A stretch of 64,000 nucleotides of DNA from Asticcacaulis solisilvae (lineage in GTDB: Bacteria; Pseudomonadota; Alphaproteobacteria; Caulobacterales; Caulobacteraceae), in assembly GCF_017875235.1 (NCBI RefSeq), contig NZ_JAGGMI010000016.1, positions 1 through 64,000 on the forward strand. Direction: 5' to 3'. Numbering within the stretch: the first letter of the stretch is position 1; each line of letters opens with the position of its first letter. The notes under the pieces were generated by a model that did no database searches, was not told where the DNA came from, and saw nothing but the letters and a program-made list of their open reading frames with translations. Position numbers and translations under genes: made by a program. This document shows, one piece after another, positions 1-64,000 of this stretch.

Positions 1-95
1 ATCGCCGCCGTCAGCGTCGTCTTGCCGTGGTCAACGTGACCAATGGTGCCGATGTTGCAGTGCGGCTTCGAACGGTTGAATTTTTCCTTGGCCAT
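1..95 (-). CDS. tuf: Elongation factor Tu (5' end only, runs off the window)
   Basis: This is the N-terminal part of the GTPase that delivers aminoacyl-tRNA to the ribosome in the cytoplasm. The visible protein starts [20 protein letters not shown] and contains the P-loop GHVDHGKTT, which is diagnostic of EF-Tu. Only about 31 residues lie in the window. It is the last gene of the minus-strand str operon, 183 bp downstream of fusA. The start is the ATG at 95. Confidence 0.95.
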
Positions 96-170
96 TTTTC
101 ACTTCCGCCGTCTTCGAGCGGACCTTCATTCGGTTAGGGGTTGAAACTAAAGAATATCTTTTGGGTTGGC

Positions 171-199
171 GGCGCGTACCACAGTCTGTGTTACGCGCC
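171..199. promoter_or_regulatory. Inverted repeat in the fusA-tuf spacer
   Basis: The 183-bp spacer between fusA and tuf holds a hairpin with 8-bp arms, GGCGCGTA (171-178) and TACGCGCC (192-199). The loop contains a further short CACAG/CTGTG match. No T-run follows in the tuf direction, so a simple terminator is unlikely. It may be an RNA-processing or attenuation structure that sets EF-Tu versus EF-G levels. I see no gene in the rest of 96-278. Confidence 0.4.
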
Positions 200-278
200 A
201 AGGTCCTTTTTTGAGGCGCGCACCTTATCCGAAAGCCTGGGACAGAAATCCCAATGTTTTCAGGGGTGCGCTGCCCTC

Positions 279-2357
279 TTAGGCGTACTTCTTGATCACT
301 TCGTCGGCGACGTGCTGCGGCACGGGCTCATAGTGGTCGTACACCATGGTGAACTGCGCGCGGCCCTGCGACATACCGCGCAGGGTGTTGACGTAGCCGA
401 ACATGTTGGCCAGCGGCACGAAGGCGTCCACGACGATGGCGTTACCGCGCATGTCTTGGCCCTGGATCATGCCACGACGGCCGTTGAGGTCGCCGATGAC
501 CGAGCCCAGGTATTCTTCCGGCGTGACGACTTCGACCTTCATGATCGGTTCGAGCAGCTTCGGCCCGCCCTTTTCACGCAGTTCCTTGAAGGCGGCGCGA
601 GAGGCGATTTCGAAGGCCAGGACCGACGAGTCGACGTCGTGGAAGGCGCCGTCGATCAGGGTTGCCTTGAAGTCGATCAGCGGGAAGCCGGCCAGCAGAC
701 CGTTTTCCTTGGCCGATTCCAGGCCCTTGGTGACGCCCGGGATGTATTCCTTCGGGACGGCGCCGCCGACGATGGCCGACTCGAACACGAAGCCCGTGCC
801 GGGCTCGCCCGGTTCGAACACCAGCTTGACGCGGGCGAACTGGCCGGTACCGCCGGTCTGCTTCTTGTGGGTGTAGTCGATTTCCGCCTTGCGGGTGATC
901 GATTCACGATAGGCAACCTGCGGCGCGCCGATGTTGGCTTCGACCTTGTAGGTGCGCTTCAGGATGTCGATCTTGATGTCGAGGTGCAGTTCGCCCATGC
1001 CCTTCAGGATCGTCTGGCCCGACTCGTGGTCGGTCGAAACGGTGAAGGACGGATCTTCGGACGCCAGCTTGGCCAGGGCGACGCCCAGCTTTTCCTGGTC
1101 GGCCTTCGACTTGGGCTCGACGGCGATTTCGATAACCGGGGCCGGGAACTCCATGCGCTCCAGGATGACCGGCGACTTGATCGGGTCGCACAGGGTGTCG
1201 CCGGTGCGGGTGTCCTTCAGGCCGGCCAGGGCGACGATGTCACCGGCGTAGGCTTCCTTGATGTCTTCGCGGTTGTTGGAGTGCATCAGCAGCATGCGGC
1301 CGACGCGCTCTTTCTTGTCGCGGGTCGAGTTCAGCAGGCCCATGCCGGCTTCCATCTTGCCCGAGTACAGGCGGCAGAAGGTCAGCGAACCAACGAAGGG
1401 GTCGTCCATGATCTTGAACGCCAGAACCGACAGGGGCTCTTCGTCCGAAGCCTTGCGGGTGACTTCTTCTTCGGTCTTGTAGTCGATGCCCTTGGTCGCC
1501 GGGATGTCGGTCGGGGCCGGCAGGTAGTCAACGACGGCGTCGAGCAGCGTCTGGACGCCCTTGTTCTTGAACGCCGAACCGCAGAGGATCGGGTAGAAGG
1601 CGCCGGTCAGAACGGCCTTGCGGATGCACTTCTTGATGGTCGCTTCGTCGGGCTCGTTGCCTTCCAGGTAAGCTTCCATGGCTTCGTCGTCGAGTTCGAC
1701 GGCGTTGTCGATCAGGTACTGACGGGCTTCGTTGGCCTTTTCGACCAGGTCGGCCGGGATCGGCACGTCCTTGTACGACGCGCCCAGGCCGTCATTGTCC
1801 CAGACCACGCCGGTCATGCGGACGATGTCGACCAGGCCGGTCAGCAGGTTTTCCGAACCGATCGGGAACTGGATCGGCACAGCCTTGGCGCCCAGGCGGT
1901 CGCGGATCGACTGGACCGACTTGTCGAAATCGGCGCCGATCTTGTCCATCTTGTTGACGAACACGATGCGCGGCACCTTGTACTTGTCGGCCTGACGCCA
2001 GACGGTTTCGGTCTGCGGCTCAACGCCGGCGTTGCCGTCGAGAACGGTGACGGCGCCGTCGAGAACGCGCAAGCTGCGCTCGACCTCGATGGTGAAGTCA
2101 ACGTGGCCCGGGGTGTCGATGATGTTCAGGCGCTTGCCCTGCCAGAAGGCGGTCGTGGCGGCCGAGGTGATTGTGATGCCGCGTTCCTGCTCCTGCTCCA
2201 TCCAGTCCATGGTAGCAGCGCCGTCGTGGACTTCGCCGATCTTGTGGCTCTTGCCCGTATAATACAGGATGCGCTCGGTGGTCGTGGTCTTGCCGGCGTC
2301 GATGTGCGCCATGATACCGAAATTCCGGTAATCTTCGATCTTGTGTGTGCGGGGCAT
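279..2357 (-). CDS. fusA: Elongation factor G
   Basis: This ribosomal translocase GTPase (692 aa) catalyses GTP-driven movement of tRNA and mRNA and helps recycle ribosomes. The G1 motif [15 protein letters not shown] is at residues 17-31. The switch II motif DTPGHVDF and [10 protein letters not shown] (G4) follow. Domains II-V run to the end with the usual [15 protein letters not shown] stretch. The length is typical of bacterial EF-G. It is the third gene of the str operon, between rpsG (about 150 bp upstream) and tuf. The ATG at 2357 gives the canonical [20 protein letters not shown] start. Confidence 0.98.
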
Positions 2358-2506
2358 AGGGAAGCCTCAAAACGTACGGATAATGGATTTAGTCCTAGAG
2401 CCTTGCAGCCTCAGGACGCTTGTCTCAGATGCAAAGTCGCGGGCGGTTTAGCTCAAACCGCCCGCGCCTCAAAGCAAAATTTTTCGCGACTGCAAACCGC
2501 AGGCTG

Positions 2507-2992
<486 letters not shown>

Positions 2993-3364
2993 TTACTTCG
3001 GACGCTTCGCACCGTAGTGCGAACGGCGCTGCTTGCGGTTCTTGACGCCTTGCGTGTCGAGCACGCCGCGCAGGATGTGGTAACGGACGCCCGGAAGGTC
3101 CTTCACGCGGCCGCCGCGGATCAGGACCACCGAGTGTTCCTGAAGGTTGTGACCTTCGCCGGGGATGTAGCACACGGCTTCGATCTGCGAGGTCAGGCGA
3201 ACCTTGGCGACCTTACGAAGGGCCGAGTTCGGCTTCTTCGGCGTGGTGGTGTAGACGCGGGTGCAGACGCCGCGGCGCTGCGGGCAGCCCTTCAGGGCCG
3301 GAACCTTGTTGCGCTTGGCCGGAACCTGGCGCGGCTTGCGGAGAAGCTGGTTGATTGTGGGCAT
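2993..3364 (-). CDS. rpsL: 30S ribosomal protein S12
   Basis: S12 (123 aa) sits at the decoding centre and controls accuracy; it is the classic site of streptomycin-resistance mutations. The protein shows [13 protein letters not shown] at the N-terminus, the conserved [14 protein letters not shown] segment (the K of KPNS is the streptomycin-sensitive position) and the second resistance region [17 protein letters not shown]. Both regions read as wild type. It is the first gene of the str operon, with the promoter placed about 230 bp upstream. Confidence 0.98.
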
Positions 3365-3595
3365 CGAAACGATGACTTTCTATTGTTGTCCTACCGCTCC
3401 GCTGTTTGAGGACCGATAGGGAGACCTGTGCCGTTTGGCCGGAGGATCTCGGTTTCGTTTGGCAGTTCAGAGGCTCTGAGTCAGACAAACACAAAAGCCG
3501 CAACCTGCGCTATGGAGGTTACGGCGGGGACACAGCCCCTGCGAATATCCGGCTCAGGGCGGGCTTTTGAGGCCCACCTCGAAATTGATCGGCGG

Positions 3596-3624
3596 GCTAT
3601 AGAGGACGCGGTGGGCTGCGTCAA
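3596..3624 (-). promoter_or_regulatory. Promoter of the str operon
   Basis: On the minus strand a TTGACG -35 box (3624-3619) is followed after exactly 17 nt by a TATAGC -10 box (3601-3596). This matches the housekeeping sigma consensus of Caulobacter-type alphaproteobacteria. It would give rpsL a 5' leader of roughly 225 nt. The remainder of the 296-bp gap 3365-3660 shows no gene. Confidence 0.65.
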
Positions 3625-3660
3625 GCCGGACATTTACAAATCCGCAGCATAGATAATGCT

Positions 3661-4146
3661 ATGACTGCCATCGTGAGCCATCCTGCGCAACCGATCATCA
3701 TCCGGAACCTGACGCCCCTGGTGGGGTGGATATTCATGAGCATCTGGATGTCAGGGATCGCGGTGTTCACCTGGCTGTTCTTCCGCAACGGCGGCTTCCA
3801 TCAGTTCGATCCGTGGCTGGAACGCGGTGTGATGGCGCTGTTCTGGGTGTTCGGCGTGGTCTGCTCAGGGGCCATGTTCGGCCAGCCACTGACGCACGTC
3901 GTCTTCACCACCGGCACGGTCCATGTGCGCCAGCGCTGGCCTTTAAAGCGCCAAGTGGAAAGCTTCGCCATCAACCGCCTTCCCGCGCCGGAAATCCGGC
4001 AGCGGAAAGACAGCGATGGCGACGCCTATTACACACTTATCCTGACTGCCGGTGGCCACGATATCGTCCTCAAGGAGGGCAGCGACAGGCCGGCGCTCGA
4101 GCTTCTGCGTTCCCGGCTTATTTCCGAGGCGCGCTTCCAGCCGTAA
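3661..4146 (+). CDS. Small inner-membrane protein of unknown function
   Basis: I do not recognise the family. The 161-aa protein has two hydrophobic segments (about residues 18-42 and 54-80), then a soluble C-terminal half with alternating beta-like residues (VVFTTGTVHVRQRWPL, YYTLILTAGGHDIVLKEGS). This resembles a small membrane-anchored PH-like fold, but that is inference. The last 29 bases overlap the convergent amylase gene. The start follows immediately after an AT-rich stretch with no strong Shine-Dalgarno. Confidence 0.7.
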   Translation: MTAIVSHPAQPIIIRNLTPLVGWIFMSIWMSGIAVFTWLFFRNGGFHQFDPWLERGVMALFWVFGVVCSGAMFGQPLTHVVFTTGTVHVRQRWPLKRQVESFAINRLPAPEIRQRKDSDGDAYYTLILTAGGHDIVLKEGSDRPALELLRSRLISEARFQP

Positions 4147-5746
4147 GAACCACAGTCGCCTTCGGCGCCACAGTCACCGACAGCTTGCCGGCCGAAGGCG
4201 TCACCGCCCCCTGCCCGCCCAGCGCATATTGATAAGCGCCCTTGGCGTCGATCGTGACCGTCTGCGGCTCGGTCGAGACATTGGCGATGACGACCGCCTG
4301 GTCCTTCTTGTCGGTGCGGCTGAAGGCGAGGTAAGGATCACCGGCCTTCGACAGCAGCTTGAATGCGCCGGTCGCGATCACCGGATGGGCCTGCCGGACC
4401 TTGTACAGTGAGGTATAGTAGGCCAGCAGCGAATCTGGATCGTTTTCCTGGGCCGCCACGTTTACGCCAGCGACATTGATCGCCACGTCGCGATAGGGCT
4501 TGCCGGTCGTAAAGCCGGCGGTTTTCGTGTCGCCGGTCCAACTCATCGGCGAGCGCAGGCCTGGATCGTTGTGGATACCGCCATTGCTCATGCCGATTTC
4601 TTCGCCGTAGTAGGCAAACGGCGTCGCCGAGACAAGGATCGATATGGCCGCGGCCACGCGGTAATTGGCGCCGCCATTGACGCCGAACTGGTTGATCAGC
4701 CGATCGCCGACATAGGAGTCATGGCTTTGCAGGGCCAGGGGCGCGATATCCAGCTTTGGGTCCTGCAGCAGTGTGATGACTTCAGGCGCCACAACGCCAT
4801 TCTTGATGCCGGCGATCAGGTGCTGCTGCACGCCATAGGCAAAGGCCGAACAGGCGTCGAGATACATCTCGCGGCCTTCCGACGCCTCGCAGATCAGGTA
4901 GCGGTTGTCGTACTCGTCCATGGCCTTGCGCAGGTCCATGACCAAGGCGGCATTGCCCGGATTGTTGAAATAGGACGCCTTGCCGTCTTCCAGCAACATG
5001 GTCACGGCATCGAGGCGGAAGCCGTCCACGCCCTTGTTCAGCCAGAAGCGCATACTGTCTTTTAAGTACGCCAGCACCTTGGGGTTACGTAGGTTCCAGT
5101 CGGGCATTGTCGTATCAAAGACGCCGTAATAAAGCCCCTCACCGTCCTTCACCGGCTTCCACGGATCGGTCCAGTAGGCGCCGGAAACGCCGCGCATCTT
5201 TTCGTCGTACCAGCCGGGATTGCTGTCAGCGAAGATATACCAGTCGCGATAGGCGCTCGACTTCGATTTGGCCGCGTCGAGGAAAATCGCGTTACCGCTG
5301 CCCGAATGGTTGATGACATAGTCGATGATGACACCGATGCCGCGTTTGTGCGCCTCGGCCAGGAACTCATCAAAGTCGGCCATGGTGCCGTATTGTGGAT
5401 CGATGGCGCGGTAATCGTTCTGGGCATAGCCATGGTCATGGTCCTGGCTGGGCCCGATCGGCATCAACCAGATGCCGGTGACGCCCATCTTTTGCAGATA
5501 ATCGAGCCGCGAAGTCAGCCCCTTGAAGTCGCCGATGCCGTCGCCGTTGCTGTCCTGATAGGAGCGTACGAATATCTCGGTGAAGGCGGCGTTTTTGTTC
5601 CAGCCTTTCGGCAGGGCGCTGGCTTTATTGGTCACAGGCACCGGCGACACGTCGATCGCCGCGTGCGCTGACGCGACCATTGCCAAACCTGCGACCGAAG
5701 CCATCAGGCACGCACGCACACGCCTACTAATCGATGAGAAGTTCAT
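4118..5746 (-). CDS. Secreted GH13 alpha-amylase-family glycoside hydrolase
   Basis: The enzyme hydrolyses alpha-glucosidic bonds in starch-like glucans or malto-oligosaccharides (542 aa from the chosen ATG at 5746). A Sec signal peptide (MNFSSISRRVRACLMASVAG, cleaved near AHA) points to export. The GH13 landmarks are in order: QDSNGDGIGDFKG, region I DYVINHSG, region II GFRLDAV (Asp nucleophile), region III ICEASEG (Glu acid/base) and region IV as SHD rather than the usual NHD. A C-terminal beta domain follows. An upstream in-frame ATG at 5788 would put 14 extra residues ahead of the signal peptide and is less likely. It is divergent from the GH127-type gene, with shared operator candidates between them. 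The exact substrate cannot be fixed from sequence. Confidence 0.92.
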   Translation of the reverse strand: MNFSSISRRVRACLMASVAGLAMVASAHAAIDVSPVPVTNKASALPKGWNKNAAFTEIFVRSYQDSNGDGIGDFKGLTSRLDYLQKMGVTGIWLMPIGPSQDHDHGYAQNDYRAIDPQYGTMADFDEFLAEAHKRGIGVIIDYVINHSGSGNAIFLDAAKSKSSAYRDWYIFADSNPGWYDEKMRGVSGAYWTDPWKPVKDGEGLYYGVFDTTMPDWNLRNPKVLAYLKDSMRFWLNKGVDGFRLDAVTMLLEDGKASYFNNPGNAALVMDLRKAMDEYDNRYLICEASEGREMYLDACSAFAYGVQQHLIAGIKNGVVAPEVITLLQDPKLDIAPLALQSHDSYVGDRLINQFGVNGGANYRVAAAISILVSATPFAYYGEEIGMSNGGIHNDPGLRSPMSWTGDTKTAGFTTGKPYRDVAINVAGVNVAAQENDPDSLLAYYTSLYKVRQAHPVIATGAFKLLSKAGDPYLAFSRTDKKDQAVVIANVSTEPQTVTIDAKGAYQYALGGQGAVTPSAGKLSVTVAPKATVVLTAGSAPRK

Positions 5747-5809
5747 GTCCGCAATCCCTGTATTTATGTGTTGGGACGACCCTGCCACGCTAAAGCCGGC
5801 TCCGCCATT

Positions 5810-5823
5810 GGAATACGTATTCC
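5810..5823. promoter_or_regulatory. 14-bp perfect palindrome in the GH13/GH127 divergent region
   Basis: GGAATACGTATTCC is perfectly symmetrical and lies 64 bp upstream of the GH13 start and 98 bp upstream of the GH127 start. It is a candidate site for a dimeric repressor that controls both genes. No regulator gene is adjacent. Confidence 0.45.
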
Positions 5824-5852
5824 CGACCCGAGGTGATTTCGTCCGACAAATA

Positions 5853-5864
5853 GGTAGCGTTACC
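5853..5864. promoter_or_regulatory. LacI-type operator candidate (GGTAGCGTTACC)
   Basis: The near-palindrome GGTAGCGTTACC has a central CG flanked by inverted GGTA/TACC half-sites, the layout typical of LacI-family operators. It lies 57 bp upstream of the GH127-type start. It resembles the boxes at 28001 and 33744 in the half-site core TAGCG. Confidence 0.4.
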
Positions 5865-5920
5865 CGCCAAGCTGGTGTTATTTGTTATTTCAAATATAAA
5901 AATTACGGGAAGACCAGCCA

Positions 5921-7780
5921 ATGACGACGCGCCGCAGCTTTCTCCAATATGGTTCCGCCCTGCTGTGCGCCTGTGCCACGCCGGTGTCAGCCGCCGCCCG
6001 ACAAAGCCGCTTTCCGCGCTTCAAAGCTGAACTTGCACCGCCGAGCTACGCCCAGGTCGCACTAGGCCCCGGCCGGTTACAAACCCAGCTTTCGCATCAG
6101 CACAGCCTGTTCATGGGTATCGACAATGACCGCCTGCTGAAACCCTTCCGGGTCCGCGCAGGCCAGCCGGCGCCGGGTGCGGACATGGGTGGATGGTACG
6201 ATGCATCGGACGACTTCCACATCGATCCGAACGACTGGAGCACCGCTAATTGGCATGGCTACATTCCCGGCCACAGCTTTGGCCAGTACATGTCAGGCCT
6301 GGCGCGCGCCTATGCCATCACGGGTGATGCCGCCACCAAGGCCAAGGTGGCGTCCATGGTCGCCGACTACATCCCGACCATTTCGCCGAAGTTTTACGAC
6401 GGCTATCCCCTACCCGCCTATACCTACGACAAGGTCGTCATCGGCCTGATCGACGCCTGGCATCATTGCGGCGTGACTGAAGCCAAGACCGCGCTCGATC
6501 TCACCACCGACGCTGTCCTGCCCTACCTGCCCGAAAAGGCCCTGACGCGCGAGGAGCGCCGCGCCCGCCCCTATACCCAGGAAGCCGAGATCTGGGATGA
6601 GCCCTACACCCTGCCCGAGCACCTGTTCCAGGCGTGGAAGCTGGGCATGGGCGAGCGCTATAAGGACCTGGCCGTCCGCTACCTCCAGGACGAGGCCCTG
6701 TTCGATCCACTTGCAAAGGGCATCAGCCCGCTGAAGGGCAAACACGCCTACAGCCACGTCAACGCGCTGAATTCGGCGGTCGAGGCCTGGTACGTCACAG
6801 GCGACAAGAAGTATCTGAAAGCCGCCATCAACGGCTTCGACTTTGTCCTGCAACAGTCCTACGCCACCGGCGGCTGGGGGCCCAACGAGGAATTGGTCGC
6901 CGCGGACGACAGCGACACGCTCTACAATATGCTGACCGAGACGCATCGCACGTTCGAGACGCCGTGCGGCGCCTATGGCCACTTCAAGATCACCCGTTCG
7001 CTGCTGGGGATCACCAAGGACAGCCGCTACGGCGACAGCATGGAGCGCATGCTCTACAACACCGTGCTTGGCGCCAAGCCGACGACACAAGACGGCGACA
7101 CCTTCTACTATTCGGACTATAGCGACACCGCGACCAAGTTCTTCCGCGGCGAAAAGTGGCCGTGCTGCTCAGGCACCTTTATCCAAGTCGCTGCCGACTA
7201 TGGCATCAGCGCCTACCAGTTCGATGAGGACGACCTTTATATCAACCTCTACCTGGCCTCCGAACTGAAGGGACAGGCCGGTGGCAAGCCCTTCCGCCTC
7301 GTCCAGACGACCGAATATCCGCTGACCAATACCAGCCGGATCGTCATCACCGAGGCGGCTGGCACGGGCTTCAACGTCTTCCTGCGCATCCCCGCCTGGA
7401 GCGGCCCCGCGACGGCGGTCAGCATGAATGGCCAGCCGGTGTCGGGCAAGATCACGGCTGGCAAGTTCCTGAAGCTGGAGCGCACCTGGCAAACGGGCGA
7501 TGTCGTCGAAATCAGCTTCGATATGGGCCTGCGCCTGGAGCCGCTCAATGCCGCCCATCCGGACATGGTCGCCCTCATGACCGGGCCGCTGGCCCTCTTC
7601 CCGACACGCGCCACCGGCATCCCATCGGAAGCCCCAATGCCGGCGGCGGCCTGGCTGAAGGCGACCCGCAAAAGCCTGGAGGCCTGGAGCGTCTCAAGCC
7701 CCGACGGCGAGATCGTGCTGAAGCCCTTCATGGCCATTTCAGACGAGACCTATCGGCTCTACAGCCGGATCACGGTTTAG
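5921..7780 (+). CDS. GH127/GH146-type beta-L-arabinofuranosidase (DUF1680 family), exported
   Basis: This 619-aa enzyme probably releases L-arabinofuranose from arabinan or hydroxyproline-linked glycans. The N-terminus MTTRRSFLQYGSALLCACA is a twin-arginine signal. The catalytic domain is an (alpha/alpha)6 barrel: HVNALNSAVEAWYVTGDKKYL, TGGWGPNEE, ETPCGAYGHFK, and the Cys-rich motif WPCCSGTFIQ that carries the zinc-bound nucleophilic Cys in this family. The CCSGT form is closer to GH146-like members than to the CCPPN form; the assignment between the two families is inference. A C-terminal beta domain follows. The start ATG at 5921 has GGGAAG upstream. The gene ends in a 4-bp convergent overlap with the next gene. 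Confidence 0.85.
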   Translation: MTTRRSFLQYGSALLCACATPVSAAARQSRFPRFKAELAPPSYAQVALGPGRLQTQLSHQHSLFMGIDNDRLLKPFRVRAGQPAPGADMGGWYDASDDFHIDPNDWSTANWHGYIPGHSFGQYMSGLARAYAITGDAATKAKVASMVADYIPTISPKFYDGYPLPAYTYDKVVIGLIDAWHHCGVTEAKTALDLTTDAVLPYLPEKALTREERRARPYTQEAEIWDEPYTLPEHLFQAWKLGMGERYKDLAVRYLQDEALFDPLAKGISPLKGKHAYSHVNALNSAVEAWYVTGDKKYLKAAINGFDFVLQQSYATGGWGPNEELVAADDSDTLYNMLTETHRTFETPCGAYGHFKITRSLLGITKDSRYGDSMERMLYNTVLGAKPTTQDGDTFYYSDYSDTATKFFRGEKWPCCSGTFIQVAADYGISAYQFDEDDLYINLYLASELKGQAGGKPFRLVQTTEYPLTNTSRIVITEAAGTGFNVFLRIPAWSGPATAVSMNGQPVSGKITAGKFLKLERTWQTGDVVEISFDMGLRLEPLNAAHPDMVALMTGPLALFPTRATGIPSEAPMPAAAWLKATRKSLEAWSVSSPDGEIVLKPFMAISDETYRLYSRITV

Positions 7781-8223
7781 CCGTCGATAACGCGATAGGT
7801 GACGTGGACGCCATCCCACGACGGCTGAAACGCCCACATCTGGCCACCGTGCCTGCGAATAAACGCCTCCTCATCCGACAGCCAGCGCAGGCGCAGCCTG
7901 GCTTCGCCGTCAAAGCTGCCGATCATGCGCTCGCTGCCGAAACCACCGCTCACGTCGCGCAGGAGGACCAGTTGCCGGTCGTCGGCCGCCATGCACGAGA
8001 CGCGCACGATCTGCAGTTCGTGCGCGCCGCCGGGCGACGTCACAGCCGCGCCATTCCGGCTTTCGCACAAAGGTCCGGCGCCGTGGTCGTACTGCCAGTA
8101 GACCCACGAGATCAGGCCCAGAACCAGTCCGGCCAGGGCAAAGCCGCCATACCAGTACCAGTGATGGCGCTCCTTGGGGTGGGTATAGCCATGCGGAACA
8201 TGGTGCGGCTCTGCGCCGGACAT
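7777..8223 (-). CDS. Single-pass membrane protein of unknown function
   Basis: I do not recognise the family. After a His-rich cytoplasmic tail (HHVPHGYTHPKERHHWYWY) there is one transmembrane helix (about residues 28-45), then a 100-residue soluble domain with two Cys (PLCES, VSCMA) that could form a disulfide. The start at 8223 was preferred over the in-frame ATG at 8235 because GAGG lies 6 nt upstream of it. Gene length is 148 aa. Confidence 0.65.
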   Translation of the reverse strand: MSGAEPHHVPHGYTHPKERHHWYWYGGFALAGLVLGLISWVYWQYDHGAGPLCESRNGAAVTSPGGAHELQIVRVSCMAADDRQLVLLRDVSGGFGSERMIGSFDGEARLRLRWLSDEEAFIRRHGGQMWAFQPSWDGVHVTYRVIDG

Positions 8224-8308
8224 AACGGACCTCATTCGCCCGCATATACGGACAGAAATTGACGTTAAGGTCAGCTTATACTTCCAATATTTCCGAAACG
8301 TTAAAAGT

Positions 8309-8407
8309 TAGAGCATGATGCGTTTAGATCAAATCCATCATGCTCTAGATTTTTGTTTGTCGCGATATTTGCCAAAAACCGCTGCACACTTTTTGGCATA
8401 TCGCTCT
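8309..8407. repeat. RIME-like intergenic palindromic element, copy A
   Basis: There are two consecutive hairpins. The first has perfect 12-bp arms TAGAGCATGATG (8309-8320) and CATCATGCTCTA (8336-8347). The second pairs GCGATAT (8362-8368) with ATATCGC (8398-8404) and GCCAAAAA (8371-8378) with TTTTTGGC (8390-8397) around CCGCTGCACAC. The core AAAACCGCTGCACACTTTT is shared with copies at 48394 and 55653. It fills the spacer between two genes that run in the same minus direction. Confidence 0.8.
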
Positions 8408-8954
8408 AGTGGTGCAGCGCGACCTTGCGCGGGGGCGCGGCTTCGCGGACCTCTTCGCCGGCCGCGACCTCCTTCAGTTCTTCGCGCGCCTCGGCCGCGA
8501 CCTGGCTGAACTTTTCCTGCACTTCCTTGAGCTCTTCCTCGCTCATCTCGTCCATGTCGATCAGTGCCGTTTCGGCCGTATCAACGGCCCGGATCAGTTC
8601 GTCGAGCTTGAGCTGGATCAGCTTGGAATCGCGGTTTTGCGAGCTCTGGATCAGGAAAACCATCAGGAAGGTAACGATGGTCGTGCCGGTATTGATGACC
8701 AGTTGCCAGGTATCCGAGAACTTGAAGATCGGTCCCGTCACTATCCAGGCGACAATAACCATGACGGCCAGGAAGAAGGCCACGGGGCTGCCTGTCCAGC
8801 ACGATGTCGTCTGCGAAAAGCGGGTGAACCAGCCTTTACTGTTGCTGGACGTCTCAGCAACCTCGGCTTCAGGCGCCTTGGTATGCCTGCGCTTGGCGCC
8901 GTTGCCGGCCGTTTTCGCCTTCTGGCGGGGAGGTGTCTTGCCGTTGGTCGTCAT
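8406..8954 (-). CDS. Low-affinity iron permease family membrane protein
   Basis: The 182-aa protein matches the bacterial low-affinity iron permease family (PF04120). A basic N-terminal tail is followed by two helices, FFLAVMVIVAWIVTGPIF and TWQLVINTGTTIVTFLMVFL, then the family hallmark IQSSQNRDSKLIQLKLDEL. The C-terminus is an acidic coiled coil (MSEEELKEVQEKFSQ). The family name derives from fungal Fet4, but a transport role in bacteria is not firmly proven. Its 3' end touches the RIME-like element. Confidence 0.82.
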   Translation of the reverse strand: MTTNGKTPPRQKAKTAGNGAKRRHTKAPEAEVAETSSNSKGWFTRFSQTTSCWTGSPVAFFLAVMVIVAWIVTGPIFKFSDTWQLVINTGTTIVTFLMVFLIQSSQNRDSKLIQLKLDELIRAVDTAETALIDMDEMSEEELKEVQEKFSQVAAEAREELKEVAAGEEVREAAPPRKVALHH

Positions 8955-9127
8955 GACGCGACAATGCCAGTCGCGCCCGTAAGGAAAAAATCACGGCGCG
9001 ACGGTAGTCATATAAATTTCGCGCCGCTCCGACCCTTATGCAAAACTTACAGCCCACGGCACAGTTGCCATTTCGATCGCATTCCCGCGCGCGCATCATG
9101 ACCGGATAAATATACTGGGAGCCCGTC

Positions 9128-9592
9128 ATGGACATCTATAACTATATCCGCCAGGACCATCGCAATGTCGCGGCCCTGATGGACGAACTGCTTTCCATCA
9201 ACCTTTCCGCCGTTCAGGAGCGTATCTTCCGCAAGATTCGCCTGGAGCTGAGCCTCCACGCCGAGGCCGAGGAGCAGACCTTCTACAAGGCGCTGCGCGA
9301 GGCGTCGGAACGCGCCGATATTGAAGACCGCATCGTCCAGGCGCGTGAGGACCATGACGAAATCCGCGACCTGATGACCTTCCTGATCAACGAGTCGGTC
9401 GGCGGTCCGCGCTGGATGGAAAAGTTCGGCGAGCTTAAACACGCGGTCACCCACCACGTGAAGGAAGAAGAGGTCGAGATGTTCGCCAAGGCGCGCCGCC
9501 TCCTCAGTGATGAGCAGGCCAAACAGCTGGCGCGCGACATGGCCAAGGTCAAGCAAACCATCCGGGTGCCGGAACACGAACCGACCGAATAG
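9128..9592 (+). CDS. Hemerythrin (HHE) domain protein
   Basis: This 154-aa four-helix protein is predicted to bind a non-haem di-iron centre and to sense or buffer oxygen, nitric oxide or iron. Candidate ligands lie in IRQDHRNV, LSLHAEAEEQTF, AREDHDEI and TTHHVKEEEVEMF-like positions (VTHHVKEEE). The spacing fits the HHE repeat family. GGGAGC precedes the ATG at 9128. A strong terminator follows directly, so it is probably monocistronic. Confidence 0.9.
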   Translation: MDIYNYIRQDHRNVAALMDELLSINLSAVQERIFRKIRLELSLHAEAEEQTFYKALREASERADIEDRIVQAREDHDEIRDLMTFLINESVGGPRWMEKFGELKHAVTHHVKEEEVEMFAKARRLLSDEQAKQLARDMAKVKQTIRVPEHEPTE

Positions 9593-9616
9593 GTTTCAAT
9601 TCGTCCACAGATTACG

Positions 9617-9647
9617 CCGCCCCGGTCATCGCCGGGGCGGTTTTGTT
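9617..9647 (+). terminator. Rho-independent terminator after the hemerythrin gene
   Basis: Perfect 9-bp arms CCGCCCCGG (9617-9625) and CCGGGGCGG (9632-9640) enclose a 6-nt loop and are followed by TTTTGTT. Confidence 0.85.
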
Positions 9648-9688
9648 GTGCCTGGCCCCTTGCCTGGACACCGGCTTCGCGGTTAAAT

Positions 9689-9719
9689 TTATCAGTGATA
9701 AGTTACTTATCAGCGATAA
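9689..9719. promoter_or_regulatory. Two tet-operator-like sites upstream of the TetR gene
   Basis: TTATCAGTGATAA (9689-9701, a perfect palindrome around its central G) and TTATCAGCGATAA (9707-9719) have centres 18 bp apart. The TATCA-n-TGATA core is that of classical tet operators. The recognition helix of the adjacent TetR is nearly identical to that of TetR(B). This supports direct autoregulation of the TetR-VOC pair. Confidence 0.75.
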
Positions 9720-9755
9720 ATTCTGTAAGACCATTTGTAAAACCGCCGCCGGTTC

Positions 9756-10367
9756 ATGAAAATCGATAAAACCGCCATAATCAGCGCCGCGCTCGACCTG
9801 CTGAACGAAGCCGGCATCGACGCCCTGTCGACGCGCGGCCTGGCCCAGCGGCTGAACGTCCAGCAACCGGCGCTTTACTGGCATTTCAAGAACAAGCAGG
9901 CCCTGCTGACCGCCATGAACGCCGTCATGCTGAGACTGGGGCATACCCATCGCGAGCCCGCCCCGGGTCAGTCGTGGCAAACCTTCATCCGCGACCACGC
10001 CACAAGCTTCAGAAAGGCGCTGCTCAGCTTTCGCGACGGCGCGCGGGTCCACGCCGGCGCGCACACCGAACACGAAGACATCGAACAGACGGACCGCACG
10101 CTCCGTTTCATGATCGGACATGGCTTTTCCGCCGCTGATGTCATGAACCTGAACATCGCCGTCCAGCGCTATGTCGTGGGCTGCGTCCTGGAGGAACAGG
10201 CCGAATCGCCCTCGCCTGAAGCCGCCGCCGCGCTCGATGCAAAGGTCCGCCCCTACCCGGTCGCCGCCTCGGCGCTCGGCCACTATCGCCGCCGCTCTCC
10301 TGAGCAGCATTTTCTCGATGGGCTGGACTTGCTGATCTGCGGTTTCGAAGCCAGATATCACAGATGA
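9756..10367 (+). CDS. TetR-class repressor (true TetR type with TetR_C domain)
   Basis: This 203-aa transcriptional repressor has an N-terminal helix-turn-helix (STRGLAQRLNVQQPALYWHF) and a C-terminal ligand domain similar to tetracycline repressors. Aligned from memory with TetR(B), the tetracycline-contacting His64 is kept (His63 here) and the His in RVHAG is kept, but Asn82 is His81. The ligand may therefore differ. It is followed by a VOC-fold gene with an ATGA overlap, so the two are co-transcribed. No tetA-type efflux pump is nearby. The operator-like repeats lie 37-67 bp upstream of the start. Confidence 0.88.
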   Translation: MKIDKTAIISAALDLLNEAGIDALSTRGLAQRLNVQQPALYWHFKNKQALLTAMNAVMLRLGHTHREPAPGQSWQTFIRDHATSFRKALLSFRDGARVHAGAHTEHEDIEQTDRTLRFMIGHGFSAADVMNLNIAVQRYVVGCVLEEQAESPSPEAAAALDAKVRPYPVAASALGHYRRRSPEQHFLDGLDLLICGFEARYHR

Positions 10368-10768
10368 TACAGATTCAGGACATCGACCACGTGGTCTTCC
10401 GGGTGCGCGACCTCGACGCAATGGTGGCGTTTTACAAAGACGTGCTGGGCGCCACCTTCGAAAAATACCAGGAAGGTCCCGGCCTCTATCAGCTGCGGGT
10501 TGGCAGTTCGCTGATCGACCTGGTGCCGGTCGATGGCAAGCTCGGGCGCATGGGCGGCGCGGCCCCGGGCGCAGAAGGCCACAATGTCGACCACGTCTGT
10601 TTCCGCGTCCGACCATGGGACGAATCAGCCATTCTCGACCACCTCAAACGCCACGACATCGCTGGCGAAGTCGTCTCGCGCTACGGCGCCGATGGCGACG
10701 GCCCCTCCATCTATCTCAGCGATCCCGAAGGCAATATGCTCGAACTGAAGGGGCCACCAGCCCTTTAG
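10364..10768 (+). CDS. VOC-superfamily protein (glyoxalase/bleomycin-resistance fold)
   Basis: This small cytoplasmic metalloenzyme-fold protein (134 aa) has two beta-alpha-beta-beta-beta modules. The first begins IDHVVFRVRDLDAMVAFYKD and the second NVDHVCFRVRPWDESAILDH. The ending YLSDPEGNMLELKGP carries the usual Glu metal ligand (LEL), and His residues in DHVV and DHVC supply others. The substrate is unknown: it could be a lyase, a dioxygenase or a drug-binding protein. The ATGA overlap with the TetR gene indicates TetR-controlled expression. It overlaps the convergent AIM24 gene by 4 bp. Confidence 0.85.
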   Translation: MIQIQDIDHVVFRVRDLDAMVAFYKDVLGATFEKYQEGPGLYQLRVGSSLIDLVPVDGKLGRMGGAAPGAEGHNVDHVCFRVRPWDESAILDHLKRHDIAGEVVSRYGADGDGPSIYLSDPEGNMLELKGPPAL

Positions 10769-11595
10769 TTGTTGCCGCCGATCAGGTCGCCGAACTGACC
10801 CAGGATCGAGCCCTCACCACGCGACGGCCCCGCGCCACCGGCGGCCGCCATCATCCGGCCCGCCAGGCGCGCGAACGGCAGCGACTGGATCCACACCTTG
10901 CCCGGGCCACGCAGGCGCGCAAAGAACACGCCTTCGCCGGCGAACAGCATCGACTTGATGCCGCCCGCCTGGATCAGGTCGAAATCAACCGTATCGGTAA
11001 AGGCCGCGACACAGCCCGTATCGACATGCAGTTCTTCGCCGGGCTGGAGCGTCCGCTCGACGACCATGCCGCCGAACTGGACGAAGACCCAGCCATCACC
11101 CTCCAGCTTCTGCATGATAAAGCCCTCGCCGCCGAACAGGCCGGTCATGATCTTCTGCTGGAAGGCGATGCCGAGCGACACGCCTTTGGCGGCGGCCAGG
11201 AACGAGTCCTTCTGGCAAATCAGACGTCCGCCGACATCCGATAGTTTAAGCGGCAGAATGGCGCCCGGCACCGGCGCGGAAAAAGCGACACGCGCCTTGC
11301 CGTGACCGTTATGCGTAAAGACCGTGGTGAACAGGCTTTCGCCAGTGACCAGACGCTTGCCGGCGCCCAAAAGCGCGCCCATGAAACCCTGCTTCTGGCC
11401 CGAACCGTCGCCAAAGACGGTGGTCATGCCGACAGACGCATCCTTCCACACCATGGCGCCGGCTTCGGCGATGGCGCTCTCACCTGGATCGAGCTCGATC
11501 TCGACGAATTGAAGCTCCTGGCCCTTGATCTCGAAATCGATGTCGTCGGCAACGCCAGACTGGCGGTGATGGGTGCTGGGAACGGCGGTGAGCAT
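10765..11595 (-). CDS. AIM24 / TIGR00266-family protein
   Basis: The 276-aa protein belongs to the AIM24 family (beta-prism, tryptophan RNA-binding attenuator-like fold). The family is named for a yeast mitochondrial inner-membrane protein, and its bacterial role is not established. Visible landmarks are VEIELDPGESAIAEAGAMVWKD, GFGGEGFIMQKLEGDG-like (LFGGEGFIMQKLEG) and GEGVFFARLRGPGKVW. The start at 11595 was chosen over an upstream in-frame ATG at 11664 because AGGAGG lies 6 nt before it. Confidence 0.88.
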   Translation of the reverse strand: MLTAVPSTHHRQSGVADDIDFEIKGQELQFVEIELDPGESAIAEAGAMVWKDASVGMTTVFGDGSGQKQGFMGALLGAGKRLVTGESLFTTVFTHNGHGKARVAFSAPVPGAILPLKLSDVGGRLICQKDSFLAAAKGVSLGIAFQQKIMTGLFGGEGFIMQKLEGDGWVFVQFGGMVVERTLQPGEELHVDTGCVAAFTDTVDFDLIQAGGIKSMLFAGEGVFFARLRGPGKVWIQSLPFARLAGRMMAAAGGAGPSRGEGSILGQFGDLIGGNN

Positions 11596-11612
11596 GGGAA
11601 TCCTCCTGATAA

Positions 11613-13763
<2,151 letters not shown>

Positions 13764-13771
13764 CGCTGTCA

Positions 13772-13857
13772 CTCCTCCCGCTCCTCCCTGTGCCGAAGGC
13801 ATGGGGAGGGGGACCGCACAACTGAGCGATAGCGAAGGCGATGCGGTGGTGGGGCCT
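13772..13857. repeat. Left inverted repeat of the DUF559 element
   Basis: This 86-nt arm matches the reverse complement of 14283-14367 in three identical blocks of 20, 19 and 17 nt separated by short variable stretches. It starts 8 bp after the thiC stop and ends about 50 bp before the DUF559 start. Confidence 0.85.
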
Positions 13858-13909
13858 ACCTCGGTGGGCCTCTTGCCTTTCCGCCACCCTAGGCTGTAGC
13901 CTTCCAAAT

Positions 13910-14284
13910 ATGGACGCCAAACCGAAAGTCAAACTGGCGCGCAATCTGCGACGCCAGATGTCTCCGCCTGAGGTTCGTCTCTGGCTCCGGCTACGCACGC
14001 GATCTGAAACCGGCTTCTCAATTAGGCGCCAGCATCCGATTGGGTCATTCGTGCTCGACTTCTATTGTCCGGAGGCTCTCCTCGCCATCGAAGTGGATGG
14101 CGCTCAACATACTGAGGACGAAGCAATAGCTTATGATGAAAAACGCGATGCCTGGCTGCTTACGAAAGGCATAGCGACGCTACGCATTCCTGCCGTCTAC
14201 ATCATGCAGGATGCCGACAGCGAAGCAGAAGGTGTGGTGGAGTTTATCAAAGAACGCATCGCGGCGTTGTCTCTACCGAGATAG
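13910..14284 (+). CDS. DUF559 / Vsr-like endonuclease-fold protein
   Basis: This 124-aa protein belongs to the DUF559 family (PF04480), related to very-short-patch repair and other PD-(D/E)XK nucleases. FVLDFYCPEALLAIEVDG supplies the Asp and the E-V-D catalytic core, and QHTEDEAIAYDEKRDAWL and the RIPAVYIMQD ending are family-typical. The start ATG at 13910 gives the usual short basic N-terminus; the frame is open upstream but runs into the left repeat. The stop codon lies inside the right inverted repeat. Function is unknown. It may process DNA at such repeats, which is speculation. Confidence 0.85.
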   Translation: MDAKPKVKLARNLRRQMSPPEVRLWLRLRTRSETGFSIRRQHPIGSFVLDFYCPEALLAIEVDGAQHTEDEAIAYDEKRDAWLLTKGIATLRIPAVYIMQDADSEAEGVVEFIKERIAALSLPR

Positions 14285-14367
14285 GCCCCACCACCGCATC
14301 TCATTCGCTTCGCTCAATCGTGCGGTCCCCCTCCCCATCGCTGCGCGACAGGGAGGAGCGGGAGGAG
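14283..14367. repeat. Right inverted repeat of the DUF559 element
   Basis: This 85-nt arm is complementary to 13772-13857. Its identical blocks read on the minus strand as CTCCTCCCGCTCCTCCCTGT, ATGGGGAGGGGGACCGCAC and ATGCGGTGGTGGGGCCT. It ends 2 bp before the stop of the convergent GFA gene. Confidence 0.85.
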
Positions 14368-14369
14368 CT

Positions 14370-14780
14370 TTAACCCGGCATCTTCGCGAACTTCGGCACG
14401 TTTGGATCGAGATGATCCCACGCCCAGCCCCGCGAGGCATAGGTCACCATCTGCGGTCGGTAGCGCTCCGGTTCGTCGAGGCTGGCGGCGCGGACCGTCA
14501 GGATATCCGGCGTCGCGGCAAAGGTCATGAAAACCGGCGAGCCGCAGGTCCGGCAGAAATGGCGCGTCTTCTTTTTGCCGCTATCGGCGGTCATCTCCCA
14601 GCCTGTTGCCACTTCGGGGATCGTGACGTCCTTGCTTGGAAAGACCAGGTGCGAGGCATGGCCCGTGCCGCTTTCGCTTTGGCAATCGAGGCACTGGCAG
14701 TCGGTCATGACGATAGGTTCGCCGGTAATTTCATAACGTAATGCACCGCAAGCGCAGCCGCCGCTCCACACCCGACTCAT
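14370..14780 (-). CDS. GFA-family zinc protein (CENP-V / GFA domain)
   Basis: The 136-aa protein is of the glutathione-dependent formaldehyde-activating enzyme family. The zinc ligands are visible as GGCACGALRY, DCQCLDCQS and FCRTCGSPVF. The enzymatic assignment of the family is weak, and many members have unknown substrates. It is the last gene of an ArsR-SRPBCC-GFA operon, with an ATGA overlap to the gene before it. Confidence 0.88.
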   Translation of the reverse strand: MSRVWSGGCACGALRYEITGEPIVMTDCQCLDCQSESGTGHASHLVFPSKDVTIPEVATGWEMTADSGKKKTRHFCRTCGSPVFMTFAATPDILTVRAASLDEPERYRPQMVTYASRGWAWDHLDPNVPKFAKMPG

Positions 14781-15226
14781 GCGGCACCTCCGACCACGAC
14801 TTCGCCAAGACGCGGAACGATCTTGCGCCAGCCTTCGCCCATATTCTGCAGCGCCAGTTCGTTGCGCGGCACGACAAAGCCGGCGTGGATCATCTTGACG
14901 CGCGTGCCTGCGCCTGCGGGTTCCAGTGTCCAGCTCACGACCGTATCCAGGGTCGCGCCGTAGCCGACATTGTCGGGGTGGCCCGAGGTCCAGCTATAGA
15001 CCAGACGCGACTGAGGTTCGATCTCCAGGATTTCGCACTGGATCGTCCCGTCCCAGGCCCCCGCTGGCCGGGTCGTGAAAGTGAAGCGGTTGCCCTTGAC
15101 CGCTTCGAACCCAGACGCCGGCATCAGCCAGCGCCCCATCAACTCGCCCGTCGTCAGCGCCGTCCAGATGACGCCAGGTGCGTGCGGCAGGACCTCCTCG
15201 ACGACGATATTCTGCGTGTCAGTCAT
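14777..15226 (-). CDS. SRPBCC / AHSA1-domain protein
   Basis: This 149-aa START-like ligand-binding protein resembles the Aha1 C-terminal domain family. Key features are the N-terminal strand-helix VEEVLPHAPGVIWTALTTGE, GRWLMPASGFEAVKGNRF, and the C-terminal helix AGFVVPRNELALQNMGEGWR. The ligand is unknown. Such genes commonly follow an ArsR regulator, as here, with an 8-bp overlap, and this suggests a shared response. Confidence 0.88.
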   Translation of the reverse strand: MTDTQNIVVEEVLPHAPGVIWTALTTGELMGRWLMPASGFEAVKGNRFTFTTRPAGAWDGTIQCEILEIEPQSRLVYSWTSGHPDNVGYGATLDTVVSWTLEPAGAGTRVKMIHAGFVVPRNELALQNMGEGWRKIVPRLGEVVVGGAA

Positions 15227-15551
15227 GGTCGATTTCCTTCAAAAGTTCGCGGAGATTGCTGAAGCGGTCTTTCCAGAAGACGCTGTAGTGGTTCATCCAG
15301 TCGGCCAGGGGCGCCAGGCCTTCGGGTTCGGCGCGGTAGTAAACCTTGCGCCCCTCCGGCCGCTCGGCGACCAGCCCGGCCAGTTTCAGCGTTTTCAGAT
15401 GCTGCGAGATGGCGCCCTGCGTGACGCCGCTGCCGTGCGTCAGGTCGGCGACGGTGATTTCATCGGTCGAGACGACACGCTGGAACACCGCCCGGCGAGT
15501 GGGGTCGGCCAGGGCGCGCATAACGGCATCAATGGGAGCGGCTTGGATCAT
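15219..15551 (-). CDS. ArsR-family repressor
   Basis: The 110-aa winged helix-turn-helix regulator begins IDAVMRALADPTRRAVFQRV and carries the recognition region TQGAISQHLKTLKLAGLVAE and the wing RPEGRKVYYRAEP. No Cys metal-binding motif is present, so it is not a metal sensor of the ArsR/SmtB type. It belongs to the subgroup linked to SRPBCC genes. Two direct repeats just upstream are its likely operators. Confidence 0.92.
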   Translation of the reverse strand: MIQAAPIDAVMRALADPTRRAVFQRVVSTDEITVADLTHGSGVTQGAISQHLKTLKLAGLVAERPEGRKVYYRAEPEGLAPLADWMNHYSVFWKDRFSNLRELLKEIDHD

Positions 15552-15560
15552 GACATCAAA

Positions 15561-15592
15561 TTAGCATATACTAATGCATTAGCCAATACTAA
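15561..15592. promoter_or_regulatory. Tandem operator repeats of the ArsR operon
   Basis: TTAGCATATACTAA (15561-15574) and TTAGCCAATACTAA (15579-15592) are 18 bp apart, directly upstream of the ArsR start at 15551. Each has TTAG/ACTAA partial symmetry. The spacing puts both sites on one DNA face close to the promoter. Confidence 0.6.
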
Positions 15593-15638
15593 TTGAACAC
15601 GCCATAATTCCGGCGCGGTCGCATGTATCCATCACGAT

Positions 15639-16268
15639 ATGCCACCCCGCTTCGCCCCGTTGCTTCTGCTCTGGCTTTTCCTCGCCGGGCCAGTCCTGGC
15701 CGAAGTCCCTGCCCGTTTCTCCGAAGGTGCGTTTGCCGCGTGGCGCGATGCCCGGCCGGACCGGCAAACCCAGTTCACGGCCTTTCAATCCTTCCTGACA
15801 CACAACGGCGTGGCGGATGTCCTCCCGGCCTATCAGCTATGGCGAACCTCTTCGTCGTCGGAAAAATGCCAGAGCGACGCCTTCATCATACCCGAACGCG
15901 CGGACTGGCCGCACATCGTCACGACGCTGCGCTTTGTCCGCGACCAGGTGCGTCCCGCGATCGGCCCCGTCGAAGCCGTTTCGGGCTATCGCGATGACGT
16001 GCTCAACACCTGTTCCGGCGGCGCGAAACGGAGCGCCCACCGCAACTATTACGCCCTCGATCTTGTGCCGCTAACGGCCGGCCTCGACCGCGCCACGCTG
16101 ATCAAGCGGATGTGCGCCGTCCATGCCGCCCATGGCGCGCAGTATAGTGTCGGCCTCGGTTTTTATTCAGCCCGGCGCTTCCACGTCGATTCCAAAAGCT
16201 TTCGGCGCTGGGGACCCGATGGTACCGGCAAGACATCACCGTGCAACGCGTCCGTCGATGGCCTGTAA
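15639..16268 (+). CDS. Exported M15-type peptidase (D-Ala-D-Ala carboxypeptidase-like)
   Basis: The 209-aa protein has a Sec signal peptide (MPPRFAPLLLLWLFLAGPVLA) and an M15 metallopeptidase core. SGYRDDVLN is followed by RSAHRNYYALDL (His and Asp zinc ligands) and FHVDSKSFRRWG (third ligand His). It probably trims peptidoglycan stem peptides in the periplasm. The spread of the motifs is like the DUF882/M15_3 subgroup. Two Cys pairs may form disulfides. Confidence 0.78.
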   Translation: MPPRFAPLLLLWLFLAGPVLAEVPARFSEGAFAAWRDARPDRQTQFTAFQSFLTHNGVADVLPAYQLWRTSSSSEKCQSDAFIIPERADWPHIVTTLRFVRDQVRPAIGPVEAVSGYRDDVLNTCSGGAKRSAHRNYYALDLVPLTAGLDRATLIKRMCAVHAAHGAQYSVGLGFYSARRFHVDSKSFRRWGPDGTGKTSPCNASVDGL

Positions 16269-16577
16269 AATCTTGCCCTGACGCAAATGACACCGGTTTC
16301 CCTTTTTCGGGAACATGCTATTGACGGGCAGCGCCTTATCGCCTTCCCTGCCGGAAACAGACCGCACAGACGGCAATGAAACGGGGACCACTTGGCAGGT
16401 CGAGCCGGCGGAAAGTAGGATTCCGTTGCTCCCGCCCTTCCCTAGATCGGAATGATGTCAGGGGGTGTCATTCCGATCTAGGGTTTACTTCAGGCCGGTC
16501 TTTTACGTCTGCCTCGCCCGCAATCGCATCGCTTCCTGATCCGCCGGGCCCTAGCCTGCCCTGGCAGGAGAAGATCA
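16269..16577. other. Intergenic region with a long perfect palindrome
   Basis: This 309-bp gap has no credible gene. Its main feature is the palindrome at 16440-16483. The start of the following DUF2945 gene is preceded by CAGGAGAAG at about 16564-16572. Confidence 0.6.
16440..16483. repeat. 16-bp perfect inverted repeat
   Basis: CCCTAGATCGGAATGA (16440-16455) and TCATTCCGATCTAGGG (16468-16483) are exact reverse complements around a 12-nt loop. No T-run follows. It resembles the stem of small dispersed palindromic elements, but no second copy was found in the window. Confidence 0.75.
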
Positions 16578-16787
16578 ATGACCAAAACATTTGCAAAGGG
16601 TGACAAGGTCGCCTGGAACACGTCGCAAGGCGAAACCGACGGCGTGGTCGAACGCAAGCTGACAAAGCCCACCGACATCAAGGGCCATCACGTCGCGGCG
16701 TCGAAGGACAATCCGGAATATCTGGTCAAAAGCAGCAAGAGCGGCGACACGGCCGCCCACAAGCCCGGGGCGCTCAAGAAGCAATAG
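16578..16787 (+). CDS. DUF2945 (HVA1/TUDOR-like) small protein
   Basis: This 69-aa basic cytoplasmic protein matches the DUF2945 family: FAKGDKVAWNTSQGETDGVV, then KPTDIKGHHVAASKDNPEYL and VKSSKSGDTAAHKP. The fold is a small SH3/Tudor-like barrel. Family members are common in soil alphaproteobacteria, and their function is unknown. Confidence 0.9.
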   Translation: MTKTFAKGDKVAWNTSQGETDGVVERKLTKPTDIKGHHVAASKDNPEYLVKSSKSGDTAAHKPGALKKQ

Positions 16788-16811
16788 CGATCGCCTGGCC
16801 CTGACCGTGGC

Positions 16812-17066
16812 TCAAGCTAACATCCGGCGCGGCGAAATGGTCGTATTATAGATCACCAGCACACGCGGTGCGTCTGGGTGGGTTGGCATGGCGCGGCCCC
16901 GTTCGTCGTAAAGCCCGGGACCGATGGCGAAGACCGGCGGCTTCATGCGCATCTGCACCACCAGCTGCGGTCGCTGGAAGCCGTCCAGCTCCACCCAGCA
17001 GCAATCAAATAATTTGTCGGCAAAAAGCTTATCGGCAAATACCTTGCCGGTGCGCCCACGCGTCAC
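16812..17066 (-). CDS. Small hypothetical protein
   Basis: No family is recognised. The 84-aa frame starts at GTG 17066 with GGAG 7 nt upstream. It contains an internal repeat (FADKLFADKLF) and a well-formed stretch, WVELDGFQRPQLVVQMRMKP followed by PVFAIGPGLYDERGRAMP. The composition looks like a real protein rather than a chance frame, but no independent support exists. It is divergent from the JmjC-like gene. Confidence 0.45.
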   Translation of the reverse strand: MTRGRTGKVFADKLFADKLFDCCWVELDGFQRPQLVVQMRMKPPVFAIGPGLYDERGRAMPTHPDAPRVLVIYNTTISPRRMLA

Positions 17067-17219
17067 GTCAGAACTCCGGGGAAACAGGTTTGCGGCGTTC
17101 TGCGCGAGTATTGTTTTGCATTTGTTCCGGAGCGCCCGTCCCGGTCAATTCACAAATTTGTTTCAGCGGCATGCTTCTTGTAGGCTGTGATCGGTTTCAA
17201 CCCATGACCGGTGGCGCCG

Positions 17220-18176
17220 ATGGCTTTTGACACAGATTCGCACAGCCTGATCCAGAAATGGCAAAAGGACGCCCGCCGCGTGCGCAACGAAGTCACGCGT
17301 TTCAATCACCGCCTGGCCGAGACCGGTCTGTTCGAGGACGAGGCCCTGGCCAAGCTGCTCGACAGCCACCCGTACGAAGAACTGACCATCTGCACCATGC
17401 GGCCCAATCCGCCGGCCTATGAACGCTGGATCGCCGGCGAAGCGCGCGGCCTGGACGGCGGACAGTTGCTCGATGCCGTCAAGAAGGGCCGTTTCTGGAT
17501 CAGTCCGCGCCACGTCATGACCGTCAACCCGGTCTATGCGGAACTGTTCCGCCGGCTGATGAGCGAATATCGCGAAGCCACCGGCCTGACCATTGCCTCG
17601 TCCGACGGCGCGCTGATTCTGTCGAGCCCGCACATGGGCGTCTTTTACCACGTCGACCTGGCCGAAACCATGCTGTGGCACATCCGCGGCCACAAGACGA
17701 TCCACCTCTATCCGCCGCATGAGCCCTTTGTCTCGGAAGCCTCGCTTGAGGCTATCCTGCTCAAAGAAAACCTGACCGACCTGCCCTATTCGCCCGAACT
17801 GGAAGCTGGCGTCATGCAGGTCGATCTCGGTCCGGGCGACGCCGTATCGTGGCCGGTCCACTCGCCGCACCGGGTCTGCAACGGCGAAGACCTGAATGTG
17901 TCGATTTCGATCGAATATACGACGCCGAAGACGGTGATGCTGAACGGCGTCTACTATTTCAATGGCCGCGTCCGCCGCATGACCGGTGTCAACATGTCGG
18001 CCCAGCGTACACCCGCCCTGCTTAAGCCCGCCTGGGCCATTGGCGCCAAGGCGCTTAAGATCCTGGCGCCGCGCAAAGTCACCGCGGAAACGACGCATGA
18101 GCGCCGCTTCGACATCGACTTTTCAGCGAAACACTGCATCGCCTGGCGCGGTCAGGCGCCGGACTGGGCTGCCTGA
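17220..18176 (+). CDS. JmjC/cupin-like Fe(II)/2-oxoglutarate oxygenase-type protein
   Basis: The 318-aa protein has a double-stranded beta-helix core with a plausible HxD...H iron triad: VFYHVDLAETMLWHIRGHKT gives His-x-Asp, and SWPVHSPHRV gives the distal His. The signature LWHIRGHKTIHLYPP is typical of cupin_8/JmjC-like proteins. The substrate is unknown; protein hydroxylation is the usual proposal for relatives. The ATG at 17220 was preferred to the GTG at 17211. A second cupin-like gene faces it immediately downstream. Confidence 0.75.
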   Translation: MAFDTDSHSLIQKWQKDARRVRNEVTRFNHRLAETGLFEDEALAKLLDSHPYEELTICTMRPNPPAYERWIAGEARGLDGGQLLDAVKKGRFWISPRHVMTVNPVYAELFRRLMSEYREATGLTIASSDGALILSSPHMGVFYHVDLAETMLWHIRGHKTIHLYPPHEPFVSEASLEAILLKENLTDLPYSPELEAGVMQVDLGPGDAVSWPVHSPHRVCNGEDLNVSISIEYTTPKTVMLNGVYYFNGRVRRMTGVNMSAQRTPALLKPAWAIGAKALKILAPRKVTAETTHERRFDIDFSAKHCIAWRGQAPDWAA

Positions 18177-18188
18177 CCAAGCTAAGCC

Positions 18189-19193
18189 TCAAACATTCTG
18201 GCGTACAATGGCCTTCAATGCCGCCATCTGCTGCGGGCTCGGATTGTCCTCGAAAAAGCCGTGATGCGGCTTCGGCAAATGCTGCATCGGATCGCCCGCC
18301 GCTTCAAAGATGTAGTAGTCCATCAGGTGTTTCCAGGACGTGCGCAGGGGCTCAGGCAACTGACGAATGCTGAGGGCGGATACGAGCAATCCGGCCAAGG
18401 GCGGATAGGCCTGCACGGGCACAAGGTCACGCCAATAGTTGATCAGCAGGTTGAGGGGGCCATCGGTTCGCACATGGTGCCACCACATCGCCGGAATATA
18501 GATGGCGTCGCCGGGGTCCAGTCTTGCTTCCACGGCGTGGTCGAGCGCCTCGGCGAAACGCGGATAGGCGTCGAAGTCCGGATTGTCGAGGTCGACCATG
18601 CTAACTGGAACGCCGCCCGGCCCGCCTAGCAGTGGCCCGGGATAGAGATTGGCGATCTGGTCCGGGGGAAACAGCGTGAACATCTTCTCACCCGCAATAT
18701 GACACGCTATATTTTCCGAGCCGTCATAGTGGGTGGGCGTCGTCAGCGAATTGCCGATCCAGAACCGGGGCCTGACCGCGGCGGGAAACAGCGGCATATT
18801 GAGTTCGGCAGCTAGGCCGGGCAGGAAATCATCCAAGGGCTGGCCCTGCATATACAGGGATTGCCTGCTTCCCTCTTCCGCCATCCGCAGCAGTTGGCGC
18901 ATGAGGTGCGTTACCGAGCGCTCGACGTTTTGGAAATTATGGCCTTTCAGGTCCGGCTGATAGAAGTACCGTGTTTCCGTTTCCGGCAGGACAGACACGC
19001 GGCCACGCCGGTCGCCGTCAAACTGAGCAAGATAGCGATACAGGGCTTCCGGCCCTTGACGTGCGATGGCCACACATGGCCAATCGGCCGCAAGCCCCTT
19101 CAGGATGACTGGACGGTTGCCGGGCCGGATTTCATTTTCAAACAGCGCCGGAGTGACTGCCTCAATAACGGGTACGGATGGAAAACGCGACAT
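18189..19193 (-). CDS. Cupin-like (cupin_8/JmjC) oxygenase-type protein
   Basis: The 334-aa protein begins with the family pattern FENEIRPGNRPVILKGLAAD and has PTHYDGSENIACHIAGEKMF (His-x-Asp of the iron triad) and YIPAMWWHHVRT (distal His). The length and the C-terminal helical extension fit the tyrosyl/asparaginyl-hydroxylase-like cupin_8 group. In Caulobacterales such genes often sit near TonB receptor or tryptophan halogenase genes; none is visible here. It is convergent with the other cupin-like gene, 12 bp apart. Confidence 0.88.
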   Translation of the reverse strand: MSRFPSVPVIEAVTPALFENEIRPGNRPVILKGLAADWPCVAIARQGPEALYRYLAQFDGDRRGRVSVLPETETRYFYQPDLKGHNFQNVERSVTHLMRQLLRMAEEGSRQSLYMQGQPLDDFLPGLAAELNMPLFPAAVRPRFWIGNSLTTPTHYDGSENIACHIAGEKMFTLFPPDQIANLYPGPLLGGPGGVPVSMVDLDNPDFDAYPRFAEALDHAVEARLDPGDAIYIPAMWWHHVRTDGPLNLLINYWRDLVPVQAYPPLAGLLVSALSIRQLPEPLRTSWKHLMDYYIFEAAGDPMQHLPKPHHGFFEDNPSPQQMAALKAIVRQNV

Positions 19194-19292
19194 ATGCCTT
19201 ACTGCAGCAAGCGCCTATGACGTCCCGGCAGCAACCCATGCTGCTTCGTCAAGCGCATGGCTTGAACGCGTGAACCCTCTCCATCCGTCTCT

Positions 19293-19317
19293 ATATTACC
19301 GCATAACACGGTAATAT
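19293..19317. promoter_or_regulatory. Short inverted repeat upstream of the cupin-like gene
   Basis: ATATTACCG (19293-19301) and CGGTAATAT (19309-19317) pair perfectly around a 7-nt loop, 100-125 bp upstream of the minus-strand cupin-like start. It could be an operator. It is followed by TTT on the plus strand, but no plus-strand gene ends here. Nothing else was seen in 19194-19393. Confidence 0.35.
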
Positions 19318-19393
19318 TTTCCATCATGCGCCGAGATTGAACCGCCGCACGGTCGCGGCGTCATCCTTCGACACGGTCGCCGGAAGCATCCAT

Positions 19394-20662
19394 TCAGTGC
19401 TCTCCCCCCGTCAGAGACTTCTTGCGATGATGAATGAACAGCCAGGCCAGCGCAAGGATCAGCGCGACCAGCCCGCCATAAAGCTTGTGCGCCAGCTCCG
19501 AATGGCCGGTCCACGGATCGATGACGTATTTGAGCAGGCTGAAGATGTAGTAGCTGACGGCAAAGACCGACAGGCCCTCGACCAGGTGGGACAGCTTCAT
19601 TTGCAGCTTGGCTCGCACATCCATGCTGCGCAAAAGGTCCTGGTTCTGCATTTCCAGCGTGATCGAGATACGCGCCCGCAAGAGGTCGCTGACCCGGCCG
19701 ATGCGCACGGAAATGTCGTCGAGCCGCTTTGATGCCGCCTCGCACGTCCGCATCGCTGGCTGCAGCCGGCGCTCGATGAATTCGGCCATGGTCGAGAAAC
19801 CCTCGACCCGGCTTTCGCGCAAAGAGTCGAGCCGGTCCTCGGCCAGGCGGGCATAGGCTTCGGTTGCGCCCTGGCGGAAGCGCACGGCGTTGACGCGCTG
19901 CTCGACCTCGGCCGACAAGCTCATCAGCCGTTCGAGAATATCAGCCTGCGCGGCCGGCCGATCGGCCATGTCGCGCGTGATCCCGGCCAACCGGGCCTCG
20001 GCGTCCTTCAGCCAGGCCATCAGTTCACGCGCCACCGGAAAGCCCAGCAGGGCCAGCTTGCGGTAATGACCGATCTCGATCAGGCTTTGCAACAGGCGCG
20101 ACAACTCGTCGTTGCGCAAGCCCTTGTCGTGGATATAGATGCGCCCTGCCCCGCCTTCGTGGCCGCGGAAATCGCTCCAGATCCGCGCCTTGCCATCGAA
20201 GACTTCACAGCAGACGGCGCCGGTCAGGTCGATGGCTTCGGCCAGGGCGTCGGGCGCCGGCGCATGTGGCAGGACCGAGATTTCGACGCTGCGGAAGACG
20301 GTGCCTGGCGCACGCTTAAGCCAGTCGAAATCGGCGCTGCGGATGGTGCAGAAGCCCAGGCCCTTATGTGCTTCGGTTTCGGCGTCGAGCGCGGTCGTAA
20401 AGCTTAGCCAGGTTGAAAATTCGCCATGGCGCTCCCAGATCCGCCCGCCTTTGGGGGTAAGCACCGCCAGCCGGCCATGCGCTGAGGCACCGCCTTCGGC
20501 ATCGAGACTGTCGATCCAGGCGGTTTCGGCGTCGCGATCATTATCGTCGACCAGATAGACCCAGGAACGCACCACCACCGGGCCTGAGAAGATCGGCAAG
20601 GCGCGTTCGTGCATCAGTTCCGTCAGCGCCAGGCGCAGCGGATGGTCGGGCGGGCGTGTCAT
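19394..20662 (-). CDS. DUF3422 family protein
   Basis: The 422-aa protein matches DUF3422: an N-terminal soluble domain (HPLRLALTELMHERALPIF, WERHGEFSTWLSFT), a central coiled-coil region rich in Arg/Glu (residues about 220-330), and two C-terminal transmembrane helices (LSVFAVSYYIFSLLKYVI and LYGGLVALILALAWLFIHH). It is probably an inner-membrane protein with a large cytoplasmic part. The function of the family is unknown. Confidence 0.9.
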   Translation of the reverse strand: MTRPPDHPLRLALTELMHERALPIFSGPVVVRSWVYLVDDNDRDAETAWIDSLDAEGGASAHGRLAVLTPKGGRIWERHGEFSTWLSFTTALDAETEAHKGLGFCTIRSADFDWLKRAPGTVFRSVEISVLPHAPAPDALAEAIDLTGAVCCEVFDGKARIWSDFRGHEGGAGRIYIHDKGLRNDELSRLLQSLIEIGHYRKLALLGFPVARELMAWLKDAEARLAGITRDMADRPAAQADILERLMSLSAEVEQRVNAVRFRQGATEAYARLAEDRLDSLRESRVEGFSTMAEFIERRLQPAMRTCEAASKRLDDISVRIGRVSDLLRARISITLEMQNQDLLRSMDVRAKLQMKLSHLVEGLSVFAVSYYIFSLLKYVIDPWTGHSELAHKLYGGLVALILALAWLFIHHRKKSLTGGEH

Positions 20663-20762
20663 GGTCTCTGGAACCCAATGTGGCTTTTTTTGCCACCGTA
20701 ACAGAGGTCGCTTCCCTTAGGGCATCACGTTGCGCATCAAAGCGTTACCAATTCCCCAGGCC

Positions 20763-22028
20763 TTACCAGTTCCACAGCGTGCCATCCTCCAGACGCGCCA
20801 CCGGCAACTGCTTCGGGCTATAGGGATATTTCGCCGCCAGGGCCTCGTCGATATCGACGCCATGGCCCGGTGTTTCGCCGCACAGCAGGAAGCCGTCGTC
20901 GAAGCGGTAATCGTGCGGGAAGACGGCGTCGGTTTCCGGTGTATGGCGCATATATTCCTGGATGCCGAAATTGGGCACCCAGGTGTCGAAATGCAGGGCC
21001 GTGCCCATGGTCACGGGCGACAGGTCGGTGGCACCGTGGCTGCCGGTGCGGACCTGCCAGACCGAGGCGAAGTCGGCGATGCGGCGCAGGTGCGTCAGGC
21101 CGCCGGCCGAAACGATGGTCGTGCGGATATAGTCGATCAACTGGTTCTGGATCAGGTCCTTGCAGTCCCACAGCGTATTGAATATCTCGCCGACAGCCAA
21201 AGGCGTCGTCGTGTGCTGGCGAATCAGGCGGAAAGCCTCCTGGTTTTCGGCCGGCGTCGAATCCTCCATCCAGAACAAGCTGTAGGGCTCAAGGCGCTTG
21301 CCGAGCTGCGCGGCTTCCAGCGGCGTCAGGCGATGGTGGACGTCGTGCAGCAGGTGATGGTCAAAGCCATAGGTGTCGCGCAGTTTATCGAACAGCTGAG
21401 GGACATAGTTGAGGTACTTGCGCGTATCCCAGACGGTTTCCAGCGGCAGTTCGCCTTCGGCCGGCTCGTAGAACTTCTTGTCCTTGGAAATGCCGTAGGC
21501 CTTGTCGAGACCGGGAATACCGGTCTGGGCGCGGATGGCCTTATAGCCTTCCGAGATATAGCGCCCGACCTCATCGACCGTATGGGCGATGTCGGAGCCG
21601 TTGGCGTGGCCGTAGACCATGACACGATCGCGCGACCGGCCGCCCAGAAGGTCGTAGAGCGGCATGCCGGCCATCTTGGCCTTGATATCCCACAGCGCCA
21701 CGTCGACCGCCGCGATGGCGCGCATGGTCACCGGACCACGGCGCCAATAGGCTCCGCGGTAGAGGTACTGCCAGATATCTTCGATGCGGCGCGGATCACG
21801 GCCGATCAAAAGCGGGATGATGTGCTCTTCGAGGTAGGCGACCACGGCCTTTTCCCGGCCGTTCATCGTGCCGTCGCCAATGCCGTAGACGCCCTGGTCG
21901 GTTTCGATCTTCAGCGTAACGAAGTTGCGCCCCGGGCAGGTGACGATGACGCGCGCGCCGGTGATTTTCATCGAACCCGTGCCGCGGTCAAGATCAGGTT
22001 GCGAAGGGGGATTTACGGGGTAGTTCAT
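20763..22028 (-). CDS. manD: D-mannonate dehydratase, ManD type (enolase superfamily)
   Basis: The enzyme converts D-mannonate to 2-keto-3-deoxygluconate in glucuronate breakdown (421 aa, cytoplasmic). ManD features include [34 protein letters not shown], the metal-site strands ending [15 protein letters not shown] and LAVGEIFN, and the C-terminal [18 protein letters not shown]. The start codon overlaps the GH115 stop (ATGA), which couples release of glucuronate to its catabolism. Mannonate-specific and broader gluconate-dehydrating ManD subgroups exist; context favours a uronate role. Confidence 0.92.
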
Positions 22029-24610
22029 TTGGCAACAGCGCTTTCCGGCGGACCTAGGTATGTGGGCTTGAGGCCGCCGGTATCCAGGACGAGGCGCTGG
22101 AGCACGACATTGCCGTCAATGCGGTAGAATTTGAGGATGTGTGGGCCAGCCTTCAGGCCTTTGAATGGCACCTTGATGACATGGATGTTGTCAGAGACCG
22201 CCGCGTTCCAGTCGGGCTTGTCCGGGATCAGGTTGAAGCTGAGGGTCTGCGGCGCCTGGTCGTCGATGGCCACGGCGAACTGGAGTCCGCCCTTGCCGGC
22301 CGTATCGAGCGTCGGCGTCAGATAGACGTGCAGGGTCGCATCGGCGTCCTTCGACGTCTGGATGTCGTATTCCAGCCGAACCTTGTCCTTGACCGGGTCG
22401 CTGGGCGGCGCGGCCTGCGGCAGGGTCAGGACTGCGCCCAGGGTGCGGCCGAGATTGGGGATGGTCGTCCACTTGGCCTTGCCGTCGAACTTGCGGGCAT
22501 AATGCAGGGCCTCGATGGCAACAAAGCCATTCTGTTCGACATAGTGCCCGGTCTTGCCAACCACGGGCAGGTGTGCGGGCAATGACACATTGATGCTGGC
22601 CGGCGGCTTTGCATCCGCCGCAACCTCTTTCAGCTCAGGCATCACGTCGGTGTCCGGCTGCTGCCAGTAGGTATAGCCGATGTGCGTCTGCGACATCATG
22701 TGGTTCCACTTGCCGCCGTTCAGCGTGTGGTACTGTTCGGCGATCTGGCCGTCACGGGCAAAGGCCCAGCGCGCCGCCGTGGCCTCATCATTGGCCGCCG
22801 AATCGTTCCTGCCGGCCAGCCTGCGGTTGCGTGCCACGCGGTCATAAAGCTCATAGAGATTGGCATTGGCCTCGATCGGATGCTGGACCAGTTGGAACCA
22901 GGCGTCCTGGGCATCGTCCGGCAGTTTGGCGCCGATCTCATTGGCGCCCTGTTTCAGGTTGGCGTAGCTACGTGTCATCCGGCTGAAGTCCGGATCGTTC
23001 AGGAACAGATCGGGATTGAGCAATTCCGGCTTGCGGCGCGCGGCATACTGGCTGGAACGCGTCAGCAACTGGCCGATTCCCCATGCCTGCTCAGCACCAA
23101 ACTGCTGCTTCGCCCAATTTTGCGGATAGGCCTTGAGCGCGTCAGGTGTCATGGCGTCCGGGTTCCAGGCCATGTCCATGAAGAAGCTCAATGGAAATTC
23201 CATCGGCTTGATATCGCCGACATTGACGATCCACAGGCGGTCGGCGCCGGCTTCGCGCGCCAGGGCCATCTGCTGCCAGGTCTTTTCGATCTGGTTGGTG
23301 TTCAGCCACTTGTAGTTCCGCGGCCCGCCGACATAGTCGAAGTGGTAGTAGACGCCGTAGCCACCTTTGCGCGGCGGGGCCTTCGGGTCGGGCAGACGGC
23401 GGATCTGGCCCCAGTTGTCATCGGCAAACAGCAACGTCACATCGTCCGGCACGCGCATGCCGTGGTCGTAGTAGTCCTGGACTTCCTTGTAGAGCGCCCA
23501 GACCTGCGGCGTCTGGTCGGCCGGCCTGCCGGTGACATCCTCGATGATCTTACGCTGGTCGGCGACGATCTGCTCCAGAAGCGCGGTCGCCGTGCCCTCG
23601 CTCATCGGCTCGTCGCCATCGCCGCGCATGCCAAGCGTTATAATGTTCTCGTGCGCCTTGCCGCGCTCAATACCGCCACGCCAGAAGGTACGCAGGTTCT
23701 CAGAGTTGGTGCGATAGTCCCACTTGCCGCCGGTGACGCCGCCTTCCTTGTGACGGTGCCATTCATCGTGCGCCCGCGTCATCGGCTCGTGGTGCGAGGT
23801 GCCGAGGATCACGCCATATTCGCTTGCGACATTCAGGCTTTCCGGATCGTCATCGGCGATCGCCTTGCCCCACATGGCCGGCCACAGGTAATTGCCCTTC
23901 AGGCGCAGGTTCAGCTCGAAGACCTTGGCATAGAGTTTCGAATTGATGCCGCCGAACTTTTCACGCGCCCAGTTGCCGAAGGCCGGCTCCTCGTCATTGA
24001 TGAAGAAGCCGCGATATTTGACCACAGGCTTGTCCGACCGCGCACCCGCCGTTATCGAGACTTCCGCCTGGCGCTTCACCGGCACATCGGCCCACCAATA
24101 CCAGGGCGACACGCCCATCTTGGCCGACACGTCGTAGACGCCAAAGACCACGCCGCGCGGGTCTGAGCCGGCGATGACCAGCGCGCGGTCGATGCCCTCG
24201 GCAGGGCTTTTGACGACGCTCTGGCTGTAAGCCTCCCACTGGCTGGTCAGGCTACCAGCTTTGACGAGTCGATCGATCAGGGCGGATTTGCCCGCCTCAC
24301 CGACGATCACCACGTCGCCGCTTAAGCCCTCAAGCGTGTTTACAACCTTGGCCGGCTGGCCCGATACGCGCTCGAGGTCGGCGGCAAAATCGGCGGCGAC
24401 GCGCAGGACTGGCGCTGCCGCATCGGCATCGACATAGACGGTGGCGGGCTTGCCGGCCGTCACCAGCCGGAATGCCCCCGGCACGGCTTCGGGGCAGACG
24501 GTGACGATCCCTGTGCAAGCCGCAAACGCTGTTCCCGCCGCGCCCGCAAAGGTCACAACAGCGGCAACAGCCAGGCCACGCAGCATCAGAAACAGGGATC
24601 GCGACATCAT
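22025..24610 (-). CDS. GH115 xylan alpha-glucuronidase, exported
   Basis: The 861-aa enzyme removes (4-O-methyl-)D-glucuronate side chains from glucuronoxylan, acting on internal residues of the polymer. A Sec signal peptide covers the first 30 residues. Family landmarks are [71 protein letters not shown] and [16 protein letters not shown]. The C-terminal third is the beta-rich domain found in full-length members. It lies in a four-gene minus-strand unit downstream of GH3 and an SGNH esterase. Confidence 0.95.
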
Positions 24611-24618
24611 CTCGTCTT

Positions 24619-25443
24619 TCAGGTTTTGAGCGCCGCTTCGATCGCAGCCAAAGCAATCGGCGACATCACGGCATAACCGGCAGCGTTCGGATGGACGTTG
24701 TCATTGCCAAGTTGCGGTTTCAGGGCGCCGTCCGGCATGGCCAGCACCGGCCAATAGTCGGCATAGACAAAGCCGTGGGCCTGGCAGTGCTTGTGAATCC
24801 AGGTATTCAGCGCCTTGATTTCCGCGACGCGGTTGCCGCGCTGCGGCTTCCAGGCAAAGCTGGTCGCCGGCGGCACAGAGCCCATGACGACGCGGATGCC
24901 GTTCGCTTTGGCAATGCTCCCCATGGCCGCCAGATTGCGCGTCGTCTGATCGAAGTCATACGGATCGCGATTTTCGGCGATGTCGTTGGTGCCGGCCAGG
25001 ATATGGACCACGCGCGGTTTCAGATCGACGACCTCAGGCCCGAACCGCACCACCATCTGCGCCGAGACTTGGCCGCTGATCCCACGCCCGACAAAGCCAT
25101 TGCCGTCGAAGAAGGCCTTCGCCTGCCCTGGCCAGTTGTCGGTGATGGAATCGCCCATGAACACGGCCCGACGTGCGGATGGAGGCAAGGCCTTTACCCG
25201 CGCGTTGTCCTGGCGGTAGCGGAGCAGGTTGGGCCAGTCCTCGCCGATCGGTTCGAAGCCCAGCGATTTGTCGCTGGCGCGACGCAAGGCCGCCTTGATG
25301 GTCTCGATGCCGACGTCTTCGCCCTTGATGGCCGGAAGCGGCGGCACCGGCGGCAGGTTTTGCGCTACCGCTCCTTTTGCCGCCATCAGTCCTGCCGCGC
25401 CTGCCACAACGCCTGCAAGCAGGCCCCGCCGTTTCGTATCCAT
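24619..25443 (-). CDS. SGNH/GDSL-type esterase, exported (probable hemicellulose acetylesterase)
   Basis: The 274-aa hydrolase shows all SGNH blocks: FMGDSITDNWP (Ser), GRGISGQVS (Gly), HILAGTNDIA (Asn) and GNDNVHPNAAGY (Asp-His). It resembles PAF-acetylhydrolase-like esterases. The N-terminus MDTKRRGLLAGVVAGAAGLM is a signal with KRR, possibly twin-arginine. Its place between GH3 and GH115 suggests it removes acetyl groups from xylan; this is inference. Spacing is 8 bp to GH115 and 13 bp from GH3. Confidence 0.88.
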   Translation of the reverse strand: MDTKRRGLLAGVVAGAAGLMAAKGAVAQNLPPVPPLPAIKGEDVGIETIKAALRRASDKSLGFEPIGEDWPNLLRYRQDNARVKALPPSARRAVFMGDSITDNWPGQAKAFFDGNGFVGRGISGQVSAQMVVRFGPEVVDLKPRVVHILAGTNDIAENRDPYDFDQTTRNLAAMGSIAKANGIRVVMGSVPPATSFAWKPQRGNRVAEIKALNTWIHKHCQAHGFVYADYWPVLAMPDGALKPQLGNDNVHPNAAGYAVMSPIALAAIEAALKT

Positions 25444-25456
25444 AATACCCCTCCGG

Positions 25457-27871
25457 TCAGGCGACCGTCAGGGTCGCCGTCTTCAGGTCCACGCTATTCG
25501 GTCCGACCGAGATGGTAAAGGTGCCCGGCTCGACGACGCGCTGCATGTCCGTATTGTAGAACTGCAGCTCGGCCGGCGTGATGGTGAAGGACACGGTCTG
25601 CTTTTGACCGGGGTCCAGCGTGATGCGCTTGAACCCCTTCAGTTCCTTGACCGGGCGAGTGACCGAAGACACGTCGTCGCGGATATAGAGCTGCACGACT
25701 TCGTCGCCCTTGACCTTACCCGTATTGGTGACTTCGACCGAGACATTGACGGTGCCGTTCGGGGCGATGGTCGCCGCCGAAAGAACGGGCGCGGAGATAT
25801 CAAAGGTCGTGTAGCTGAGGCCGTAGCCGAACGGATAGAGCGGCTTGGTTTCACCGGCCAGGTAACCGCGGCGCGCCGTCGGCTTGTGGTTATAATAGAC
25901 CGGCAACTGGCCGACGCTGCGCGCGACGGTGACCGGCAGCTTGCCGCCGGGATTGGCGCGTCCGAACAGAATATCGGCAACGGCCCAGCCGGTTTCCTGG
26001 CCGAGATACCAGCCTTCGACCAGGGCGTCGGCGCGCTGATCCAGCAGGTTGACCGACAGCGGCCGGCCATTCAGCAGGAAGACGACGGTCGGCTTCTTGA
26101 GGTCAAAGATCGCCTTGGCCAGGTCGTTCTGCTGACCCATCAGGTCCAGAGAGTCCCGGTCGCCCAGGTGGTTGTCGGCCCAAGCTTCGCGCGAGGTCAT
26201 TTCGTTGTCGCCCAGCACCATGATGATGGTATCGGCCGACTTCGCCGCTTCGACGGCTTCGCTGATGAGTTTGCGATTGACCTCTTCCGGCGTGAAATTG
26301 ACCTGGTCCTGCCCCCAGATGCGCTGTTCGGTGATGCGCACGGCTTCGGAATAGGCAACGGAGAAGCCCTGCTTCTTGCCCTCGGCCTCGACGCCTTCGA
26401 GGATGGAAACCACCTTGCGCGGAATATCCGAATACCCGCCGATCGGCGTGTCCTTGGCATGCGTCCCAAGCACCAGGACCTTGCCGACCTTCTTGCCGTC
26501 GAGCGGCAAGAGACCGTTGTTCTTGAGCAGGACGACCGACTTCTGCGCGGCTTCACGGGCGAGCGCAACGGCGTCCGGTGTGGCGGTCAGGCCCGCCGCC
26601 TTCTTGGCGTCGACATAAGGCGCTTCGAACAGGCCGCCCTGCACCTTGAGGGTCAGGATGCGGTGGACGACGGCGTCGATCTCGGCCTCGCTGACGCGGC
26701 CGGCCTTCACAAGGTCGACCAGCTTCGGGTAGCCGGCGCCATCCGGGGTCTCGATGTCGACACCGGCCTTGATAGCGCGGTAGCCGGCTTCGGTGACGTC
26801 CGCGACCAGCTTGTGGCGCGTGATCATTTCGTTGATGGCGAAATAGTCGGACACCGTCACGCCCTTGAAGCCCCACTCACCACGCAGGATGGTGGTCAAA
26901 AGCCACTTGTTGGCGTGCGACGGAACGCCGTCGATTTCGTTATAGGACGGCATGACCGCCCCGATCTTGGTTTCCTTGACGATCTTTTCGAACGGCGGGA
27001 AGAAGTCTTCGCGCAGCACGCGCTCGGAGACCTGCGCCGGGCCGATATTGGTGCCGTTCTGCGGCTCGCCGTGACCGGTCATGTGCTTGAGCGTCGCGAA
27101 CACCTTGTCCTTGGCCAGTGGCAGGCTGTCGCCCTGGAAGCCCAGCACGGCCGCCTTGCCCATCACGCCGCAGACGTGCGGATCTTCGCCATAGGTTTCT
27201 TCGATACGGCCCCAGCGCGGATCGCGGGCGACGTCGACAACCGGCGCCAGGGCCAGGTTAGTGCCGCGTGCGCGCATTTCCTTGGCGCAGACGCTGAAGA
27301 TGCGCTGGGCCATGTCGGGGTCGAACGACGATGCCAGGGCAATCGCCTGCGGGAACGAGGTCGATTCGCGCGCGACATAGCCGTGCAGGCTCTCTTCGTG
27401 CATGAACATCGGGATGCCGAGGCGGGTCTTTTCGACCGCCCACTTCTGCGCGGCATTGACGTAGACGGCGGTTTCTTCCGGGCCACGGTTGGCCACGGCG
27501 CCGTTGTCGCCGGCACCGGTCGCCACGTTGACGCCGACGCGGTCGGACGGCCGCGCGATCATGCCCAGGCCGTTCGGGAAGGCCGTCGAGGCCTTGGCCG
27601 GATCGAAGTCACCCTTGGCGTTCTGGATATCGCCCTTCTTCTGCCAGATGCACAGCATCTGCGCGACCTTCTCCTCCAGCGTCATGCGCTTCAGCAGGTC
27701 ATCAACGCGGGCCTCGACCGAAGCTGAGGCATCCTTGTAAAGCGGCGCGTCGCCCTTGGCCGCCTTCTTCTTCGATGCGGCGCCCGCGGCCGTAGCGGCG
27801 CTGACGGCCAGTGCGAAGGCGCTGACGCCTGCAGCAAAGGCGCGGCGCGACGGGTTGAAGGAATCGGTCAT
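25457..27871 (-). CDS. GH3 beta-glycosidase (probable beta-xylosidase), exported
   Basis: The 804-aa exo-acting enzyme trims xylo- or gluco-oligosaccharides. The leader MTDSFNPSRRAFAAGVSAFA is twin-arginine type. Three domains follow: the GH3 N-terminal barrel (MTGHGEPQNGTNIGPAQVSE; nucleophile Asp in GVTVSDYFAINEM near residue 340), the alpha/beta sandwich (SVVLLKNNGLLPLD, NEMTSREAWADNHLGDRDSL) and a C-terminal fibronectin-III-like domain. It is the first gene of the GH3-esterase-GH115-manD unit. AGGGGAG precedes the ATG. Confidence 0.93.
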   Translation of the reverse strand: MTDSFNPSRRAFAAGVSAFALAVSAATAAGAASKKKAAKGDAPLYKDASASVEARVDDLLKRMTLEEKVAQMLCIWQKKGDIQNAKGDFDPAKASTAFPNGLGMIARPSDRVGVNVATGAGDNGAVANRGPEETAVYVNAAQKWAVEKTRLGIPMFMHEESLHGYVARESTSFPQAIALASSFDPDMAQRIFSVCAKEMRARGTNLALAPVVDVARDPRWGRIEETYGEDPHVCGVMGKAAVLGFQGDSLPLAKDKVFATLKHMTGHGEPQNGTNIGPAQVSERVLREDFFPPFEKIVKETKIGAVMPSYNEIDGVPSHANKWLLTTILRGEWGFKGVTVSDYFAINEMITRHKLVADVTEAGYRAIKAGVDIETPDGAGYPKLVDLVKAGRVSEAEIDAVVHRILTLKVQGGLFEAPYVDAKKAAGLTATPDAVALAREAAQKSVVLLKNNGLLPLDGKKVGKVLVLGTHAKDTPIGGYSDIPRKVVSILEGVEAEGKKQGFSVAYSEAVRITEQRIWGQDQVNFTPEEVNRKLISEAVEAAKSADTIIMVLGDNEMTSREAWADNHLGDRDSLDLMGQQNDLAKAIFDLKKPTVVFLLNGRPLSVNLLDQRADALVEGWYLGQETGWAVADILFGRANPGGKLPVTVARSVGQLPVYYNHKPTARRGYLAGETKPLYPFGYGLSYTTFDISAPVLSAATIAPNGTVNVSVEVTNTGKVKGDEVVQLYIRDDVSSVTRPVKELKGFKRITLDPGQKQTVSFTITPAELQFYNTDMQRVVEPGTFTISVGPNSVDLKTATLTVA

Positions 27872-28000
27872 GATATCTCCCCTGATTGGTTATTTTCGGT
27901 GATCCTCGCACGGGATCTTGCCGGGATGTAAAACAGATTTGCGTGATATTGGTCTGACGTCTGTGCCCGGTGTGTTGACGTCAAGCCGCGATGATGCAAG

Positions 28001-28014
28001 TGTTAGCGGTAACA
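28001..28014. promoter_or_regulatory. LacI/XylR-like operator in the GH3/GH10 divergent region
   Basis: TGTTAGCGGTAACA is a 14-bp near-palindrome with TGTTA/TAACA half-sites, 27 bp upstream of the GH10 start and 130 bp upstream of GH3. It closely resembles the box TGTTAGCGCTATCC at 33744 and the xylose-responsive XylR box known from Caulobacter (from memory). A perfect TTGACGTCAA palindrome lies at 27975-27984. Confidence 0.6.
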
Positions 28015-28040
28015 GAAAAAAACGCAACAGGGAAATGACA

Positions 28041-29159
28041 ATGCGCCACACCTCTCCCACCTTCAATCGCCGCACTGCCTTGGGTCTTCTTGGCGCAGCC
28101 GCCGTCGCCGCGCCTGCGATTGGTCAGGCACGGGCCACCGAGGGCTCACTGGGCGCCTTGGCCCGCGCCAAGGGTATTCGATTCGGCACCGCTGTCGGTT
28201 TCGGCGCGCTGAACGATCCGAAAATTCAGGAACTGATCGCACGGGAATGCGATATCATGGTCCCTGAAAACGAACTGAAGATGTACGTCACCCACAATAA
28301 CAATGCGACCGACTACAACTTCGCGCCGGCGGATCGCATCCACGACTTCGCCAAGGCCAACAACATCGCCATGCGTGGCCACACCATCTTCTGGGCGCGC
28401 GACGAATATACGCCGCAGTGGCTGAAGGCGTACGATTTCGGCGCCAAGCCCAAGGTCGCCGCCGAAAAGATGCTGCGCGAATACGTGGCCAAGATCGCCG
28501 ACCACTATGGCGACCAACTGGTGTCCTGGGACGTCGTCAACGAGACCATCGATCCGGCGACGGGCGAAGTCCGGAGCAATGTCTTCTCGCGCATCTTAGG
28601 CATGGATGCCCTGCGCATTTCCTTTGAAGTCGCGCGCGAACGCCTGCCCAAGACACAACTGGTCTACAATGACTACATGGGCTGGGAAAAGGGCGGCGAA
28701 AAGCACCGCCAGGGCGTGCTGACCCTGATGCGCTGGTTCCGCGAAAACAAGATCGAGGTCGATGCGCTGGGCGTTCAGGGCCATATCGGCACCGACCACG
28801 ACCTGACCCTGGGCCAGGCGGCGGAATGGCGCGCCTTCCTGGATGGCGTCACCAGCCTCGGGTATGACCTGCTGGTCACCGAATTTGACGTCAATGACCG
28901 CTACCTGCCGGCCGATATCGCCACACGCGACTCCATGGCGGCCAAGGTCGCACGCGAATATCTCGATACGACTTTGAGCTACAAGCAGGTCAAGGATTTC
29001 CTGATCTGGACCATCACGGACAAATATTCCTGGCTGCAGGGCTTCTCACCGCGCACCGACAAGCTGCCGCTGCGGCCTACGCCGTTCGATGCCGACGGCA
29101 ATCCCAAGCCCATCTATGACGCCATCGCGGCAGCCTTCAAAGCCGCGCCCGCGAGGTAA
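28041..29159 (+). CDS. GH10 endo-beta-1,4-xylanase, exported
   Basis: The 372-aa enzyme cleaves the xylan backbone internally. The leader NRRTALGLLGAAAVAAPAIG is twin-arginine type. The GH10 barrel carries FGTAVGFGALNDPKIQELIA, the HTIFWARDEYTPQWL loop, acid/base Glu in SWDVVNETID (about residue 168) and nucleophile Glu in LLVTEFDVND (about residue 281). No carbohydrate-binding module is attached. The ATG at 28041 was chosen over 28035 because AGGG is 8 nt upstream. GH43 follows 2 bp after the stop. Confidence 0.95.
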   Translation: MRHTSPTFNRRTALGLLGAAAVAAPAIGQARATEGSLGALARAKGIRFGTAVGFGALNDPKIQELIARECDIMVPENELKMYVTHNNNATDYNFAPADRIHDFAKANNIAMRGHTIFWARDEYTPQWLKAYDFGAKPKVAAEKMLREYVAKIADHYGDQLVSWDVVNETIDPATGEVRSNVFSRILGMDALRISFEVARERLPKTQLVYNDYMGWEKGGEKHRQGVLTLMRWFRENKIEVDALGVQGHIGTDHDLTLGQAAEWRAFLDGVTSLGYDLLVTEFDVNDRYLPADIATRDSMAAKVAREYLDTTLSYKQVKDFLIWTITDKYSWLQGFSPRTDKLPLRPTPFDADGNPKPIYDAIAAAFKAAPAR

Positions 29160-29161
29160 TC

Positions 29162-30811
29162 ATGAAGTACGCCCTTGCCTTCGCCGCCTTGGTCGCTGCC
29201 GCCCCTGCCCTCGCCGCGCCTCCGGGACAGGCGGTATTCAGCGATATCCGCTATGAGAGCCAGAGCCGGATCGACGGCAAGGCGTTCGAGCCATCGAAGT
29301 CGTATGAGAACCCGATCCTGGCCGGCTATTATCCCGACCCGTCGATCGAGCGCGTCGGTAACGACTATTACATGGTCAATTCGACCTTCGCCTATTATCC
29401 GGGCATTCCGGTGTGGCATTCGACCGACCTCGTCAACTGGACGCAAATCGGCAATGCCATCGACCGGCCAGGCCAGCTCGATTTTTCGGGCCTGGCGACG
29501 TCGCGGGGTGTCTTTGCACCCGCGATCAGCCATCACGACGGCACCTTCTACATCGTCAACACCTGCGTCGACTGCAAAGGCCAGTTTGTTATCACTGCCA
29601 AGGACCCGAAGGGCCCGTGGTCCGATCCGGTCTGGCTGCCGTTCGGCGGCATCGATCCATCGATCTTCTGGGATGACGACGGCAAGGCCTATGTTGTCTG
29701 GAACGACGCGCCCGAAGGCGAAACGCTGTACGAAGGCCACCGCGCCATCTGGATGCAGGAGTTCGATGCCAAGGCCCTGACCACCAAAGGCCCGAAAAAG
29801 CAGGTCATCAACGGCGGCGTCGACATCTCGAAAAAGCCGGTGTGGATCGAAGGCCCGCACGTCTACAAGGTCGACGGCCGCTACTACCTGATGGCGGCCG
29901 AGGGCGGCACGTCGGTCAACCACTCGCAGGTCATCCTCAGTTCCAAGTCGGTCTGGGGCCCCTATGAGCCCTGGCGCGGCAATCCGATCCTGACCCAGCG
30001 CGATCTCGATCCGAACCGTCCGGCGCCAATCACCTCCGCCGGTCACGCCGACCTGGTACAAACGCCGGCCGGCGACTGGTACTCGGTGTTTCTCGCCACC
30101 CAGCCTTATGAGGGCGATCTCTACAACACCGGCCGCGAAACCTTCCTTTTGCCGGTCAAGTGGGTTCAGGATGGCGGCACCAAATGGCCGGTCATCCTTG
30201 ACCATGGCAAGGCGATCCCGACAGTCGTCGACCTGCCGAAAGGCGCCGCCAAGGGCCACCGCAACTCTGTGGCGACCACAGGTTACAATCCACTGACCTG
30301 GCTGCAGGTGCGGTCTCCGAAGACACCGTTCCTAAGTCAAGGCAATGGCGGAAAGACGGTTACGCTCAAGGCGCTTCCCGAGGCGTTTGGCGATGTGAAA
30401 TCGGCGCCGGCCTTCACGGGCCAGCGCCAGCAGCACATGAACGCCGAGTTTTCGGCCAAGGTCGATTTCAAACCGGTCAAGGATGGCGACCGTGCCGGAA
30501 TTCTGGCCCTGCAGAACGACGACTATTACCTCTTCTTCGGCGTCACGAAACGCGGCGGCAAAGAGGTTCTGGAAGTCACACGCCGGGCGGGATCAGCCGA
30601 TCCGCGCGACGGCGTTGTGGTCGCATCGGTCCCTTCGCCGGGCAATGCGATCAATCTGACGGTGAAGTTTACGGGCGGCAAGGCCAGCTTCGGCTACGGC
30701 AAGGACAGAACCCTTGTCGTGGTAGCCGATACCACGCATTTGTCGACGAACAGGGCAGGTGGTTTTGTCGGGACGGTCATAGGCCTTTATGCCTATAGTC
30801 AAAATCCATAA
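29162..30811 (+). CDS. GH43 beta-xylosidase/alpha-L-arabinofuranosidase, exported
   Basis: The 549-aa protein has a Sec signal (MKYALAFAALVAAAPALAAP), a five-bladed GH43 propeller and a C-terminal beta-sandwich (GH43_C2-like; from about residue 380). Catalytic residues are visible: base Asp59 in GYYPDPSI, Asp in GGIDPSIFWDDDG, and acid Glu in VWIEGPHVYK. Single-substrate specificity cannot be assigned; xylose or arabinose side groups of xylan are likely given its partners. It is co-transcribed with GH10. Confidence 0.92.
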   Translation: MKYALAFAALVAAAPALAAPPGQAVFSDIRYESQSRIDGKAFEPSKSYENPILAGYYPDPSIERVGNDYYMVNSTFAYYPGIPVWHSTDLVNWTQIGNAIDRPGQLDFSGLATSRGVFAPAISHHDGTFYIVNTCVDCKGQFVITAKDPKGPWSDPVWLPFGGIDPSIFWDDDGKAYVVWNDAPEGETLYEGHRAIWMQEFDAKALTTKGPKKQVINGGVDISKKPVWIEGPHVYKVDGRYYLMAAEGGTSVNHSQVILSSKSVWGPYEPWRGNPILTQRDLDPNRPAPITSAGHADLVQTPAGDWYSVFLATQPYEGDLYNTGRETFLLPVKWVQDGGTKWPVILDHGKAIPTVVDLPKGAAKGHRNSVATTGYNPLTWLQVRSPKTPFLSQGNGGKTVTLKALPEAFGDVKSAPAFTGQRQQHMNAEFSAKVDFKPVKDGDRAGILALQNDDYYLFFGVTKRGGKEVLEVTRRAGSADPRDGVVVASVPSPGNAINLTVKFTGGKASFGYGKDRTLVVVADTTHLSTNRAGGFVGTVIGLYAYSQNP

Positions 30812-30869
30812 CCGGGTGTAGCCTTCCCTCCTTAACGAAAAAAGTTTGCGTAAAAACCTGGAGGGAATA

Positions 30870-31406
30870 ATGAAGATTTTCAGTGTCATGGCGGCTGCCG
30901 CCATGCTCATACTGGCGCCTGTCGCGGCCCATGCCGACGACGATATCACCAAGCATCTGGTCAGCAATCCGAACGTCGGATCGTATCAGATCTATGGTTC
31001 GGGCCAGACCAACAAGAAGGTCAGGGACGCGGCCGTTCAAGGCGGCCAGGCCATCGAGATCAAGGCGAGCGGCAACGGCAATCCGTGGGATGGCGCCGCC
31101 CAGGTCGAGGTCAACCAGAAGGTTACCAAGGGCGACAAGCTGGTCTGCGCGATCTGGCTCAAGGCCAGGTCGGACAGCGGCACGGTCCGTATTCCGGGCC
31201 GGTTGCAGGTCAATGAGGCCCCGTACCGCGCCATCGGCGAAACCAGCTTCGATGCGGAGACCGAATGGAAGATGTACACGCTGGAGACGACGGCGGATGC
31301 CGATTACGAAAAAGGCAAGCTGGTGTTTGTGGTCCACCTCAACACCGGCAAGCAGGTGATCCACCTGGGCCCAGCGTTTGTGTTGAATATGACGCGCACC
31401 TATTAA
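30870..31406 (+). CDS. Small exported beta-sandwich protein (CBM-like)
   Basis: The 178-aa secreted protein has a signal peptide (MKIFSVMAAAAMLILAPVAA) and a single domain resembling carbohydrate-binding modules of the CBM4/9/22 type: GQAIEIKASGNGNPWDGAAQ, LVCAIWLKARSD, a conserved Trp and a long C-terminal strand LVFVVHLNTGKQVIHLGPAF. It probably binds xylan or helps the adjacent enzymes. No catalytic residues are evident. GGAGGG precedes the ATG at 30870. A strong terminator follows. Confidence 0.75.
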   Translation: MKIFSVMAAAAMLILAPVAAHADDDITKHLVSNPNVGSYQIYGSGQTNKKVRDAAVQGGQAIEIKASGNGNPWDGAAQVEVNQKVTKGDKLVCAIWLKARSDSGTVRIPGRLQVNEAPYRAIGETSFDAETEWKMYTLETTADADYEKGKLVFVVHLNTGKQVIHLGPAFVLNMTRTY

Positions 31407-31448
31407 CAGGGGTCTGGGGTCTGGGGCCCGAGGCCCCAGGTCTTTAAC

Positions 31449-31493
31449 TCAAGAAAATAGCCTGCCCTTTTTGAGGGCAGGCTATTTTCTTGA
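31449..31493. terminator. Bidirectional terminator between CBM-like protein and GH74
   Basis: Perfect 20-nt arms (31449-31468 and 31474-31493) surround TTTTG. Each arm carries an AAAATAG/CTATTTT end, so U-tracts form in both directions. It separates two convergent genes. The short stretch before it (31407-31440) repeats GGGGTCT twice. Confidence 0.85.
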
Positions 31494-31530
31494 TCGCAGA
31501 AGGCTCGTGAGGTCGCGGCCCCACTCCTCA

Positions 31531-33699
31531 TCACTTGGCAGGCCGTCCAACCATGGTCCCGCGGCCATCCGGCGAGATATAGAGTACGCCAAAGGTCCTC
31601 GGGTCACCCGCAATCGCGCGCATCTGACCAAAACGTGTGGCGTCGGTATTGATCCGCGTCCACGCCAGACCGCCGTCGATGGAGCGCCACAGCCCTTCCT
31701 CGCCCTTCACCTTGCCCCACAGGAAGACGGTCGGATATTTCACGCCCGGCGCCGCCTTGCCGAAGGTCACCTGCCAAGCAGAGGTGACGTCTTCAAGCTT
31801 AATCTTGATGCGCCCGTCCATGATGCTGAACAGCCCGGCATCGCCGGCCGCCAGGAACAAGTCATTCTTCTTCCCCGGCACGGCGCGCAGTTGCGCATTG
31901 CCGTCCACCTTTGGCAGGTCCGTCGCGTAGGGCGCAAAGGTCGCGCCGTGGTCCCTGCTGATCAAGATCGTCCCTGTCTTCTTGTCATAGGCATAGTAGA
32001 CGCCATCCAGCACCTTGTCGGCGATCGCTTCCTGGCCACGCTCCGCCGCCATCCAGCCAGTCGACTGCGCCCAGGTCTTGCCCAGGTCCTTCGAATACCA
32101 GGCCGGTTCATTCTCCGGCACCCAGACCAGCGACGTCGCCTCGGCCGAGATGACGATCTTGCCGGCGCGATGTGCGTGCCAGTCGGTCGTATCGAGCGGC
32201 TTTGGAACTGAGGCCAGGGGCTGCCAGGTTTCGGAGCCGTCGAACGAGATATAGCCGCGCGCGGTTTCATTATCGACGCTGCGCACGATCGTCTTAGGCT
32301 TCAATGCCGCAAAGGCCACCGACTGGTTGGTCTTGTTCATCGGCGTGAACAGGCCATGCGCCGGTGTTTTTGAGAAATCGTCGAAGGCTGTCCCGCCGAC
32401 ATCGCCGGCCGCCATCAGGACGCGCGGGCCTTCCGGCGGGCTTTCGAGGCCCAGCACGACGGTTTCTTCGAGATTGTCATTGGTGAAGTCGAAGCGGACT
32501 TCGCCCGCCTTCCCGGCTTTGGCGAGGTCCTTCGTCATCCAGACGCCGTAGCCCGTGCCATAGACCAGTTCACCGGGATTGTGCGGATTGATCTTCACTG
32601 CATCCAGCCAGTGGCCCATATGGTTGCGGGCGCCGGCGTCCTCATCGTCACCGCTCATATAGTTGATCAGCCACGGGAACTGGCTGTACTCATGCTTGGC
32701 CTGCGCCCCCACGCCCGACCAACTCTTGCCGCCGTCACGGCTAACATAAAGGTCGTCCGACGTTGCGTAGCGGTTGGACGTCGAAACCACCAGCGTACCG
32801 CCTTGCAGGTCCAGCCCCGAATAGCCAAAGGCCACATCCTTGGTCGGCGTCGCCGGCGAAATGTCGGTCCACGCGCCCGACGGCGACAGCTTATAAACCG
32901 CGCCGTCCTTGACGCCGTGCGGCCCCAATCCATCGGCGAAGGTGACATAGAGTGTACCATCCTTATCGACCGCCGCTTGATGCGGGATTAGTTTTGGCGA
33001 TCCGGGGATCAGGCTGAAGGTCTTGCCGCCGTCCTTAGACCACAAGACGCCACCACCGCCCGAGCCCTGGCCATCCGGCGTATTAGTGCCCGATCCGGCA
33101 TAGATGACGCCGTCGCCGAACAGCACGAAAGTCACCCCGGCCTCAGTGTAACCCTCAACCTTCTGGAACGACTTGGCGCGGTCCTCACTCACCCACAAAC
33201 CGTCGCGATTGGTGCCGAGGAAGATGCGGTCGCCGTTCCTGGGGTCAACCATCAGCCGCTCGCCCGTGCCGCGCCCCAGCGCATTGCCGCCAAGCTTGAA
33301 GGGCAGAGCCGTCTTCTGCCAGGTCGCGCCGCGATCCTCCGAGCGAATGACGCCGGCATTTGGCACGCGCGGGCTCAGGTAAAGTCCGCAGGTCGCATAG
33401 AACCGGTCGGCGTTTTGCGGATCAACGGCCAGGGTCAGGGTGCCGAAGCAGTCCCAGTCGTCCTTGCCGAAGCCGTCCATGAGCGGCACCCAGCGTTTGT
33501 TGGTGTAATCGAAGCGATAAGATCCGCCGACATCGGTGCGGACATAGAGGATGTCTTTGGCGGCAGGATGGTAGAGGAAGCCATCGACAAAGCCCCCGCC
33601 GCCCAGGGGAATGGTTTTCCAGTCATAGGTTTCAGCCATGGCAGATCCCGCCATGACAAGCAGGGACGCAGCGGCCACAAGGGCTTTCAGTTTCAGCAT
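31531..33699 (-). CDS. GH74 xyloglucanase, exported
   Basis: The 722-aa enzyme is an endo- or oligo-xyloglucanase built from two seven-bladed propellers with Asp-box repeats (SEDRGATW, SKDGGKTF, SRDGGKSW, SRDHGATF). The signal peptide is MLKLKALVAAASLLVMAGSA. The family start GGGGFVDGFLYHPAAKDILY is followed by RTDVGGSYRFDYT with the first catalytic Asp; the second is expected in WLDAVKINPHNP. The ATG at 33699 has GAGGAA upstream; the frame is open 64 codons further, without a signal peptide. It is divergent from the rhodanese and GH5 genes. Confidence 0.93.
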   Translation of the reverse strand: MLKLKALVAAASLLVMAGSAMAETYDWKTIPLGGGGFVDGFLYHPAAKDILYVRTDVGGSYRFDYTNKRWVPLMDGFGKDDWDCFGTLTLAVDPQNADRFYATCGLYLSPRVPNAGVIRSEDRGATWQKTALPFKLGGNALGRGTGERLMVDPRNGDRIFLGTNRDGLWVSEDRAKSFQKVEGYTEAGVTFVLFGDGVIYAGSGTNTPDGQGSGGGGVLWSKDGGKTFSLIPGSPKLIPHQAAVDKDGTLYVTFADGLGPHGVKDGAVYKLSPSGAWTDISPATPTKDVAFGYSGLDLQGGTLVVSTSNRYATSDDLYVSRDGGKSWSGVGAQAKHEYSQFPWLINYMSGDDEDAGARNHMGHWLDAVKINPHNPGELVYGTGYGVWMTKDLAKAGKAGEVRFDFTNDNLEETVVLGLESPPEGPRVLMAAGDVGGTAFDDFSKTPAHGLFTPMNKTNQSVAFAALKPKTIVRSVDNETARGYISFDGSETWQPLASVPKPLDTTDWHAHRAGKIVISAEATSLVWVPENEPAWYSKDLGKTWAQSTGWMAAERGQEAIADKVLDGVYYAYDKKTGTILISRDHGATFAPYATDLPKVDGNAQLRAVPGKKNDLFLAAGDAGLFSIMDGRIKIKLEDVTSAWQVTFGKAAPGVKYPTVFLWGKVKGEEGLWRSIDGGLAWTRINTDATRFGQMRAIAGDPRTFGVLYISPDGRGTMVGRPAK

Positions 33700-33743
33700 G
33701 TTTTCCTCACGAGGCGCGTCGGGTCGCGCATCTTCAACGTAAG

Positions 33744-33757
33744 TGTTAGCGCTATCC
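33744..33757. promoter_or_regulatory. LacI/XylR-like operator upstream of GH74
   Basis: TGTTAGCGCTATCC lies 45 bp upstream of the GH74 start and 89 bp from the rhodanese start. It shares TGTTAGCG with the box at 28001, suggesting one repressor controls both hemicellulose units. Confidence 0.55.
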
Positions 33758-33845
33758 GGCTGCGAAAACAGCAGGAAAGTTCGGTTGACATCCGTCTTCG
33801 CGCGCCGGAAAACGCAAGACCGCAACTTGCCCACAGGAGGCCCAT

Positions 33846-34163
33846 ATGGCCGGTGTTGTCGATCTGAGCCCTGAAACCGTCCACGCCGCACTCGAAGCCG
33901 GTGAGATCCTGCTGGTCGATGTGCGCGAACCGCATGAGTTCGATCAAGTCCGCATTCCAGGCGCGGTCAACCTGCCGCTGTCGACCTTCGATCCTGCCGC
34001 CCTCCCATCGGAACCGGGTAAGCGCGTGGTCCTTCAGTGTGCCGGCGGCGTGCGTTCGGTCACCGCCGCCCATCAGGCCCAGGCGGCCGGCGTCGACATC
34101 CACGAACACCTGGCCGGCGGCATCAAGGCATGGATGACGGCGGGACTGCCGGTACAATCCTAA
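33846..34163 (+). CDS. Rhodanese-domain protein
   Basis: This 105-aa single-domain sulfurtransferase has ILLVDVREPHEFDQVRIPGA at the N-terminus and the active-site Cys in LQCAGGVRS. It moves sulfane sulfur between small molecules or proteins in the cytoplasm. The active loop GGVRS differs from the thiosulfate-specific CRKGVT type. It lies between GH74 and GH5 with no obvious functional link to them. Confidence 0.92.
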   Translation: MAGVVDLSPETVHAALEAGEILLVDVREPHEFDQVRIPGAVNLPLSTFDPAALPSEPGKRVVLQCAGGVRSVTAAHQAQAAGVDIHEHLAGGIKAWMTAGLPVQS

Positions 34164-34223
34164 TCCCTTGGCAGGCACACCCGCTTGCGCCATGATGGCA
34201 AAAAACATCATGGGAGAGACGGC

Positions 34224-35399
34224 GTGCGTTCATTGCTCAAGATCATGTGCGCCGCAGCTTTGCTGCTCGCCACCCCGGTCGCGGCCGCCGACATCGCGTT
34301 CTGGGACACGCCGCGGCACGGCAGCAACTGCTTCAACGAATCCCCGCCCGACGAAGCCTATTTCCGCGCGCTGAAAGCCACAGGCGCGACCTGGGTCCGG
34401 CTGACCTTTTCAAAGTGGAAGGGCGAAGGCCGCGACTTCCTGATCGGCAATGCCGACGAATATAAGGGCATTCCGGCCTCGGACCTGGCGACGCTCAAAA
34501 AGACCATGGACGCGGCCCATGCCGCCGGCCTCAAGGTCGTCGTCGTGCCTTTGTCCCTGCCCGGCGATCGCTGGGTCCAGCAGAACGACAACAAACAGGA
34601 TGACCGCCTGTGGAAGGAGCGCAAGTACTGGGACCAGTCGGCAGCCTTCTGGCGCGACCTCGCCACGGCGCTCAAGGACCATCCGGCGCTGGCCGGCTAT
34701 AACCTGCTCAACGAGCCGACGCCGGAAAAGGGCTTCGGGCTGGACGAACACGCTGCCCCCGAGGTCCGCCAGGCCTGGTACGCCACGCACAAGGGCACGA
34801 CCCAGGACCTGCCCGCCTTCTATGAGCAGGTAATCAAGGCCGTGCGCGAGGTCGATGGCGCGACGCCGATCATGCTCGACGGCGGCTGGTACGCCAATGC
34901 CTGGAGCTTCAGCTACTGGACGCCGCTCAAGGACGACAAGATCCTCTACGCCTTCCACATGTACGAGCCGTGGAACATCACCAGCTCGCCGCAGATCAAG
35001 CGCAAGCCGCAACTGCCCTATCCGGGCTCGACCGTCGAATGGGGCGGAAAGACCCTGACCTTCGACAAGGCGGCGATGCAGGACTTCATGGCCAAGCCGT
35101 TCGACTGGGCGAAGGCGAACGGCGTGCCGGTGACGCGGATGGTGGCGGCCGAGTTCGGCTGCGTGCGGGTCTGGACCGATTGCGGCGCCTATCTGGGCGA
35201 TGTGATGGACACGCTGAATGGCCACGGCGCGCATTGGGCCTTCTACAGCTTCCGCGAACAGTGGGACGCCATGGACTATGAAATCCCGCCAGCATTCCCG
35301 GCCGGCCAGGTCTACCACCTGCGCGAACAGGGCAAGGAAGACAAAATCCCGCGCAATGGGCCTTTGATGGACATCATCAAGAGCAAGATGGCGAAATAG
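34224..35399 (+). CDS. GH5-family endo-beta-glucanase/mannanase-like enzyme, exported
   Basis: The 391-aa secreted glycoside hydrolase has a barrel with acid/base Glu in GYNLLNEPTP and nucleophile Glu in MVAAEFGCV. An Asp/Trp-rich loop region is also present (DGGWYANAWSFSYWTP, HMYEPWNITSS). The start was placed at GTG 34224 (GGGAGAG 5-11 nt upstream), giving a short signal peptide ending in PVAAA; an ATG exists at 34245. The GH5 subfamily, and so the substrate (cellulose, mannan or xyloglucan), cannot be told by eye. It ends 1 bp before the convergent ABC permease. Confidence 0.85.
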   Translation: MRSLLKIMCAAALLLATPVAAADIAFWDTPRHGSNCFNESPPDEAYFRALKATGATWVRLTFSKWKGEGRDFLIGNADEYKGIPASDLATLKKTMDAAHAAGLKVVVVPLSLPGDRWVQQNDNKQDDRLWKERKYWDQSAAFWRDLATALKDHPALAGYNLLNEPTPEKGFGLDEHAAPEVRQAWYATHKGTTQDLPAFYEQVIKAVREVDGATPIMLDGGWYANAWSFSYWTPLKDDKILYAFHMYEPWNITSSPQIKRKPQLPYPGSTVEWGGKTLTFDKAAMQDFMAKPFDWAKANGVPVTRMVAAEFGCVRVWTDCGAYLGDVMDTLNGHGAHWAFYSFREQWDAMDYEIPPAFPAGQVYHLREQGKEDKIPRNGPLMDIIKSKMAK

Positions 35400-35400
35400 C

Positions 35401-36531
35401 CTAATCCAACGTCGACCGGTACCGAATCATCGCGATCGTCGTCGCCCCGGCGATAAAGATCAGGATCGGCCAGATGCTCGGCCACATGGCCGCCCAGTCG
35501 GCGCCCTTCAGCATGACACCACGCACGATCCTCAGGAAATGCGTCAGGGGAAAGACCTGGCCGATCGCCTGCGCCCATTCCGGCATGCCACGGAAGGGAA
35601 ACATGAAGCCCGACAACATGATCGACGGCAGAAAGAAGAAGAAGGTCATCTGCATGGCCTGCATCTGGGTGCGCGCCACGGTCGAAAACGTAAAGCCGAC
35701 CGCCAGGTTGGCGATGATGAACAGGCCGACGCCCAGGCTCAACAGCCACAACGAACCGATAAACGGCACGTGGAAGACGTAGTGCGCCGCCAGAAGCACG
35801 ATCAGGGTCTGAACGACGCCGACGACGACATAGGGCGAGATCTTTCCGGCCATGACCTCCCACGGCCGCGCCGGCATGGCCAAAAGATTCTCCATATTCC
35901 CGCGCTCGGTCTCGCGCGTCATGGCGATAGAGGTGATCATTACCATGGTCATGGTGAGGATCACGCCTAGAAGCCCGGGGACGATATTGTACTGCGAAAT
36001 GCCTTCGGGATTGTACTTGCGGTGAACGACGATCTCGACCGGCATCGGCCCTTGCGCCAGAGACGCCCATTGCCCGGTCAGGTCGCGCTTCAAAGACGAC
36101 TGGACGATCATCTGGATCATGCCTACCGCATTCGACGCCGCCGACGGATCCGAGGCATCGGCCTCGATCAGCAGTTGCGGCCGGTTGCCGCGCAGCACGT
36201 CGCGCGTAAAGCCGGCCGGCACGGTGATGACGAAGGCCGCCTCACCGCTTTGCAGCTTCTTCGTGGCGGCATCGGCGCTGGTCACGCGCTCGCGAATATC
36301 GAAATAACTCGAATTCTGCAGGCCAGAAGCCAGTGAACGGACGATCGCGGAATCGTCTTCCAGATAGAGCACGGTCGGCAGGTGGCGCGGATCGGAATTG
36401 ATGGCGAAGCCGAACAGCACCAGTTGCAGGATCGGCAGGACCAGCATGATGGCGAAGGTCAGCCGGTCGCGGAGAATCTGGATGAACTCCTTGTTGAGGA
36501 TGGCGCCGATGCGCCGTAACGGTGCGAACAT
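35401..36531 (-). CDS. ABC-2 type transporter permease
   Basis: The 376-aa inner-membrane protein has an N-terminal helix (FAIMLVLPILQLVLFGFAIN), a large periplasmic segment (residues about 45-170), then five helices in the YbhS/YhhJ pattern, including LLGVILTMTMVMITSIAMTR followed by ERGNMENLLAMPARPWE, the ABC-2 signature. It is the membrane half of a drug or lipid exporter. The start at 36531 shares a base with the ATPase stop (TGATG). Confidence 0.9.
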   Translation of the reverse strand: MFAPLRRIGAILNKEFIQILRDRLTFAIMLVLPILQLVLFGFAINSDPRHLPTVLYLEDDSAIVRSLASGLQNSSYFDIRERVTSADAATKKLQSGEAAFVITVPAGFTRDVLRGNRPQLLIEADASDPSAASNAVGMIQMIVQSSLKRDLTGQWASLAQGPMPVEIVVHRKYNPEGISQYNIVPGLLGVILTMTMVMITSIAMTRETERGNMENLLAMPARPWEVMAGKISPYVVVGVVQTLIVLLAAHYVFHVPFIGSLWLLSLGVGLFIIANLAVGFTFSTVARTQMQAMQMTFFFFLPSIMLSGFMFPFRGMPEWAQAIGQVFPLTHFLRIVRGVMLKGADWAAMWPSIWPILIFIAGATTIAMIRYRSTLD

Positions 36532-37481
36532 CAGCGGCCTCCCGCATTGTCGGTGGATTGCCCCATCAGGTGAATGAAAACATCTTCCAGGCTGGGCCGC
36601 ATCTGGTGCCACTGGACGCCAGGCATGCCGGAATGGCCCGCAACCAGCTTGCGCAAGGCGCCGAGGTCGCCGCCGGAAACGTGCAGGGCGTTACCGAAGT
36701 AGGCAACGTGGTCCGCGCCCGGCTGACCGCGCAGCCTTTCCATCAGGTCGCGCACGCTGCTGCCTTCGGCCACGAATGTATAAAGACCGCTGCCGGCGAT
36801 TATGTCCTCGACACGTCCCTGGGTCATCAGTTTGCCGTAAGCGATATAGACGATCTGGTCGCAGCGCTCGGCTTCGTCCATGTAGTGGGTCGACACCAGC
36901 ACGGTCAGGCCCTGCGCCGACAGGCGGTGAATCTGGTCCCAGAAGTCGCGCCGCGCCTGCGGATCGACGCCGGCGGTCGGCTCATCCAGCATCAGCATCT
37001 TCGGATCGTGGAGCGTGCAGGCGGCCAGGGCCAGCCTTTGCTTCCAGCCGCCCGACAGCGTGCCGGCCAGCTGCTTCTGCCGCGTGGTCAGGCCCAGGTC
37101 CTCCAGCGCCCGGTCGATGACCTGGCGGCGGTTCTTGATGCCGTAGAGATTGGCGACGAATTCCAGGTTCTCGCGGATCGACAGGTCTTCCCAGTAGGAA
37201 AACTTCTGCGTCATGTAGCCGATCTCGCGCTTGATCTCTCGTGACTGTTTCAGGATGTCGTAGCCCAGGCATGTCCCCTGCCCTGCGTCGGGTTTGAGCA
37301 GGCCGCACAACATGCGGATGGTCGTCGTCTTGCCCGAGCCGTTGGGGCCCAGAAAGCCCCAGACCTGCCCGCGCGGCATGGTGATGTCGACATGATCGAC
37401 CGCCGTGCGCTTGCCAAAGGTCTTGGTCAGCCCGCGCACATCGATGGCGAGGTCAGATTGAGAGAGCGACGCATCAAGCAT
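36531..37481 (-). CDS. ABC transporter ATPase (efflux type)
   Basis: The 316-aa ATP-binding subunit has Walker A (GPNGSGKTTT), signature LSGGWKQRLALA, Walker B (MLMLDEPTAGVDP) and switch His (VSTHYMDEAERC). The C-terminal extension matches YbhF/NatA-type exporters. The ATG at 37481 was chosen: its Shine-Dalgarno GGGGAGGG lies inside the terminal arm of the inverted-repeat element at 37483-37541. It is coupled to the permease gene. Confidence 0.92.
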   Translation of the reverse strand: MLDASLSQSDLAIDVRGLTKTFGKRTAVDHVDITMPRGQVWGFLGPNGSGKTTTIRMLCGLLKPDAGQGTCLGYDILKQSREIKREIGYMTQKFSYWEDLSIRENLEFVANLYGIKNRRQVIDRALEDLGLTTRQKQLAGTLSGGWKQRLALAACTLHDPKMLMLDEPTAGVDPQARRDFWDQIHRLSAQGLTVLVSTHYMDEAERCDQIVYIAYGKLMTQGRVEDIIAGSGLYTFVAEGSSVRDLMERLRGQPGADHVAYFGNALHVSGGDLGALRKLVAGHSGMPGVQWHQMRPSLEDVFIHLMGQSTDNAGGR

Positions 37482-37482
37482 C

Positions 37483-37694
37483 TTCGCCCTCCCCATTCAT
37501 GGGCAGGGGGGACCATGAGCAGAGCGAATGGTGGGCGGGGCTTTTCCTATTCTCAACCTGTCCAAACAGAAGATTTTTTCTCCCGGGTATGTTCAACGCA
37601 AGAAATCGGACGCTTACGGCGGTTGTGTCATCCGACTGCTGGCCCCGCCCACCGCCTTCGGCGGTCCCCCCTCCCCATGAATGGGGAGGGCGAA
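37483..37694. mobile_element. Gene-less inverted-repeat element (MITE-like), related to the DUF559 element
   Basis: Arms 37483-37541 and 37642-37694 are inverted repeats sharing TTCGCCCTCCCCATTCATGG, AGGGGGGACC and GGTGGGCGGGGC, around about 100 bp with no open frame. The blocks GGGGAGGGGGACC and GGTGG(G/T)GGGG recur in the DUF559 element at 13772-14367. It sits between hlyD and the ABC ATPase inside one operon. Mobility is inferred, not shown. Confidence 0.6.
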
Positions 37695-37729
37695 AATCGC
37701 TTGGAATTTCCAGCCTCTTCTTTTCCATC

Positions 37730-38692
37730 TCACAGCGCCACATCGACCGGTTGCCCCGGATGCAGCGCCTCAGGTTTGGCCGGCGTTGCCTCAACCAGGA
37801 ACATCAGCTTCTGGCGCTCGCGGACACTGTAGATGACCGGCGGCGTGAACTCGGCCTCGCGCGACACATAGCGCACCTTGGCCGACAGCCCGGCGGCGCA
37901 ACCATCGCAGGTCACCCTCACCACCTTGCCCACGCTAAACTTCGGCAGGTCGGCCTGCGGCACATAGAACCGCACGAACTGACGCCCTTTCGGCAACACG
38001 GTCAGAACCGGCGCGCCCTGGGCTACGAACTCCCCCGGCTCACGCAGGCGCTCCTCGACGCGCCCTTCCAGCCGCGCCTTGACATCGCGATCGCCGACCA
38101 TCCACTGGGCTTGCGCGACATCGGCCTCACTCGCCCGCGCCTGGGCCTCCGCCGCCCGTTGCTGGTCGTCGCGCGCGGCCAGCCGCAGGTCGGCGATCTG
38201 CTTGTCGAGCGAACCCACGACGGCTTGGGCCGAGCGCGTCGTGGCGCGCAAGGTGTCCATCTGCGCCGCCGACACGAAGCCCTTGGGCTCCAGTTGCGCG
38301 TAACGCGCCTGGTTCGACCGCGCCAACTCCAGTTGCGCCATCGCCTGCTTGCGCTGCTCGACCAAGGGCGCGATCTCCGCCTCGCGCGCACCCTTGGTCA
38401 GGTCCTGCGCCGTCGCGGCGGCGGCCTCGGCGCGAAGCTCGGCGCCTTCCAGCACATGCCCGGCCTGGGCGGCATCAAGCCGGAACAGGGGCTGATCCAG
38501 CCGCACGGTGTCGCCGCGATCAACCTCTACGGCGGCCAGCCATCCGGACTGCGGCGCCGCCACGGTCACGCCTTGCGCCTCGACATAGCCGCTATAGGTG
38601 TCGGCGGGTGTCTCCGTACAGGCCGCCAGGGCCAGCAGGCTGATCAGGGCCAGCTTACGCATTGCCAGTCTACGCATTGCCAGTCTACGCAT
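37730..38692 (-). CDS. HlyD-family membrane fusion lipoprotein
   Basis: This 320-aa periplasmic adaptor connects the ABC exporter to an outer-membrane channel. It has a lipobox (LALISLLALAAC), the half-lipoyl strand GYVEAQGVTVAAPQSGWLAA, a long coiled-coil hairpin (residues about 75-190) and the closing beta-barrel with KARLEGRVEERLREPGEFVA. Its first residues are a repeat, MRRLAMRRLAMRKLA, from a 15-bp tandem duplication. AAGGAG lies 7 nt before the first ATG (38692). It overlaps the TetR gene by 8 bp. Confidence 0.9.
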   Translation of the reverse strand: MRRLAMRRLAMRKLALISLLALAACTETPADTYSGYVEAQGVTVAAPQSGWLAAVEVDRGDTVRLDQPLFRLDAAQAGHVLEGAELRAEAAAATAQDLTKGAREAEIAPLVEQRKQAMAQLELARSNQARYAQLEPKGFVSAAQMDTLRATTRSAQAVVGSLDKQIADLRLAARDDQQRAAEAQARASEADVAQAQWMVGDRDVKARLEGRVEERLREPGEFVAQGAPVLTVLPKGRQFVRFYVPQADLPKFSVGKVVRVTCDGCAAGLSAKVRYVSREAEFTPPVIYSVRERQKLMFLVEATPAKPEALHPGQPVDVAL

Positions 38693-38694
38693 TG
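38656..38694. repeat. 15-bp tandem repeat over the hlyD start
   Basis: The unit TACGCATTGCCAGTC occurs twice, followed by a partial third copy (TACGCATTG). On the minus strand it creates three in-frame ATG codons (38692, 38677, 38662). The first copy also carries the TetR stop codon. Confidence 0.85.
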
Positions 38695-39335
38695 GATGAC
38701 TCCTTGTAATTCAGGCCGCGCAGGAAGACCTGAATGTGCGCTTTCAGATAAGGTTCGGGCGGGAACGGCTCATCGTCTATCTTGCCGAAGACCAGCTCCC
38801 ACAGCATGGCTTTCAGCACCGGCGCGATCGCCAGGTGCGCCGCCATTTCGGCCGTGACGCCGGAGATTTCTCCGCGCAGCAACGCCCGTTCGAATAGGCC
38901 CGTCAGCGCGCCCAGCATCTGGCCCACGACTTCGCGCCGGTAAAAGACGGCAAGATCCGGAAAACGCCCCGCTTCGGCGATCAAAAGCTTGGGATATATC
39001 GGCAATCGCCCATCGCGGATCGCCGCCGACGCCATCTGCGCCACACCCATCAGCACCGGCTCGATCGGCCCGTTATAGTCCTTTAATATGCCCACGGCGG
39101 CGGCGACGCGCGGCGCGATATCCCGCCGGACAAGCGCTTCGAACAGGGCCTGCTTGGTCGGATAATAGAGATAGACCGTCCCCTTCGACACCTGGGCATG
39201 ACGGGCGATGTCCTCCACACGCGCGCCTTCGAACCCGTGGCTGGCGAATTCGGCAAGGGCAGCATCGAGAATATCGGCCTGGCGAATCTCAGGCGCGGCC
39301 CTGCGGGCACGTGACGTTTTCGGCGGTTGCGACAT
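38685..39335 (-). CDS. TetR-family repressor of the efflux operon
   Basis: The 216-aa regulator has a helix-turn-helix (VEDIARHAQVSKGTVYLYYP) and a C-terminal domain like the AcrR/TetR_C_24-type group. It is the first gene of TetR-HlyD-ATPase-permease, an arrangement like the ybhGFSR-type exporters. The perfect operator palindrome at 39346-39363 lies 11 bp upstream of the start, indicating autoregulation relieved by an exported compound. Confidence 0.92.
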   Translation of the reverse strand: MSQPPKTSRARRAAPEIRQADILDAALAEFASHGFEGARVEDIARHAQVSKGTVYLYYPTKQALFEALVRRDIAPRVAAAVGILKDYNGPIEPVLMGVAQMASAAIRDGRLPIYPKLLIAEAGRFPDLAVFYRREVVGQMLGALTGLFERALLRGEISGVTAEMAAHLAIAPVLKAMLWELVFGKIDDEPFPPEPYLKAHIQVFLRGLNYKESSNA

Positions 39336-39671
39336 TTTCCATTCCGTACTGACCAGTCAGTACTATATATCAATATCGGTGTTCGCGCAACGCATTCCCT
39401 CGGCAATTGTTTCCATCTTGTTAGAAACCGGCCGGTGAGTTAGATTGTCATGGCATGGGGCGGTAAAAACGTAGCGTCCGTAATCAGTTACGGGCGAATG
39501 GGGGTTCATTACACATCATTGTTGCAGGCGCATTTCGCGCTTGGACCACGCTTGTAGCCGTCGCGCTTTCAGGGTCCAAGGCCCGCGCGCGACCGGCGGT
39601 AAGCCTTTCCACGCACACTGACAGGTCCGGACGGCAACCGTCTGGCCATCCAAAAACTAGGGGAAACACAC
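39336..39671. other. Intergenic region between the efflux operon and lipoprotein genes
   Basis: This 336-bp divergent region contains the TetR operator near its left end and a weak plus-strand promoter candidate: TTGTTA (39418-39423), 17 nt, TAGATT (39441-39446). The remaining ~225 nt leader before the lipoprotein shows no gene. Confidence 0.45.
39346..39363. promoter_or_regulatory. TetR operator of the efflux operon
   Basis: GTACTGACCAGTCAGTAC has perfect 8-bp arms around a CA centre. It overlaps the region expected for the promoter (TATATA at 39364-39369) of the TetR-led operon. Confidence 0.75.
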
Positions 39672-40421
39672 ATGAAAAAGATTCTGGCATCGGTCGCACT
39701 TATGGCCCTGGTGAGCGCGTGCGCCTCGCCTTACCGTCCCACGCCGTTCGACCACGCCACTTCGGGCATCTCATCCATCCAGGTCGTCGAAGACGCCTTC
39801 CCTGAGCAGCCCGCCGTCCGAAAGCTGGCCACCAATGGTCAGAACATCGCCAGCAGCACCGGCGGTCTCGGCCTGGCCGGCCTTGTCGTCGGCGTCGCCG
39901 CCGCCAGCATCGAAGCGGGTATCGCCGCCAACCAGAACAAGAAGATCAATACGGCGCTGGCCACCCAGAAGTTCGACGGCGAAGCGATTTTCGACGAGGC
40001 TTTCGAAGCCGAGCTGAAGAACCAGAGCTATGACGTTTCGGCCGCCAAGATCAAACGCGAGCAGAACCGCGCCATGATCGTCGCCACCAAGCAGGGCGAC
40101 GCAAAGGAAGGCACCGCCGTGCTCGACGTCAACGGCCACGGCTACGGCTATCAGCAGGTCGGCGGCACCAAAATGTGGCGCCCTTACGTCGTCATCACGG
40201 TCAAGATGTATGACGCCAAGGACCCCACCAAGGTCCTGCTCGACAACCACGTCGAATATAACGCCGTCGTCCCCGGTGAACTGACCGTCAACATCCCCGC
40301 CGACGAAGCCTACGGCTTCGAAAGCGTCGAAGCCATCGAAGCCGATCCGGTCAAGGCCGCCGAGGGCCTGCGCAAGGCGCTGGTCGCTTCGGCCTATGCG
40401 ACGGCGCAACTGCTGAAATAA
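39672..40421 (+). CDS. Lipoprotein of unknown function
   Basis: The family is not recognised. The 249-aa protein has a lipobox (VALMALVSAC), a Gly/Ala-rich hydrophobic stretch (TGGLGLAGLVVGVAAASIEA) that may be a membrane-interacting helix, and a C-terminal alpha/beta domain. AGGGGAAAC precedes the ATG. It is followed 10 bp later by another lipoprotein gene, so the pair probably acts together in the envelope. Confidence 0.8.
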   Translation: MKKILASVALMALVSACASPYRPTPFDHATSGISSIQVVEDAFPEQPAVRKLATNGQNIASSTGGLGLAGLVVGVAAASIEAGIAANQNKKINTALATQKFDGEAIFDEAFEAELKNQSYDVSAAKIKREQNRAMIVATKQGDAKEGTAVLDVNGHGYGYQQVGGTKMWRPYVVITVKMYDAKDPTKVLLDNHVEYNAVVPGELTVNIPADEAYGFESVEAIEADPVKAAEGLRKALVASAYATAQLLK

Positions 40422-40431
40422 GGGTCAGGCC

Positions 40432-41109
40432 ATGAAACTGTCCAGACTTGCCCTGATGGTCGCGCCCGTCCTGCTTTTGCAGGCGTGCGCGACCACGCCC
40501 CCGCCTCCGCCGCCCGAAGCCGTCACGGATCTGTCGGACAAGACCTGCCAGAGCGACGTGTCGACCAAGGACGCGATCTCGCTGATGCCGGTCAAGAAGG
40601 CCGCCTATCACACCCTGGCGACAAAGGTGGACGCGGCCAAACCCTGCGTCGGCACCGGGACGACCAAGGCGAACTACATCGTTTTCGCCATTCCGGCCCA
40701 CGGTGAAAACCACACCGTCACCGTCGGCGGCGTCCAGGAACCCATCCGCACCTTCGCGCCCACCATCAGTCTGCTCGACGCCAACGGCAAGGTCACCCGC
40801 ACTTTTGGCGACGACCGTCTGGTCATTCTGGGCAATACCCTGGGCGTGCAGTTCAAGCCGATGATTGAGGAACGCTACATCCTGGTGCAGTCGAACCCGC
40901 GCCTGGTTGGCAAGGCCGTCTCCACGCTCGAGACGCGCATCAATGTCACTCAGGGCTATTCGCCCGCGACCGCCTATTCGTACGGCTACAGCTATCAGAC
41001 GCAGCGCGGCGTCGAAGGCACGCATAATCGCGTCTTTTCACACGAAGGCACGGTAACCGTGACTATCCAGGCCGCGAGCGGCAAGGTCGGCCTGCCCTAC
41101 GAGAAATAA
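40432..41109 (+). CDS. Lipoprotein of unknown function
   Basis: The family is not recognised. The 225-aa protein has a signal with lipobox (MVAPVLLLQACATT), then a Pro-rich linker (PPPPPPE) and a beta-rich domain with two Cys (KTCQSD, KPCVGT) that could pair. A low-complexity Tyr-rich stretch (YSPATAYSYGYSYQT) lies near the C-terminus. It pairs with the upstream lipoprotein and ends at a strong terminator. Confidence 0.8.
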   Translation: MKLSRLALMVAPVLLLQACATTPPPPPPEAVTDLSDKTCQSDVSTKDAISLMPVKKAAYHTLATKVDAAKPCVGTGTTKANYIVFAIPAHGENHTVTVGGVQEPIRTFAPTISLLDANGKVTRTFGDDRLVILGNTLGVQFKPMIEERYILVQSNPRLVGKAVSTLETRINVTQGYSPATAYSYGYSYQTQRGVEGTHNRVFSHEGTVTVTIQAASGKVGLPYEK

Positions 41110-41132
41110 TCCTCGATAGGCATCGCAAATAG

Positions 41133-41167
41133 AAAGCGCCCGGAAATCTCCGGGCGCTTTTTGTTTT
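41133..41167. terminator. Terminator after the lipoprotein pair
   Basis: AAAGCGCCCGG (41133-41143) and CCGGGCGCTTT (41150-41160) form a perfect 11-bp stem with a 6-nt loop, followed by TTGTTTT. The A-rich left flank allows it to act for the convergent gene too. Confidence 0.85.
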
Positions 41168-42371
41168 ATAGCTTCAGGAACCAGCGCTTGCGATATAGCG
41201 GCCAGAGGATCAGGCCGATCACCGCCACCAGTATGACCGAGTAGGTCAATGACGCCACGCGCGGTTCGGGAACGACCGCGCCTAGTTGCGCCGCGGCCGC
41301 ATCGTGAAGGCTGACGCCCGCCAGCAACGGCAGTTGCAAAACAACGTCGAACAGGCAGATCAGCACGAAGGCCAGGGTCGCATTGGCGCCAAAGACCTTG
41401 GCGAAGGTCGCAAAGCGGCCGAGCTTCAGAAGGTCCGCGATGACGGCGAGCAGAACGAAGACAATGATGCTAAAACCCGCAGACACCAACGCGAAGCTCG
41501 GCGTCCAGATCTTCTTGATAACCGGGATTTCGCCGTTCATGCCCAGACCCGTCAGGATAAGCAAAAGCCCCAGCAGGAACAGGCCGATCAGGCTGCCCTG
41601 GACGCCATGCCCGCGGACATAACCGGCGACCACAACCCCCAGCAGGACATTGACCAGCGCTCCGAGGGTCGAAACGATCCCTTCCGGATCGAAGGTCACC
41701 ACGCCGTCCGTCAGGCCCCAGTTCCACATATAGGCCGAGGTAAAGACGGCGCGGTCGACCACCGCCGGCAGCGAATGCACCGAATCAAAGCAGGCCCCGG
41801 CGCAGTCCGGGCCGGTCCAGAGGCTGAGCAGGGCCGCGTAACCGGCGACCAAGACGGCGATCGCACCCGCCACAGGCCAGCCCGGCACGGTAAAGTCATG
41901 GTCGCTTTTACGTCCTAATGCCAAACACAGTCCGCCGGCCAGGGCGTAGCACACGCCGATGCGCTGCAGGATGCCGGGCAACCGGAAACCCTCCGGATGC
42001 GGATCGGCGATAAAGTTCAGCACCACCCCCAGGACGATCAGCGCCGCCGCCCGCCATAGCACGTGGCCGAACAGCTGCGTCTTGGTCTGTCGGGCCGAGC
42101 GCGCCGCGAACGACATCGGCAGGGCGACGCCGACGCAGAACAGGAAGCCCGGGAAGATCATATCGGCCAGGACCAGCCCCTGCCAGTCAGCGTGATTAAG
42201 CACCGCGAAACGATTGGACCAGTCACCGGCATAGGCGACCAGGATCATGCCGATGACGCACAGGCCGCGCAGGATATCCAGCGCCTCCAGCCGCTTTACG
42301 CCATCGCCGCCGGCCGGCTTAGCCGGTTTCGGCTTTTCCCGCTTTTTGAATGCTATGACGTTCGCCGACAT
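41166..42371 (-). CDS. HGSNAT-like membrane acyltransferase (DUF5009/COG4299)
   Basis: This 401-aa multi-spanning protein has about ten transmembrane helices. The N-terminal hallmark is RLEALDILRGLCVIGMILVA, followed by LVLADMIFPGFLFCVGVALP and the short GILQRIGVCYALAG motif. It resembles heparan-alpha-glucosaminide N-acetyltransferase and may acetylate envelope sugars using cytoplasmic acyl-CoA. The substrate is unknown. The start at 42371 was chosen because AGGGGG lies upstream; a longer frame starts at 42431. Confidence 0.85.
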   Translation of the reverse strand: MSANVIAFKKREKPKPAKPAGGDGVKRLEALDILRGLCVIGMILVAYAGDWSNRFAVLNHADWQGLVLADMIFPGFLFCVGVALPMSFAARSARQTKTQLFGHVLWRAAALIVLGVVLNFIADPHPEGFRLPGILQRIGVCYALAGGLCLALGRKSDHDFTVPGWPVAGAIAVLVAGYAALLSLWTGPDCAGACFDSVHSLPAVVDRAVFTSAYMWNWGLTDGVVTFDPEGIVSTLGALVNVLLGVVVAGYVRGHGVQGSLIGLFLLGLLLILTGLGMNGEIPVIKKIWTPSFALVSAGFSIIVFVLLAVIADLLKLGRFATFAKVFGANATLAFVLICLFDVVLQLPLLAGVSLHDAAAAQLGAVVPEPRVASLTYSVILVAVIGLILWPLYRKRWFLKL

Positions 42372-42434
42372 GCCGCCCCCTGATCTTTTCGCCAGCCTAG
42401 CCGCAATCCGACGGAAAACCAAGTCTGGCAACGA

Positions 42435-42508
42435 TGTAAGGCTAGCCTTACATTTTTCTCCAATGTAAGGTTGACATTACATCACCCACATGTAAGGTTA
42501 GCCTTACA
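42435..42508. promoter_or_regulatory. Three tandem operators upstream of the membrane protein/XRE pair
   Basis: TGTAAGGCTAGCCTTACA (42435-42452, perfect palindrome), TGTAAGGTTGACATTACA (42464-42481, imperfect) and TGTAAGGTTAGCCTTACA (42491-42508, near perfect) have centres 29 and 27 bp apart. The last ends 44 bp before the start at 42552. They are probable binding sites of the XRE-type regulator encoded two genes on. Confidence 0.75.
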
Positions 42509-42551
42509 TCGATGGAACCTCATAAGCCAATTTCAAAAAGAAGCCAACTCA

Positions 42552-42941
42552 ATGAACCCGCAATCCGTCACCACCCGATACACCTTCGGCATAATGGGTT
42601 TCATGGCGCTCTATGTCGCCGCCCTCTTCCTGTCGATCCTGACCATCGAAGCACAGAAACCCACCGGTCCCCTGCTCTACCTCCTGGCCGTCCTGCCGGC
42701 CCTGCCGGTCGGCGGCACCATCTGGGTCTTCCTGCGCTATATCGACAAGGTCGACGAATATGTCCGCGCGGTCGTCACCAAACGCTTCATCCTGGCCACA
42801 GGCCTGACCCTCTTCGCCTGCACGGCCTGGGGCTTCCTGGAAAACAATGCCGGCGCCCACGAATTCTCGCTCTACCTCGTCTATCCCGTCTGGTGGGGGC
42901 TGTTCGGCCTGTCGAGCGTCTTTTACCGGAACGCGCAATGA
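42552..42941 (+). CDS. Four-helix membrane protein paired with an XRE regulator
   Basis: The 129-aa protein has four predicted transmembrane segments: FGIMGFMALYVAALFLSILT, LLYLLAVLPALPVGGTIWVF, FILATGLTLFACTAWGFLEN and FSLYLVYPVWWGLFGLSSVF. The family is not certain. Similar small membrane proteins often precede a YgzD-like XRE regulator. The gene overlaps the regulator by ATGA, so the pair is translationally coupled. Confidence 0.8.
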   Translation: MNPQSVTTRYTFGIMGFMALYVAALFLSILTIEAQKPTGPLLYLLAVLPALPVGGTIWVFLRYIDKVDEYVRAVVTKRFILATGLTLFACTAWGFLENNAGAHEFSLYLVYPVWWGLFGLSSVFYRNAQ

Positions 42942-43150
42942 AACAGTACCTCCGCGAATTCCGCACTGAGAAAGGCCTGACCCAGGCCGATCTCGCCGGC
43001 CAGCTGGGGGTGTCGCGCCAGGCCGTCATCGCGCTTGAAAGCGACAAGCATATCCCGTCGCTCGACCTGGCATACAAGATTTCAGCCGTCTTCGACCGTC
43101 CCGTCGAGGAGATTTTCGAGAACCCCTACCGGCCCAGACCGGCCCCTTAA
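42938..43150 (+). CDS. XRE-family transcriptional regulator (YgzD-like)
   Basis: The 70-aa protein is a single helix-turn-helix domain: LREFRTEKGLTQADLAGQLG, then VSRQAVIALESDKHIPSLDL, and ending FDRPVEEIFENP. It lacks any ligand domain. Minimal regulators of this kind typically repress their own operon. The three operators upstream of the partner membrane gene fit that role. Confidence 0.92.
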   Translation: MKQYLREFRTEKGLTQADLAGQLGVSRQAVIALESDKHIPSLDLAYKISAVFDRPVEEIFENPYRPRPAP

Positions 43151-43234
43151 GTTCAGCCCAAACGCATACCGCATCACAACGCAGCCCGGCGGCGCGTGAC
43201 CACTCCCGCCTTATCGAAACACAGGAAAAACAAT

Positions 43235-44164
43235 ATGTCCGAGCCCAGCAAAAAGTCCCGCAAAGGCATGCCGATTGGCGTCATGATCGTCCTTGCCATA
43301 GCCATCGCCGTAGCGGTCGGTGTCGGCACGGCCAGGTCCGAAACCCTCCGCTTCCCGTCCGCGCCCGAAGCCCGCTTCAGCGTCGAGGTTATCGGCTCCG
43401 GCCCTGACGTCATCCTCATCCCCGGCTTGGGGAGTTCGCGCGACGTCTGGGACGCGACGGTCGAACGCTACAAGGGTCAGTATCGCCTGCACATCCTGAA
43501 CATCGCGGGTTTTGCCGGTGAGCCCGCCGGCGCCAACGCCACGGGAGAGGTCATCGCGCCGTCGGTCGAAGCGCTCGACGCCTACATCAAGGCGAAGAAA
43601 CTGAAGGCCCCGACCGTCGTCGGCCACTCCATGGGCGGCCTGATGGCCCTGATGCTGGCCAAAGCGCACCCGGACGCGGCCGGCAAGCTGGTCATCGTCG
43701 ACGCCCTGCCCTTTGCCGGCGTCATCTTCAACCCCCAGGCCACTGTCGAGAACATGCAGCCGATGGCCGCCATGGTGCGCGACAACATGATCAATGGGTC
43801 CGCCGACGCCTTTGCCATGCAGCAGAATGCCGGCGTGGTCCGCATGACGATCTCTTTCGAAAACCAGCAATTGGTCGCCGGCTGGAGCATCGCCTCGGAC
43901 CGCGGCGTCTTTGCCCGCGCCTTCTACGAAGACATGACCATCGACCTGCGTCCGGACCTCAAGGCCATCCAGACTTCGACGGTCATGATCTATCCCTACG
44001 ATGAATCGGTTGGCCAGACCGCCGCCTCAACCGAAGCCTTCTACAAGGCGCAATATACCGGCATGACCAGGGTGAGCTTCACCGGCATTACCGCCAGCCG
44101 CCATTTCGTCATGCTGGACCAGCCGGACGCCTTCCTGGCCAAGCTGGGCGAAGCCCTGAAGTAA
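43235..44164 (+). CDS. Alpha/beta hydrolase with N-terminal membrane anchor
   Basis: The 309-aa protein has one hydrophobic N-terminal segment (VMIVLAIAIAVAVGVGTA) and an alpha/beta-hydrolase domain. The oxyanion motif is LIPGLGSSRDVWD, the nucleophile Ser is in VVGHSMGGLMA, and the likely triad His is in ASRHFVMLDQP. The substrate is unknown. It lies 84 bp downstream of the XRE gene and may share its control. The start at 43235 follows GGAAA. Confidence 0.85.
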   Translation: MSEPSKKSRKGMPIGVMIVLAIAIAVAVGVGTARSETLRFPSAPEARFSVEVIGSGPDVILIPGLGSSRDVWDATVERYKGQYRLHILNIAGFAGEPAGANATGEVIAPSVEALDAYIKAKKLKAPTVVGHSMGGLMALMLAKAHPDAAGKLVIVDALPFAGVIFNPQATVENMQPMAAMVRDNMINGSADAFAMQQNAGVVRMTISFENQQLVAGWSIASDRGVFARAFYEDMTIDLRPDLKAIQTSTVMIYPYDESVGQTAASTEAFYKAQYTGMTRVSFTGITASRHFVMLDQPDAFLAKLGEALK

Positions 44165-44620
44165 TCAGAGCTTGGCGAAATAGGTCACAAATCCCGGATC
44201 GCTCGCCAGCTTGTCATAGAGCTTGCGGGCGGTCTCATTGTGCGCGTGGGTGACCCAGTAGACGCGCTCACAGTCGCGGCCCTTGGCGTGGGCGATCACC
44301 GCCTCGATCAGCCGGCGGCCAACGCCTTTGCCGCGCGCGCTTTCCGCGACGAACAGGTCTTCGAGATAGACGTAGTAGGTCCGCGCCCAGGTCGAGCGGT
44401 GCATGACCAGGGTGACGAAGCCCAGGACCTCCTTGCCCTCGCGCGCCAGCAGCAGGACCATCGGCTCACGCGCATCCATGAACCGGCCAAAGGTCGTGTC
44501 CGTCACTTCCTGGGGCAGCGGGTTGTTGTAGAAGTCGAGATAGGCGCGCCACAGCGGCAGCCATTCAGACTTATCCTGCGCCCGGGCATAGGTAACATCG
44601 ATGGCCACGGCCTTTTCCAT
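44165..44620 (-). CDS. GNAT-family N-acetyltransferase
   Basis: This 151-aa acetyl-CoA-dependent transferase shows motif A as YLEDLFVAESARGKGVGRRL and motif B as WVTHAHNETARKLYDKL. The acceptor is unknown. The ATG at 44620 replaces a TTG start 15 bp further out. The stop abuts that of the convergent hydrolase with no spacer. Confidence 0.88.
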   Translation of the reverse strand: MEKAVAIDVTYARAQDKSEWLPLWRAYLDFYNNPLPQEVTDTTFGRFMDAREPMVLLLAREGKEVLGFVTLVMHRSTWARTYYVYLEDLFVAESARGKGVGRRLIEAVIAHAKGRDCERVYWVTHAHNETARKLYDKLASDPGFVTYFAKL

Positions 44621-44739
44621 AAACTCAACTTTCAAAACATCGTCCGCACCGGTCTCGTTTCAACGGACCGATTCTGCTGCAAGATTATCAGTTTATTGGA
44701 AAACTGGCGCACCAAAACAGCAGATGCGCCTGCCTCGCC

Positions 44740-44976
44740 TCAGGCCTTTTTCAGGAACTCGGTGCGCAGGACCAGGCCCTTGACCTTTTCGGCATTGCAC
44801 TCGATTTCGGCTTCGTCGTGGGTCAGGCGGATATTCTTGATCAGGGTGCCGCGCTTCAGCGTCACGCCACCCGAGCCCTTGACCTTGAGATCCTTGATCA
44901 GGGTAACGCTGTCGCCGTCTTTAAGGCGGGTGCCATTCGAATCCTTTACGACGATTTCGTCTTCATCTTCAGCCAT
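44740..44976 (-). CDS. PhnA/YjdM C-terminal domain protein
   Basis: This 78-aa protein corresponds to the KOW-like C-terminal domain of YjdM/PhnA: VVKDSNGTRLKDGDSVTLIK, then DLKVKGSGGVTLKRGTLIKN and IRLTHDEAEIECNAE. The N-terminal zinc ribbon of full-length members is absent. The old name alkylphosphonate utilisation protein is not supported by function here. Confidence 0.88.
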   Translation of the reverse strand: MAEDEDEIVVKDSNGTRLKDGDSVTLIKDLKVKGSGGVTLKRGTLIKNIRLTHDEAEIECNAEKVKGLVLRTEFLKKA

Positions 44977-45033
44977 GTCCGATCCTTTCGCACATCTGTT
45001 CGACGGCCGGGGTACAGGTGCAGGCCCACGCTA

Positions 45034-45504
45034 TCAAGCCTTTTTCAGCGCGCCGCGCGTCACCCAGGCGATGGTCAGGCCGACCAGGACCATATGCGCG
45101 AAAAGGGCATTGTAAAGCTGCGGCCCCATTTCCGGCGGAAAGTGCGGATTGTGGCCACCCTTGAAGCGCGACATCGGCAGGACGAGATAGGTCATGACGC
45201 CCCAGCAACCGAGGCCATAGACAAGGCCCGAGACCGTCAACGCCTTGCGCACCAAGGGCACCGCGCTGGCGATCAGGTAGAAGACGAAGGCCATGACCAC
45301 GGCGATGGCGAAGTGCAGGCCCAGCCCGGCGGCAAAGGTCGTCCAGCCGCCGCTATAGGCCGCATCGCCCATGAGGCCGCTGGCGATCGACTGCGGAATG
45401 CGGATGAGCTTCACGCCACGCGCACCGAAGAAGACGAAGGCGTCGATAATGTCGAGCAGCCCAGCCAGCAGGCCGGCGGAAATGACGGTACTGATTTGGC
45501 GCAT
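45034..45504 (-). CDS. Four-helix membrane protein of unknown function
   Basis: The 156-aa protein has hydrophobic segments near residues 5-27, 58-85, 90-110 and 135-150. Distinct elements are IPQSIASGLMGDAAYSGGW and a loop FKGGHNPHFPPEMGP. It may belong to a DUF1440-like group, but this is uncertain. It stands alone. Confidence 0.7.
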   Translation of the reverse strand: MRQISTVISAGLLAGLLDIIDAFVFFGARGVKLIRIPQSIASGLMGDAAYSGGWTTFAAGLGLHFAIAVVMAFVFYLIASAVPLVRKALTVSGLVYGLGCWGVMTYLVLPMSRFKGGHNPHFPPEMGPQLYNALFAHMVLVGLTIAWVTRGALKKA

Positions 45505-45581
45505 GAACGGCCCTCCCCTGTTAGGGATGAGCCTATCACGCAGGCTTTCAAGCGTCTAACCTCCGTCAGTTACCGCACAGG

Positions 45582-46010
45582 TCAGTCGCGGCAGAAGCCT
45601 TCGCCCGGCGCCACGATCAGGCAGTTGTGCTTGTCCGCCAGCCATTTCATGCCGGTTTCTTCGCCGCTGCCGGGACGAATAACGAAGGTCTGGCCATCAC
45701 GGATGAACTGAATGCCGCCATCGGCAGCCGTGCCGGTAAAGTCGCGCGGCCCGTCGAGGTTCTGGACGGTCACCTTGTAATCATCGCCCTGGGGCGTGAT
45801 GGTCAATGCCGTGCCTTCCGGCCCCGTCCACTTGCCGGTAAACGCGGCGGGATCGATGACCGCGGTCGAGGCCGCCTGTTCCGACGCCATGGAGACCGCA
45901 GCCGATTCCGCAGCCGAACTGACCGAATGATCGGCCGCTGTTTGCGGTGAACAGGCTATCAGGCCGGCCGCAAGCGACAGGGAGAGGACGGTGATGGCGG
46001 TGACTTTCAT
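45582..46010 (-). CDS. Small lipoprotein of unknown function
   Basis: The 142-aa protein has a signal peptide and lipobox (LSLAAGLIACSP), a Ser/Ala-rich linker, and a lipocalin-like beta domain (FTGKWTGPEGTALTITPQGD, FTGTAADGGIQFIRDG). A C-terminal Cys pair (HNCLIV, GFCRD) is close to the end. AAGGAG precedes the ATG at 46010. Similar domains are described as DUF-type META or lipocalin-like proteins. Confidence 0.72.
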   Translation of the reverse strand: MKVTAITVLSLSLAAGLIACSPQTAADHSVSSAAESAAVSMASEQAASTAVIDPAAFTGKWTGPEGTALTITPQGDDYKVTVQNLDGPRDFTGTAADGGIQFIRDGQTFVIRPGSGEETGMKWLADKHNCLIVAPGEGFCRD

Positions 46011-46068
46011 GGATGCGCTCCTTCTCTGCACTGACATAGCCCGCGCCAGCATAAAGACGCCATATGCG

Positions 46069-46725
46069 TCACAGTGGATAGTTCGAATAGACTTGGCGGA
46101 GGCTCCGGTCGCGGGCAATGGCCACCGGTGTGACCAGCTCGCGTTTAAGGATGACATTGCGGCAACCGTCTACGCTCAAACCGCTGCATTCGGCGTCACG
46201 GCCGCCGCGCGTCCGGATCAGCCGGTCGGCGAAGCCGTTGCCGACATAGAGCGAACCGACCGTCTGGACGTGGCCGACAGGCGCCCCGGCCTTGCCATAG
46301 GCCAGCCAGGCCAGTTCGCTGCAATAGATCGCCCGGTTTCGAAACGAGAAGAAAAGATCGTAGGGCCGCCCCTTTAATACACGCGCGGCTGTAAGAACGG
46401 TGCGCGTCTGCTGGGCCGTCAGGCCGGGATGGCGAAAGACGGCGTAGCGGGCAAACCGTCCACGCGCGATCCATGCCTTTAGCGACGTCTCCCTGACCGG
46501 TCCGGCCGCTTCGATCACCACCCAACCGTCACCACGCCTGGCCAATATGCCCATATGCGTATAGGCGCTGAGCGTCGCGGCGGCGATGGCGGTCGACTGG
46601 CCGCTGCGCGACGTCTGGAAGATCAGGTCGCCCTCACGCCATTTCGGCGCGTGCGAAAACCAGCGCCAGACGGCCAGCAACAGCATGAGGATCAGGGCGA
46701 TCCATATCCACGGCCCCCGGCGCAT
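46069..46725 (-). CDS. YiiX/YebB-like NlpC/P60-type cysteine hydrolase
   Basis: The 218-aa protein has an N-terminal membrane anchor (IWIALILMLLLAVWRWF) and a permuted papain-like core (PF05708-like): REGDLIFQTSRSGQS, AYTHMGILARRGDGW (His) and AIYCSELAWLAYGKAG (Cys). It is probably a periplasmic amidase or peptidase acting on peptidoglycan or lipid amides. It directly abuts the preceding gene and closes a three-gene operon with VanW. Confidence 0.82.
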   Translation of the reverse strand: MRRGPWIWIALILMLLLAVWRWFSHAPKWREGDLIFQTSRSGQSTAIAAATLSAYTHMGILARRGDGWVVIEAAGPVRETSLKAWIARGRFARYAVFRHPGLTAQQTRTVLTAARVLKGRPYDLFFSFRNRAIYCSELAWLAYGKAGAPVGHVQTVGSLYVGNGFADRLIRTRGGRDAECSGLSVDGCRNVILKRELVTPVAIARDRSLRQVYSNYPL

Positions 46726-47748
46726 TCATGCCTCCGTGTAGAGATCGAGCAACCGGTATTGCCCCGGCGCCAGGCCGCACGACGGCGCGGCGTAGACGGT
46801 CACGCCGTGCGCCACCGCCTCGACCAGCCGGCGCGGCTCATGCGTCACAACGGCCGGATGCAGGATGGCGGCGATATCGTCGAGCCAGCCAGGCCCGAAG
46901 CTGCGCCGTTCGACCGGCACCGCGCCCCAGAAGTCCGCGCCTTCCAGTTCGGCGCCGAAGACGATCAGCGGCTGGGCCAGGTACTTCGCCATTTCGCGCA
47001 CGGTATGGGCGCCCTGGCGCGTGATCACCGGCCCCAGAAAGGCCGTGCGCATACCTTTGCGGCGCGTGCGCGGCGCCGGTTGGTCCCAGTCGAGCCAGAC
47101 GGCGCGTTCACCAAAGCCTTCGGCGATATCGTGGTGCGGAGTGACGATGCGGCGGGCTGCCGACAGCGCCTCGGCCTCCTGTTCAACCAAGGCATCGGGC
47201 GCGCGGAAGTCGGCAATGGTCGTGCTGTCGGCGTGGCCGATCGCGACCTCGTCGAGCCGTGCATGCAGCTCCGCCAGTGGATAACGTGTCATCAGCACAT
47301 CAAAACTGCGGCCGCCGAGTGCGCCATCGCGCCACAGGTATGGCAGGAAGACCTGGCTGATGACCAGGTGCTGGGCGCGATAGTCGATATGGCGAGCCAG
47401 TGCCGCCGCCAGCGCTTCGTCGGCCTTGAGATAGGCCGCCTGGCGGACCGAACCGCGCGCAGTGGCTACCTGGCGCAGCATCAGGTGACGCTGGAGCGTC
47501 GCCATGCCCGCCCGCACCTCTCCGGCCGGCCAGTTGTAAGCGTCGAGCCGCCGGCCGAACAGGCCGGGTGACAGCAGTTGATCCTCGGGCTTCATCTGCG
47601 CCGCGGCGAAGCGGCGGTATTCCGGCCAAGCGCGATCAACCACCCAGGCCACGCGTTCCGCCACCGGTGCGATGTCGCGGCTGACAAAGCTTAAGCGGCA
47701 ATCCTTGCGGGCGCAGGTGGCGCAGCTCTGCGGCGAATGCGTGGTCAT
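46726..47748 (-). CDS. Glycosyltransferase-like protein of unknown function
   Basis: I do not recognise a named family. The 340-aa protein begins with a Cys cluster (SCATCARKDCRLSF). Its second half resembles the C-terminal lobe of GT-B glycosyltransferases: RTAFLGPVITRQGAHTVREM, ILHPAVVTHEPRRLVEAVAH and GVTVYAAPSCGL. It is coupled to VanW upstream (ATGA overlap) and abuts the YiiX-like gene, so the three products likely act on one envelope substrate. Catalysis is unproven. Confidence 0.6.
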   Translation of the reverse strand: MTTHSPQSCATCARKDCRLSFVSRDIAPVAERVAWVVDRAWPEYRRFAAAQMKPEDQLLSPGLFGRRLDAYNWPAGEVRAGMATLQRHLMLRQVATARGSVRQAAYLKADEALAAALARHIDYRAQHLVISQVFLPYLWRDGALGGRSFDVLMTRYPLAELHARLDEVAIGHADSTTIADFRAPDALVEQEAEALSAARRIVTPHHDIAEGFGERAVWLDWDQPAPRTRRKGMRTAFLGPVITRQGAHTVREMAKYLAQPLIVFGAELEGADFWGAVPVERRSFGPGWLDDIAAILHPAVVTHEPRRLVEAVAHGVTVYAAPSCGLAPGQYRLLDLYTEA

Positions 47749-48359
47749 GCCCCCACCAATCGGACAACCAGGCTGTCGCGATCGAGCTTCACACTCAAAG
47801 CCATAGCGCGGCTGTTGCGAAAACGCAGGTCGACATAGTTCCAGAAGACGGTGGCGTCATCGCCCGGCGGAAACGGCGAGCCCGGAATGGCGGCCGTGTG
47901 GCCGTGGCGCTCGACGATCTCGCAGCCGGCCTCCCTCGCCGCGCGATAAAGGCTGTTCGACATCTGGCACAGGCCGCCGGCCAGGGTCGGGATGATACAC
48001 CCCTGGCGCAATTCGCGGCCCTCGACAAAGCCCTTGGCGCGCGTCGGTCGGCCGATATGCGCCCAGAAACTGAAGACCTTGCCTTCGGGGACAACGACGC
48101 CATTCAGCCTTTGCGCCGCGACGCGCAGGTTCTGCACCTTGCCCAGTTGCAACGCGCGTTCGTTGATATCGTCGTCGGTATAGAGCGCGGTGACGACCTC
48201 GGAAAGGAGCTCGCCGCTCGGATTATCCACGCGCTTGAGCCGGTGCGCGCCGCTCCCCAGGTCGGCGACGCTGCGCCGTATCCTGAGGAGGCTCGCCTTC
48301 ACGGCAAAAACCGCCATGTCCAGTTGCGCCGGATGCCTGTGTTCGGCCCCTGTCTCCAT
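47745..48359 (-). CDS. VanW-family protein
   Basis: The 204-aa protein matches the VanW family (PF04294): NGVVVPEGKVFSFWAHIGRP followed by TRAKGFVEGRELRQG, then GGLCQMSNSLYRAAREAGCE and VERHGHTAAIPGSPFPPG. No signal peptide is evident. VanW genes accompany some glycopeptide-resistance clusters, but the biochemical role is unknown. It is first in an operon with a glycosyltransferase-like and a cysteine-hydrolase gene. GGAGGGGGG precedes the ATG. Confidence 0.88.
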   Translation of the reverse strand: METGAEHRHPAQLDMAVFAVKASLLRIRRSVADLGSGAHRLKRVDNPSGELLSEVVTALYTDDDINERALQLGKVQNLRVAAQRLNGVVVPEGKVFSFWAHIGRPTRAKGFVEGRELRQGCIIPTLAGGLCQMSNSLYRAAREAGCEIVERHGHTAAIPGSPFPPGDDATVFWNYVDLRFRNSRAMALSVKLDRDSLVVRLVGA

Positions 48360-48393
48360 CTTCCCCCCTCCTTGCGCGCAATCGTCGCTGCGC

Positions 48394-48513
48394 CTGGAGC
48401 ATTGATTTTAGTTTGAACTAAAATAATGCTCCAGTTCTTGTTTTACCGCGATATTTAGCCGAAAACCGCTGCACACTTTTGACTGCGCCGAACTTCGTTT
48501 CGGCATATCGCTT
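48394..48513. repeat. RIME-like intergenic palindromic element, copy B
   Basis: The first hairpin pairs CTGGAGCATT (48394-48403) with AATGCTCCAG (48425-48434) and continues inward as ATTTTAGTT/AACTAAAAT. The second runs from GCGATAT (48448-48454) to ATATCGC (48505-48511). It contains the shared core AAAACCGCTGCACACTTTT, with an extra ~20 nt insert compared with copy A. It lies between divergent genes. Confidence 0.8.
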
Positions 48514-48540
48514 TGAAAGTTCCACAAGCGGAGGATGAGC

Positions 48541-48885
48541 ATGAGCCAGAACTTCGTCAACACGTTTTGTGCCACCCTGCCCGGCGCCGAGGTGTCCGAT
48601 CCCTGGGGCGGCGGCCACGACTGCTGGAAGGTCGGGGGCAAGATGTTCGCCGTCACCGGCGCCATCGACAAGGGCGTGTCGGTCAAGACACCGGACGCCG
48701 AGACCGCCGAAATGCTGATCGAAAGCGGCACAGCGGAACGCGCGCCCTATATGCACAAGTCGTGGGTGCGTCTGCCGGTCGACGCCCCGGAAGCTGAAGT
48801 CCGCCACCGTATCGCGGAATCCTACCGCATTATCCGCAAGAGCCTGACCAAGCGCATCCAGGCGGAACTGGCGCCTTTCGAATGA
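48541..48885 (+). CDS. MmcQ/YjbR-family DNA-binding protein
   Basis: The 114-aa protein has the YjbR fold: FVNTFCATLPGAEVSDPWGG, CWKVGGKMFAV and SWVRLPVDAPEAEVRHRI, ending in a basic helix with TKRIQAEL. Family members are annotated as DNA-binding, but the function is unclear. GGAGG at 48530-48534 is 6 nt before the ATG at 48541; another ATG at 48535 has no spacing. It overlaps the next gene by ATGA. Confidence 0.88.
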   Translation: MSQNFVNTFCATLPGAEVSDPWGGGHDCWKVGGKMFAVTGAIDKGVSVKTPDAETAEMLIESGTAERAPYMHKSWVRLPVDAPEAEVRHRIAESYRIIRKSLTKRIQAELAPFE

Positions 48886-49316
48886 GCCTCGACATCCGCG
48901 CCGTCGCATACGGCACGCCGGACTATGAGGCCGCCGTCGCCTTACGCCGCGCCATTTTACGCACGCCTCTGGGGCTCGATTTTTCGGCCGAAGACCTGGC
49001 GCGCGAAGCCGCCGACACACACCTGGCCGCCTTCAATGATGGCCGCCTTGTCGGCACGGTGGTGATGACGCCTTATGCACCCGGCAAGGTCAAGCTGCGC
49101 CAGATGGCGGTCTCCGAAGACATGCGCGGCCGCAATGTCGGCGCGCAACTGGTGGCGTTTTTCGAAGACTATGCCCGCCACAACGGCATCAACGAGATCG
49201 TCCTTGCCGCCCGCCAGACGGCGCAGGCCTTCTACGCGCGCCTCGGCTACGCAACCGACGACGTCGTTTTCACGGAAGTGACCATTCCGCACGTCCGAAT
49301 GTGGAAGACACTGTAA
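48882..49316 (+). CDS. GNAT-family N-acetyltransferase
   Basis: The 144-aa enzyme has motif A as LRQMAVSEDMRGRNVGAQLV and the C-terminal part RQTAQAFYARLGYATDDVVF, typical of the ElaA/YjcF-like GNAT group. The substrate is unknown. It is translationally coupled to the MmcQ/YjbR gene. Confidence 0.9.
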   Translation: MSLDIRAVAYGTPDYEAAVALRRAILRTPLGLDFSAEDLAREAADTHLAAFNDGRLVGTVVMTPYAPGKVKLRQMAVSEDMRGRNVGAQLVAFFEDYARHNGINEIVLAARQTAQAFYARLGYATDDVVFTEVTIPHVRMWKTL

Positions 49317-49370
49317 ACCGCTTGCGCGCGGCGGCGAAGTTCATTATCAAACCACGCTCTGACGCCTCAG

Positions 49371-49455
49371 GCCCCTGTGGTGGAATTGGTAGACGCGCTC
49401 GACTCAAAATCGAGTACCGCAAGGTGTGTCGGTTCGAGTCCGACCGGGGGCACCA
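49371..49455 (+). tRNA. tRNA-Leu (anticodon CAA)
   Basis: The 7-bp acceptor stem GCCCCTG/CGGGGGC contains one T-G pair, followed by discriminator A and an encoded CCA. The anticodon stem-loop CTCGA-CTCAAAA-TCGAG gives CAA, which reads UUG. A long variable arm (TACCGCAAGGTGTG) and the T-loop GGTTCGAGTCC confirm a class II leucine tRNA. Confidence 0.97.
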
Positions 49456-49521
49456 TTTCTCTTAAAATCGAGCGCGGACTCTCCAGCGAAAAACAATGGG
49501 GCTTCGGAAAGTTCACCAAGT

Positions 49522-49983
49522 CTACTCGGATCTGGCCGGTATGCGCCGAACCTGAAAGCCGGTCTTTGATGGCTCAAATCCCGCAGCCTCATAGAAGGCA
49601 AGCGTCGAAGGTTTTCTGGACCCAGTCATGAGCATCGCTTTATAACATCCGCTCACCCATGCACGGTCGACAGCCGCAGCTAAAATTGCCTTCCCAAATC
49701 CCCGGTTGCGATAGTCGGTATGAGTGACCACGTTTTCAATGAGTGCATAGGGCTTCCCACCACGGGTGAGGTTCGGAATGACTACGACGGCGCAACTCGC
49801 AACCAGGATATCGTCAACCAACCCGAGCAATATCGCGCTGCCGGGGTAGCGAAGAAACTGTTCAAAAACGCTGTCGACGTCGTCGTCCGGACAACGAACG
49901 TCGTCTGCATCTAAATGACGATACAGGTCCAGCAGCATAGGCAGATCAGCTTGCTCCGCAGGACGAATAACAAGCGCCGTCAT
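49522..49983 (-). CDS. GNAT-family N-acetyltransferase
   Basis: This 153-aa acetyltransferase has motif A as VVTHTDYRNRGFGKAILAAA and a C-terminal GSRKPSTLAFYEAAGFEP. Its base composition looks lower in GC than its neighbours, and it lies 66 bp from the tRNA-Leu gene. This hints at acquisition by transfer, but no integrase or att repeat was seen. The substrate is unknown. Confidence 0.88.
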   Translation of the reverse strand: MTALVIRPAEQADLPMLLDLYRHLDADDVRCPDDDVDSVFEQFLRYPGSAILLGLVDDILVASCAVVVIPNLTRGGKPYALIENVVTHTDYRNRGFGKAILAAAVDRAWVSGCYKAMLMTGSRKPSTLAFYEAAGFEPSKTGFQVRRIPARSE

Positions 49984-50042
49984 CTCCGCGATCTCTTTGA
50001 CGGATTTGTAGGAAGGATTGTCCCAAATCGGATGGGACGGCT

Positions 50043-50861
50043 CTAAGCCAACATACTCCGCTTATGCGCCGGCAGGGTCTTGGTCTTTTTCGGCGGAGGC
50101 GGTGGCGGAGGTGTCGGCTCTGGCGGCGGCGTTTCATCCGTCGCGGGCTTCGGCGCGGGTTCAGGCGGCGGTGCGGGAGCGGGAGCGGGTGTTGCCGCCG
50201 CTGCGGCAACCGCCTTGGCCTTTTTGACCGGCCAGATGATCGGACGCGACGCCGCGGCCGCCTTGGGTTCGGCCGGTTTTGGCGGCACGGTCGACAGTTC
50301 GCGCTGCGCCGCTTCGATCATGCTGACGACGACGAAGTGCCCCTTCTCGTCCTTGGCCTTCCAGAAATCGTCGAGCGCCTGGAGCGCCTTCCAGACGCGG
50401 TACTGGTGCTGGTCGGTCGCCAGGGCCACCGGCACCTTGGGCGTGGTGTCGGCGGGAACAGAATCCTTCATGCCTTCCAGCGCGCCCTTCAGGTCGACGA
50501 ACAGCTTGTACTGCTTCGCCGACAGGTCGGTCACATAGCCCAGGCGGGCATTGAGCACCTCGGCGACTTCGCGGCCGCGCTCGATGATTACCGAACCCGA
50601 GGACTTCAGGGCGCGGTCGAGGTACCAGCGCACGCTTTCATAAATCGCCTTGGCCGAGGCCTTGCGCTGGGCGATCAGCTTCTGGCGGCCATAGCGGCGG
50701 CCGAAATAGTCGGCCAGGAAGAACAGCCCGACCACGACCAGGAACAAGATGATAAAGCCGATCAGCAGGCGCGCGTCGAACGACGCCCCGTAATCGCCGC
50801 CATAGGCGGCATCGGGCGGTGTATCGCTGAATGGTTCGTCGAAGCCTTCGCCGTGCCGCAT
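50043..50861 (-). CDS. Membrane protein with Pro-rich C-terminus, unknown function
   Basis: The 272-aa protein has one transmembrane helix (LLIGFIILFLVVVGLFFLAD), a helical middle domain (YESVRWYLDRALKSSGSVII, YKLFVDLKGALEGM), a motif VWKALQALDDFWKAKDEKGH, and a Pro/Ala-rich tail (PAPAPAPPPEPAPKP, PPPPPPPKKTKTLP). No family is recognised. The start at 50861 lies 2 bp after the stop of the upstream partner and shares its architecture. Confidence 0.75.
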   Translation of the reverse strand: MRHGEGFDEPFSDTPPDAAYGGDYGASFDARLLIGFIILFLVVVGLFFLADYFGRRYGRQKLIAQRKASAKAIYESVRWYLDRALKSSGSVIIERGREVAEVLNARLGYVTDLSAKQYKLFVDLKGALEGMKDSVPADTTPKVPVALATDQHQYRVWKALQALDDFWKAKDEKGHFVVVSMIEAAQRELSTVPPKPAEPKAAAASRPIIWPVKKAKAVAAAAATPAPAPAPPPEPAPKPATDETPPPEPTPPPPPPPKKTKTLPAHKRSMLA

Positions 50862-50863
50862 GA

Positions 50864-51541
50864 TCAGTGCGCCTTCTTGCCGGGCGCCACCGGTGGCTCC
50901 GGCGGCACCCACGGCGGCGAATCCGTCAGCTGGCGCAGGGCCGCGCGGTAGGATTCGGTGACGACCATCAGGTTCTTCCAGTAGTCGAACAGCTTTTGCA
51001 CGGCGAACCAGATGGCCGTGCTCTGCTCTTCCGGCGTCATCATCACCTTTTCGGCCTTGGCGGCGGCGGCCGGCGGCGGCGCCACGGGCTGGACCTGGCC
51101 GTCGGCGCCGATCGAGATATTGATATAGGTGCCGCCATTGATCTGGGCGGGACCACCCGCGCCTTTCGCGACATAGGGCTTCTTGTCGGTGCCTTCGACA
51201 GCGCCGTTCAACTGGCCGGTAATCTTCGACAGGGCGTTGCTGAGCTTGAGCGTTTCGCCGAACTGCGCCTCGATGGCGGCGCGGCTCTTGATCGCCATGT
51301 CGATCTGGCTGTTCATGGGGGCCTTGGCGCCGGGCGACAGGAAGTGCATGACGGCCTTGGCGCGTTCATCGATGGCGGCGCCGCTACCGGCGCGGCGCTC
51401 GGCGCGTTTGAACACAACGACCAGCGCGGCCGTAAGAGCGACCAGGAACAGAACGGTCAGCAGCCACAACACCCAATCATGGCTAGGCGGGGCGTCAGCG
51501 GGGAAATCGCTCAAGGCCGGCGAATCGAACCTTTCGTCCAT
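50864..51541 (-). CDS. Membrane protein of unknown function, partner of the next gene
   Basis: The 225-aa protein has one helix (WVLWLLTVLFLVALTAALVV), a helical domain (AKAVMHFLSPGAKAPMNSQI, IEAQFGETLKLSNALSKITG), a linker with GTYINISIGADGQVQ, and a C-terminal motif IWFAVQKLFDYWKNLMVVTE resembling the one in its neighbour. No family is recognised. The two genes are 2 bp apart and look like diverged paralogues. Confidence 0.75.
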   Translation of the reverse strand: MDERFDSPALSDFPADAPPSHDWVLWLLTVLFLVALTAALVVVFKRAERRAGSGAAIDERAKAVMHFLSPGAKAPMNSQIDMAIKSRAAIEAQFGETLKLSNALSKITGQLNGAVEGTDKKPYVAKGAGGPAQINGGTYINISIGADGQVQPVAPPPAAAAKAEKVMMTPEEQSTAIWFAVQKLFDYWKNLMVVTESYRAALRQLTDSPPWVPPEPPVAPGKKAH

Positions 51542-51739
51542 ATCGGGAGCCCCTCCTTTCCCTCAGCCGCGCCACGGCGCTTCAATTGACGATCGACAGG
51601 TTCCACTAAGGCAAAACCCCTGTCAATCAGGAAGGTTAACAGATTGCTTTGGCCTGTGCTACTCCGGTTCGCGCAAATGCCGAGCCTTTCGCCACCTTTT
51701 CCCCGATAAGTGTGGCTTTCAGGCTGGCTATTTACCGGT

Positions 51740-52195
51740 TTATTTGCCGTTCTGGGCCTTGATGGCAGCCTCTTCGACGCGGCGCAGAAGTGTCTTGAAC
51801 TGCGACACCTCGTCCGGCGAAAATTCGGCCAGCATGACCTTTTCATATTCGATCGCCGCCGGTGCGACGTCGGCGAACAGGCGCTCGCCCTCGGCCGTCA
51901 GGATCAGGTGGTGCGAGCGGCCGTCGTGCTCGTGCGGGGCGCGCGTGATCAGGCGGCGCTTGGCAAGGGCCTGGGCGGCGCGCGAAATCGTCACCTTGTC
52001 CATGCCGGCGCGCTTGACCAGGGCCTGCTGCGTCGAAGGACCGTCTTCGCGCAGGATGGTGATCAGGCGCCACTCAGGTATCTTGAGGCCATAGAGGCTC
52101 TCATAGGCTGTCGAAATCAGCGTGCTCACGGCATTGGACGCCACCGCCAGGCGGTAAGGCATGTATTCGTCGAGCGTAAGCGTACCTTGTGTCAT
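51740..52195 (-). CDS. MarR-family transcriptional regulator
   Basis: The 151-aa winged-helix regulator shows IPEWRLITILREDGPSTQQA, the recognition helix MDKVTISRAAQALAKRRLIT, and the wing HEHDGRSHHLILTAEG. The ATG at 52195 was chosen; the frame is open upstream to 52270. The target is unknown. The divergent YqaA-family gene and the downstream membrane pair are candidates. Confidence 0.9.
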   Translation of the reverse strand: MTQGTLTLDEYMPYRLAVASNAVSTLISTAYESLYGLKIPEWRLITILREDGPSTQQALVKRAGMDKVTISRAAQALAKRRLITRAPHEHDGRSHHLILTAEGERLFADVAPAAIEYEKVMLAEFSPDEVSQFKTLLRRVEEAAIKAQNGK

Positions 52196-52399
52196 GATCT
52201 GCAAATGTCCCAGCGTAGGGTATGAATTTCCCCGAGCCTGTAGAATGGCCCTTATGGTGGGCAATGACAAATGAGTTATTGTTAAGGTATTGTCTATTCA
52301 CGCTATATCTTCACCGATCGTATACCTATGCCGCAGTGCGAAAAAATTTTGCCTGACAGCGTTCGCAATCGCGACAAGCGCGGTAAGTGCTGCTAAGGA

Positions 52400-53086
52400 T
52401 TGAATACCCCAATAGACGAAGACCTGACCGTGGCCCATACACCGCCCCCCTACAAAGCCGATCAATTCGCCGGTCTCCCCGGCCCACTGCGCTGGCTGCT
52501 GGAGTCTCCGCGCAAACTCTACAACTGGGTGATGGAACTGGCCGGCGGCAGGCATGCTGAAAAGGCTTTGGCGGTCGTATCCTTTGCCGAAAGCTCCTTC
52601 TTCCCCATCCCGCCCGACGTCATGCTGATGCCGATGATTCTGAAGCAGCGCGACAAGGCCTACCGTTTCGCCCTGACCTGCACCATCGCTTCGGTGCTGG
52701 GCGCGCTGTTCGGTTACGCCATCGGCTATTTCCTGCAGCCGGTCGGCATGGCGATTCTCGGCTTCTTCGGCTATGCCAAGAAGCTCGACAGCTTCCACAC
52801 CTTCATGGAGCAGTGGGGCATGTGGGTGATCCTGGCCAAGGGCCTGACGCCCATACCGTTCAAGCTGGTCACCATTGCCTCGGGCCTGGCGCAACTGAAC
52901 CTGGCGGTCTTCTTCTTCAGTTGCGTGGTGACCCGCGGCGCCCGTTTCTTCCTGGTCGCCTGGGCGTGCAAGCGCTATGGCCCTGAAATCACGGAACTGA
53001 TCGAAAAACGTTTCTATCTTGTCGGTACTATTGCCGTGGCACTGATCGTGCTAGGAATCATCGCACTGAAGTTCATCCCCCACTAG
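52400..53086 (+). CDS. YqaA/DedA-family membrane protein
   Basis: This 228-aa SNARE-associated/VTT-domain protein has VSFAESSFFPIPPDVMLMPM, GALFGYAIGYFLQPVG, ILAKGLTPIPFKLVTIASGL and a C-terminal pair of helices. DedA-type proteins are linked to lipid (undecaprenyl phosphate) recycling and membrane homeostasis. The start is uncertain: TTG at 52400 with AAGGA too close, or GTG at 52430. It leads a block with dsbB, coq7 and DUF1003. Confidence 0.9.
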   Translation: MNTPIDEDLTVAHTPPPYKADQFAGLPGPLRWLLESPRKLYNWVMELAGGRHAEKALAVVSFAESSFFPIPPDVMLMPMILKQRDKAYRFALTCTIASVLGALFGYAIGYFLQPVGMAILGFFGYAKKLDSFHTFMEQWGMWVILAKGLTPIPFKLVTIASGLAQLNLAVFFFSCVVTRGARFFLVAWACKRYGPEITELIEKRFYLVGTIAVALIVLGIIALKFIPH

Positions 53087-53105
53087 GGGCACTCCAAAGC
53101 GATAC

Positions 53106-53666
53106 ATGACGACCCTGAGATCCCGGATCGCCGGCACCAAGCTTGCCCTCGCCTTCAGCCGCTGGTGGAGCATCACCGCGCTGGTCGTCTCCCTGGCCAT
53201 GCTGGCGACCGCCTGGTCGTTCCAGCTGTTCGGCGGGCTGCACCCTTGCCACCTCTGTCTGAAGCAGCGCGACATCTACTGGATGGCGGTCGGTGTCTCG
53301 CTGGTGGCCAGCGTCTGGGCGCTGTTCACAGGCGCCAAGGGCCCGCCGCGTGTTTTCTCCTTCGTCCTGTTCGCCATCTTCGCCACCGGCGCGGTCATGG
53401 CCGGCTATCATGCCGGCGTCGAATGGGACTGGTGGCGCGGCCCCCAGACCTGCACGTCCGACGGCACCGAGGTCAGCCCGGACCAGATGCTTGCCTTCCT
53501 GACAGGCGCGACAACAAAACCACCCCAGTGCGACATCGCGGCATGGCGTATGTTCGGCCTGAGTATGGCAGGATATAATGCCATCCTCTCGGCTGTGCTG
53601 GCGATCCTAAGCCTCGTCGCTTCGGTGCGTTTCCGCAAGGCACGGCCCTCCTATTACAGGAACTAA
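53106..53666 (+). CDS. dsbB: Disulfide bond formation protein B
   Basis: This 186-aa inner-membrane oxidoreductase reoxidises DsbA and passes electrons to quinone. Four helices are visible. The first Cys pair is in GLHPCHLCLKQRDIYW; the second is spread over the second periplasmic loop (PQTCTSDG and PPQCDIAAWRMFG). The length fits the DsbB family. It lies next to a ubiquinone-biosynthesis gene, which fits its need for quinone. Confidence 0.92.
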   Translation: MTTLRSRIAGTKLALAFSRWWSITALVVSLAMLATAWSFQLFGGLHPCHLCLKQRDIYWMAVGVSLVASVWALFTGAKGPPRVFSFVLFAIFATGAVMAGYHAGVEWDWWRGPQTCTSDGTEVSPDQMLAFLTGATTKPPQCDIAAWRMFGLSMAGYNAILSAVLAILSLVASVRFRKARPSYYRN

Positions 53667-53670
53667 GCCC

Positions 53671-54231
53671 ATGGACCGTCCGCCAGTGCCTCCCCGCCCC
53701 GGTTCCGGCGAAACGAAAGACCGCCTGGCGGAAATCCTCAGGGTCGATCACGCCGGCGAACTGGCGGCCGTGCATATCTATCGCGGCCAGGCCGCCGTCT
53801 TCGGCGGCACGAAGAACGACGCCCTGGCCCAGCAGTTCAAACATATGGAAGGCGAGGAGCAGGTGCACCTCGACGCCTTCGAGACGCTGATGCGCGAAAA
53901 GCAGGTGCGTCCGACCTTGATGACGCCGGTGTGGCGCATGGCGGCCCTGGGCCTTGGCGTCGGCACCGCCCTGCTGGGCGAAAAGGCCGCCCATGCCTGC
54001 ACCGAAGCCGTCGAAAGCGTCATCGGCGAGCACTATGCCGAACAGATCCGCGACGTTGAGGCGTCCGATCCGGAACTCGCGGCCAAGCTCAGCCAGTTTC
54101 GCGACGACGAACTGGGCCACCACGACCGCGCGGTCGACCAAGGCGCACGCGACGCGACGGGATACCCATTGCTGTCGGCCGTGATCAAGACCGGCTGCCG
54201 CCTGGCCATCCGGATCAGCGAGAAAATCTGA
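53671..54231 (+). CDS. coq7: Demethoxyubiquinone hydroxylase (COQ7 family)
   Basis: The 186-aa di-iron enzyme hydroxylates the benzoquinone ring in ubiquinone synthesis. Ligand motifs are VDHAGELAAVHIYRGQ, EGEEQVHLDAFE, TEAVESVIGEHYAEQ and FRDDELGHHD. It starts 5 bp after dsbB and its stop overlaps the next start (TGATG). Confidence 0.95.
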   Translation: MDRPPVPPRPGSGETKDRLAEILRVDHAGELAAVHIYRGQAAVFGGTKNDALAQQFKHMEGEEQVHLDAFETLMREKQVRPTLMTPVWRMAALGLGVGTALLGEKAAHACTEAVESVIGEHYAEQIRDVEASDPELAAKLSQFRDDELGHHDRAVDQGARDATGYPLLSAVIKTGCRLAIRISEKI

Positions 54232-54671
54232 TGCACGACCACAGTGCGTTCAGCCTGCGCCGCCACAAGACGCCGCAAACCTCTTTCGGGGACCGTGTGT
54301 CGGACAGGATCGCCGCCGTGGTCGGATCCTGGAACTTCATCATCATCCAGTCGCTCATCCTGTTCGGCTGGATCGTCCTGAACATCACGGCTTGGATCAA
54401 TCACTGGGATCCCTATCCCTTCATCCTGCTCAACCTGGTCCTGTCGTTCCAGGCGGCCTTTACAGCCCCCATCATCATGATGGCCCAAAACCGCCAGGCG
54501 GCCATCGACCGGCAGAGGGCGGAACTGGACTATCAGGTGAACTGCAAGGCAGAGGTGGATATCGAGGCGCTGCACGCCAAGGTCGACGCTATGCGTCAGG
54601 AAGACATCACGCGTCTGATCGGCCTTCTGGAAAAGGTCATCGACGAACGCGCCGACAAAAAGCCCGATTAG
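54231..54671 (+). CDS. DUF1003 membrane protein
   Basis: The 146-aa protein matches DUF1003: FGDRVSDRIAAVVGSWNFII, two helices, WDPYPFILLNLVLSFQAAFT, and APIIMMAQNRQAAIDRQRAE, then a coiled C-terminus. The family is of unknown function. It is last in the YqaA-dsbB-coq7 block and overlaps the convergent gene by 4 bp. Confidence 0.93.
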   Translation: MHDHSAFSLRRHKTPQTSFGDRVSDRIAAVVGSWNFIIIQSLILFGWIVLNITAWINHWDPYPFILLNLVLSFQAAFTAPIIMMAQNRQAAIDRQRAELDYQVNCKAEVDIEALHAKVDAMRQEDITRLIGLLEKVIDERADKKPD

Positions 54672-54982
54672 CGCCCTTCGAAATCCAGGCTCTGGCGCAT
54701 GTGCTCGAGCAGGGTTTCGCGCACCTCATCATCGACCATGCCGAGATCCAGCCGCGCATCGCCGCTGTCGGTCGGACGGAGTTTCACCGTCTCGCCCATG
54801 AATGTGAAGCTATAGATTTTCGGGCCAAACAGCTTTTCGCGCTTCGCGGTGACACGAACGCCCAATGTCGCCTCGATCGCCTTTTGCACAGGCTCCATGG
54901 CGATCCTGGCCTGCCCCTTTTGCCGGGCAAAATTGACGACGCCAAAGGCGCGCCTGTCCAATTCAAACCGTACAGGTGACAT
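54668..54982 (-). CDS. Small hypothetical protein
   Basis: The 104-aa cytoplasmic protein is not recognised. It reads RFELDRRAFGVVNFARQKGQ, then VRVTAKREKLFGPKIYSFTF and a C-terminal helix DDEVRETLLEHMRQSL. The alpha/beta pattern looks like a genuine small protein. It is convergent with the DUF1003 gene. Confidence 0.65.
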   Translation of the reverse strand: MSPVRFELDRRAFGVVNFARQKGQARIAMEPVQKAIEATLGVRVTAKREKLFGPKIYSFTFMGETVKLRPTDSGDARLDLGMVDDEVRETLLEHMRQSLDFEGR

Positions 54983-55075
54983 CTTCTATGCCATGCTCGT
55001 TTCTTGGAGCCAGCGGATATGGGAGCGCCGGCACCTTCCCCCGAAGTCTGTAACGCATTCTGGAACGCGTGTGAA

Positions 55076-55636
55076 TTACGCCTCCAGAGGCGTATCCCAG
55101 TACAGGTAGTCTATCCAACTTTCGTGAAGATAGTTAGGGGGAAAACGGCGTCCAAGATCCTGCAGGTGAAACATTGTCGGCCGGTGTGGATTTTTTGTCG
55201 GCATCATGCGCGCCTGAACGGGTGTTTTTCCCCCTTTGCGCAAGTTGCACGGCGCGCACGCCGTCAGGATGTTGGTCCAGCTCGACTTGCCGCCCTGGCT
55301 GACCGGCACGACGTGGTCGAAAGTCAGCTCATGCGGCGAGCCGCAGTACTGGCAGCGAAAGCCGTCGCGCAGGAAGACATTGTAGCGGGTAAAGGCCGGC
55401 GGTCGGTTCTGGTCGATATAGGTCTTCAGCGACACGACGCTGGGCAGCCGCATCTTCAGCGACGGCGAGCGGATTTCGATGTCGTAGGTCGAGACCACGT
55501 CGACCCGGTCTTCGAAGACAGCCTTGACCACGTCCTGCCATGGCTTGGTCGACAGAGGATAGTAGGACAGAGGCCGGAAATCGGCGTTCAGCACGAGAGC
55601 GCGCCAGTCATGCGGCGGACTTTTCAGAACATGCAT
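55076..55636 (-). CDS. HNH endonuclease-family protein
   Basis: The 186-aa protein has a central HNH zinc-nuclease domain: CQYCGSPHELTFDHVVPVSQ, GGKSSWTNILTACAPCN and RKGGKTP. The flanks (N-terminal LVLNADFRPLSYYPLSTKPW, C-terminal YLHESWIDYLYWD) match a family widely conserved in alphaproteobacteria as a single chromosomal gene. Its biological role is not known; a restriction role is unlikely given the lack of partners. Confidence 0.92.
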   Translation of the reverse strand: MHVLKSPPHDWRALVLNADFRPLSYYPLSTKPWQDVVKAVFEDRVDVVSTYDIEIRSPSLKMRLPSVVSLKTYIDQNRPPAFTRYNVFLRDGFRCQYCGSPHELTFDHVVPVSQGGKSSWTNILTACAPCNLRKGGKTPVQARMMPTKNPHRPTMFHLQDLGRRFPPNYLHESWIDYLYWDTPLEA

Positions 55637-55652
55637 GGAAACCTCCAGGCAT

Positions 55653-55704
55653 GTCGAGCGCTTTCCGAAAAGTGTGAAGCGGTTTTCGGATTAGAAAGCG
55701 CGAC
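55653..55704. repeat. RIME-like palindrome, copy C
   Basis: A single hairpin pairs GCGCTTTC (55658-55665) with GAAAGCGC (55694-55701) and CCGAAAA (55665-55671) with TTTTCGG (55683-55689), around GTGTGAAGCGG. Read on the other strand it contains AAAACCGCTTCACACTTTT, one base different from copies A and B. It lies in the 5' leader region of the HNH gene. Confidence 0.8.
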
Positions 55705-55903
55705 ACTCAAAAGGCCAAGAGACTTTTTCCGGCGCGAAGCGATCGAAAAAACCTCTGGCATCGGGACGTTTGATAGGCAGTATTTGAAGACAAGGCTCCT
55801 TCTGCACGCATATTATCCACAGGATGACTGTGAACCCGATTCCCGCCTTTGCAAATCGAATTTTTTATGACATCGCGGCACTTACGCCGATATCCTGACT
55901 TCC

Positions 55904-56716
55904 ATGACCTGCCGCACGCGCTTCGCACCCTCCCCCACCGGTTACCTGCACCTCGGCCACGCCTACAGCGCGCTGACGGCGTATGAGATCTCACAAGATC
56001 AGGGCGGCCAGTTCATCCTGCGCGTGGAGGACATCGACCACACCCGCTGCCGGCCGCACTTCGAGGCCGGCATATATACGGACCTGGCCTGGCTGGGCCT
56101 GAGTTGGCCAGAGCCGGTCTTGCGTCAAAGCGAGCATATTTCCGACTATAGGGACGCGCTGGAGCGGCTGATCGGCCTGGGCGTCGTCTATGCCGATCAC
56201 CGCACGCGCAAGGAGCAGGTCGAGGCGGCATTGAGTGCGCCGCAGGACGGAGACCACGCCGAAACCTTTACAGGCGCGGCCAATGCGGCCTGGCGGCTAT
56301 CGCTCGATGCCGCCCGCGAACACTTGGGCGGCCGCTATGACGATCTGCATTTTGTGGAAATGTCGCATGCCCCCGGCACGCACCCTGCTCGTCCCGAAGT
56401 CAATGGCGACGTCGTTCTCGGCCGCAAGGATATCGGCGTTGCCTACCACCTGGCGGTCGTCGTCGATGATGCGCGCCAGGGCATTACCCATGTGGTGCGC
56501 GGCCACGACCTGTTCGAAGCCACCCACACCCAGGTCCTGCTTCAGGCGCTGCTGGGCCTGCCCCTGCCCGTCTATCACCACCATGCCCTGCTGCTTGACG
56601 AAGACGGCCGGCGCCTGGCCAAGCGCAAGGGCTCCAAGGCGTTGGGCGACTATCGCGACGACGGTCTCACGCCTCAGGACATCAGGGCGATGCTGGCGGA
56701 AACACCCAAAGCATAA
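55904..56716 (+). CDS. gluQ: Glutamyl-Q tRNA(Asp) synthetase
   Basis: The 270-aa enzyme attaches glutamate to queuosine at the wobble position of tRNA-Asp. It is a truncated glutamyl-tRNA synthetase with the HIGH signature as HLGHAYSA and KMSKS as LAKRKGSKAL, and lacks the anticodon-binding half. The zinc-binding Cys region of the E. coli enzyme is absent here (YADHRTRKEQ instead), a known variant. A bidirectional terminator follows. Confidence 0.93.
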   Translation: MTCRTRFAPSPTGYLHLGHAYSALTAYEISQDQGGQFILRVEDIDHTRCRPHFEAGIYTDLAWLGLSWPEPVLRQSEHISDYRDALERLIGLGVVYADHRTRKEQVEAALSAPQDGDHAETFTGAANAAWRLSLDAAREHLGGRYDDLHFVEMSHAPGTHPARPEVNGDVVLGRKDIGVAYHLAVVVDDARQGITHVVRGHDLFEATHTQVLLQALLGLPLPVYHHHALLLDEDGRRLAKRKGSKALGDYRDDGLTPQDIRAMLAETPKA

Positions 56717-56745
56717 AAGCCGCCCGTACAGAACGGACGGCTTTT
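56715..56745. terminator. Bidirectional terminator between gluQ and the cold-shock gene
   Basis: AAAAGCCGCCCGT (56715-56727) and ACGGACGGCTTTT (56733-56745) pair with one mismatch around a 5-nt loop, with A and T tracts on both sides, between two convergent genes. Confidence 0.8.
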
Positions 56746-56767
56746 AAAATCATTATCTCAGGCTGGC

Positions 56768-56971
56768 TCAGAGCGCCTTGATGTCGACGGCGGCCGTCTT
56801 GCCGCGCTCGGTCTGCAACTCGTAAGAGACCCGCTGACCGTCGCTCAATCCCTGCAGTCCGGCGCGCTGGACGGCCGAGATATGAACGAAGACATCATTG
56901 CCACCGGCGGCGGGCTGGATAAAGCCGAAGCCCTTGGTGGTGTTGAACCATTTGACCGTACCTTCGGCCAT
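56768..56971 (-). CDS. Cold-shock protein (CspA family)
   Basis: This 67-aa single cold-shock domain acts as an RNA chaperone. The RNP1 motif is KGFGFIQP and RNP2 is NDVFVHISAV. The ending GKTAAVDIKAL is typical. The ATG at 56971 follows GGAGAG; the longer frame to 57028 is not needed. The gene has a leader of about 150 nt, common in cold-shock genes. Confidence 0.95.
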   Translation of the reverse strand: MAEGTVKWFNTTKGFGFIQPAAGGNDVFVHISAVQRAGLQGLSDGQRVSYELQTERGKTAAVDIKAL

Positions 56972-57321
56972 GTGCTGCTCTCCTATAATCGAGCTGTTAT
57001 CGAGTTGCAGGGTCGCCCCCACATACAATCGTGGTCTCGGTAGCAGCAGTCGGAGCCTCTGAGGGGCGTTTCCGCCCTCCCCTTGGTCCCTGGATCTCAG
57101 GCAGCCGGAGTAACGAATTGTGGCATCATTAAGCCAGCGCTTTTGAAAACGGTCAACGCATTCCCTAACGGAACACCGCTGGTGCCCGCAAATTTTCAGC
57201 GGAAATGGCGAAAATGTCCCACTTCATCCCCGCCTGTCGGAAATAATTGCGCGTGACCTGTGTTCGTCAGGCAGCGGAAAGGTGTTATCCTGCCGTCGAT
57301 ACAAGAATTTACGGGCCCCAT
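56972..57321. other. Intergenic region with cold-shock leader
   Basis: This 350-bp divergent region has no gene. On the minus strand it holds a promoter candidate at 57128-57156 and the long untranslated leader of the cold-shock gene. The plus-strand start at 57322 has only a weak Shine-Dalgarno. Confidence 0.5.
57128..57156 (-). promoter_or_regulatory. Promoter candidate of the cold-shock gene
   Basis: TTGACC (57156-57151) and CTTAAT (57133-57128) on the minus strand are separated by 17 nt. The leader to the start codon would be about 150 nt. Confidence 0.5.
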
Positions 57322-58407
57322 ATGCGTTCTTCCCTGCTTCGCCAGCGGCTGCTGAAAACAGTTCTGACCCTGCCGCCGGCCATGCTGCGTTTCCTGTCGG
57401 GCGGAGGCGTCGTCTACCAGGACGGTCGGACGCTGGATCCGCAAATCCAGTTCCTGTGGCACGGCTATTTCGCCAAGGGCGATGCGACGCCCCTGACGCT
57501 TCACGGCAAGACGCTGGAGCAGGCGCGGCAGGAATGGGCCGAAACCGCTGCCCTTTTGGGCCTGCCGTCGCAGGTCCGCGTGAAGGTCGAGGACATCAGC
57601 AGCGAAACCGTCCGCGGCCTGCTTGTCCGTCCTTCGACCATCTCCGCCGACGCGCCTCTGCTCGTCTTCTTCCCTCAGGGCGCCGGCGTGCTGGGCGGCC
57701 CCGGTCTGTCGCGCGCGGTCTGCGCCGCCCTGGCGCACGAAGCACGCTGTCCGATCTTCATTCCGGAACTGCGCCTGGCGCCGGTGCATCGCTTCCCGGC
57801 GGCCCTTGATGATGCCCGAGACGCGCTTAACTGGGCCCAGGCCAATGCCGGGCGGCTGGGGACGCGCAACGGCGGGACGGCCATCGGCGGCATTCTGACC
57901 GGGGCCAATCTGGCGGCGCGGCTGTGCATCGACCTGAAGCGCGAGTTCAAGCCGCTGCCGATGGCGCAGTTGCTGATTACCCCGCTGGTGGATCTCAGCG
58001 ATCCACGCCTGAAGGATCACGTGGCAGACGGTTGGCCTTTCGCCGGCGACGATATTCATACCCTGGCCAGCCACTATGCCGGCGCCGGCACCGACCTGAC
58101 CGATCCACGCATTTCACCGGCGCTGGAAAAGCTGCTGATCGGCCAGCCGCGCACCCTGGCGGTTTCGGCGGGGCTCGATCCGCTGGCGGCGCAAACCGAA
58201 GCCTTCGTCAGGCGCCTGATCGCCGCCCGCGTGAATGTTGTCTATCGCCGCTACGATACCCTGCCGCTCGGTTTTGACCTGCTGACAGGGGTCGTCGATA
58301 CCTCTTACGCCGCCGTCCAGGACATTGCACGCCTTTGGGTGGAGCTTCTGCGCGCGGGGCATCCGGAAGGCGTTGAGGCGCCTGAAGCCATGCAGGATAT
58401 CGCGTGA
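57322..58407 (+). CDS. Alpha/beta hydrolase_3 (HSL-like) protein with degenerate active site
   Basis: The 361-aa protein has the layout of HSL-type esterases: PLLVFFPQGAGVLGGPGLSR in the oxyanion region, FIPELRLAPVHRFPAALDDA, and the catalytic Asp region VSAGLDPLAAQTEA. However, the nucleophile elbow normally GDSAGGN reads GGILTGAN (near residue 190), and the HGF of the catalytic His reads PLGF (near residue 314). Ser and His are therefore both missing, so it is probably a non-catalytic family member. It is coupled to the DUF1285 gene (GTGA overlap). Confidence 0.82.
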   Translation: MRSSLLRQRLLKTVLTLPPAMLRFLSGGGVVYQDGRTLDPQIQFLWHGYFAKGDATPLTLHGKTLEQARQEWAETAALLGLPSQVRVKVEDISSETVRGLLVRPSTISADAPLLVFFPQGAGVLGGPGLSRAVCAALAHEARCPIFIPELRLAPVHRFPAALDDARDALNWAQANAGRLGTRNGGTAIGGILTGANLAARLCIDLKREFKPLPMAQLLITPLVDLSDPRLKDHVADGWPFAGDDIHTLASHYAGAGTDLTDPRISPALEKLLIGQPRTLAVSAGLDPLAAQTEAFVRRLIAARVNVVYRRYDTLPLGFDLLTGVVDTSYAAVQDIARLWVELLRAGHPEGVEAPEAMQDIA

Positions 58408-58943
58408 AAGGCCTGCTCGACTTTTACGGCGCCCATGGCGATGCGCCCACCCGCGACTTGCCCGTCGATCAGTGGCATCCGGCCTTCTGCGGCGATATCG
58501 ACATGCGCATCGCCACGAACGGCGTCTGGTTCTACAATGGCACGCCGATCGAACGTCCCGCCATGGTGCGGCTGTTTTCCCGCATCCTGCGGCGCGAAGA
58601 CGACAGCTATTACCTGGTGACCCCGGTCGAAAAGGTCCGGATCGCGGTCGATGACGCGCCTTTCGTGGCTGTCGGCATGAATCGGGACGGTGAAGCCCTC
58701 ACCTTTCACACCCATGTCGGCGATGTGGTCACGGCGGACGCGGACCACCCTTTACGCTTCGAGATCGATGCCGACGGTGCCGTCCGGCCCTATATCGAGG
58801 TGCGTAACGCCCTCGAAGCCCGTCTGACGCCGGCCGTGGCGCGTGAGCTTCTGGCGCTCGCCATTCCTCGTGACGGGTGGTTCGGAATCTCTTCGAAGGG
58901 CGCGTTTTTTGCTATTTCCGCCAATACCTTAACAGATGACTAA
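58404..58943 (+). CDS. DUF1285 family protein
   Basis: The 179-aa protein matches DUF1285: WHPAFCGDIDMRIATNGVWF, YNGTPIERPAMVRLFSRILR and REDDSYYLVTPVEKVRIAVD. Structures of the family show a two-domain fold of unknown function. The start is GTG at 58404, overlapping the upstream stop. It is common next to MoxR or hydrolase genes in alphaproteobacteria. Confidence 0.92.
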   Translation: MKGLLDFYGAHGDAPTRDLPVDQWHPAFCGDIDMRIATNGVWFYNGTPIERPAMVRLFSRILRREDDSYYLVTPVEKVRIAVDDAPFVAVGMNRDGEALTFHTHVGDVVTADADHPLRFEIDADGAVRPYIEVRNALEARLTPAVARELLALAIPRDGWFGISSKGAFFAISANTLTDD

Positions 58944-59025
58944 CCCGTTCAGGCTGGGTTCAGGTTCAATTGTGTAAGATCTGAAACATGGGCCTGTTCA
59001 GTAATCTCGTTTTTAAGGTGTCGCC

Positions 59026-59472
59026 ATGAAGAAGATTTTTAGCGCCGCTGCCCTTGGCCTGGTTGTCGCCATCAGTTCGCTGAGCGCCCCGGCCTCGGCC
59101 CTGGCTTTTGACCGCTACGACCGTCACGATCGCTATGACCGTCACGACCGTGGAGACCGTTGGGACCGGCACGACCGCCGCGATCGTGGAGATCGTTGGG
59201 ACCGGCATGACCGCCGCGACCGATACGATCGCTACGAGCGTCGCAGCTATGACCGTGGATATCACAGGGGCTGGCGGGACCGGTCCGACTGGCGCCGCGG
59301 TGGCTATGTGTCCTACAATGACTGGAACCGTGGCTACTACGTCGACTATCGCCGTCATCGCCACCTCTACGCCCCGCCCCGGGGTTACGAATGGCGCCGC
59401 GTCGATAACAACTACGTCCTCGCCGCGGTCGCGACCGGCCTGATCGCCGGCCTGATCATCGGTAACTATTAA
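59026..59472 (+). CDS. RcnB-like exported protein with Asp-Arg-His repeats
   Basis: The 148-aa periplasmic protein has a signal peptide (MKKIFSAAALGLVVAISSLS, cleaved near ALA). A highly charged repeat region follows in which DRGDRWDRHDRR occurs twice (residues about 42-65). The C-terminal RcnB-type domain reads YYVDYRRHRHLYAPPRGYEW then RRVDNNYVLAAVATGLIAGL. RcnB of E. coli takes part in nickel/cobalt homeostasis; here the metal role is inference. A strong terminator follows. Confidence 0.88.
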   Translation: MKKIFSAAALGLVVAISSLSAPASALAFDRYDRHDRYDRHDRGDRWDRHDRRDRGDRWDRHDRRDRYDRYERRSYDRGYHRGWRDRSDWRRGGYVSYNDWNRGYYVDYRRHRHLYAPPRGYEWRRVDNNYVLAAVATGLIAGLIIGNY

Positions 59473-59481
59473 AATCAGTGG

Positions 59482-59510
59482 GCGCCTTCCTTCGGGAAGG
59501 CGCTTTTTTT
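59482..59510 (+). terminator. Terminator after the RcnB-like gene
   Basis: GCGCCTTCC (59482-59490), loop TTCG and GGAAGGCGC (59495-59503) are followed by seven Ts. It overlaps the 3' end of the convergent dxs gene by two bases. Confidence 0.92.
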
Positions 59511-61437
59511 AGCGCTTGATGGCTTTGATGGCTTCGGCTTCCAGCCCCAGCGCCTGCAGCGCCGTAAGCGTTATACCCGCCGCGTCGAGACCGGCCTGGG
59601 CATACATGGCCGGCATGCTGTCCTGGTCCTGGAAGATATCCGGCAGGGTCAGGGTGCGGATCTTGAGACCGGCATCAAGCGCGCCTTCGCGGGCCAGCAG
59701 GTGCAGGACAAAGGCGCCAAAACCGCCTTCGGCCCCCTCTTCGACCGTGATCAGGCATTCGTGTTCGCGCGCCAGGCGCAGCACCAGATCGCGATCCACC
59801 GGCTTGGCGAAGCGGGCATCGGCGACCGTCGTCGACAGGCCGCGCGCCGCCAGCATGTCAGCCGCTTTCAAAGCATCGGTCAGGCGCGTCCCCAGCGACA
59901 GGATGGCGACCTTGGAACCTTCGCGGACGATGCGGCCCTTGCCGATCTGAAGCGCTTCGGCCACCGCCGGGATTTCGACACCGACGCCTTCGCCGCGCGG
60001 ATAACGGAAGGCGCTGGGGCCCGCCTCATAGTCACGCGCCGTGGCGATCATCGCCGCCAGTTCGGCCTCGTCGGCCGCCGCCATGATCATCATGTTGGGC
60101 AAGGCGCCGAGATAGCCGATATCGAAGGTCCCGGCGTGGGTCGCGCCATCGGCTCCGACCAGTCCCGCCCGGTCGATGGCGAACCGCACCGGCAGGTTCT
60201 GCAGGGCTACGTCGTGCGCCACCTGGTCGTAGCCGCGTTGCAGGAAGGTCGAATAGAGGGCGCAGAACGGCTTCATGCCGTCGGCGGCAAGGCCCGCGGC
60301 AAAGGTCACGGCGTGCTGTTCGGCGATGCCGACATCATAGGTGCGGTCGGGAAAGACCTCGGCGAAGCGGTCAAGGCCGGTGCCCGACGGCATGGCGGCG
60401 GTGATCGCGACGACCTTGGGGTCGATGCGCGCCTGCTTGATCAGTTCGGTGGCGAAGACCTCGGTATAGCTTGGGGCATTCGACTTCGGCTTGGACTGTT
60501 CGCCGGTGATGACGTCGAACTTCGCGACGCCGTGATACTTGTCCGACGCGCTTTCGGCGTGGACATAGCCCTTGCCCTTTTGGGTGACGACGTGGACAAG
60601 GACCGGCCGGTCATTGATGCCGCGCACGCGCTTCAGGACGGCCAGGACGTGTTCCATATTGTGGCCGTCGATCGGTCCGACATAGTAGAAGCCCAGTTCC
60701 TCAAAAAACGTACCGCCGGTGACGTAGGTGCGCGAAAACTCCTCGCCCTTGCGCACCATCTCATAAAGCGGGCGCGGCAGATGCTCGGCGACCTGTCGGC
60801 CGAAGCGGCGAATCGACTGATAGGTGCCGCCGGAGACCAGATTGGCCAGGTAGGCGCTCATGCCGCCGACCGGTGGGGCGATCGACATGTCGTTGTCGTT
60901 GAGGATGACCGTCAGGTTCTTGGTCGTTTCGGCGGCGTTGTTCATCGCCTCATAGGCCATGCCGGCCGACATCGAGCCGTCGCCGATAACCGCCACCACC
61001 TTGTTTGTCTCACCCTTCAGGTCGCGGGCGGCACAGAAGCCGAGCGCCGCCGAGATCGAGGTGGCAGCGTGCGCGGCGCCGAACGGATCATAGGCGCTTT
61101 CCGCGCGCTTGGTGAAACCCGACAGCCCGCCGCCCTGTCGCAGGGTGCGGATACGGTCGCGGCGGCCGGTCAGAATTTTGTGTGGATAGGTCTGGTGGCC
61201 GACATCCCAGATGAGGATATCGCTAGGCGTATCAAAGACATGGTGCAGCGCGACCGTCAGTTCGACCACCCCAAGCGCCGAACCCAGGTGGCCACCGATC
61301 TTGGAGACAACATCGATGGTTTCCGCGCGCACTTCCTCGGCCAGCGCCTTCAGTTCGGCACCGTTCAGCTCGTGGATTTTGGCTGGATTGAACCCTTCGC
61401 TGCCGTGCAGCGTATCGAGGATCGGGGTTTCAGGCAT
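59509..61437 (-). CDS. dxs: 1-deoxy-D-xylulose-5-phosphate synthase
   Basis: This 642-aa thiamine-diphosphate enzyme condenses pyruvate and glyceraldehyde-3-phosphate in the first step of the MEP isoprenoid pathway. Landmarks are [40 protein letters not shown], the TPP site [28 protein letters not shown], and [15 protein letters not shown] in the transketolase part. It ends a minus-strand isoprenoid unit. Need for TPP links it to thiC at 11.9 kb. Confidence 0.97.
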
Positions 61438-61490
61438 ACTGTGCGCAAACCGGTTTCTGGCGGAACCAAAATAAGAAGAGAAAAAGTGGT

Positions 61491-62405
61491 TCAGTTGCGC
61501 CGATTGAGTACGAAGTCAACACTGTCGCGCAAGTATCGCGCCTTTCCGCCGAAAATATCAAGCCTGGATTTGGCCTGCTCACTGAGCATTTTGACGCGGG
61601 CCTTGGCCTCATCCAGCCCCAGAAGCGTCACGAAGTTGGTCTTGCCCTTTTCAGCGTCCTTGCCGCCTGACGCCTTGCCCATCTCCTCGGGATCGCCTTC
61701 GACATCCAGCACGTCGTCGGCGATCTGGTAGGCCAGCCCCAGGTCCTGGGCGAAGTGCATCAGGGCCATGCCGTCGCGTTCGGGCGCATCGGCAATCACC
61801 AGCGGGATTTCAAAGGCATAGACGATCAAGGCGCCGGTCTTCAGGCGCTGCATGCGCGCCACACCGCCCAGGTCGTCATGCACGCCGATCAGGTCGATCA
61901 TCTGGCCGCCGGCCATGCCGAGCGCACCCGAAGCCTGGGCCAGCAGCCGCACCAGTTCGCAGCGCACCGCCGCGTCCTCGTGCGTGTCCTCGCTGGCCAG
62001 GATTTCGAAGGCGATGCTTTGCAGGGCGTCGCCGGCCAGGACGGCGGTGGCTTCGTCATAGGCGCGATGGACGGTCAGCTGCCCGCGGCGGATGTCGTCG
62101 TCGTCCATGCACGGCAGGTCATCGTGAACCAGGCTATAGGCGTGGATGCATTCGAGCGCGCAGGCGGCGCGCAGTACCGAATTCTCGTCAGCATCGAACA
62201 GGCGCGCGGTTTCCAGCGCGAAGAACGGCCGGATGCGCTTGCCGGGCCCGAGCGCCGCGTAACGCATGGCCTCGGTCAGTCGGCTCTCCGCCCCCTCGCC
62301 GCGCGGCAGGAGCTGGTCGAGCGCCAGGGTCACCAGGTCGGCCGTCTCGGCCAGCCGCTGCTGTAAGGGCGGAAGATCGGAATTTGCAGCGACCGGTGCG
62401 GGCAT
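61491..62405 (-). CDS. ispA: Polyprenyl synthetase (farnesyl/geranylgeranyl diphosphate synthase)
   Basis: The 304-aa prenyltransferase makes C15-C20 diphosphates. The first Asp-rich motif is [17 protein letters not shown] and the second is [27 protein letters not shown] and [15 protein letters not shown] are also conserved. The ATG at 62405 overlaps the xseB stop (TAATG). Product chain length cannot be set by eye. Confidence 0.93.
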
Positions 62406-62641
62406 TACTCGAAGCTCGCCGGTGCGGTACCTTCGACGACACCGGACTTCGACAGCGAAATCTTCTCGACCTGCAGGCGCGCGGCTTCGAGACGCATTTC
62501 GCACAAGGCCTTGAGCTCCGCACCGCGCTTATAGAGGTCCAGCGACTTTTCCAGCGGCGCCTGCCCCGATTCGAGCTCGGACACGATCTTCTCGAGTTCC
62601 TTCAGCGCCTCTTCAAAGGACAGTCCATTGGCTTCGGCCAT
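62405..62641 (-). CDS. xseB: Exodeoxyribonuclease VII small subunit
   Basis: The 78-aa protein pairs with XseA in a single-strand DNA exonuclease. The diagnostic stretch is [20 protein letters not shown] then [20 protein letters not shown]. It is placed directly before ispA and dxs, an order common in proteobacteria. XseA is not in the window. Confidence 0.95.
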
Positions 62642-63295
62642 CTATCGCTCCTTCAGTTCGTAGCGGCGGCACCCCCAGTATTGAAACCCCTGCTCGACCG
62701 TCTTTATATAGCCCATTTTCTTCAGTTCAAGGCTGATCATCAGATTGAAATAGCCGTGCGCCAGGACGAGTACGTCTCCGCCTTCGCGCGCTTTTTCGAC
62801 CAGAAAATCGGCGGCCTTTTTCGCCCGTTGCACGGCCTGATGACGCGTTTCCGGCGCATTGTGGTTGTCCGTATACCACCACCACAGGCGCGACACCGTC
62901 CCCCACCCCCACGACTTGGGTGACAGCTTGATCCAGGTCGGCAGATGCGGCGGCGGCAAGGGCGCCTCGACCAGCATGTCCAGCTGTTCAAACGGACGCT
63001 TGCCGCAAACGGCCTGAGCGGTTTCGATCGAGCGCCGGATGGTCGAGGAATAGATGTAACGGGCTTCGCGCGCGTACTGGTCCAGACAATGCGGCGGAGT
63101 CTGGCCAGCCAGAAGCCCGGCCTGCTCGTACTTCGCCCACCAGTCTTCGTAGCCGCGCCAGTCGAGCAGCAGGCGCCGCGACAGGTCCGGCTCGCCGTGA
63201 CGGACAAGAGTGATGGCGCCCGGCGACGCCGTGACGACAGGCCTTGCGTTCGTCGTTACGCCCTCGCCCTCATCCACTCGTGTTATGTCCTGCAC
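62642..63295 (-). CDS. Histidine phosphatase family protein
   Basis: The 217-aa protein has the phosphoglycerate-mutase-like signature LVRHGEPD (nucleophile His), YSSTIRRSIETAQAV and a second catalytic His in VLVLAHGYFNLM. The substrate is unknown. It abuts xseB with no gap, so it probably leads the xseB-ispA-dxs unit. The start is uncertain: GTG at 63295 or GTG at 63277. Confidence 0.85.
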   Translation of the reverse strand: MQDITRVDEGEGVTTNARPVVTASPGAITLVRHGEPDLSRRLLLDWRGYEDWWAKYEQAGLLAGQTPPHCLDQYAREARYIYSSTIRRSIETAQAVCGKRPFEQLDMLVEAPLPPPHLPTWIKLSPKSWGWGTVSRLWWWYTDNHNAPETRHQAVQRAKKAADFLVEKAREGGDVLVLAHGYFNLMISLELKKMGYIKTVEQGFQYWGCRRYELKER

Positions 63296-63407
63296 CGCGC
63301 CCCCAAATCGCCGAGCCCGGTCTCACCAGATTCGGAATTGGTTGTTAATCGAGCGACCGTCGTAACGTCAGTGCCTTATCGAGACAAGTGTTTTATGGCG
63401 AGCCGAC

Positions 63408-64000
63408 CTAGTCCGCCCGCTGCAACTGAAGGTGGACGACGTTGGTCCGCGCGGTCCGGAAACCGGCTTCGCAATAGGCCAGGTAGAAGAGCCACAGCTT
63501 GCGGAACGGGTCGTCGAAACCGTGGATGCGGCCCTCGTGCCAGGCCTTCTCAAACCGTAACGCCCACTGTTTCAGGGTTTCGGCATAGTCCTTGCCGAAG
63601 CTGAAGTCGGACATGAGCTTAAGGCCGGCAGCGCGCGAATGTTCGGCCAGCTTGGTGAGCGAAGGTAGCATGCCACCCGGGAAAATATACTTCTGGATGA
63701 AGTCAGCGCGCTGGCGGTATTCCTCGAACGTCTCGTCGGCAATGGTGATGATCTGCAGGCCAGCCTTGCCGCCGGATTTCAGCACGTTGCGCACCTTGTC
63801 AAAATAGGCGCTCCAATAGGCCTCGCCGACCGCTTCAAACATTTCGATCGACACCACGGCGTCGTATTCGCCCTCTATGTCGCGATAGTCCATGAGCTTG
63901 ATCTCGACCTTGTCGCTCAAGCCCAGGCGTTCCATGCGTTCGACGGCGTAGTCGAGCTGGGCCTGGCTGATGGTCACGCCCGTAACGCGCGCGCCGATGG
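63408..64000 (-). CDS. Cyclopropane-fatty-acyl-phospholipid synthase (C-terminal part, runs off the window)
   Basis: This is a SAM-dependent methyltransferase that adds a methylene bridge to unsaturated membrane lipids. The visible ~197 residues begin in GARVTGVTISQAQLDYAVER and include VSIEMFEAVGEAYWSAYFDK, FIQKYIFPGGMLPS (the Ile-Phe-Pro-Gly-Gly motif of CFA synthases) and FRKLWLFYLAYCEAGF. The N-terminal part lies beyond 64000. Confidence 0.93.
   Translation of the reverse strand, partial: IGARVTGVTISQAQLDYAVERMERLGLSDKVEIKLMDYRDIEGEYDAVVSIEMFEAVGEAYWSAYFDKVRNVLKSGGKAGLQIITIADETFEEYRQRADFIQKYIFPGGMLPSLTKLAEHSRAAGLKLMSDFSFGKDYAETLKQWALRFEKAWHEGRIHGFDDPFRKLWLFYLAYCEAGFRTARTNVVHLQLQRAD

Follow-up and report, generated by a model that had tools for sequence, protein, structure and literature searches.

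REP and REPIN sequences are short palindromes present in tens of copies, often as facing pairs, and the same repeats bracket the gene of RAYT (TnpA-REP), a relative of the HUH Y1 transposases that handles REPs as single strands. Other repeats, the triplex-forming BoxC/PIT sequences, have been known since the 1990s. These BoxC/PIT/TM sequences were classified as class II intrastrand-triplex motifs, with 3610 copies in 262 proteobacterial genomes and loops limited to 1–6 nt (Holder et al. 2015, PMC4666352). No mobility functions were found by these authors near the repeats, whose spread is left unexplained (PMC4666352).

Here we describe a unit of Asticcacaulis solisilvae in which a small gene of the DUF559 family stands between two structured arms, and which we propose, as the best explanation, to be the autonomous-type unit of a widespread class of dispersed repeats. 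The DNA analysed is a stretch of 64,000 nucleotides, hereafter the window. The unit occupies 596 bp of it in the order arm-DUF559-arm, with the following features:

13772..13865, + strand: left arm, one copy of a palindromic repeat that is dispersed in the genome; order towards the gene: pyrimidine stem strand, purine stem strand, third strand
13781..13788, + strand: left stem, pyrimidine strand CTCCTCCC (direct reading)
13803..13812, + strand: left stem, purine strand GGGGAGGGGG (sequence reading)
13813..13844, + strand: second loop of the left arm, with its own hairpin ACCGCAC...GATGCG (direct reading)
13845..13854, + strand: left arm, putative third strand GGTGGTGGGG (direct reading; general pattern in DUF559 arm hairpins)
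13910..14284, + strand: DUF559 nuclease gene, 124 aa, predicted Vsr / I-Bth0305I-like fold (Pfam, alignment, structure model)
14275..14367, - strand: right arm, which repeats the left arm in inverted orientation and overlaps the 3′ end of the gene (repeat search, BLAST)
14286..14295, - strand: right arm, putative third strand (sequence reading)
14327..14336, - strand: right stem, purine strand
14351..14358, - strand: right stem, pyrimidine strand

The repeat search returned the arms as two blocks, 13772-13829/14310-14367 (58 nt, 88% complementary) and 13831-13865/14275-14309 (35 nt, 91% complementary), which joined make a pair of arms measuring 94 and 93 nt. An earlier sequence-only reading had announced inverted repeats of about 86 bp around the gene; these are slightly longer than given there, and they are real and far beyond chance, the gene-free flanks aligning locally with a score of 115, whereas none of 1000 shuffles that preserved dinucleotides scored above 29. 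Both arms are palindromic in themselves, each giving matches on the two strands, and the right arm overlaps the last positions of the gene (14275-14284). The ORF inside the arms matches PF04480 DUF559 (E 1.7e-24, 86.2 bits, Pfam gathering cut-off 20.6). It is the only one in the 596-bp unit, which carries no transposase gene, so that the small nuclease is indeed the sole content, as had been read. The convergent neighbours end at 13763 (thiC ORF) and 14370 (GFA ORF), in agreement with the 8 bp (thiC side) and 2 bp (GFA side) that had been noted as spare. Between positions 8000 and 22000, the arms match no Rfam family at gathering score; the only family found was the TPP riboswitch of thiC (11722-11837, 70.5 bits), located upstream of or within the annotated thiC start.

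Bracketing of DUF559 genes was scored by local alignment of the 350 bp upstream of the domain with the reverse complement of the 350 bp downstream. Genes scoring at least 40 were called bracketed, and intervals of equal geometry elsewhere in the same loci served as controls. The genome of the window has seven strong DUF559 genes (E below 1e-9), one of them broken. Inverted arms bracket every one of the seven, at distances of up to ~230 bp from the domain and with scores of 54-130, and these arms fall into several sequence types; two weak matches (L025, L026, E about 0.003) were left out. In the genus, 39 of 59 genes are bracketed against 0 of 1351 control intervals (60 of the listed same-genus matches were taken, and L103 was dropped as its right flank is absent). 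Two further sets were composed of best-scoring matches and are not a random draw: relatives, with 20 of 29 genes bracketed (controls 0/232), and the phylum, with 13 of 29 (controls 2/232). Loci L044 and L118 were dropped, and L050, L052, L054 and L056 of these sets are the same genes as L057-L060 of the genus set. Named genomes of several phyla gave 31 bracketed genes out of 66, Bacteroidota, Chloroflexota, Gemmatimonadota and others being represented, compared to 5 of 483 controls (5 of 71 loci were dropped). L213, L220, L235 and L236 were also dropped before counting in the analysis that covered these genomes and the Vsr genes. The frequent flanking of DUF559 homologues by such arms, which had been proposed as a check, is thus seen in the genus, in the phylum and in the named genomes, and the opposite outcome, which had been named as a refutation, did not occur.

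The bracketing is specific. Vsr genes used as control with 500-bp flanks were never bracketed (0/26, maximum score 29), compared to 38/57, 21/30 and 13/29 for DUF559 genes with equal 500-bp flanks. A substantial part of the family scores under 40, namely 20 of the 59 genus genes and 16 of the 29 phylum genes. DUF559 is matched by 43 plasmid records and by 3 of 50,697 phage records. Arms are absent at all four plasmid genes or fragments inspected (L206-L209), and plasmid DUF559 was set aside for comparing occupied with unoccupied sites.

The arms had been described as RNA or cruciform structures. They are structure-forming, and a hairpin plus a third strand fits them better than a plain RNA or cruciform fold, which the analysis of third-strand mirrors led us to replace. 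The architecture common to DUF559 arms is a pyrimidine stem strand, a purine stem strand and a third strand mirroring the latter, as in the example CCCTCTCCC-loop-GGGAGAGGG-loop-GGGTGAGGG; purine stem and third strand correspond in this way for GGGAGAGGG with GGGTGAGGG and for AAGGAGGGG with GGGGTGGTT (L289, L294). In the window, the third strand mirrors the purine stem at 9 of 10 positions, T opposite A being scored as a match. A mirror of the purine strand with a score of at least 0.8 is present on the gene side of the stem in 60% of 172 DUF559 arm hairpins, compared to 9% of 328 on the outer flank. Third strands also match the stem of their own arm better than they match equally A-rich stems of other families (n=94, Wilcoxon p 5e-12, an optimistic value since arm sequences are related to one another). 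In good matches, the base opposite A is A in 105 cases and T in 84, both being rewarded by the scoring. From its sequence, each arm can fold as a single strand into a hairpin whose purine strand would be covered by a third purine strand, that is, into a putative triplex.

The second loop of the window arm, from the stem end at 13812 to the third-strand start at 13845, measures ~32 nt and falls outside the published limit of 1-6 nt. Some of the other DUF559 arms satisfy the strict TM pattern, and the L018 arm of the same genome has TM stems and a third strand with a longer first loop. Where an arm stem has an internal mismatch, it is mostly T.G and at the same position (for example L064 and L078 and, by eye, the window arms). 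The mismatch cells comprise 19 T.G, 6 G.T, 6 C.A and 4 A.C, only 29 of 167 stems being mismatched there. The excess of T.G hints, at the level of sequence, at folding of the reading strand. It is of interest because Vsr recognises T:G mismatches and nicks there.

The search of the arms against their own and related genomes, which had also been proposed, revealed a dispersed family. By BLAST, the window unit has 102 matches in its own genome, and window-type arms occupy 49 distinct places (E up to 3.5e-8) in 39 clusters, the unit itself being one cluster. A joint query with two other arm types of this genome gave 36 copies in 29 clusters for the L023 type and 11 copies in 10 clusters for the L018 type. 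Tens of sites carry such arms without a nuclease gene. At 11 of 13 gene-less window-type places inspected, the arms are paired. Two layouts were found. In one, the stem is outside and the third strand inside, as around the gene, and a spacer replaces the gene (e.g. L002); in the other, the arms are inside-out and separated by 16 nt (L005, L006, L008, L015). The inside-out pairs may form a separate kind of element. Their spacers are similar, approximately TGATCGCGCTCTGTAT (L005:1575-1590, L006:1485-1500, L008:1572-1587, L015:1587-1602), and they look like the junction of a circularised unit.

To delimit the unit, we aligned 16 pairs of units, 3 of them syntenic with long shared flanks and 13 non-syntenic. 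In 8 of the 13, homology spans the whole unit and stops no more than about 5 bp from the outer end of each arm; these include L021, L023 and L024 of the window's genome, L090 versus L097, L100 and L101, and L066 versus L094. In four of the exceptions, homology already breaks off within one arm or both, and in L078/L093 it extends ~225 bp beyond an arm. The minimal unit arm-nuclease-arm that had been proposed is therefore supported, the majority of the pairs showing homology that stops at the arms.

Arms and nucleases change type together. Similarities of proteins and of arms are correlated (Mantel rho 0.36, n=81, permutation maximum 0.10; L321 was excluded from the protein alignment), also in the genus alone (rho 0.33, n=48, permutation maximum 0.21). 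Among non-syntenic pairs, arms match in 7 of 7 with protein similarity of at least 0.8 (about three independent groups) and in 1.4% of 2774 with protein similarity below 0.5; synteny was judged here on flanks 300-1500 bp off, so that these pairs may include diverged orthologues, and L090 and L095 proved to be the same site. Between L021 and L023, one arm is 98% identical over 54 nt and the other 81% over 62 nt even though synonymous sites are saturated (pS 0.79), which points to constraint on the arms or to their homogenisation.

Arms without a gene differ between syntenic loci. Arms of the L090 family are scattered through G002, G008, G012 and G013 (15-22 matches each, a number that includes flanks and another repeat of the query) and have one further place in G003; no arm matches are listed in the remaining genus genomes (E up to 1e-10). 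Units of the L090 type occur in G002, G003, G008 and G012, and G013 has a match to the unit. In G008, a gene-less arm pair lies directly before an ATG and is absent at the same site in G002, G003, G012 and G013. Two more gene-less pairs differ in this way (L087/L076, L096/L081). Other structured intergenic repeats, of the AGAGC type and similar, also vary at syntenic sites of the genus (L097:3990-4089, L077:4904-5162, L058:5216-5296). At the unit ends and sites inspected, which are few and have diverged flanks, no target duplication was seen.

For the gene-bearing unit, no clean insertion or excision was caught among the sites compared. The L090 site has the unit in G003, the unit in opposite orientation in G008 and G013 and a single 29-nt hairpin in G002 and G012, with 520-540 bp of other DNA beside the unit in G003 and G013. 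The hairpin of this ‘empty’ site might just as well be the remnant of a deletion, since loss of the DNA between direct repeats in the two arms would produce that hairpin; the direction of change is thus ambiguous. Downstream of thiC, a DUF559 gene is found within ~1.3 kb in 5 of 25 genus genomes (L152, L153, L166, L168 and the window), and L155 is a further partial match. These proteins are of different types, 71% to 47% identical to that of the window, and the region may be either a recurrent landing place or the seat of an old resident. GFA is missing from the ~1.5 kb after thiC in all 24 other genomes of the genus, so that the proposed alignment of empty and filled thiC-GFA sites finds no counterpart there.

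We scanned 299 phylum genomes for the strict TM pattern, and it is present in 45 of 80 genomes with a strong DUF559 match (E up to 1e-10) versus 16 of 219 without; these are raw counts that ignore kinship. The association persists when stratified, by family only (Mantel-Haenszel odds ratio 23, p 1e-10), and the reversed pattern used as control gave 1 match over all 299 genomes. When 29 DUF559 places and 14 TM places, picked by eye from match lists, were compared, a strict TM motif lay within 140 bp at 8 of the 29 DUF559 places, on both sides in 4. Some genomes rich in TM have no DUF559 match (G217 with 129 motifs, G133 with 53), perhaps because the nuclease was lost, because there is another partner or because the genome is incomplete. 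In family f13, 10 of 13 genomes have a strong DUF559 and none of the 13 a strict TM motif, and the DUF559 arms are of other sequence (L126, L134, L142). Window-arm matches (E up to 1e-6) are found in 19 of 25 genus genomes. G010 has three of them and no DUF559 match; G002, G009, G013, G022 and G024 have DUF559 and no window-arm match at this E value. Copies of the window arm therefore do not simply follow the nuclease.

We also looked at E. coli, whose ycjD gene has BoxC-type motifs on one side only; in MG1655, one BoxC/TM motif and another that is degenerate are located at its 3′ end (L147:7204-7243, 7396-7425). The fabI-ycjD-sapF stretch is at least 80% present in 3362 of 5426 E. coli genomes. 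Of the 15 rows listed below 80%, 14 match only to query position 912, ~40 bp before the BoxC-type motif. The locus was rejected as an empty site, the matches of ycjD-less genomes stopping short of the motif and not cleanly at it. Insertion of BoxC at tkt-ypfG and tusA-zntA (four sequences each) was likewise rejected, the differences being mixed with other repeats and a clean empty site absent.

The nuclease was modelled with 40 sequences at pLDDT 89 (48 from the single sequence). Its best matches among solved structures are 3hrl (VIA Z 14.3), an endonuclease-like protein that is itself a DUF559 structure and was also found by sequence, the catalytic domain of I-Bth0305I (3r3p, 12.9; Foldseek E 6e-4) and Vsr (1cw0, 10.9). 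Residues E21, D50, E61, D63, H67 and D76 are invariant in the 40 sequences, with a bias for D50, which falls within the search pattern FVLDFYCP. By its modelled fold and its conserved acidic residues and histidine, the protein belongs to the Vsr / EDxHD nuclease fold group, a kinship of fold that does not by itself show function; EDxHD is the name for Vsr-like homing endonucleases such as I-Bth0305I. The dN/dS ratio is 0.06-0.11 in the six pairs computable over the full domain (four pairs are saturated), which indicates purifying selection and a protein kept functional; L021/L024 stands outside this set, with 8 codons aligned, a value of 0.65 and a broken L024. The search for a Y1 transposase of RAYT type (PF01797, the sole transposase family looked for) gave 0 matches in the genome of the window, and RAYT was set aside as the mover there.

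Taken together, these results make it probable that DUF559, with its Vsr / I-Bth0305I fold, is a nuclease dedicated to the arm family around it, in a partnership like that of REP and RAYT with an unrelated enzyme. We infer that the repeats are moved by this nuclease and not by host recombination. The arms would fold on a transiently single strand, on the lagging strand or at a stalled fork. The nuclease might bind the hairpin and third strand and nick at the outer base of the hairpin, and the unit or a gene-less arm pair would then be excised or copied and either joined elsewhere or repaired into other copies, by analogy with the role presumed for RAYT on REP and REPIN. Such a partnership is the simplest account of the bracketing, the dispersal, the pairing of arms with nucleases and the gene-less derivatives; it leaves uncovered the armless DUF559 genes, the repeats of DUF559-free genomes and the mode of insertion. 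The recurrence of DUF559 together with triplex-type repeats in several phyla points to this nuclease as the partner that these little-understood repeats have so far lacked. A bolder reading is conceivable, and we advance it tentatively, with doubt prevailing over belief: DUF559 proteins would be the mobilising nucleases of multi-phylum elements with intrastrand-triplex ends, whose units and gene-less derivatives would include BoxC of E. coli, a folded single-strand intermediate being cut by a Vsr-like PD-(D/E)XK enzyme in a transposition free of transposase and recombinase.

The main rival is homing into existing repeats. The repeats would spread otherwise, and a DUF559 homing gene residing between facing repeats would cut gene-less copies and be copied in by arm-homologous repair. 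The resemblance to I-Bth0305I, the nearest fold after 3hrl to be that of a homing endonuclease, speaks for it, as do the unit, flipped unit and lone hairpin at the syntenic L090 site and the repeated presence of DUF559 after thiC. A flipped unit can nevertheless arise by recombination between arms, and homing explains neither the new gene-less pairs at sites where relatives have no repeat nor the joint change of arm family and nuclease type. We regard it as unlikely in place of the partnership, alongside which it may act. Less likely again, and rather improbable, is that structural or terminator-like intergenic repeats accumulate by host slippage and gene conversion and that DUF559 merely tolerates or favours such sites. 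Host recombination can homogenise copies, and both TM-rich genomes and window-type arms exist where DUF559 has no match; the specificity of bracketing compared to Vsr genes and to neighbouring intervals, with inverted pairs matched to each other, and the finding that the majority of non-syntenic pairs have their unit edge at the arms argue against it. The last reading, which we hold to be very improbable on its own, makes DUF559 a domesticated Vsr-like repair or defence nuclease whose arms regulate or insulate the gene. It would agree with weak matches of DUF559 to DpdF and to a methyl-directed nuclease and with the report of a Caulobacter study that cells lacking the ScmA methyltransferase need the DUF559 protein VsrA (CCNA_02930) to mount an SOS response (PMC12907096). 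It accounts neither for the same arms at tens of gene-less sites nor for the unit homology ending at the arms; a role of this kind may be additional to the others.

Returning to the partnership of arms and nuclease, multi-phylum bracketing makes DUF559 a concrete candidate partner for repeats of unexplained spread. The question becomes testable with a protein of 124 residues and an oligonucleotide of 40-90 nt, and an answer would give DUF559 a role. Should the nuclease move the repeats, this would be, to our knowledge, a mobile-element mechanism outside the known transposase classes, with a DNA triplex as recognition signal. A literature search by titles and beginnings of abstracts, covering few of the subscription journals, found no report linking DUF559 to these repeats among the papers listed.

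Compared with known systems, the gene-bearing unit and the gene-less pairs share the same kind of ends, like an autonomous insertion sequence and its MITEs; unlike these, the unit has no transposase, and no target duplication was seen. Vsr and the homing endonuclease I-Bth0305I are the closest solved folds besides 3hrl, and acidic residues and a histidine are likewise conserved in DUF559, whose gene differs from theirs in being bracketed by dispersed inverted repeats, with no intron or intein noticed. BoxC, which is the same as PIT and TM-ECO, resembles the DUF559 arms in its pyrimidine stem, purine stem and mirrored third strand (class II) and in its inverted pairs, and strict TM motifs are found beside some DUF559 genes. 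The window family departs from BoxC by its second loop of ~32 nt, which holds a hairpin, and DUF559 is here the associated gene, whereas the BoxC/PIT/TM paper reports no mobility gene for these repeats (PMC4666352). The likeness to REP and RAYT lies in dispersed short palindromes that bracket a dedicated nuclease gene; the difference lies in the enzyme, which is of PD-(D/E)XK Vsr-like and not HUH Y1 type, and in the arms, which carry a third purine strand.
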